IMG/VR virus record: IMGVR_UViG_3300046170_000318
Location: 1-29,740 of that record
Length of the DNA stretch: 29,740 bases
Origin: a virus
Direction: 5' to 3' (one strand)
Shown: positions 1 to 29,740 of the stretch, piece after piece
How the letters are laid out: the number at the start of each line of letters is the position of its first letter
How positions within the stretch are numbered: the first letter of the stretch is position 1
The notes under the pieces: generated by a model
The model's database searches: none
Told to the model about the DNA's origin: nothing
Seen by the model: only the letters and a program-made list of their open reading frames with translations
Program-made: the position numbers and the translations under genes

Positions 1-38
1 CTCCTGGCTGGTCGCCACTAAATTGGTAATATTAACAG

Positions 39-67
39 TTGACCTAGTAGCGATATTGGGTCATAAT
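39..67 (+). promoter_or_regulatory. early promoter 1 with dyad operator-like site
   Basis: A -35 box TTGACC (39-44) and a -10 box CATAAT (62-67) are separated by exactly 17 bases, a good sigma70-type arrangement. An inverted pair TGACC (40-44) and GGTCA (59-63) lies across the promoter core. Over 30 bases it matches the second promoter at 1285-1313 at 25 positions. It sits 45 bases upstream of the first early gene. A repressor or activator binding the dyad is inferred, not shown. Confidence 0.75.
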
Positions 68-111
68 GTCTCTGTTGTTTGAGTGAAGTCAATTTTAACC
101 AGGAGAACGTA

Positions 112-357
112 ATGGCGAGCAAGCAAAAACTCATTGATGCGGTGGCGGCCCTTGGCGGCGCCATCGACTGGGGTGTCTCTTTCATCGAGCGAGGCGAAAA
201 GCACATCTGCATCGACGCGCCGGCCGGCATGGTCTGGTCTGCGAACGGGGCGCCCTGCCTAGTCCAGTCCTGGTACAGCGGCACCGCCAGTGAATTTTAT
301 GATGACGTGTTGGCCGACCTGGCTGACGGTCTAAACCAGGGGGAGCAAGATGACTAA
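112..357 (+). CDS. small early protein, unknown function
   Basis: This is an 81-aa soluble acidic protein that I do not recognise. The start ATG at 112 is chosen because AGGAG lies 8 bases upstream; an in-frame extension to 79 has no ribosome site and would overlap the promoter leader. The protein has two tryptophan-containing stretches, including a W-S-A-N-G turn near the middle, and an acidic C-terminus ending in EQDD. It is the first gene after early promoter 1 and overlaps the next gene by 8 bases, so they are probably translationally coupled. Its position suggests immediate-early expression and a host-interaction role, but nothing in the sequence shows a function. Confidence 0.7.
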   Translation: MASKQKLIDAVAALGGAIDWGVSFIERGEKHICIDAPAGMVWSANGAPCLVQSWYSGTASEFYDDVLADLADGLNQGEQDD

Positions 358-613
358 GACGGAACAACGCAAACAGCTCCGAGAGATTGCCAAAAATTTG
401 AGATGGGATCACAAGGTGGAGCTGTTCATAGTCGAGCGCCAGGGCGGAGATGTTTGGCCCTACCCCATCGCAAAGGCGCCGCTAATCACCGGCACTGAAT
501 ATGACTGTTACCTGGTCGGATACAGGCGGGAGGGATTTGGGGACAACGCCCACTTCTGGACTGAGGACAGTATCAGTCTCAAGTTAACCAGTAACGGAAT
601 CGTCGCCGTGTAG
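350..613 (+). CDS. small early protein, unknown function
   Basis: This 87-aa protein begins inside the end of the preceding gene (8-base overlap). GGGGAG a few bases upstream serves as ribosome site. The N-terminus (about residues 1-20) is a charged helix rich in Lys, Arg and Gln. The remainder looks like a small beta-rich domain with several aromatic residues. There is no signal peptide or membrane segment. The function is unknown. It belongs to the early block under promoter 1, and its size and overlap are typical of phage early accessory genes. Confidence 0.65.
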   Translation: MTKTEQRKQLREIAKNLRWDHKVELFIVERQGGDVWPYPIAKAPLITGTEYDCYLVGYRREGFGDNAHFWTEDSISLKLTSNGIVAV

Positions 614-636
614 GCGACACAACCAGGGAGAGTGAA

Positions 637-885
637 ATGATCGATAAAGCAATTAAGGGTAATTACTACTGGACTCATCGCGGAAGCCACAAAAGATATT
701 TTCCTGGCGCGGAAGTCATCAAGGTGTTTGCAAAAACAGGCGGTAAAGAATTCCCGCTTTGCACTGAGCGCCAGGGCGAGATGGCCCACCCGACCAGCAC
801 CGGTTCTTTGTTTGAAACTTATGAAGCGGCTGTTGAATACAGCGAGCTCCAAAAAAGACTTAGTGAGGAGAATAAAAATGGTTGA
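637..885 (+). CDS. small early protein, unknown function
   Basis: This is an 82-aa protein. The start at 637 follows the leader AACCAGGGAGAG, a version of a leader repeated before two other early genes. The N-terminal half is basic and aromatic (YYWTHRG at about residues 10-16). The C-terminal part is a charged helix rich in Glu and Lys. No known domain is recognised. It overlaps the following membrane-protein gene by 8 bases, which suggests coupled translation. Confidence 0.65.
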   Translation: MIDKAIKGNYYWTHRGSHKRYFPGAEVIKVFAKTGGKEFPLCTERQGEMAHPTSTGSLFETYEAAVEYSELQKRLSEENKNG

Positions 886-1096
886 AGTAATTGTTGGGTT
901 AGCGTTATTGCCTTTCGCAATCTTGGTTGCGATTTACCTGGGCGCGCTCGCAATCGGCGCGGTCTGGATTCTTGGCGGGCTCATCCTTTTGTTGTGCGGC
1001 ATTTTTCTGGCCGTCAACGGAGTCAACCCAGGCGGATTTATTTGCATGTTATTTGGTGGCGCCTGGTGCGCCTATAGTTGGGGAGTAGTGAAGTGA
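878..1096 (+). CDS. small membrane protein
   Basis: This is a 72-aa very hydrophobic protein. Start ATG 878 is preceded by GAGGAG. Two strong membrane segments lie at about residues 4-24 and 26-46, and a third weaker hydrophobic stretch at about 53-68. There is almost no soluble part. It overlaps the previous gene by 8 bases and the next by 4 (GTGA). A holin is possible from size and topology, but its place in the early block and the lack of an adjacent lysin argue against that. An inner-membrane host-takeover or exclusion protein is equally possible. The membrane location is clear; the role is not. Confidence 0.65.
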   Translation: MVEVIVGLALLPFAILVAIYLGALAIGAVWILGGLILLLCGIFLAVNGVNPGGFICMLFGGAWCAYSWGVVK

Positions 1097-1260
1097 CAGA
1101 TGAAATTAACAAAGCGGCCCAGGCGCTCAGCCTATCCAGGACAGAGCAAACGCTGGAGTGCCAGGAGTGCGGCAAAGAGTTTAAAGCCAGGGACGTGCGG
1201 GCCCGCTTCTGCACTGATCGATGCCGGCAGATTGTGCGGCGCCGAAACGCCAAAAAATAA
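1093..1260 (+). CDS. small zinc-ribbon protein
   Basis: This is a 55-aa protein with GTG start 1093 overlapping the upstream stop as GTGA and preceded by GGGGAG. Four cysteines are arranged C-x2-C-x13-C-x3-C (CQEC near residue 23, then CTDRC), with a basic tail (RRRNAKK). This is the pattern of a treble-clef or zinc-ribbon fold that could bind nucleic acid or a protein partner. It is the last gene before the second promoter. I infer a regulator or host-polymerase binder among other possibilities. The metal site is supported by sequence; the function is not. Confidence 0.65.
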   Translation: MTDEINKAAQALSLSRTEQTLECQECGKEFKARDVRARFCTDRCRQIVRRRNAKK

Positions 1261-1284
1261 TTTGAAATTAATTGATAAAAACAC

Positions 1285-1313
1285 TTGACCTCGTATCGAT
1301 AATAGGTCATAGT
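1285..1313 (+). promoter_or_regulatory. early promoter 2 with near-perfect dyad
   Basis: TTGACC (1285-1290) and CATAGT (1308-1313) are separated by 17 bases. The region from 1286 to 1309 is a 24-bp dyad: TGACCT on the left, AGGTCA on the right, and the self-complementary ATCGAT exactly at the centre (1295-1300). It resembles promoter 1 and is followed 31 bases later by the YodL-type gene. The dyad spans the spacer and touches both promoter boxes, so a bound dimer would be expected to block polymerase. That control is inferred. Confidence 0.75.
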
Positions 1314-1344
1314 GGCTTCATTGTTACTAACCAGGGGAAAAAAA

Positions 1345-1647
1345 ATGATCAAGATTTATCACGCCAACAAAGAAATTTTCAGCGACTCAGTTTGGTACGG
1401 CTACAGCATGGGCTTGAGTATGGAAGAGATCATCGTCAAGTTTCAGAACGGCGAGTATTTTGAAGCTGGTCAAATTGACACTAACGATCTTGAGCAGGCT
1501 TATCACCTCAGTCAAAACCTGTGCGCACGGCCCAAAGGGTGGGAAGGTCGATCAACTTCAGTCGGCGACATCATCGAGAATGATGATGGGATTTGGATCG
1601 TCGCCAACGCAGGTTTCGACCAAATCAAAATCAAGGCGGCCGCATAA
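1345..1647 (+). CDS. YodL-domain protein
   Basis: This is a 100-aa protein starting at ATG 1345 after the leader AACCAGGGGA. Residues about 45-95 fit the YodL domain: LEQAYHLSQN, then W, then RSTSVGDII, then a short strand and a GFDQI ending. In the known family this domain is found in Firmicute mobile elements and phages, and among domains of large polyvalent proteins; its biochemical role is not established. Here it stands alone as the first gene under promoter 2, next to an LPD29-like gene. The domain call is from motif recognition. An anti-defence or host-modulating role is inference only. Confidence 0.7.
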   Translation: MIKIYHANKEIFSDSVWYGYSMGLSMEEIIVKFQNGEYFEAGQIDTNDLEQAYHLSQNLCARPKGWEGRSTSVGDIIENDDGIWIVANAGFDQIKIKAAA

Positions 1648-1672
1648 CGCGGCCATTACAAGGAGAGTAAAA

Positions 1673-2148
1673 ATGGCAAAGCAAATGAGTGAAAACGCAA
1701 GAGCGGCAAAGATGGTACGCCAGGAGCTAAAGCTCGCGGCATCAAGGGTCGCGTAACGAGCCGTCAGTACAGCATGGGCTCAAGTATGGACGTGGTTATT
1801 CTGGAGGATGTGAACCCAGAAATTTATGAGTCGGTTAGAGAGTACGCACGTCAGTTTCAGTATGGTCACTTTGACGGTATGCAGGACCTGTATGAGTACA
1901 GCAACAGCCGCGATGACATACCCCAGGTAAAGCACGTTTTTACCAGCATCGAGTACAGCGATGAGCTCAAGCAACGAGTTTGGAATTACATTCGCAACGT
2001 GTACGCAAATATGGAAGATGCGCCAGAACTGCTAGAAGAGTCTTATAACTTCTACAGCAAGCACTGGGGCGCCAGCGCCATTGGCCTGGTCAACCGTATT
2101 TTGTTTGATTCTAATGATGTCGCCTGGAATGGAGGTCTCCAGGCGTGA
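1673..2148 (+). CDS. LPD29-like small protein (frame break near 1738)
   Basis: Read directly this is a 27-aa peptide (1673-1756) followed by an unconnected frame. Restoring one missing base near 1735-1742 joins them into about 158 aa. The joined protein shows I-K-G-R-V-T-S and YSMGSSMDV, then FDGMQDLYEY, which match my recollection of the large-polyvalent-protein-associated domain LPD29. The start has AGGAG 8 bases upstream. It follows the YodL-type gene in the same transcript. LPD domains were described in phage and element proteins delivered into cells; here the domain is a stand-alone early gene. The function is unknown. Confidence 0.6.
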
Positions 2149-2170
2149 TATACTTTCACCGGAGGTTGTT

Positions 2171-2330
2171 ATGGAATTCGTTATCTTTCTTTACTGCCTG
2201 GTGGCCGCTGTCGGCGCTTACCAGATCCTGGTGCCTTACCAGTACCTGCCCGCTTACACTCCTGAAGAGCTTAGAGCGTATTGCTTACTGGGATGACATC
2301 ATCGCCAACTCAAGCTCAGAGGATAGCTAG
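2171..2330 (+). CDS. small single-span membrane protein (probable frame break near 2270)
   Basis: ATG 2171 is preceded by GGAGGT. The N-terminus carries one hydrophobic segment (about residues 3-22), followed by a Tyr/Pro-rich link. As read, the frame stops at 2296 after 41 aa. Removing one base near 2265-2272 gives 52 aa with a helical ERIAYWDDIIAN ending and a stop at 2330. I prefer the longer form but am not certain. The stop overlaps the stop of the convergent minus-strand gene at 2327. The function is unknown. Confidence 0.5.
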
Positions 2331-3475
2331 ATAGTCAAACCTGGCACCGCGTCCAGGATACCGCTATTCATTAGGACCGGCTTCAGGCCCTTCGCGGGTA
2401 CTTCCGGTCCGTTTGCTACCTGAGATATTCCATCAAATAACCCGTTTTGATTTGACTTCAAGACGCCAAACGTGTCGATAGCGCCCTGGGCGTCTTTATT
2501 GAATATGTCAACGGGGATGTGTCGCCCCGTACCTGCTGACCGTAAAAGCATTCGCTTACCGGCCTCTTCCGCTGAAACATCCATATTTAATAGCTGAACG
2601 TCATAACCCTTCGCCCTGAGCTGTTCAGCCGTCTTTAAGACATTATCGGGGTTTGACCCTATCCGCGGTATCACTAGGTTGTAACGGTCCCTCATGAGCT
2701 CCTCCTGGAGCTGTTCCGTCATTACTTTGGACTGCGGATGTACCGCATTGGCGCCCATCCCGTCAGCAAATCCTGGAAGCATCTTTTTAGCCTCATCAGG
2801 ATCAACAATGGCCGCGTTGTATTGCCTGGCTATTGGATTGGCCACAGAGCTCTTTCCTGCCGCCGCCGCCCCCGTTACCAGGATCGCCCTGGGCTTTTCA
2901 CCTTTAGCCACCGGCTTAGCGGCGCCCTCTAGGCCATCATCCGCCCAGCCTAGTCTGGTGGCGCCCTGGTAAAAATCTTCCTGGAGCTTTGGCCTGTTGG
3001 CGATTTGGTCCACCGGCAATGGCGCGTAGTCACTGCTGGTAACAATGCTCTCGCGATGCTTTACCAGGGGAGTGCCTGCGGCCTCTCTGAAGCTTTTGCC
3101 CTCGTTATCGAACATGTGCCGCATTTCATCTTTCATGTGCTGGGCGGGGTCTGGGCTCTGATACCAGCGGTTCATTGTCCCGATCTTATCCAGCGCCTGG
3201 CCTGCAACCTTGGCCGGCCCTACTGGCACACCCACGTCCAGGGCGGCGCCTGCGGCCTGTCCTGGCGACATCGTGCCGTGATACGCAAAGTTATTAAGCG
3301 CATCATCCAGGCTGTTGGGGTACACCCAGCTCGCTATAGAGCCGTCCACGGCCCTCTCGCCTGCATTAAGGGCTTCGGCCACCTTTGCCATCCACGGGTG
3401 CCTGGGGCCCATTACGGAGCTCTCAGGGGCCCTTGCCTTTGGTTTGTTGCTTGCCGCCGCGTCTAGGATACCCAT
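2327..3475 (-). CDS. zeta-toxin-like P-loop kinase domain protein
   Basis: This is a 382-aa protein, intact in this sequence. Residues about 195-330 resemble the zeta toxin / AAA_33 kinase fold. Strand PRAILVTG leads into Walker A GAAAAGKSS (202-210, with Lys208). D-P-D follows at 225-227 where zeta has its catalytic Asp, then a MLPGF motif, VHPQS, and an R-x3-R plus GR pattern (308-318) like the family's phosphate-binding arginines. Zeta/PezT enzymes phosphorylate UDP-N-acetylglucosamine; the substrate here is not shown. Residues 1-190 are a separate Ala/Gly-rich region of the kind seen in virion-ejected proteins. It overlaps the upstream gene as TAATG and lies beyond the capsid terminator. 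No epsilon-type antitoxin is visible. It could be an injected effector or a housekeeping kinase. Confidence 0.7.
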   Translation of the reverse strand: MGILDAAASNKPKARAPESSVMGPRHPWMAKVAEALNAGERAVDGSIASWVYPNSLDDALNNFAYHGTMSPGQAAGAALDVGVPVGPAKVAGQALDKIGTMNRWYQSPDPAQHMKDEMRHMFDNEGKSFREAAGTPLVKHRESIVTSSDYAPLPVDQIANRPKLQEDFYQGATRLGWADDGLEGAAKPVAKGEKPRAILVTGAAAAGKSSVANPIARQYNAAIVDPDEAKKMLPGFADGMGANAVHPQSKVMTEQLQEELMRDRYNLVIPRIGSNPDNVLKTAEQLRAKGYDVQLLNMDVSAEEAGKRMLLRSAGTGRHIPVDIFNKDAQGAIDTFGVLKSNQNGLFDGISQVANGPEVPAKGLKPVLMNSGILDAVPGLTI

Positions 3476-3764
3476 TAGATTCTGAATTTCTCGTAATCGC
3501 CGCTGTTGAGCTCGATCTGGACAATGCTATCAAAGGCTTCATCGTCCTGGCGAACTCCCCACTTGTTACTCCACACCTGCTCTAAAAAAGGCGGGTAAGC
3601 ATATTGAGGTTCGCTAATCTTCTCGCCCATGAAATTAAAAATTTTCCAGTAGCTTCGCGCTTGTGCCGTAAATAAGTGGCCTGGTCCAGGTAGGGATTAG
3701 GATCGTGCTTTTCAATATGTAAAAGCTTCCCATCCTGTACTTCAAAAGATTCACCGATTTTCAT
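3475..3764 (-). CDS. small late protein, unknown (frame break near 3640)
   Basis: The start ATG 3764 is chosen for the upstream AGAGGTG. The frame as read stops at 3582, but adding one base in the A/T run at 3636-3645 continues it to a TAA that overlaps the ATG of the kinase gene, giving 96 aa. The repaired protein has an acidic centre and a C-terminal half containing FLEQVWSNKWGVRQDDEAFD. I do not recognise the family. The overlap with the kinase gene (TAATG) ties the two together as a small two-gene unit downstream of the terminator, so a partner or regulator of the kinase is conceivable. Confidence 0.55.
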
Positions 3765-3782
3765 CCCGTCACCTCTGTAATT

Positions 3783-3807
3783 AAAAAAAGGGGGCATTTC
3801 TGCCCCC
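3783..3807 (-). terminator. rho-independent terminator after capsid gene
   Basis: On the minus strand a 7-bp perfect stem (GGGGGCA / TGCCCCC) with a GAAA tetraloop is followed immediately by seven Ts. It begins 17 bases after the capsid stop codon. This is a textbook intrinsic terminator and the only clear one in the window. It separates the capsid gene from the small gene and kinase gene downstream, which must depend on read-through or their own promoter. Confidence 0.9.
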
Positions 3808-3823
3808 GTGAAGAGTGAACCAA

Positions 3824-4834
3824 TTACTTGGTGTATGTCGCCATGTGACCACTTGATGCCTCATTATGAGCCACCAGTGTATGCTCGCCCACGATATGGC
3901 CGTGCATTGAATCACCGGTTTTAGCGAGAGTCTCTTGCTTCCAGCCGCGCAGTGTTGCGACTTTCCACTTCTTTGACTCCAGGACATACAAAGACCCAGC
4001 AGGCATAAAGCGATCAGGTACAAACGTGATCAAGCCCCAGGGCGTTTGGTAGCGAACCATTGAGTTAACCACCTTCTCTTCGGTTGCCATGATGTTGCCA
4101 CGCTGGTTGTTGTTGCCTTCCAGCTCTGCGACCGCCGCAGACATTAAATCCGCTCGCAAATATACGCGATCGGGCTCTCCGCCTTCGGTCCATAACGTTT
4201 CCAGGAGCTGATCAAAATCACCCTGGGTAAACGATGCACCAGTGCCAGCAACAAAACCGCCTGAGCCGTCACCAGCAGTGGGGAAAGTAGCATCGCCAAC
4301 CGTGTTGGTGGCCATCCAGCCGCCTACACCACACATAATGCGAGGCGTAGAACCAGAACCAGCGTCACGGCCCTGAGTACCCAAAAGAGCAACCTCCAGG
4401 TCACGCTTGAGCTCTTTACCTTTCTGCAAAGCCTGGTAAGCGTATTCCTTATTTCGGCCTGCCGTTGTGACACTTTGGACAGTGCCCGACACGCGGAAAC
4501 CACGCTTTCCAATTTGGGTGTAGTTTCCGATTCGCTCAGTCTTGTTGAACTCAGCACCGGAATCAGCACCTTCGATGTGAGCGTTAATCTCAGCATCCTG
4601 GAGCGCTGTTGTCTGCCATTCAGTGTACGTGTTCTTAGCAGACTCTTTGCCACACTTTGTATAAAAAGGTGTCTCTGTGGGCGAAATATCAGAAATAATA
4701 TCTGACAATTGCTCGCGGATACCAGTAACGAAACTCTCATCAGGGTATCCAGGACGGTTTAAATCACTTCCGTAAGTGGAAGCCGTGATTACCGGAGCAG
4801 TGTTACCTGATCCGTCAATTGCTCGATTACTCAT
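3824..4834 (-). CDS. major capsid protein (DUF5309/SU10-like)
   Basis: This 336-aa protein forms the icosahedral shell. The sequence has the family's order of landmarks. Near residue 45 the DIISDISPTETPF motif appears. Next come EWQTTALQDAE, an NYTQIGKRGFRVSGTVQ segment and KGKELKRDLEVALLG. After that there is a central Gly-rich loop region, TPWGLITFVPDRF, and finally LAKTGDS with IVGEHTLVAHNEA near the C-terminus. ATG 4834 is chosen over an upstream TTG because GGAG lies 8 bases before it. The gene is intact. It follows the scaffold gene across a short AT-rich leader and is followed by a strong terminator, fitting very high expression. Confidence 0.92.
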   Translation of the reverse strand: MSNRAIDGSGNTAPVITASTYGSDLNRPGYPDESFVTGIREQLSDIISDISPTETPFYTKCGKESAKNTYTEWQTTALQDAEINAHIEGADSGAEFNKTERIGNYTQIGKRGFRVSGTVQSVTTAGRNKEYAYQALQKGKELKRDLEVALLGTQGRDAGSGSTPRIMCGVGGWMATNTVGDATFPTAGDGSGGFVAGTGASFTQGDFDQLLETLWTEGGEPDRVYLRADLMSAAVAELEGNNNQRGNIMATEEKVVNSMVRYQTPWGLITFVPDRFMPAGSLYVLESKKWKVATLRGWKQETLAKTGDSMHGHIVGEHTLVAHNEASSGHMATYTK

Positions 4835-4854
4835 AAATTTCTCCAATTAAACTA

Positions 4855-4883
4855 TTAATAAAATCACTCTAAAAGAAGGCCAA
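4855..4883 (-). promoter_or_regulatory. possible promoter ahead of capsid gene
   Basis: On the minus strand TTGGCC (4878-4883), a 17-base spacer and TATTAA (4855-4860) lie just upstream of the capsid gene, inside the last codons of the scaffold gene and its AT-rich leader. The match to sigma70 consensus is moderate. It would allow extra capsid transcription beyond the long operon. It could also be chance similarity in an AT-rich stretch. Confidence 0.35.
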
Positions 4884-5844
4884 TTGCATCCTCAATATCT
4901 CCAGTCTGCTTTAACCTGTCTCTCTGCTTTTGCCGTTGTTGCTGATCGGCATTAACTTTTCGCTTAGTCGATCGCACCTGTTTAGCCTGGACTTTTTGCT
5001 CAACTCGCTTTTTGCCCGATTCGCTGTTTAGCTGTCGGTAGGCAATCGCATCCATTAACACGCGCATGTGTCTATGATCCATAACGCCATTAATCTCTTC
5101 AGGGCTGAAGCCGTAGCTTTCAGATGCCTGGGTGACTAACCGCTCTTTCACTTCCGGTCCCTTTTCTGCGTCAAAAAGCTCTGGGTGAAACCCTTTAAGC
5201 ATTTCGACTTCTTGGGAAAGGTAAGCACTCCGCGCCTGTTCGTTGGTCTGCTGATTAGCCTGGGCTTGTTGTTGCATATACCCAACCTTTTCTTGAAAAG
5301 CCTGCTGGTCCTTTTGATACTGAAGTTGTTGCTCCATATACGCCATAGGATCAGACTGAAATAGCTCTTCGCTTGGTGCCTGCGGGGGATGGGCAAAGGT
5401 TCCATCTGATAGCATCTGGAGTGCCGCTTGCACTTGCGCCCGCTCTTGACTTAACGCCGCAAAAACTTGCTCGGTCTCTTTACGATTCTCCGCAACCCTT
5501 TGCATTTGAGTGGTGATATAACTTTGTCCTGAATAGCCTCTCTTCAATTCTTCCAGGTTTACCGAGTGTTCCTCTCCGTCAATTTTAACGGTGAACATTT
5601 CGGGCTCTTCCGAATCATCAGGAGTGCTTTCATCAATAGTCTCATCAACCTCTTCAACTTCTGCCACCTCTTCAGTCTCAGATTCCATTTCTGGAGTCTC
5701 TTCAACTTCTTCGGCGGGTTCTTCTACTGGCTCGGGAGCAGTCTCTGTTTCAAGCATTCGCTCAATCAAAGATTCCTCGGTTGCCTGACCAATATCATCT
5801 GTTGCGGGAGATCGCTCATCGCCGTTACCAACAAAATCATCCAT
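4864..5844 (-). CDS. capsid scaffolding protein
   Basis: This 326-aa, highly charged protein sits directly upstream of the capsid gene, the standard position for a scaffold. Residues about 15-110 are extremely Glu-rich. A short folded segment follows (FTVKIDGEEHSVNLEELKRGYSG), the typical start of the coiled-coil part, and then a long Gln/Glu coiled coil (about 130-240). The C-terminus is strongly basic (KKRVEQKVQAKQVRSTKRK), which is the usual capsid-binding end. Start ATG 5844 overlaps the upstream gene by 8 bases (ATGGATGA); a longer in-frame extension would run deeply into that gene and is rejected. The gene is intact. Confidence 0.85.
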   Translation of the reverse strand: MDDFVGNGDERSPATDDIGQATEESLIERMLETETAPEPVEEPAEEVEETPEMESETEEVAEVEEVDETIDESTPDDSEEPEMFTVKIDGEEHSVNLEELKRGYSGQSYITTQMQRVAENRKETEQVFAALSQERAQVQAALQMLSDGTFAHPPQAPSEELFQSDPMAYMEQQLQYQKDQQAFQEKVGYMQQQAQANQQTNEQARSAYLSQEVEMLKGFHPELFDAEKGPEVKERLVTQASESYGFSPEEINGVMDHRHMRVLMDAIAYRQLNSESGKKRVEQKVQAKQVRSTKRKVNADQQQRQKQRDRLKQTGDIEDAIGLLLE

Positions 5845-6079
5845 CGTTACTGCTCCTATCATTTTGGATACGCTCATTGCCCTCAATGGAGTCAAACTTG
5901 CGTTCCAAGAGTCCCACGGCCCGTATGGATTCGTGGGCTTCGATAATCCTCTCCGCTGTGGAGTTGGGATTTTCAAAGATGTCGATAGCCTCTGATCGTA
6001 TTTCAGTCAGCACTATCTGCAACGTGGTGTCCTGCTTTAAGCGTCGGACGCCTGCCGCCATGTCTTCGGTTCTACTCAT
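5837..6079 (-). CDS. small helical protein between portal and scaffold
   Basis: This 80-aa protein is predicted all-helical and charged, without cysteine or membrane segments. Its start overlaps the upstream stop (TAATG at 6079) and its end overlaps the scaffold start by 8 bases. Small helical proteins are common between portal and scaffold in phages of this type, and their role is mostly unknown. Head assembly is inferred from position only. Confidence 0.6.
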   Translation of the reverse strand: MSRTEDMAAGVRRLKQDTTLQIVLTEIRSEAIDIFENPNSTAERIIEAHESIRAVGLLERKFDSIEGNERIQNDRSSNDG

Positions 6080-6303
6080 TAGGCATACGTGTCAATGACA
6101 CGTCCCTTGGTTGTGTCTGTGCTTGGAGTTGTGTCGATTGTCCTCGGCGTAAAAGGGACTTTTGAACTCTCCGCAGGAATCCTGCTGTTGTTAAGGTTCT
6201 GCGGGTCCATTGCCGTGTTAACCCCCGTGCTGTAAATGCCGGTCGGTTGCTGGAAATTGTTGTCCCATCTAACGCCTGCAATATTGATTGGGTCTGTTGC
6301 CAT
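6079..6303 (-). CDS. small late protein, unknown
   Basis: This 74-aa protein is rich in Thr, Asn and Pro with little predicted order (for example TPRTIDTTPSTDTTKGR). ATG 6303 lies 14 bases after the portal stop; an in-frame longer start would overlap the portal end and is less likely. No strong ribosome site is visible, so coupling to portal translation is plausible. A minor virion or assembly protein is inferred from position. Confidence 0.55.
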   Translation of the reverse strand: MATDPINIAGVRWDNNFQQPTGIYSTGVNTAMDPQNLNNSRIPAESSKVPFTPRTIDTTPSTDTTKGRVIDTYA

Positions 6304-6316
6304 ATAGATACCACGA

Positions 6317-8389
6317 TTATTGTCCCGTCCCTTGTCTTGGCGCGTTAATTTTCGCATATAAACTAGCTTCATCAAGAGCCAATTTATTGTCTAGCTTCGC
6401 GCCCTCAAGGGCAATTTTAGCGTCAAGCTCATCCCGCTTTAGATCACGGTCGAGCGCGTCCTGGCCAAACTGGGCTTGTAGCTTGCCCATCTCTATTTGG
6501 CCCTTCTGTTGTAGCTCAGCCTGCTTGATCTGTTGCTGAGCCTGGGCCTTGACCTGCTCCGCCTGGACTAATGCCTGGCTTGGGTCGCCCTGTTGTTGTG
6601 CGGCCGCTTGTTGTTGCTGGGCCATTTGCATCAATTGCTGTTCTTTCTGATCATCAATTGGCTGGAAATACCTGTCCGCATTCTGGACGCCAGCCATTCT
6701 CAATAGGTCCGTTATGGTGTTGACCAATTCTTTTGGTCCAACAATGCCGTTAGTGAGCCCGAACTGGGCAACAACCTTTTCTTGGGCCAGCATGGCCTGC
6801 TGTAGCGCCATCATCTTTTGTTGCTCATTACCCGTACCCAGCCCCACGTTAACCTGGGTGTCCATTCTACATGTCCCAGGTTGTTGGATCGAACTGCACA
6901 AAATCAGTGCCTGAGACCTTTTGCATCATTTCATCAGTAGCATTCTCAATAACGAGCTTGAGAATCCGCTTAAACATCGCTGTGACGCCCCCCTCTGCCA
7001 GGTTACGGGCCATTAACTCCAATGTGGCGTTATTGGCTGAGACCATCGCATTGGCCGCTGTGGCGCTACTGTTGGCCTTCAGGGCGTCAGGGTTTAGACC
7101 GTTAGACGCTGAGTTAACGCCGGTCTTGGCCTCACAATTACGATCCAGGTAATTCAGAGCCTCCAGGGTCTGACCCGCGACAAACGGAATAACTAGCGGT
7201 TGTACAGAGCCCATTTGTTTAGACCGGACAATGCCGCCAATTTCATTATTCAAAATGTCAGATACGTTGGTCGCACCATCAAGTATTTCCAGGCGCGGAT
7301 TATTCACCAGGGCGGTGTTGTCTAAGATACCCCTAAGCACAACCGTAGAGCTGTCTTGCTCCGCAAAAAGCACGTCGGCAATAGACTGGCCAAAGAATGC
7401 GTGAGGGAATGGGATCAGAGCAGAATGAAACAAACGGCACGTCATCCCAAGGGCTCATGGGAAAGCATCTTGTACTTACTGCCGCCCATCAAGAACTTAT
7501 AGGGCTGGGGTATGCCCGTACCCTCAACGTCAACCTTCATATAACATTCTGTGACCATGACAGGCCTAGTCGATGGGTCCGTACCCTCTCGCTCGTCATC
7601 GTAATGAGTGCGTTCAAATTGCTCGTTTTCGGCCTCTCCGTCCAGGCCATCAAGCCCTTCTAATTCAGACCATTTAAAGCCCATTTCCACCAGGTCACCA
7701 ATAGTCTTTTCAGTGCGCTGGCCAATGATGTAAGCATCCTCTACACAACTGGCGCCGGCATCAACAAAGAACTGCTCGGGGGGGATAGACTCTAATTTGA
7801 TCTCACCAGACTGAATGGTTTTTACCAGCTTAATATCGTGAGCCTGCATTAACTGATCGCCGCCGACTATCTCCTGGGTTGTATGCTCCAGGACCTCAAG
7901 CTCTGGGTCTGACGCAATCATTGCCAGCTCTTCATCGGTCAGATTGGCGTACTCAATAATTTCCTGCTTTTCTTCTGGATCAAAGTAGATTTTAGCGATG
8001 CCGTTTTTATGTAATAACGAATCGTGAAAAACGTCCTGGAGTAGCTTATAGCCGCCCTGCTTGTTAAATACGATCTGACAGTATTCAGAGGCGTTTTCCG
8101 CCGCCTGGGCTTGCTGGGGATTTGCCCCCTGGAACTCAACAGGCTTTTCCGATTGCAGGAATACCCGCATCAGGCTGGGTTTGATCTGCCTAATGGTGTC
8201 TCTGATCTTTGTGGCGACAATCTTGGACCGGCCGCGCTCATGGCCAATGTCACATTTGCCCTCGTAGTAACGCATCGCTCTCTCACGATCTGGGGCAATG
8301 CTGGTCTCAACGTAGCCAACAGCTTCCTCAATAGCCGTTCTCACGATATTGCGGATCTCTGTATCTGCTAACGGCTTGGGCTTATTCAT
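6317..8389 (-). CDS. portal protein (three frame breaks)
   Basis: The dodecameric portal is the DNA gate at the capsid vertex. As read the gene falls into three pieces (8389-7442, about 7445-6867, about 6901-6317). Removing one base each at 7446-7448, 7405-7407 and 6869 gives a continuous 689-aa protein, normal for the SU10/P22-like family. Landmarks run in order: RDTIRQIKPSLMRVF, VFHDSLLHKNGIAKIYFD, ESIPPEQFFVDAGA, the joined PHAFFGQSIAD, and the joined TWDM-RMDTQVNVGLGTGN. A long Gln/Ala-rich coiled barrel forms the C-terminus. The start overlaps the upstream gene by 8 bases. The breaks are most likely sequencing errors. Confidence 0.88.
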
Positions 8390-10437
8390 AAGATAATAGT
8401 CCTTCTATATCGAGCGCATTTTTAACTTTCTGCTCGTTTAATAACTGCAATGATTTTGCCTGGTCCGCGTCACCAACTGCCTTAGCGGCCCTGCCCGCAA
8501 ACGTTGACCCAATCATTGGCGCCCTGCCAACTACATCCATTACAGCCTTTAATTTGGTGTTACCAGACTGAGAATAGTTTGCGCTATTGCCGTATGGCAT
8601 GGTGTTAATTGTTTCGCCAACTTCGGCAATGTCTCGCAATTCCTGGGCCTTCTGTTTCCCATAAAGAGCTTCAAGCTTTCCAGACCGGTCAAGTTTATCT
8701 ATCTCGGTCTTAAATGCTCGCGCATTGAACTCGCCAGGCTTGCCCTTTTGCGCCGTATTCACCAGGTCCATCATTACCCGTTGCCCCAGGGTGTGAATGA
8801 GCTCCACCCCATTGGGCACCTTTGCCGCCATTCGCAACAGGCGCTTTACATCGGCAATTGGGGCGTTTTTGATCTTTGAATAAACTTGCTCATCAGCAGT
8901 AGATGGGGACTGTGTGCGGCCCTTCTTACCCGTTAATTGCGTTACCAGAGCGTTGCCATCAGTCTCGGTTTTATTCCTGGCGTATGCCGCTCTGGCGCGC
9001 TTGTATGCCGCGGCTGAGTCGGGGACGTTATCCAGAGACTTATCAACGGCTTTCTTTAAAATTTTGGCCATTGCTTTGTGATTAGGGTTTAAGGGGTCTT
9101 TTAAAACTCGATTTATCTGGATGCGGAATTTCTCAACATCATTAATGGTGGCCATTCGCCCATTGGAAACGCCAATTTCATCTGCCATATCTTTCAGCAT
9201 CTTGAATTCGCCGCCTTGGACCTTGTTGTAAAACCCAGCCTCTAGCTCTCTAAAAGCGGCGTCTAACCCGTTAACCCTGATCGGGGTATCCATTGCCCCC
9301 TGCTCTCTGGCTATATCGTAAAGGGCCGTCTGTCTTTTCCTTATTAGCCTTTGCTCGCGCCGCCAGGGTAGTTTTTACTTTGCGCCCCAGGGCCTCATCG
9401 CTATCCAGGTCCATCCAGTTAGCGCGTGGCGCTTCCTGCTGATCTAGGTTTTGCTGTAAAAGCCGCTGTTGATCGCGCTGGAACTGTGCCAGCGGCGCCC
9501 CCGTTTTGGGGTCCTGCCTGGGAATGTTGTATTCATCTGACATTTGCGCGGCGTTGCGAGTAGCTTGTCCCTGGGTCAAAGGGATAGGCGTGGGTAAGTT
9601 TTGCGCCGTTGCAACCCTCTGCCTGGCGCCCTCAACCTGGGCGGCGCCGGCTGACAGGTCATCCACATCTGGCTCAGCCTCAATGGATGATAAGAGCGTG
9701 GGCGCTATTCTGCTTTTGCGCTCTTGCTCTGCCTTATCTGCCGCCTTAGACGCCTGCCTGGCCTCATACTTGGCCGCGATTGGAGCCTTTGCGGCGTCAT
9801 AAATCTCGCCACCCGCAGACTTTGCAATTCTAAGACCCATATTACCCATGCCGCCGGTAGCGACACCCGCCGCGGCTTCAGGTCCCAGGGATGCCAGAAT
9901 GCCCGCTAAGGGCGCCGCTGGAGCTAGTGGGGTCTCTTTAAGGTAATCGTTAGTATTCTGGCCCCAGGACTCTGCCGTGCTGTCTAGCCAGTTAAATATG
10001 GGCTGGTCAAATGCCTCGCCAACCTTGCCAATCATTCGCTCGCCGCTCGCGGACCTGGGCGCAACCGTTAGATCGCTAGAGAGCTGATTCTGGGCCGCCT
10101 TAGCTGTTTCATAGTCCTCACCCGTAACAGAGCCATAAAGCCCCCTGGCAAGCCCTGCTAGGCCACCCCCAACGCTAGAACCTATCGTATCAAGCGTTTC
10201 CTGGAAAGGTCTGTCTCCCGTCTTTGCTGACTCCTGAAACGAATCTGTCAATGCCCCCAACCACGAATTTGACTCTGGGGGAGAAGCGGCCTCTACCCCA
10301 GGCAAAGGTCTCCACTCACCGCCAACCAGCCCGACCTGGGCACCAGAATCCGGATTCGTTGCAACCTTCAAAGGCACCCACTGCCCATTTTCAAGAATCA
10401 GGCGCTCACCTGTTGTGGGGTTATGTGCTACTTCCAT
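8382..10437 (-). CDS. large internal/ejection-type protein (one frame break)
   Basis: Two pieces (10437-9271 and 9293-8382) join when one base is removed in the A run at 9320-9322, giving 684 aa. Residues 1-50 carry two tandem short repeats of the pattern N-P-x-T/S-G...G-x-W-x-P-L. A Gly/Ala-rich, partly hydrophobic region follows (about 85-210), then Lys/Gln-rich long helices to the end. The size, composition and position next to other ejection genes and the portal suggest a DNA-ejection or internal virion protein. No lysozyme motif is seen. The role is inferred from context. Confidence 0.65.
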
Positions 10438-10447
10438 TTAAATAACC

Positions 10448-11363
10448 TCAAAGTTGAAAGCCATCGGGAAGCGGCGGGATGTTCGCATCGTTACGCCAGG
10501 GCATATCCCTGGGCTGATAAAACTCGCTATTAAAAACGTCGTCGTATCTGCCACTTCCCAGCTCGGAATTATAGTCCTCAATAGTCCTTTCTTTATCTCT
10601 AATTAATCGACGTAAAAGCTCAGAGTAAGCTTGCGGCGTCATACTCTCAAGACCACCGAATGCCTCGAGCAATCGATTGTATTCAGCAGGCGTATCCATT
10701 CCCCTGGCACCTAGTCCAGATTGCTTAAACCAATTCATAACCCGCCGCGCTGATCCAGCTCTCAGTAACTGGTCTCTTGTTGCGCCGCTTAAATCGGTAT
10801 TGTATTCCTCACCCAATTCCGCCTGTATTGCATTAAACATTTTCTCGATTGGGGCAAACAATCCTTCAGCTCTGGCTGGGTCCATAGACAGCGCCAGCTC
10901 TTCCTCCAATAGCGGTATCTGTCTGGCTGAGTCTTTAGCATTCTGTGATAGTTTTGCAATCTTCTCAGAATCACTTGATGCAACGTCCGACGCGGATGTA
11001 GAACTGTAGGTGCCCGCTATCGCATCCTCTGACGAAATAACAGTTTCCAGTGACCCATCAGCCCGTCTAACCTGGACTGAGCCATCAGTGCCCTTAATGA
11101 TCTTATCGCCACGCTGAACGCCCAGAAATGCTTTTTGCTCATCATCACTAAGACCTTCAAAATACTCGTAATTACGGATGGCCGCAGTATCGTCCGGCGC
11201 CGGTAGCCTTCCTAAACTTAGACTGCATCGCGAGCTTCATATACTCACCGCGCTGACTAGGCGGCAACTTGGTCATGACGCGAAACATCTCTGGGTTGTT
11301 CTCAGCCAGATATTTCATGGTCTTGTTGTCTTCCATGCCCTGCATTCCGACCTTCATCAGCAT
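10448..11363 (-). CDS. helical virion/ejection-cluster protein (one frame break)
   Basis: Pieces 11363-11172 and 10909-10448 join through an open stretch once one base near 11194 is removed; the whole is 304 aa without other stops. The junction yields TAAIRNYEYFEGLSDDEQ followed by KAFLGVQR, a segment I associate with many phage internal proteins (an N-Y-E-x-F/L-x2-L-S-x2-E-Q pattern). The C-terminal half is a charged helical region. It starts one base after the upstream stop and lies 10 bases before the next gene. An ejection or structural role is inferred. Confidence 0.65.
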
Positions 11364-11364
11364 G

Positions 11365-11853
11365 TCATTTGTGCCCTTTCATGCCAGAATTACCACGCAA
11401 GGTCATATTGCCAAAGCCGTTGCTTGCCGCGGCCAGCATCATGCCCAGGCGGTTTTTATCTTTGTACCACTTTTGATCGATCCAGGCGGGAGCCTTTTCC
11501 CTCTCAGGGACACCAATTTGATTGGCCAGCATTCCCTCAACGCCGTTTTCCTGGAGCTGGTCCCTGGGTGGCCCTTGCAGTCGATCGGCGCCCGCGCCCA
11601 GGTCACCCAGCAAATGCTTGGGAGGTCCTGCAACTTCTGGCGGTCCCATCGGCGGACCTGGAGGACCCATCTGGTAGGGAACGTTTCCAGGCGGCCGCTG
11701 GAGGCCAGGCATCATTGGGGTCTCGCTCATAGCATTAACCGGCGGTTGCTGGCCACCCGCGTTAGTCGGCTGGGGCATATAAGGCGGAGTAGCCCCTGGA
11801 GGGGACCCGCCCTGATTGCCCATTAGCTGGCCAATTATTTCCATTAAGCCCAT
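11365..11853 (-). CDS. proline-rich protein in ejection cluster
   Basis: This 162-aa protein has a Pro/Gly-rich, probably disordered N-terminal two-thirds (PPG and MGPP clusters at about residues 15-85). A short charged C-terminal segment follows, ending in MTLRGNSGMKGHK. It starts 2 bases after the S74-protein stop and ends 1 base before the next gene. The low-complexity sequence, the neighbours and the intact frame suggest a minor virion protein ejected with DNA. I recognise no domain. Confidence 0.6.
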   Translation of the reverse strand: MGLMEIIGQLMGNQGGSPPGATPPYMPQPTNAGGQQPPVNAMSETPMMPGLQRPPGNVPYQMGPPGPPMGPPEVAGPPKHLLGDLGAGADRLQGPPRDQLQENGVEGMLANQIGVPEREKAPAWIDQKWYKDKNRLGMMLAAASNGFGNMTLRGNSGMKGHK

Positions 11854-11855
11854 CG

Positions 11856-13455
11856 TTATGCCCTCATCATTACGGTTTTGGCCACTTCTGGAAGCTTGGC
11901 GTAATCAACCATCAGCCAACCGTCTGCGTTCTCAGTGATCGCGTCAGGTCTAGTTTCCTGAACTTCCTGAGCCAGGACGCCAAACGTGCTCTGACCTGGA
12001 AACGCCTTCTGGCCTTCCTCGTTCCAATCCCAGTTATAAAGATTAATTCCGTTAATCGTCGCCACCTTCTGGATGTTGTCCTTTAGGCGCATATCAGAGC
12101 CCATGAGAGCCGCGGCACCCAGTTGCGTACCCATTCCCATGTAATCCATCTTCCCAGGGCTGTATGACTGCGTACCGCCGCCAGAGAGTGCTGACAATGG
12201 CCCCAGCATGTTCTGGAATTGACTTTGTGGGGCATTCTGCTGATTCATAAACATCTGGATCTGCTGGTTGATCAGGTTTTGGTTCAAATCGTCGATTTGG
12301 CCGCCGACCTGACCCATTTGATCCAAGGCGTTTTGGCCCATGTTAAAGCGGTCTTGACCCATGCCGTAAGCCTGGTTAGCCGCATCAAACTGCATACCCT
12401 GCTGTTTCATCATTGCGGCCAATGCGGCCTGCTGTTGCTGTGCCTTCATCTGCATCATTGCCTGGACGTTGTTGCCGCCACTTTGTGCCATCTGAGTAGC
12501 TGACTGAAGATTGGCCGTTTCCGCCGCCATCTGGTTTGCGTTAGCCGTCTGACCAACAAACTGATCACGCGCATTTTGTGCCGCCGTGTTTGCCATGTTG
12601 GCCTGCTGAGCCATTGCCGCGTTAGAACTCAGTGCCTGGTTCTGAGAGCTCACGTCACTCATTGCCGCATTCTGGGCATTCTGATAACCCTGGTTGCGGA
12701 GTTGTGCGCTAGTCCTGGCAACGTTCTGCATATAGTCGTTGTTGTTCTGAGCCTCCATAATCCCGTGACGATCACCGCCAAAGGCGCCGCCGCGGGTAGC
12801 CGCAACACCTGAGCTGTTAATGGCGTTTTGTCTCGCCATATCCAAGTCACCCATCGTCGTATCGATCACGTTTTGGGTGTAGGGATTCATGTAATCGTTA
12901 ATGTTTTGGTCTTTTAACTGAGCCGCTTGCCAGGATTGCCCTTCTGCCATCGTTGGGTCATAGCTGTAAAGGTCCTGACCTGGCACCTTCATCTGATAGG
13001 CTGGGCCACTAAAACCCGCCCCTCCGCCCATTGGCATGGCATTACCGCCAGCGGCCATTTTGGCGATCAGGTCATTCATTGCTTGACTGCCGCCGCCATT
13101 CATTTGGTTTTGGAAAAACTGCATTGACCCGTTCTGAGCATCCAGCCCAGTTTGGAACGCATTAGGCCCCATGGTGTTCTGAGTAGGCGTCCCCATAGGG
13201 CCCTGCTGGCCCGTCTGGGCCGCAGAAGATGCGTTTGTTGGGGGGACAAAGTTTGAGCCAATGCCGGCCCCCATCATGGGCGGCTGACCAATTCCGACAC
13301 CCGCGCCGCCGGCCATCGATCCACCCTTGCCGCCGCCTACACTATCGTTGCTCATGGTGTAATTCATGCCAGGAGCGGTGGGCTGTGACGCGCTTGCGCC
13401 ACCCTTTGCCGCTACCATTCATTGGTCCCGCTTGCTGTTGTCCGCCGGCACTCAT
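11856..13455 (-). CDS. S74 auto-processing domain protein (one frame break)
   Basis: The ATG at 13455 overlaps the previous stop (ATGA). Removing one base near 13411-13416 links it to the main frame, giving 532 aa. The last 80 residues form a peptidase S74 intramolecular chaperone domain: SDMRLKDNI at about 453-461 (self-cleavage is expected before this Ser), then YNWDW, FGVLAQEVQ and a VDYAKL end. The rest is Gln/Asn/Met/Ala-rich, with a central NPYTQNVIDTTMGDLD segment and an AFGGDRHGIMEAQ segment. S74 domains normally trimerise fibres and are then released. Here the partner is a low-complexity helical protein in the ejection cluster, so a trimeric needle or tail-tip role is possible. Confidence 0.75.
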
Positions 13456-13973
13456 ACGCTGATCCCTCCGCGCTTCATCATTTCCAGGATCTGCTCATAA
13501 CTCATTTGGCTACCGCCTGGGCCCGCTTGCCCGCCGCCCGCGGTGCCTGGGGCGTCTTCCCAAAAGCCCTTGCCGCGATGGATTGTGGAAGGGTCTAGTA
13601 AGCCAGGAATCAGGCTATTCATTGCGGCAACTCGCTCAGGGTAAAGCTTCTGCTGTCGGCCTAATTCACCTTGATAACCAAAGTTAGCGTCATAGCCTTT
13701 CATACCCTGCATTTCTCTCAATCGATTGCCGCCAGGCAAATCATCAGTCGGCTTACCAGAGGCCATTCCTAGACCCAGCATATTCGCCATGTCATTGGTT
13801 TGGTTCCAGGATGACTGGGTTGCCTGACTAGGCGCCGCCTGGGTAATACCCGTGTAAGTCAGCGGAGCCGTTGTAGCTAGTTTCTCGCCACGGTCATAAG
13901 CCCCTAAAATTCTCTCTTTAAATTCTGGGGGTATTTCTGTAGTTGTCTCGCCACCTTTGCCGCCGCTACTCAT
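13452..13973 (-). CDS. late protein upstream of S74 protein, unknown
   Basis: This 173-aa protein is intact. The start ATG overlaps the upstream stop (ATGA) and its end overlaps the S74-gene start. The N-terminus is Gly/Lys/Thr-rich (SSGGKGGETTTEIPPEF). The middle is Asn/Gly-rich and the end has a short helix before a Gly-rich tail. The resemblance in composition to the start of the S74 protein suggests the two may act together. I recognise no domain. Confidence 0.6.
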   Translation of the reverse strand: MSSGGKGGETTTEIPPEFKERILGAYDRGEKLATTAPLTYTGITQAAPSQATQSSWNQTNDMANMLGLGMASGKPTDDLPGGNRLREMQGMKGYDANFGYQGELGRQQKLYPERVAAMNSLIPGLLDPSTIHRGKGFWEDAPGTAGGGQAGPGGSQMSYEQILEMMKRGGISV

Positions 13974-14353
13974 CGCCCAAACTCCTTTGTTACATATCGT
14001 AATTCGTTATGACCAAAACCCAAATCAGATAGTGCTTTTACCCATCCAGGACGGCCCGTTAATGAAAGACCCGCACAGCCCATTTCTTTTGCGAATTTTA
14101 CTACGTCATCATGCAATTGTTTAATTTCTGAGAGGTCACCGCCCGCCAGAAAAATGTGCAACATCCGCTTATTTGGGAAGTTGTGAAATTCGGTAACAAT
14201 CGCTGAGTTTTCTGTTGGCCATAAAATCAAGCTTCCGTTAATGACGCCTTGCACTATGTGCACAAAATCATGGGTGCCATTGCCATATTTAAGCGCCGGT
14301 TCCAGGAATGGCCGCACCCGCAAAACCTCTTGATGAATATCAATTGCTTCCAC
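13970..14353 (-). CDS. possible GNAT-fold accessory protein
   Basis: This 127-aa protein starts at GTG 14353, overlapping the upstream gene by 14 bases, and ends in an ATGA overlap. The alternation of strands and helices (VIN-GSLILW, a second strand at NKRMLHIFLAGG, a long helix, then GCAGLSLTGRPGWVKAL and an LGF ending) is similar to small GNAT-like proteins found in phage tail clusters. The usual acetyl-CoA loop (Q/R-x2-G-x-G/A) is not visible. It may therefore be a catalytically inactive relative or a different fold. The function is uncertain. Confidence 0.5.
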   Translation of the reverse strand: MEAIDIHQEVLRVRPFLEPALKYGNGTHDFVHIVQGVINGSLILWPTENSAIVTEFHNFPNKRMLHIFLAGGDLSEIKQLHDDVVKFAKEMGCAGLSLTGRPGWVKALSDLGFGHNELRYVTKEFGR

Positions 14354-14522
14354 TATTTAACCTCAGTGCCGCGGCCGCTTCTAAATTCTTAATTTTCTCA
14401 TCCAGCGCCTGGAAGCGACGTTTTAAGTAATTATCCAAATCTTCCGCCCATAGCTTTGTATCGCCAGAATATGGCGGGGGCGCCTCACCTGTTCCCAGGT
14501 ATTCTTTTCTGTCACTACTCAC
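14340..14522 (-). CDS. small protein after nozzle gene
   Basis: This 60-aa protein uses GTG 14522, overlapping the nozzle stop as GTGA. It has a Pro-rich turn (EAPPPYSG) and then a charged helix with heptad-like spacing (about residues 26-52), probably a short coiled coil. The role is unknown; tail or neck assembly is inferred from its place between the nozzle gene and the GNAT-like gene. Confidence 0.5.
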   Translation of the reverse strand: MSSDRKEYLGTGEAPPPYSGDTKLWAEDLDNYLKRRFQALDEKIKNLEAAAALRLNSGSN

Positions 14523-16369
14523 CGCAAGCCTCCCAGGGTAATTAGTAATCTCATGTCGCCAATTCGCACATCTTCAGTGCCCGCCAGGCCATCTCCGTAA
14601 TTAGGTAGATTCGGGTTACCTGGTGCCGGCGGTGGTGGCTCTTCGGGCTCTTCTGGTGGCGCAACCTCAATGTCTTCCCATTTGGTTGCTACGTCGTCCC
14701 ACTTATCAAATGAATAAGTCCACCCAGCATAAATCTCTGCGCGAGTTTCTGCTTTTTCTACTAGCGGATTGTTTGCTTCATCCCAATCGCGCTTTTCTTC
14801 GTTCCAGGACTTATCACCCAGGTTGTGCCATGTCTCATAGACCACAGGGGGCGCTGAGTAAGCCTCCAGGCGCATTCGGATCTGTCGCCCAGTGAATCGC
14901 ACGTCCGTCTTTGGCTTGACCACATAGGGCCCGTGGACGGTCTCAGTACCTTGTGGCTCAAAGCGGGTTTTAAACGTGGCATTTAGCCGGTCAGTGGGGA
15001 ATGAATCAGACAGCAATTGCGTGGCCGTAATCACCTGGTCACCGTTGCCCACATCAATAGGCCCGCTCTCCGCCCAGGGCTTGGCGCCACCGTGGGGAGC
15101 GTTCTCAATCTCATGGCGATAAACACGATTACGTGAATCAATATATATAGGGTCTCGGAACACACCCGAATCAACGCCGGCATGGCGGTCAATCTCACCA
15201 AACGACCAATGCCCTTGCGCGTAGTCATAAGAAACATAACGGCTGTTAACCTTGCGGATGACCTTCTCGCCGTCTATTTCTTCCTCTACGCCATCCTGGC
15301 CCATGCCAGTGTAAAACCATACGATCTCATTAAATTTGGCGTTAGCGACCGCGTACACGTTGTGAGCGTATGTATTGTCTAGGAAACGGAAAACACGGTC
15401 TAAGACCTCACAGGGGAGCTCCCGAACGGATGAACCGTCATATTGATAAAAGCCATCTCTGCCCATCCAAAAGGCGCCAGCACCCGTGGCCGCAACAGCC
15501 CTATCAGAAATCACGCCGCAGTTTTTGCCGACCTGCTGAAATCCATACACCAATGGCGGGCCCGAATATGTCGCAACGTGGGCGTCTGTGGTGGTCAGGA
15601 TGAGCGTTCTTCCCCTGACCCTAATGCCACAGCGAATAGCCCCGTCAGTCTGGAGCTCAAAGCCACCGGCCTCGTTGAGAGCCGTAGCCGTCCAGGTCGT
15701 GGGGTCTTCCCGATCACACCAGGCGACACGCCTAACGTTGACCGTCCCGTTGACTTCTGCCGCCAGAGCAAAAACAAATCGCTCTTCAGTAGCTACAAGA
15801 GATAAGCACTTGGGGGAGTTTTCTAATACGCCAAACTTGTCGTCTGCTGGTTCCCATGCCCATATCCTGCGATCACTAGTCGATACACCCAGGAGCCACT
15901 CGCCGTAATTATCTAGTGTCCAGGACGTTGCAGGGATTAGTGTTTGTATGCCGTCAAGCTGTCGAGGCGTTCCGTAAGCTTCAGCACCATACTTGCCGCC
16001 GCCATACCCTTTGTTTGCGAAAGGTGTTTCAGACCCCTGAAGATCGATGTTCTCAGTCAGATTAGTTACTGCACCACCCGCGTCCATGACATAAAGATTT
16101 AGGGGCGTTGCGGCCGCCATATATCTGCCGACATCAGTGTCGCCGCTCTGCTGGTTTAAAAACCATGAGTGGGCATTTCTGACAACCATCGTGTCAGGGA
16201 TAACAACAGGTGAAAGAGTGTTCGCCAGGTATTGCAACCAGCCGCCCACAGGCATCATTGCCCCCTGATCCCACCGCATCAGAGACCCGTCATGCCAGCG
16301 GTCAGAACACTGTAATGCTGTCCCCTGCCAACGTATCCCCGCTGGAATTGTGAGCTTCAGGTAATTCAT
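14519..16369 (-). CDS. tail nozzle / DNA-stabilisation protein
   Basis: This 616-aa protein is intact. The N-terminus is characteristic of the podoviral tail-hub family: a KLTIPAGIRWQGTALQ segment, then RWHDGSLMRWDQGAMMPVGGW. The body has repeated WxW/propeller-like blades, for example RRIWAWEPADDKFG and GAFWMGRDGFYQYDGSSVRELP. A Pro/Glu linker (about residues 572-590) precedes a short C-terminal tail. Proteins of this type (P22 gp10-like and SU10 nozzle) close the tail tube end and retain DNA. The start overlaps the glycine-rich gene stop (ATGA). Confidence 0.75.
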   Translation of the reverse strand: MNYLKLTIPAGIRWQGTALQCSDRWHDGSLMRWDQGAMMPVGGWLQYLANTLSPVVIPDTMVVRNAHSWFLNQQSGDTDVGRYMAAATPLNLYVMDAGGAVTNLTENIDLQGSETPFANKGYGGGKYGAEAYGTPRQLDGIQTLIPATSWTLDNYGEWLLGVSTSDRRIWAWEPADDKFGVLENSPKCLSLVATEERFVFALAAEVNGTVNVRRVAWCDREDPTTWTATALNEAGGFELQTDGAIRCGIRVRGRTLILTTTDAHVATYSGPPLVYGFQQVGKNCGVISDRAVAATGAGAFWMGRDGFYQYDGSSVRELPCEVLDRVFRFLDNTYAHNVYAVANAKFNEIVWFYTGMGQDGVEEEIDGEKVIRKVNSRYVSYDYAQGHWSFGEIDRHAGVDSGVFRDPIYIDSRNRVYRHEIENAPHGGAKPWAESGPIDVGNGDQVITATQLLSDSFPTDRLNATFKTRFEPQGTETVHGPYVVKPKTDVRFTGRQIRMRLEAYSAPPVVYETWHNLGDKSWNEEKRDWDEANNPLVEKAETRAEIYAGWTYSFDKWDDVATKWEDIEVAPPEEPEEPPPPAPGNPNLPNYGDGLAGTEDVRIGDMRLLITLGGLR

Positions 16370-17265
16370 TGGCTAACGTCCGCGTTATTGGGATAACTGT
16401 ATTTAATGCCCCAAATAATTCTCACTGCACCACCGCCAGGCTGGGTGTAATCAGGGGCAACTGACGGGGATTCGTTATAGAGCCCTGAGCCACCAGCTCC
16501 AAAGTCTGCGCCAGTGCCACTAGAGCCAGAATTACCCCTTTCGGGGGCTTGCCCTTCAGCCTGGACGGGACTGCCGGCACCGCTTGCGCCGACTCCTTTA
16601 ACGCCCACGCCACCGCCTGCTGACCCCCTGGAAAAGCCACCCTGAAATCCGGTGTTCCGGTAATAGGTAAATCCGCCTGCCGCGCCGCCGCCCTGGCCGC
16701 CGTTGCTGACAGCACCAACCTGAGCAGACTTGCCAGCACCGCCATTGCCCTGGTAGCCGGCCGCTCCGCCACCCGCGCCGGTCCAAACTTCAATATTCGA
16801 TCCGTTATTAATAATTCTCTCGCTTGAGCCGTCACCGCCGGTCCCGCCGCCACCTGCGCGGCCCTGTAAGTCATATCCGCCACCTGGTCCGGATGCGCTC
16901 CCACCGTAAGCCTGGATAAAAATATCATCAAACTCTTGCAGGTTTTCTTTGGGGATACCTATTGATGAGTGCCTGCTATCACCCCCAACGGCTGGGGCGC
17001 CCACCCTAATCAGCAATTGCTTGCCTGGGTCAACTTCAATGTCGTTAGCCCATACCAGGCCACCACCACCGCCACCGTTGTAAGATGTAGTCAGCGCGTA
17101 ATCGTTATAAGCGCCCGCCCCAATACAACAGACGTGTATCCTGGTAACGGACAGGGGTACATTCCAGTAGTAAAACCCTGGGGTTAAAAACTCTTTTTCG
17201 CCAATATAGATATTGCCGCCCTCACCGGAGCCGCCAATAGCCGTCAATAGCTTGCTTCTGATCAA
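16366..17265 (-). CDS. glycine-rich fibre-type protein
   Basis: About 299 aa, more than a quarter of them Gly. The N-terminal region carries F-x-T-P-G-F-Y-Y-W-N-V-P, the start of the glycine-rich domain family used in phage fibre tips. Long GGGG and GSAGGG tracts follow. I choose TTG 17265, which overlaps the upstream stop as TTGA and gives a whole number of codons. An ATG at 17325 would overlap the upstream gene by 64 bases and adds an unlikely basic leader. The start is uncertain, and a frame-broken fusion with the upstream fibre is an alternative. A polyglycine-helix adhesin role is inferred. Confidence 0.6.
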   Translation of the reverse strand: MIRSKLLTAIGGSGEGGNIYIGEKEFLTPGFYYWNVPLSVTRIHVCCIGAGAYNDYALTTSYNGGGGGGLVWANDIEVDPGKQLLIRVGAPAVGGDSRHSSIGIPKENLQEFDDIFIQAYGGSASGPGGGYDLQGRAGGGGTGGDGSSERIINNGSNIEVWTGAGGGAAGYQGNGGAGKSAQVGAVSNGGQGGGAAGGFTYYRNTGFQGGFSRGSAGGGVGVKGVGASGAGSPVQAEGQAPERGNSGSSGTGADFGAGGSGLYNESPSVAPDYTQPGGGAVRIIWGIKYSYPNNADVSQ

Positions 17266-17921
17266 GACGCGACCCCAGAATAAGCACCAAATAACTCGTT
17301 GCCGTTGCCGGCGTTCGCCGTCCAAAACTGAATAACATTTATGCCTGTATTTAAATCAGGCTCGCCGCCGCCAATCCACTTGACCGCGTTACTCGCGCCG
17401 TTGTGCTTCCAAACAATATTGGTGGCGCTGGATGTTTGCTTGTTCAGCATGAGCGTTATGCCCTGACCACTTGATGGCATCGCCAGGTTGTATGTATAAG
17501 TCTGGTTTTGACTGATAACCGCAGAGTGAATGGTGCCCTGATCAATAGAAAGGGTTGCCGTTGTGCTGTTAATTAGCGCGGCATTTTTTTCTGTGATTCC
17601 GCCCTGGCAATCAATGCTTCTGGCGTCCAAGTCAACGTTAGATATATTACCGTTAGGGTCATCCATGCCCACCAGATTTTTTACCTTGCCGCTAATCTCA
17701 ACGTCTGGGTGTATCTCTACATCATCATTAACGCCGCCAATCGGTCCGGTAATTGCTGAGCCAGATACCTCGCCCGAATCAATCTTAATGCCGTTAATGG
17801 GCTGATCGCCGCCCAATAGCGCATCAATCTTGTCCAGGTCATCATTGAGGTTGCCACCCCACTCGTTTTCTGACCCGCCAATGGTTGGCTTGACTAGGGC
17901 ATAATTAGTTGTGATTGCCAT
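17262..17921 (-). CDS. tail fibre protein
   Basis: This 219-aa protein is intact. The N-terminus shows the common fibre start motif with LVKPTIGGSENEWGGNLNDD then LDKIDALLGG. The middle is a strand-rich region with repeated VEI/SGK segments. The C-terminal half (about residues 120-215) looks like a beta-domain containing TLMLNKQTSS and VIQFWTANAGN. It starts 11 bases after the repaired lipoprotein stop, with AGGAG upstream. A side fibre or fibre subunit binding the host surface is likely. Confidence 0.75.
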   Translation of the reverse strand: MAITTNYALVKPTIGGSENEWGGNLNDDLDKIDALLGGDQPINGIKIDSGEVSGSAITGPIGGVNDDVEIHPDVEISGKVKNLVGMDDPNGNISNVDLDARSIDCQGGITEKNAALINSTTATLSIDQGTIHSAVISQNQTYTYNLAMPSSGQGITLMLNKQTSSATNIVWKHNGASNAVKWIGGGEPDLNTGINVIQFWTANAGNGNELFGAYSGVAS

Positions 17922-17932
17922 CTAAATAACTC

Positions 17933-18752
17933 CTATTGGCACTGCGGGGGCCGTGGCGCAAATGTCACCGCACAGTTAATCTCTGTCACCTTGGTGGCGC
18001 CATCGCCGCCAGACACGTCGGGAACCCCATCATTGTTTAAATCAATTGAGTAAGTAGGCGCCGGCAGACTTGAGCGTTGTTACTAGCTCACTCAAAGTCA
18101 TGTTTGTCCCTTGGTAATCAATTGTCGTATCCATTGAATACGATGTCGTAGTTGTAGTATTAGTGTCCGCGCTCGTATCCGTAACGACGCTTTGATCAAT
18201 AACAGCCTCATCCTGAAGAGTGTAGTAATCACCACCCACTGCCACCCCAGTTTGAGCCGCCGCAACACTACCCAGGCTCGCAACCGCCTCAACAATTCCT
18301 CTGTCTGCAATTTGGTCTCCCAAGAGTATGTCCCTATTATTGTCCGACGCATTTCGCTGTGTCTCACCGTTTATACCGGCGATCGCTACTCCCGTTATCA
18401 TCCCACCAATTGAAGGCGCCAAGGCTTTGGTCCACTCCAGTGCGCTATTCTCCTGGCGTTGCAATGCGAGGATAGGGGTTTGTCCCGTCCCTTCTTCGTT
18501 CATGCTTTGAAACGCCAAGGCCATTGCGACCATTCCAGAGCTGGACGGATCAGCCTGAGCGACTGAAGCAAGCGCCTTATAAAGCTCTGCTTTTGCTGTA
18601 GCTTCTGCAATCTTTTGATCCTTGATTGCTTCGTGCTGGACTGCAACCATTCTCACCTGATCAGTGCCGTGCTGGGATGCTCGCTCATTCCCCAACTTTG
18701 TGGCGCAACCAGAGACCAGAACCAAAGAAATCGCTAAGGCTAATTTTTTCAT
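17933..18752 (-). CDS. phage lipoprotein with calcium-loop motif (one frame break)
   Basis: The N-terminus is a lipoprotein signal: basic MKK, a hydrophobic core, and lipobox LVSGC with the acylated Cys at residue 16. As read the frame stops at 18042. Removing one base near 18055-18062 extends it to 17933, giving 272 aa ending in a Ca-binding-like loop D-L-N-N-D-G-V-P-D followed by PPQCQ. The central part is Ala-rich helical, then Thr/Ser-rich. It overlaps the upstream fibre gene as TAATG. Membrane-anchored phage lipoproteins can block the receptor against superinfection or be virion parts; which applies here is unknown. Confidence 0.7.
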
Positions 18753-19390
18753 TACGGTTGACCTGCAAACATGTCAATAACGATCATACTGAATGACGTG
18801 CGCTGTGCCGGCATCGGGTCCCACACCCCATTGTTAAGCTCATAAGCAAAAAACGTCAGGTAATTGGATGTAGGCGCAACAACGTTAATGATTACTGGCT
18901 TGCCCGTTAACGTAATCGGGGTGATATTAAAGGCGTAGTGAGCACTTAAATCGTCGGTCCAATCATCTAGTTGATTAGCAAAATTAATTTGTGTGCCGTT
19001 TGCTCCAGAGGCCGTAATTGATGCGATGTTGTGTTTGTACACTAAACCCTGCTGAATGCCTTGATCCAAGAAAGCAGTGTTGTAATAACATGACGCAACG
19101 TTACCTTCATACTTATTGGCGATAGCGTCGTTAACAGTGGCCTCTAGCGTATTGAAATCGGTATTTAGCTTTGTAACGTCAGCCTCGAGATCATCAATGG
19201 ACTGGGAAGTGTCCCCTATGTTATTGAGATCCGTATGAGATGCCGTTACCTCACCCTTAACGTTGGGAAAGGTTTTCTTAATTGCATGTTTAATAACCCT
19301 GATATGGTTATCGCCTTCGCTGATACTTTCGGTTCCCAGTGGAGCGTCAGCATCAAGCTCATGGATTCCATTTGCATTTTCAACACCCAT
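18752..19390 (-). CDS. tail fibre protein
   Basis: This 212-aa protein is intact. Near residues 20-50 it has the common fibre motif GTESISEGDNHIRVIKHAIK then TFPNV-x-G-x-V-T-A-SH. A coiled coil follows (about residues 60-90, DDLEADVTKLNTDFNTLEATV), then a C-terminal beta-domain with paired cysteine/tyrosine residues at VASCYYN. It begins directly after the upstream stop with GGAGG upstream and overlaps the lipoprotein start. A trimeric short fibre is likely. Confidence 0.72.
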   Translation of the reverse strand: MGVENANGIHELDADAPLGTESISEGDNHIRVIKHAIKKTFPNVKGEVTASHTDLNNIGDTSQSIDDLEADVTKLNTDFNTLEATVNDAIANKYEGNVASCYYNTAFLDQGIQQGLVYKHNIASITASGANGTQINFANQLDDWTDDLSAHYAFNITPITLTGKPVIINVVAPTSNYLTFFAYELNNGVWDPMPAQRTSFSMIVIDMFAGQP

Positions 19391-19960
19391 TTAATTAACC
19401 TCCATACTTTTCTCAAACAACTCATCAAGCTGTTCATCTGTGATATTAGCCGCCTGAGCCACCTCAATTACCCACTCGTCCAAGCGGTTGATCGTGGTAG
19501 CGAAGCCCCAGTGAATAGCGTAAGGCGTCACGTCTACACCGTTAGCCTCAGCCGTAGCGTCCAGAGTAGCCACAGCCGCATTCATAACGCCGTATACGCC
19601 AATCTGGTCTAGCTGTAGTCTGAGGTTCTCGTTAGTTGCCGAGAGTCCCTGACGCTTCTTGAGTAGCTTCTGAGCCTCGTAGTCAGCTATCTGCTGTTCT
19701 ACTGTGGCTTCTTCTGTGGCAGTGAACATGGGCTGTACCTTCCACGCCTCTACCCAGTCACCATCTGACTGCACAGCGCCGTCACCCACAGCCACCTCGT
19801 ACTCACCTAGCTCAGGCTTAGGACTAGGGAGGACGGGGTCAACGCCTAAAGACTCTAGGGTCGCCGCCGTCCATACCTTGGGAAAGCTGGTGTTGGTGTT
19901 CTGTGCCTTTAGCTCTGACTTAGTAGCCAAGGAGCCGTCTGTTCTCTTCCTGTATTTCAT
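19391..19960 (-). CDS. possible fibre assembly chaperone or small fibre-associated protein
   Basis: This 189-aa protein is intact. The first half is a Pro-rich region with PKPELGEYEVAVGDGAV and a W-x3-W-x-V-Q-P-M-F segment, resembling small phage fibre-chaperone-type proteins. The second half is helical (EEATVEQQIADYEAQKLLKK onwards) and acidic at the C-terminus. It lies directly downstream of the large DUF7483-type fibre, the usual place for a chaperone. I do not recognise the exact family, so the assignment is by composition and position. Confidence 0.5.
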   Translation of the reverse strand: MKYRKRTDGSLATKSELKAQNTNTSFPKVWTAATLESLGVDPVLPSPKPELGEYEVAVGDGAVQSDGDWVEAWKVQPMFTATEEATVEQQIADYEAQKLLKKRQGLSATNENLRLQLDQIGVYGVMNAAVATLDATAEANGVDVTPYAIHWGFATTINRLDEWVIEVAQAANITDEQLDELFEKSMEVN

Positions 19961-19970
19961 GTGTTGCTCC

Positions 19971-21917
19971 TTATGCTATTGCCATGTAAATGTATTCAGC
20001 GCCGTCAATGCTGGGGTTCCATGTGTCCCCGTCAGTTGTTACAGGGAGTACTGTGAATGCACCGCTTGTGTATGAGAACCTTTTGTCCTTTTGAGCGTCT
20101 GTAGTGTTGAGGGCTAAGGTTCTGTTTAAACCACCAGGAAAGTCCGTATACATCCAGTTGCCATTCCCATCAGTGCGCTTAACCATTACAAATCGAGGAA
20201 TTGCCGCACCGAATCCGCAGTCAACGACCACATTAGAGCCAGTACCCGTGTAAGTACCGATGTCACAGATGCCGGGGACTGAGGCGAAGAGGTAGGCTAT
20301 GTGGAAAACGGTTCGCCCTGCGTTTAAATCGTTGTCGGGGCCATTCTTTATCTCAAACACTTCATCAGTAGGCTCGTTGAAGAGTCTGAAACCAAACGTG
20401 GCCACTGAGTTTAACTTTCCATCTAGGGCTACGGAATCTGAATAAACCGCCCAGTCACCATTACCATTCTTACACTTAACCCACATCATCTCAGGCTTAA
20501 CGCCGAGGCTATGAGGAACTTGAAGTCCTGCCACACCAGTACCCTCATACGTCACCACATCGAAGAAGCCGTGTGCGCGCCTCCACATAGCGCCTACATA
20601 ATCTAGGCTATCGCTCCCGTTGGACATTGCCCCGTCTTGATAATCAAAAGCGAAAGCAGAGGACTCCATTCCGGTACCTGGGTCAGATGTAACAAGCGTA
20701 CTTCCCTGAGTAAGGCGCGCCATAAGCATCGGATAGTTTGCACCGCCTGTAATGACTGACCGAAGAAGCGCGTCAGCTGGAAAACCTGACACATAGTTAG
20801 GCTCGGTTGATACTTGATTGCTGAGAGCAAACAACTCCTCTGGCTCGAACTCACTCGCTGGCTTGTTCGGGCGGCGTATCGCCATGTAGATGTATTCACC
20901 GTTACTGGCATTTACACTGCTAGTCGTGTCGTTTACCTTAAAACCTGTTGGGGTTATATCTAGGCGTGCAGTATTGGCCGATTCCGCATCTGATAGATTT
21001 GCGCTTAACTTTGGAAAGTTAGCCCCAACCGGCCAGCCTCTCATATTGTCTCTTAACACCCAATCCCCAGAACTAGAGGCGGGTTTAAGGAGCAACCACT
21101 GAGGCTCCCATCCGAGATCAATCTCAGGGCCGTCTGCGTTTCCGTTACCCGTGTAGCTCCCGCACTGGATCACGCCCTCTTCACTGTCGTCGTGGGCGAA
21201 GACGTAGGCGACGTATTCAGAGTTTAGAGTGTTTACGTCACTATGTGAGCCTACTGTGAATGCAGAACTGGTAGGGGATGTTGAGGTAAAGGTTTCGGCT
21301 TGCAACTGAGCCTCCGCCCGATCCTCTAATAATAACCTAGCAGTAGTGCCAGTAGAGATCGACCTATTCCACACAGGCCATTTTCCAGTACCGTCGGTTC
21401 GCTTTACAATAATCATCCCTGGCTCAACGCCTAAGTTATGGGGTATCTCACGCCCCGTTACGCCATCACCCGTGTACGTCACCACGTCGAAGAACGAAGG
21501 TGCCTTGCGGAAGGTCCAAGAGACGTAGCCTACTCCAGATGAATTATAAGACCCAGTGTATTTTGGCCCGACAGAGTAACCGTTGGAGTTAAAGCTGGTG
21601 AGGTCTTTGCCTGCGGGTGCTACTTGGGCGCCAAACGCCTCATTAGACTGGAGGTTGCCGCCAGAAACACCCCTCTCCGTATCCATCAGGCCGTGGTCGT
21701 ATCCTGCCGTCCTGTCCTTGGTCCACACCATCCCGCCCTCACCGTCGAGGTCGATACCATTAACGATGTCTTGATCTGCGTCCGTACCCGTGTATAAGTA
21801 AGTCGAAAACACGTCGTCAACAAAGGTGCCGCCTGAGCCGCCGCCGCCAGAGTGATCGCCACCGTTATCAGGGTCAGATGCCGCTGTCGCTGTGCCGCTT
21901 ATTCTGCGTGTTGGCAT
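19971..21917 (-). CDS. large tail fibre, DUF7483-type repeats
   Basis: This 648-aa protein is intact. It has an N-terminal Gly/Ser linker (about residues 20-32), then two related halves. Each half contains FFDVVTY-x-G-x-G-V-x-G followed by P-H-x-L-G-V-x-P and a -V-K-x-D/N-G-x-W-x-V block. Additional copies of the SYTGNG / TYTGTG and IPRFVMVKRTDGNGNW-type element occur. These features match what I recall of DUF7483 in marine phage fibre proteins. Both halves end near an EYIYMAI motif. Host-surface binding is inferred. The region contains few CCWGG sites compared with its surroundings. Confidence 0.7.
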   Translation of the reverse strand: MPTRRISGTATAASDPDNGGDHSGGGGSGGTFVDDVFSTYLYTGTDADQDIVNGIDLDGEGGMVWTKDRTAGYDHGLMDTERGVSGGNLQSNEAFGAQVAPAGKDLTSFNSNGYSVGPKYTGSYNSSGVGYVSWTFRKAPSFFDVVTYTGDGVTGREIPHNLGVEPGMIIVKRTDGTGKWPVWNRSISTGTTARLLLEDRAEAQLQAETFTSTSPTSSAFTVGSHSDVNTLNSEYVAYVFAHDDSEEGVIQCGSYTGNGNADGPEIDLGWEPQWLLLKPASSSGDWVLRDNMRGWPVGANFPKLSANLSDAESANTARLDITPTGFKVNDTTSSVNASNGEYIYMAIRRPNKPASEFEPEELFALSNQVSTEPNYVSGFPADALLRSVITGGANYPMLMARLTQGSTLVTSDPGTGMESSAFAFDYQDGAMSNGSDSLDYVGAMWRRAHGFFDVVTYEGTGVAGLQVPHSLGVKPEMMWVKCKNGNGDWAVYSDSVALDGKLNSVATFGFRLFNEPTDEVFEIKNGPDNDLNAGRTVFHIAYLFASVPGICDIGTYTGTGSNVVVDCGFGAAIPRFVMVKRTDGNGNWMYTDFPGGLNRTLALNTTDAQKDKRFSYTSGAFTVLPVTTDGDTWNPSIDGAEYIYMAIA

Positions 21918-21919
21918 TC

Positions 21920-22336
21920 TTAGATGTCCTTTCCTGCCACTAGGCCGGTGTAAGTAGATCCGCCGTCGCTAGTGGTAAAAATAAATGCGTCTGTCTTGTC
22001 TGCTGTAGCCGTAAGGTCTGGTGTAGTACCTCCAGGCCACCTAACCGACGCGGGCCACGTTACCGTGAAGCCACTGCCGCTAGCATCTTGGGTAATAGAT
22101 AAGCTAAAACCTGCCGCTCCGGTGCTGGGCGCGCCCGTGAAACTGAAAGTTGTATTCCCAGACAGCACTAAAGAGAAAGCGCCGCCAGAGCCTAGTGAAA
22201 TGCTGGGGCTTGTGCCCGAAAGAACTGTGTAGCCTTCTGCCAATCCACTACCCTCAATAGACAAGAAGTCACCAGCAGGCACCTCTGAAATCTTCTCTGA
22301 AGTAGCGTCAACGTATGTTGGGATTCTGTTAGCCAT
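21920..22336 (-). CDS. small fibre-associated beta protein
   Basis: This 138-aa protein is intact. It has a Ser/Gly/Thr-rich strand pattern: FSLVLSGNTTFSFTGAPSTG, then GFTVTWPASVRWPGGTTPDL, then DAFIFTTSDGGSTYTG. This is the usual look of a small beta-barrel in phage fibre tips. It starts behind the small fibre gene and ends 2 bases before the 648-aa fibre. A fibre tip or receptor-binding part is inferred. Confidence 0.6.
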   Translation of the reverse strand: MANRIPTYVDATSEKISEVPAGDFLSIEGSGLAEGYTVLSGTSPSISLGSGGAFSLVLSGNTTFSFTGAPSTGAAGFSLSITQDASGSGFTVTWPASVRWPGGTTPDLTATADKTDAFIFTTSDGGSTYTGLVAGKDI

Positions 22337-22347
22337 CTATATATCTC

Positions 22348-22656
22348 CTATGCGGCCAGCGGTAATTCAAGCTCACCGCCGCGTGTCATTACGGCTAACT
22401 TTGCGCCGTCTGCTGTTAATGGAAGTTGTGCGGCGCCAGAGCGCAGGGAAACCGGAAGCGTGTAAGTAACATTGCTACCCGCAACCACTTCAGCCCATGC
22501 CGCATCCTGGCGACCATAAATAAGTCCATTTACGGGAGCCTCTTCAATGCCGCCCCCGCCGCCAGAGCCTGATCCACCGGTCCACATCCAGCGCCCCGTA
22601 TTTGGGTCAAGCTCCCATCCGATCAATTCGGGATCATCTATTACCCTTGTGCTCAT
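22348..22656 (-). CDS. small fibre-mosaic protein with IYGRQD module
   Basis: This 102-aa protein is intact. ATG 22656 overlaps the upstream stop (ATGA) and is preferred to ATG 22674, which lies inside the upstream gene. It begins with an ELIGWELDPNTGRWMWTG segment related to the repeated Trp modules. A Gly-rich hinge follows, then NGLIYGRQDAAWAEV, which is paralogous to DSLIYGRQDGQWVEV in the protein at 24045-24492. The rest is a short beta segment. It probably forms one functional fibre with the preceding protein. Confidence 0.62.
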   Translation of the reverse strand: MSTRVIDDPELIGWELDPNTGRWMWTGGSGSGGGGGIEEAPVNGLIYGRQDAAWAEVVAGSNVTYTLPVSLRSGAAQLPLTADGAKLAVMTRGGELELPLAA

Positions 22657-23218
22657 TTTGGAAACTCCAGCCATTTATCAACGTCCCAGATAAATACAAT
22701 GCCAGTGTTGGCATCCATCCACTGCATACCGTTTACCTTGTCAGCAGGCTCTGTCTTGGAAATAACCATCCCGCCAACGCTCTTTCCGCCAGTTACAGGA
22801 AACTGCAACCACTTTGACTCATCCCAGACCCAAACCTCTCCGTTAGTGGCGTCCATCCACACGTGTCCGGTAATGGGGGCGGTGGGCTCTGTTGCCGACA
22901 GAATCATCCCAGCCGCAGAAAACTCTACACCGTAACCGTCTTGTTTAATCCCAACGCCAGGCCCAGATTTAAAATCTAAGTCCTTGCATTGAAAACACGT
23001 TGACCGTACTGGAGCCGTTAATCTTGTAACTGCCAGTATTGATAGTTATCGGCGTTAGTATCGACACCAATAAACTCAGCGTCATTTAGGGCCCTGACTT
23101 TGCCGTCAGCCAGCTTGCTGTAAATCTTGCCGCTATCGACATCCAGGGCAAACTCCGCCTCTACCAGCGCGGAATCAGATGGCTTACCGTTGCCCTTTTT
23201 TAACGTGATCTCAGTCAT
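22653..23218 (-). CDS. fibre-mosaic protein with two Trp-rich repeats (two frame breaks)
   Basis: Pieces 23218-23018 and 22907-22653 join when one base is removed near 23041 and one in the A run at 22971-22974, giving 187 aa. The N-terminus (LKKGNGKPSDSALVEAEFAL) is a widespread fibre anchor motif. Residues about 103-140 and 149-186 are tandem copies of a 38-residue module: G-M-x-x-S-x-T-E-P ... W-M-D-A-x-x-G-x-V-x-x-W-D-x-x-K-W-L-x-F-P. A third close copy lies in the protein at 24045-24492. A receptor-binding role is inferred. Confidence 0.65.
22659..22772 (-). repeat. Trp-rich fibre module, copy E
   Basis: This encodes a 38-residue module with GMQWMDANTGIVFIWDVDKW at its core. It lies in tandem with the copy at 22797-22910, separated by 8 residues. 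It is the closest relative of the copy at 24240-24354, and the DNA is clearly related, not only the protein. Confidence 0.75.
22797..22910 (-). repeat. Trp-rich fibre module, copy D
   Basis: This encodes a module with HVWMDATNGEVWVWDESKW at its core. It is in tandem with copy E in the same gene. It is more diverged than copy E is from the copy at 24240-24354. Confidence 0.7.
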
Positions 23219-23225
23219 GGCTTAC

Positions 23226-23624
23226 TTAGTAAGTGCCGCCTGAGATGGACACCACTGACGCCTTGCTATCTAGCGCAGTCTGCAGGTCAGTAACGTCATC
23301 AATCTCATGAGTGTGACCGTCCATCGACACATCATCTAAAATATCTTGTAGCCCGTTAATGGTTGAGATGTCCTGGTTGTGATCATCTGGCGGGAATACA
23401 GACGGCTTGTTGCCGATCTCGCCCCAGTTAACTGACACGGTCGCGTCAAAGTGGATGCCGGTCCAACCAGCTCCCTGACCCTCACTGACCAGCCAATCAC
23501 CTGAGTTGTAAACGCCACCGTCATAAGTGCCGCCGTCCTCACAGATGAAAGTAAAGGTTGTTTGATCCAGCAGGCGGGTCAGCAGGGATTGGCCCGACAG
23601 AAAAGCCTGCCGCCGATCCTGCAT
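23226..23624 (-). CDS. small fibre-mosaic protein
   Basis: This 132-aa protein is intact. The start ATG 23624 overlaps the repaired upstream stop (TGATG). The middle has SVNWGEIGNKPSVFPPDDHN, the common W-x-x-I-x-N-K-P-x-x-F-P-P fibre motif. The following segment (INGLQDILDDVS, then HEIDDVTDLQTALDSKA) is typical of a trimeric fibre shaft. The end SISGGTY mirrors SMISGGNY at the end of the protein at 24045-24492, so they share a C-terminal piece. A fibre subunit is likely. Confidence 0.65.
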   Translation of the reverse strand: MQDRRQAFLSGQSLLTRLLDQTTFTFICEDGGTYDGGVYNSGDWLVSEGQGAGWTGIHFDATVSVNWGEIGNKPSVFPPDDHNQDISTINGLQDILDDVSMDGHTHEIDDVTDLQTALDSKASVVSISGGTY

Positions 23625-24035
23625 CAGGTAACCTGTGAGATTGTGCCATTAGACATCTTGGCAGTACCGGCGAAGGTCAAGGTTGCCCTGCAATGCACCC
23701 AGCTCGGTATCGATGTTAGATAAGTGAGTTAAGATTTCATCAATCTCAACCTCAAGCGTCTTGGCGTCTTGTCCAGCCTTGCCGTTGTCAATCTCATCGT
23801 AATCATGCCGGTGCGCCGCCGGCTTAAACTCTGTGGGGACGTTATCTAGCTGTGACCAATCAATGGTCTCGCTTGATATATCCGAGCCCAGCATGACAAC
23901 GCTGGAGCCGGTACCTGGTCTAAGGTCCAAATGACCTTATCTTGAAGGTCAATAAGTAGCTCACCTTGAGAGCCGCCAAAGTCACTGACATCGGGTTTGC
24001 CCGAGACCGTTGCGTAAATAAATGCGTGTTGCCAT
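23624..24035 (-). CDS. small fibre-mosaic protein (three frame breaks)
   Basis: ATG 24035 has AGGAG 8 bases upstream. The gene is broken at 24000-24002 (extra base), 23916-23922 (missing base) and 23672-23677 (extra base). After repair it is 136 aa and ends in an overlap with the next start. The N-terminus has LRNGLGKPDVSDFGGSQGEL, a fibre anchor motif related to that at 23218. Next come IDWSQLDNVPTEFKPAAHRH (the W-N-x-P-x-F-x-P-x-H motif) and a coiled-coil shaft. A fibre role is inferred. Confidence 0.6.
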
Positions 24036-24044
24036 GTTGCTCTC

Positions 24045-24492
24045 CTAGTAATTTCCGCCAGAAATCATTGAGACTTTCTCGGCATTTTCGCTTGCTAAGT
24101 TTTTAATCTGTACTGGCTTGTTCTCAATATCTATCCAATCTACAGAGCCGCCAGATACAGAAACCTCAACCCATTGACCATCCTGCCGGCCGTAAATCAG
24201 ACTGTCTTCAGGCGCTTCCTCCAGGCCATTAAAGCCGTGAGGGAACTCAATCCACTTGTCGTCATCCCAGATGAAAACCATTCCGGTTGTGGAGTCCAGC
24301 CATTGCATACCCGTAACAGGGGTCAGCGGGCTCTGTTGGGGATATGACCATCCCAGCGCCGGTTCCCGCGCCGCCAGCACCGCCAACAGACTTCCACATG
24401 CCAGGCGCCACAAACTCCCACGTCCTGCCATGCTCATAATGCTCAGTGCCGTATGGGGCGCCCTGGGGGAAGTTAACTATGCGCTCTTTCAC
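24045..24492 (-). CDS. fibre-mosaic protein with Trp module and IYGRQD module (one frame break)
   Basis: GTG 24492 lies directly after the upstream TAA, with GGAGG upstream. Removing one base at 24319-24322 joins the pieces into 148 aa. It has an N-terminal segment (EHGRTWEFVAPGMWKSV), a Gly/Ala hinge and a Trp module (GMQWLDSTTGMVFIWDDDKW). DSLIYGRQDGQWVEV and a short VDWIDIENKPV end follow. The module order is the same as in the pair of genes at 22348-23218, where the two parts are split by an ATGA junction. A fibre or receptor-binding subunit is inferred. Confidence 0.63.
24240..24354 (-). repeat. Trp-rich fibre module, copy C
   Basis: The 38-residue module is interrupted by the extra base at 24319-24322. 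The core matches the copy at 22659-22772 at most positions. More diverged relatives occur in the giant fibre at about 27984-28089 and 27580-27690, sharing the P-x-x-G-x-x-W pattern. Confidence 0.7.
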
Positions 24493-27400
24493 TTAGCGCC
24501 CTCCAGTACTGCCAATCTCTGCAGTCAGCTCTGCTATCTGTTGCTCCATTCGGGCCGTAGTGTGGGCTTTTGGCGCAAAGTCAAACTTTACAAAGACCTC
24601 CTCGCCTGCCTTCCAGGTATGGTGCTCAAAGCTGTCCCAGCTCTTGCCCCAATTCTGCAATCGCATGGATTCTTTAGAGTGGTTGAAGTAAAGGGAATCA
24701 AAGTAGAAACCTTCGACAGGAATAATCTGCTTTGACCACAGCGACCTGGCAAACATAGTCATCTCGCCAGGAATGCTGACAATTGAAGTGGATGAGGTTT
24801 TAGCCACCCTGCCAAGATACCCGTATCCGTACTGATCTAAGGTACACAGTCTAATGTTTGTTGGGTCGGTGAGACTTCCTTGCATATAAAAGCGGCCTTG
24901 ACTTGCGCCCGTGAAGCCGTCGCCCGAATCCGTTGAAAGGTTATATCGCAAATAGGTAGGGAATATCGCTGTTTCATCTCTGAATTGAAACATCTCATCA
25001 AACGTGACGGGGACCTTCTGAAGCGGCGTAGCCTCACAGCCATCATTCAAATACCAAACTGCTGGGTTTGAAACGTAATAAAATTGGCCTGTAGATTCTT
25101 CCCTCTGCTTACAGCTTAGGTCTCTACTATCAACAGTAAGAACAACCCAATTGCCTTTATCCTCAACGCCATCAACGCGCACCGAAATTGTTTGTCTAAA
25201 GGCCTCAGACCCAACGTCATCAGTAATAGTTACCGTAAAGATAGAGTCAGCATTAAAGCCGTAATCCCAGACCTCACCATTCCGGTCTGTTTTATTTAAC
25301 GCAATGGATGTCGTTTCTGCTGGCGTGTAGCTACCGAACGAGATTTCACCTTTAGAAGGTACTTGCCCAGCAGGTATGGTTTTTAAAGGTCCATAAGGGG
25401 TGAACGGCGTGTCGCCAGATATATCACTGTCGCCGCCCACGATGCTCTTAACGTAGCCTACCGTAGCAAGGTTAGTGTTGCTGTCCATCTTGCCGTAGTA
25501 GTTGACCGCATCAGTGCCGCCAGTGTTGTTGTGATATACCTGCAAGAGCTTTTCATTGACGCCAGCACTGGTCCTGCCCTTTAGCTCAAAGCCGCCACCA
25601 GGCACCGTGGTGCCCTTATCGATAATGACGCGCTTGTCGATCGTCATGCGTATAGAGCCGTCTTCAACAATGCGTTTGCTGTCGCCACTGAATTTGATGT
25701 AGTCAGTGACCAGCTGAGCCTCAAGCTGGCCCGTCATCGTGTCGCCGGTCTTCTTGACGTAATCGTCTAGGTCAACACTCTCTCCAGTGAACGTGCGAAA
25801 TAGAATGTCCCACTGGTCATTGACTTCCCACTTCTTATCGCTGGGGTATATCTCTGGGTCGTTGACCTTGATCTTAGTCCAGGTGCCCTGATCGATTGGA
25901 GCCGCGACCACTCGGAAGCGCGCTAGGGAATCATCAGGGCCAGCCATGTAAAAGTAGGTGTTTGGCTCTACCTCATTCCACTTAAAGTCATAGCCAGCGA
26001 GGTTCTTATTATGTGCCCCATACCTCTCTGGTCTGACTCGGCTCATAGGTAGTTGATGCCCCGTTAGCTGTCATGCACTGGAAGTCGCCATTTGCTGACG
26101 GCATCTGCTTAACCACAAACTTCATCTCGCCAGAGCTGTTGTCAGTGATCAACGTGTCAAGACGGTCGGTCAGACGGTCCTCAAGGTCGTCAATCAATCT
26201 ATCGACAGGTCTTTAGGTTGACTGCGTGATCTGGGTTAACGGGGTCAGCCAGCTTATTGATGTTCGTGCTGTCCATGTTGAGGTTACGCGCCCGCACACC
26301 TCTGTTGGCATCCAGCCGAAAGACGACCTCCTTCCCATTAGATGGGCCTGACACGAACTCAATGGCCTTCTTGAAGGTTGCGCCGTTAATATCAACCTGG
26401 AGTATTGTTTGGTCATCACTATTGCCAACGCCATCAAACAGCTTAATGGTCTGCGTGGTTCCAGCGGCTGGCGCTATGTCCATCAATACGTCTTGATCGG
26501 CAAACTTAATCGTGCCGGTGAAGGTAACGCCGGCGCCCCTGTCCTGGATCTCATTAAGCTTTAGGGGCGTGTTAAACGATGTGTCGTTATGGCCTACGTA
26601 TATCTTTGTACTCTTTGTTCCAAGCTGTAGCGAACTGTTCTCTGAGCCGGAAAAGACATTAAGCGCCTCGAGCCGCCTAGCCGCACGTGAGTCCACTCCT
26701 GCCTGACCACTAATCTTAAGCGGCCCCTCCATAGAGTCGCCGCCGTCCTTCTTCTTTTGGACATAGGCGCCGTCAGCGTCTGTGACAGTCTCTTCTACAA
26801 GGTCATCAACGTAACCCTTGGTGATCAGATTGCGCTCATGGTCTAGCTTGTAATCTGCGTTGTACCTGACCGGCTGATAGGCCAGCGTTTCCGTTGAGGC
26901 CAGCAAAAACTTAGTGGAGCCATAACGCTGGATACTAAGGTTAGTATCCTCGCCAGAGTCCACCTTTGTTGACTTGATGACATCTGCCTTTACAACGTCA
27001 TCAACCTCAAGCGGGCCGGTCATCGTGTCGCCGGTCTTGGCAACGTAATGATCGCCAACATCCTCCAGCATTTCATACGTCACATAAGGAGAGTAATCCT
27101 TGCCAAACTTGTATATGGTAGTCGCCCAGCCACCTGCAATTATGCCGCCTGTGCACGTATCAGACTCACCATAAAGCACATCATAGCCGTCAGGGTGCCT
27201 ATAGTGCTGTAGACCTCCCTTAACGGTGTGAGTCTGCAAGATAAGTCGATTAATATCGGACCTGTGCTCACTAAAGTATAGAATTGCATCTTCGCCGTCA
27301 GCCCACCCGCTAAGGTCAGCGTCTGGTCCTTGTGCGCGTATCTTGAATCTGTTCTGAATCCCGCCTGGGAGCTGATTAAAGTTTGGAACTGGAACCTGAA

Positions 27401-28351
27401 AAACCACCGCACCTTCAAAAGTGGATAGGTCATCAAGAATGTTTGTTTGCAGAGGGTCGGATGGAAAATCAGACCAAACAGGCCGGTTTGGAGTAATGAG
27501 AGCAGGAACTGAAGGGCCAAAGATTGGGCCTAAAAACGTGCCACCAGTAACAGGCACCCAATTACCCTGTCCATCAGGCTTAACGGGTAACCAATCCTGC
27601 TCACCCTCATGCCACATGAAAAGCTCCATGACATCAGGGGTATCGTTGAACCATAATTCGCCATCTACAGGGTCTACAGGGGGCGCGTTAGAGACAGTGG
27701 CACCACCCTTTATCGCCTGTATGGTCTCATACAAGAACCAGTTAGCCGTCTGCTGGTCCCTTACCGCCTCTGGGTCTGTCTTTGCCGCAAACTGGCCATT
27801 GGGCTTGCGGAACATGGGCTGGGCGCCGCGGGTCAACACGTCATCAGTGTAGATAGGGCGCCAGGCGGCCTTGCCATCCTCGTCTGCTTCACGGCCCAGC
27901 AACTTGCCTGACAATAGGCCGTCCATATCATCAATAACGATATTGTTCGGTAAAGCTCCCGCCCATGCCGCCGCCGGCGCCTGTCATGCTAATCCATCCA
28001 CTACCATCGATGTAGACGTACATTTCCATCGTGGTGGCGGTATCAATCCACATATCACCAGGCGCTGGATCTTTCGGCATCTCATCAGACACAGTGGCCG
28101 ACGCCATGCGCGTCCCACAAATACTGAAGCGCGGCCTGTACGTTCTGAGCCTCAAGAGGCTGTAAGGCGGGATCTAAGCCAACCTGGGGCGCCTTTACAT
28201 CATGGGGGTTTGTCTTATCGTTAACGTGAACGTCAACAAGACCCTCAATGCCTTCAGTGGCATTGGTGCGGTCAATAACAGTATTGAGCTTATCCCTTAC
28301 AGATAAGCCCTCTTCGTTATTCTGAATATGGTTTAGCGGTAGCTCAGCCAT
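24493..28351 (-). CDS. giant tail fibre, about 1284 aa (four frame breaks)
   Basis: Five pieces join when one base is removed near 28098, 27958-27960, 26205-26210 and 26037-26043; the total then divides exactly into codons. The N-terminus has P-H-D-V dyad-like shaft elements (VHVNDKTNPHDVKA, then LQPLEAQNVQAALQYLWDAH), then Trp-type modules. Three shaft motifs resembling K-T-G-D-T-M-T-G-P-L-E-V follow, each followed by a repeated block ending in GYV. The C-terminal ~400 residues form a distinct beta-rich head and a short coiled coil (RMEQQIAELTAEIG). This is the long-fibre type of phage adhesin. The start overlaps the small membrane gene by 8 bases. Confidence 0.75.
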
Positions 28352-28607
28352 TACGCCACCGCCTGATAATCTGCAACGCCATCATTCCACAGGCTAAGAT
28401 CGCGCCAGAAGCAAGCATCAGCCCACCGGCCAGAGCCCAGAATCCAACACAGCAGGTTGTCAAAATCATCACAGCCAGTATCGTTAGAGATCCCTTCCCA
28501 ATCCCCACAATTGCCGCCGTCGCTGACCGCGCCCCAGCCGAGTCAGGGCCGGCCTCAATAGATGACCACTGGCCCTCCGGCGCATCGATTGGCTTCCACT
28601 CACTCAC
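28344..28607 (-). CDS. small membrane protein in late operon
   Basis: This is an 87-aa protein. GTG 28607 overlaps the adaptor stop (GTGA). A soluble N-terminus (about 1-36) is followed by two adjacent hydrophobic segments (about 38-62 and 63-80) with Cys-Cys in the first, and a basic tail IIRRWRNG. The topology fits a class II-like holin or another inner-membrane protein. No lysin or spanin is seen in the window, so the holin call is only a possibility. Confidence 0.6.
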   Translation of the reverse strand: MSEWKPIDAPEGQWSSIEAGPDSAGARSATAAIVGIGKGSLTILAVMILTTCCVGFWALAGGLMLASGAILACGMMALQIIRRWRNG

Positions 28608-29203
28608 GCTATGCCATGCCGCTGTAGTCTAAGGGCGGCGCCGGAATGCTCTGCCTTATCGCTGGCGCCGTTCAGTGCTTGCACTGCCTCGCCATAAGCC
28701 TGAGTCCAGAGAGGTATTCTTGTGTCATCATGCAGATAACCCTCTGCCGCAATCAGCGCACCATAAAGGTAAACATCCGGAGATTGCTCCAGAAGCCAGA
28801 TTGTCGGGTTGTCCGCTGAGCACCTGGTCACTTCCGCTACGTATTCAACGACTACCCTGGCTCCTTTCTCAGGGATCAGGTGCGCGGCATGAACTGAAAC
28901 TTATCCTCAACGTGACGGTAAAACGCTACCGGGCCCCAGGATCTCAAACCGCTCAATGTTGAACTTATCAGCCAGGCGGAGAATCTTATCGTCAACAATC
29001 ACCCTTAGCGTTTCAATGTGATCGCAGGGCATACGCATATATTCGCTATACACCATAGCCTCGGCTCTAACCTGCTGGCGGCGGTCTCTCAAGTCACGCT
29101 TGATGCGAGCTTCTGCAAGCTCAATAAACATGGGTATCTCTTCGGTTAAATCTTCCCTGTTGAGAAACTTAGCGACACTTACCTGTAACTCTTCGTAATT
29201 CAT
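28604..29203 (-). CDS. head-tail adaptor protein (two compensating frame breaks)
   Basis: The start ATG 29203 overlaps the terminase stop (TAATG). An extra base at 28920-28923 and a missing base near 28881-28888 put the middle out of frame, but the two ends share one frame, giving 199 aa. The N-terminus (YEELQVSVAKFLNREDLTEE then IPMFIELAEARIKRDLR) and C-terminus (TIWLLEQSPDVYLYGALIAA ... SGAALRLQ) match the SU10/gp6-like adaptor family that sits under the portal and joins head to tail. The repaired middle includes FYRHVEDKFQFM-like residues. The identification is good. Confidence 0.82.
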
Positions 29204-29740
29204 TAAGCGACCCACTTATCGGAATGGCGGCGAACGTCTGCGCCACCCCAGGATGTAGCATCTCGATAGCCTGTTATCAGGTAACGGAATGCGTCGGCGG
29301 CGTGAGAGCTCCAATCGTGAGCAGGCTTGCTCTTAAACGTGCGGGCTTTCTCATCATATTCATTGTGGTAATTGCGTAGGCAACGGACCAAATCTTTGGT
29401 CTTGCCCATATCGAAATAACACCTGGAAAGGGCTAGGCGCACAGCGGCTATTCCATCATCGACTCTAAGCTGTGGGGTTACGGATGTGTCCCTGAGCCCC
29501 AGCCCATCCAGGATTTCTATTCGGCTTTTACCGCTACCCAGCTCACGTACCTTTGCATCGTGAGGGAGTACAGCAGTGCCGTAGATATAACCATGCTCAT
29601 GGGCCTTATCGCGCATCATCTGCACGTAATGGTCCAGAGCCTTGCCGCTGTTCTCGTAGTAATCGATAACACGTATCTCACTGCCAACGTGTTGCGCGAA
29701 CACAATACTTGTTGAGTCGTTAATGCCCAGGTCCCAGGCT
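29203..29740 (-). CDS. terminase large subunit, C-terminal part (cut by window edge)
   Basis: The last 178 aa of the packaging motor's large subunit are present; the ATPase domain lies beyond the right edge. The nuclease (RNase H-like) core is clear: WDLGINDSTSIVF at the start of the visible part carries the first catalytic Asp, RVIDYYENSG follows, then LPHDAK and VDDGIAAVR, and HAADAFRYLITGY at the end supplies the last acidic residue. The gene is intact over this stretch. It is the first gene of the visible late operon and overlaps the adaptor gene. Confidence 0.9.
   Translation of the reverse strand, partial: AWDLGINDSTSIVFAQHVGSEIRVIDYYENSGKALDHYVQMMRDKAHEHGYIYGTAVLPHDAKVRELGSGKSRIEILDGLGLRDTSVTPQLRVDDGIAAVRLALSRCYFDMGKTKDLVRCLRNYHNEYDEKARTFKSKPAHDWSSHAADAFRYLITGYRDATSWGGADVRRHSDKWVA

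Follow-up and report, generated by a model that had tools for sequence, protein, structure and literature searches.

The window, that is, the whole stretch of 29,740 bases analysed here, is an IMG/VR fragment from a virus of bacteria. Most of it is taken up by a minus-strand late operon, with the terminase at the right end followed by tail, structural and portal genes, to which the major capsid protein gene (3824-4846) belongs. Small plus-strand genes, convergent with this operon, fill the first 2.3 kb. A megablast of the whole window against phages found no DNA-level match to isolate phages, and the capsid is at most 43% identical to theirs. Searching bacterial genomes with the capsid returned distant Zymomonas prophages only, and no host was therefore assigned. 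A minus-strand gene for a Zeta-toxin-domain protein (2327-3475; PF06414, 6.6e-24) occupies the operon's far end; its slot is filled by different proteins in relatives and looks like a variable cargo position. A near-identical contig from a different sample, IMGVR_UViG_3300048026_000700 (locus coordinates prefixed L021), extends further left and is the same phage in the late genes, with a 100% identical capsid. Genes that are split in the window (1673-2148, 6317-8389, 8382-10437 and 10448-11853) are single open frames in that contig, which points to small insertion/deletion errors in the window record, such as one base missing near 1731. The phage is best read as a temperate podovirus.

Two promoter-like elements precede the small plus-strand genes. 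The first, at 39-67 on the plus strand, consists of TTGACC (39-44), a 17-base spacer and CATAAT (62-67). The first gene behind it (112-357, plus strand) encodes an 81-aa protein with no family match, its start codon lying 44 bases after the -10 hexamer, and the rest of the cassette (350-1260, plus strand) comprises genes at 350-613, 637-885, 878-1096 and 1093-1260. The gene at 350-613 is missing from IMGVR_UViG_3300048026_000700, and that at 1093-1260 encodes a 55-aa zinc-finger-like protein with weak HNH/DksA-type matches. The second element, at 1285-1313 on the plus strand, consists of TTGACC (1285-1290), a 17-base spacer and CATAGT (1308-1313), and is followed on the same strand by a YodL-like gene of 100 aa (1345-1647) and by the frameshifted counterpart (1673-2148, with the base missing near 1731) of a 158-aa gene at L021:3613-4089. 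The twin elements reported in the preliminary description are real, since positions 39-68 and 1285-1314, one base past the ends given there, agree at 25 of 30 bases. This is the best same-strand pair of 30-mers in window positions 1-2330, and the maximum reached in 400 dinucleotide shuffles was 23. The reported -35/-10 pairs are likewise present in both elements, with sigma70-type hexamers scoring 10/12 and 9/12; a general promoter scan of the window is at chance (4 found, 2.7 expected). We infer from these hexamers that both elements are host-sigma70 promoters.

Each element is overlapped by an operator-like dyad, to which no strand is assigned. Dyad 1 (TGACCTAGTAGCGATATTGGGTCA, 40-63) has 9/12 symmetric pairs and one arm mismatch, and dyad 2 (TGACCTCGTATCGATAATAGGTCA, 1286-1309) has 10/12 and contains TGACCT-N12-AGGTCA exactly, with ATCGAT at its centre, as originally described. 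Both span the -35 to -10 region, and thus overlap the RNA polymerase site, which bears out the earlier placement of the dyad over the core promoter. Both lie upstream of the predicted transcription start, and a terminator or RNA-structure role for the dyad was set aside for that reason. Taken singly, such a dyad is at chance in the window: one 24-mer with at least 10/12 symmetric pairs was found where 0.95 was expected, and there are six exact 6+6 dyads with N12. Among 60 loose 17-spaced promoters in the window, one carries a 22-bp dyad reaching 9/11 symmetric pairs. In the window, the pattern TGACCTNNTANCGNTANNNGGTCA, with as many as 3 mismatches allowed, matches at these two places only (0.06 expected). 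The dyad gains credibility from its repetition, the further copies elsewhere and a symmetric change of its arms in a relative.

IMGVR_UViG_3300048026_000700 carries four copies within 2.7 kb, at L021 positions 915, 1482, 2591 and 3550, and the window has two because its left end cuts the array off. The copy at 2591-2620 is identical to window 39-68 over 30 bases, and the copy at 3550 is the counterpart of the one at 1285. Each of the four sits in a gap, 30-60 bases before a gene start and shortly ahead of its ribosome site. The spacer between the hexamers is 17 bases in every copy and also in a relative whose capsid is 90% identical, within the 16-18 bases of sigma70-type promoters. With up to 3 mismatches allowed, no further site turns up in the remaining ~20 kb of this 24-kb contig. 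The copies together refine the site to TGACCTnnTAnCGnTAnnRGGTCA. Its centre varies among ATCGAT, ATCGGT and AGCGAT, and ATCGAT, which had been taken as part of the motif, is thus not conserved. Symmetry (9-10/12 pairs) and arms are conserved in 4/5 distinct copies, and the right arm AGGT, which lies inside the spacer, is kept as RGGT in 4/5 as well; sigma70 requires no sequence in this spacer. In the copy at L021:915 (GGCGGTTA) most of the right arm is gone but the -10 hexamer TAATAT persists, which shows that promoter can be separated from operator. Exact scans of IMG/VR with TTGACCTNNTANCGATANTNGGTCATA, TGACCTNNTANCGNTANNNGGTCA and ATAACANTANCGNTANTGTTAT found the motif in the two known lineages only, plus chance matches inside genes, there being two such in-gene sites outside its own lineage. 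Searches with the integrase and with a 160-aa cassette protein gave nothing new. Of the proposal that a pair of promoters co-controls two halves of an early block, the shared promoter-operator is supported, but the pair belongs to an array with four or more units. The genes may or may not be early; their position, with attP on one side and the convergent late operon on the other, is one for accessory genes.

The symmetric change is found in IMGVR_UViG_3300048003_000321 (site G002), whose capsid is ~90% identical to that of the window phage. At the matching locus, directly after the same zinc-finger-like gene, this relative has CACTTGCATAACAGTATCGGTATTGTTATAGTG, a TTGCAT-17-TATAGT promoter carrying the dyad ATAACAnTAnCGnTAnTGTTAT, which is the one among its 52 loose 17-spaced promoters to reach 9/11 symmetric pairs. 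The core TAnCGnTA is kept, and TGACCT..AGGTCA is replaced by ATAACA..TGTTAT, that is, both arms are changed symmetrically; the dyad centre is displaced by 2 bp relative to the hexamers. The change comes from a single site. A joint change of both halves is what a dimeric DNA-binding protein would impose upon a change of specificity. The preliminary description had allowed for either a phage-encoded regulator outside the window or a host one. The difference in arms among close relatives favours the phage-encoded one; unless the two phages have different hosts, the mirror change is hard to reconcile with a host regulator of fixed specificity.

Downstream of the zinc-finger gene, the element precedes a YodL-like gene in the window, a 158-aa LPD29-like gene in IMGVR_UViG_3300048026_000700 and a 160-aa gene in the 90% relative, the last being the gene behind the copy at L021:915; gene content therefore changes at the element. 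Compared pairwise, the copies are 21-29/30 identical over the 30-bp element. Their upstream flanks group 1285 with 915 and 3550 (26-30/30) and 39 with 1482 (20/30), and their downstream flanks group 915 with 1482 (24/30), the others being unrelated (7-14/30). The discordant flanks, together with three genes behind the same copy in three related phages, indicate that the operator marks joints between gene cassettes. A plus-strand GC hairpin at 1638-1653 spans the stop codon of a cassette gene, and hairpins of the same kind close other genes in relatives; GGCCGC-n-TAA-GCGGCC lies over stop codons at window 1638-1653, L021:1442-1456, L033:242-256 and L033:1589-1604, with fold z-scores of -2.8 to -4.1. 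Such hairpins are perhaps terminators or mRNA ends that insulate the cassettes. A tentative idea, which we consider rather doubtful, is that the promoter-operator unit acts as a plug-in socket, at which recombination between repeats would swap cargo genes, newcomers would come immediately under the prophage repressor, and a change of repressor specificity would be followed by a change of all sockets.

The setting of the array is that of a temperate phage. To its left in IMGVR_UViG_3300048026_000700 (L021:1-776) lie a tyrosine integrase gene, of which the 3' end is present (PHROG 1, 7e-35), and then, on the other strand at about 749-774, a stretch resembling a tRNA 3' end, which we take to be of the tRNA-Asp type; ARAGORN found no complete tRNA there. 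Integrase end and tRNA-like sequence likely mark attP. With the integrase of Bordetella phage BPP-1 this one shares 33% identity. In relatives, NinB- and NinG-like genes (assigned by eye from sequence; many relatives have them) stand beside the terminase at the right end of the sister phage, a Cro/YdaS-type gene stands beside the primase at locus L105 (P22_Cro 4e-9, YdaS 7e-24), and a CI-like gene, recognised by eye and with no Pfam match, stands opposite a Cro/YdaS-type gene at locus L130, with an integrase beyond. By these genes the layout is lambda-like, with attP on one side of the array and the late operon's end on the other. Since this region is severed from the integrase side in the prophage, its genes need promoters of their own. 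A walk toward the immunity region, by NinG and primase searches through relatives, met CI/Cro-like genes in relatives only, and no contig of the window phage's lineage spans the switch. In another sister phage (L007 and L056; IMGVR_UViG_3300047386_000448 and 3300047373_000550), the capsid is ~90% identical, the non-structural region is quite different, with apparent nucleotide-metabolism genes, and no integrase was seen, which suggests that this relative is virulent, its virion being almost identical.

We consider it probable that the elements form an array of sigma70 promoters, each overlapped by the operator of a phage-encoded dimeric repressor that would keep the genes off in the lysogen. 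The attP-side accessory region would contain at least four host-sigma70 promoters, with a 24-bp dyad operator over the -35 to -10 region of each. Their regulator would most likely be a dimeric helix-turn-helix repressor of the CI/Cro type, encoded by the phage in the missing genome segment between replication genes and integrase. Bound to the dyad, it would exclude RNA polymerase from the promoter, so that the scattered small-gene cassettes would be silent in the lysogen and be switched on jointly upon infection or induction. While the repeat, the dyad, the copies, their gene context, the absence of further sites and the symmetric arm change are observed directly, we infer sigma70 use, repression, regulator identity and timing from sequence. 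Against this reading, the homologue of the YodL-like gene in the L007 relative has no such dyad upstream, and in IMG/VR just two phage lineages carry the motif.

Since phages are known to borrow regulators from their hosts, the dyad could instead be the operator of a host protein, the phage genes then obeying a host signal. The restriction of the motif to promoters would fit this, as would the fact that no phage regulator was recovered in contigs of the window lineage. We nevertheless hold it to be unlikely, because the arms differ at the matching locus of two closely related phages, as expected of phage immunity systems, and because the exact motif in IMG/VR is limited to this lineage and two chance in-gene sites. 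We give similarly little credence to an account in which there is no operator at all, strong host-type promoters having been copied by recombination together with cassettes and the dyad being a by-product of a shared -35 and a chance right arm. The chance-level frequency of a lone dyad fits this account, and the long flanks that copies share pairwise point to common descent, so that the conservation could reflect recent copying. However, the 30-bp element is still 21-29/30 identical where flanks are down to 10-12/30, the right arm is kept though the promoter does not need it, and both arms are replaced in mirror fashion in the sister phage.

A podovirus with ~30-bp elements repeated before its genes also brings to mind promoters for a phage single-subunit RNA polymerase of the T7 type. 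This is very improbable given the sigma70 hexamers, their constant 17-base spacing and the dyad symmetry, and given that the sister phage's copy retains the hexamers with most other positions changed. Moreover, the replication and Nin genes of relatives are lambda-like, and a non-exhaustive look at translated relatives revealed no gene for an RNA polymerase.

Phage operators present at multiple sites, in accessory or early promoters, are a known kind of control, and the array we favour, of repressor-controlled promoters, is a further example. It resembles the CI/Cro operators of lambda in having a dyad over the -35/-10 region of sigma70 promoters and a lambda-like gene order in relatives, and differs in that single 24-bp dyads lie at scattered accessory promoters, in contrast to the triple 17-bp sites of the lambda switch. 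The repressor of the temperate phage phiC31 binds conserved inverted repeats dispersed over several of the phage's early promoters; the likeness lies in the dispersed dyad operators, but host and sequence differ, and the regulator of the window phage is only proposed. As in cluster A mycobacteriophages, many copies of one phage-repressor site would be spread across a temperate genome (PMC6550527). The stoperators of cluster A, 20-30 in each genome, are 13 bp long, one-directional and mostly outside promoters, and they block elongation, although some repressor sites are true operators inside promoters, and specificity drifts between relatives (PMC6550527). The window sites are not of this asymmetric type, each being a symmetric 24-bp dyad that is always on a core promoter, with four known copies in one block. 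Cluster K start-associated sequences are also repeated just upstream of many small phage genes; they are proposed to act at translation start, have an extended form with imperfect 17-bp inverted repeats and a variable spacer, and vary in consensus between subclusters (PMC3203893, PMC12699233). Unlike these, the window element has promoter hexamers in a fixed geometry, lies 30-60 bases upstream and does not resemble GGGATAGGAGCCC at the ribosome site.

The array would be a small regulon, amenable to testing, in a temperate phage lineage that is uncultured. In the symmetric arm change between the sister phages, nature seems to have recorded a shift of repressor specificity. The array also suggests how a phage could gain accessory genes and yet keep control of them, the shared operator serving at once as control site and as the joint where neighbouring genes differ from one relative to another.
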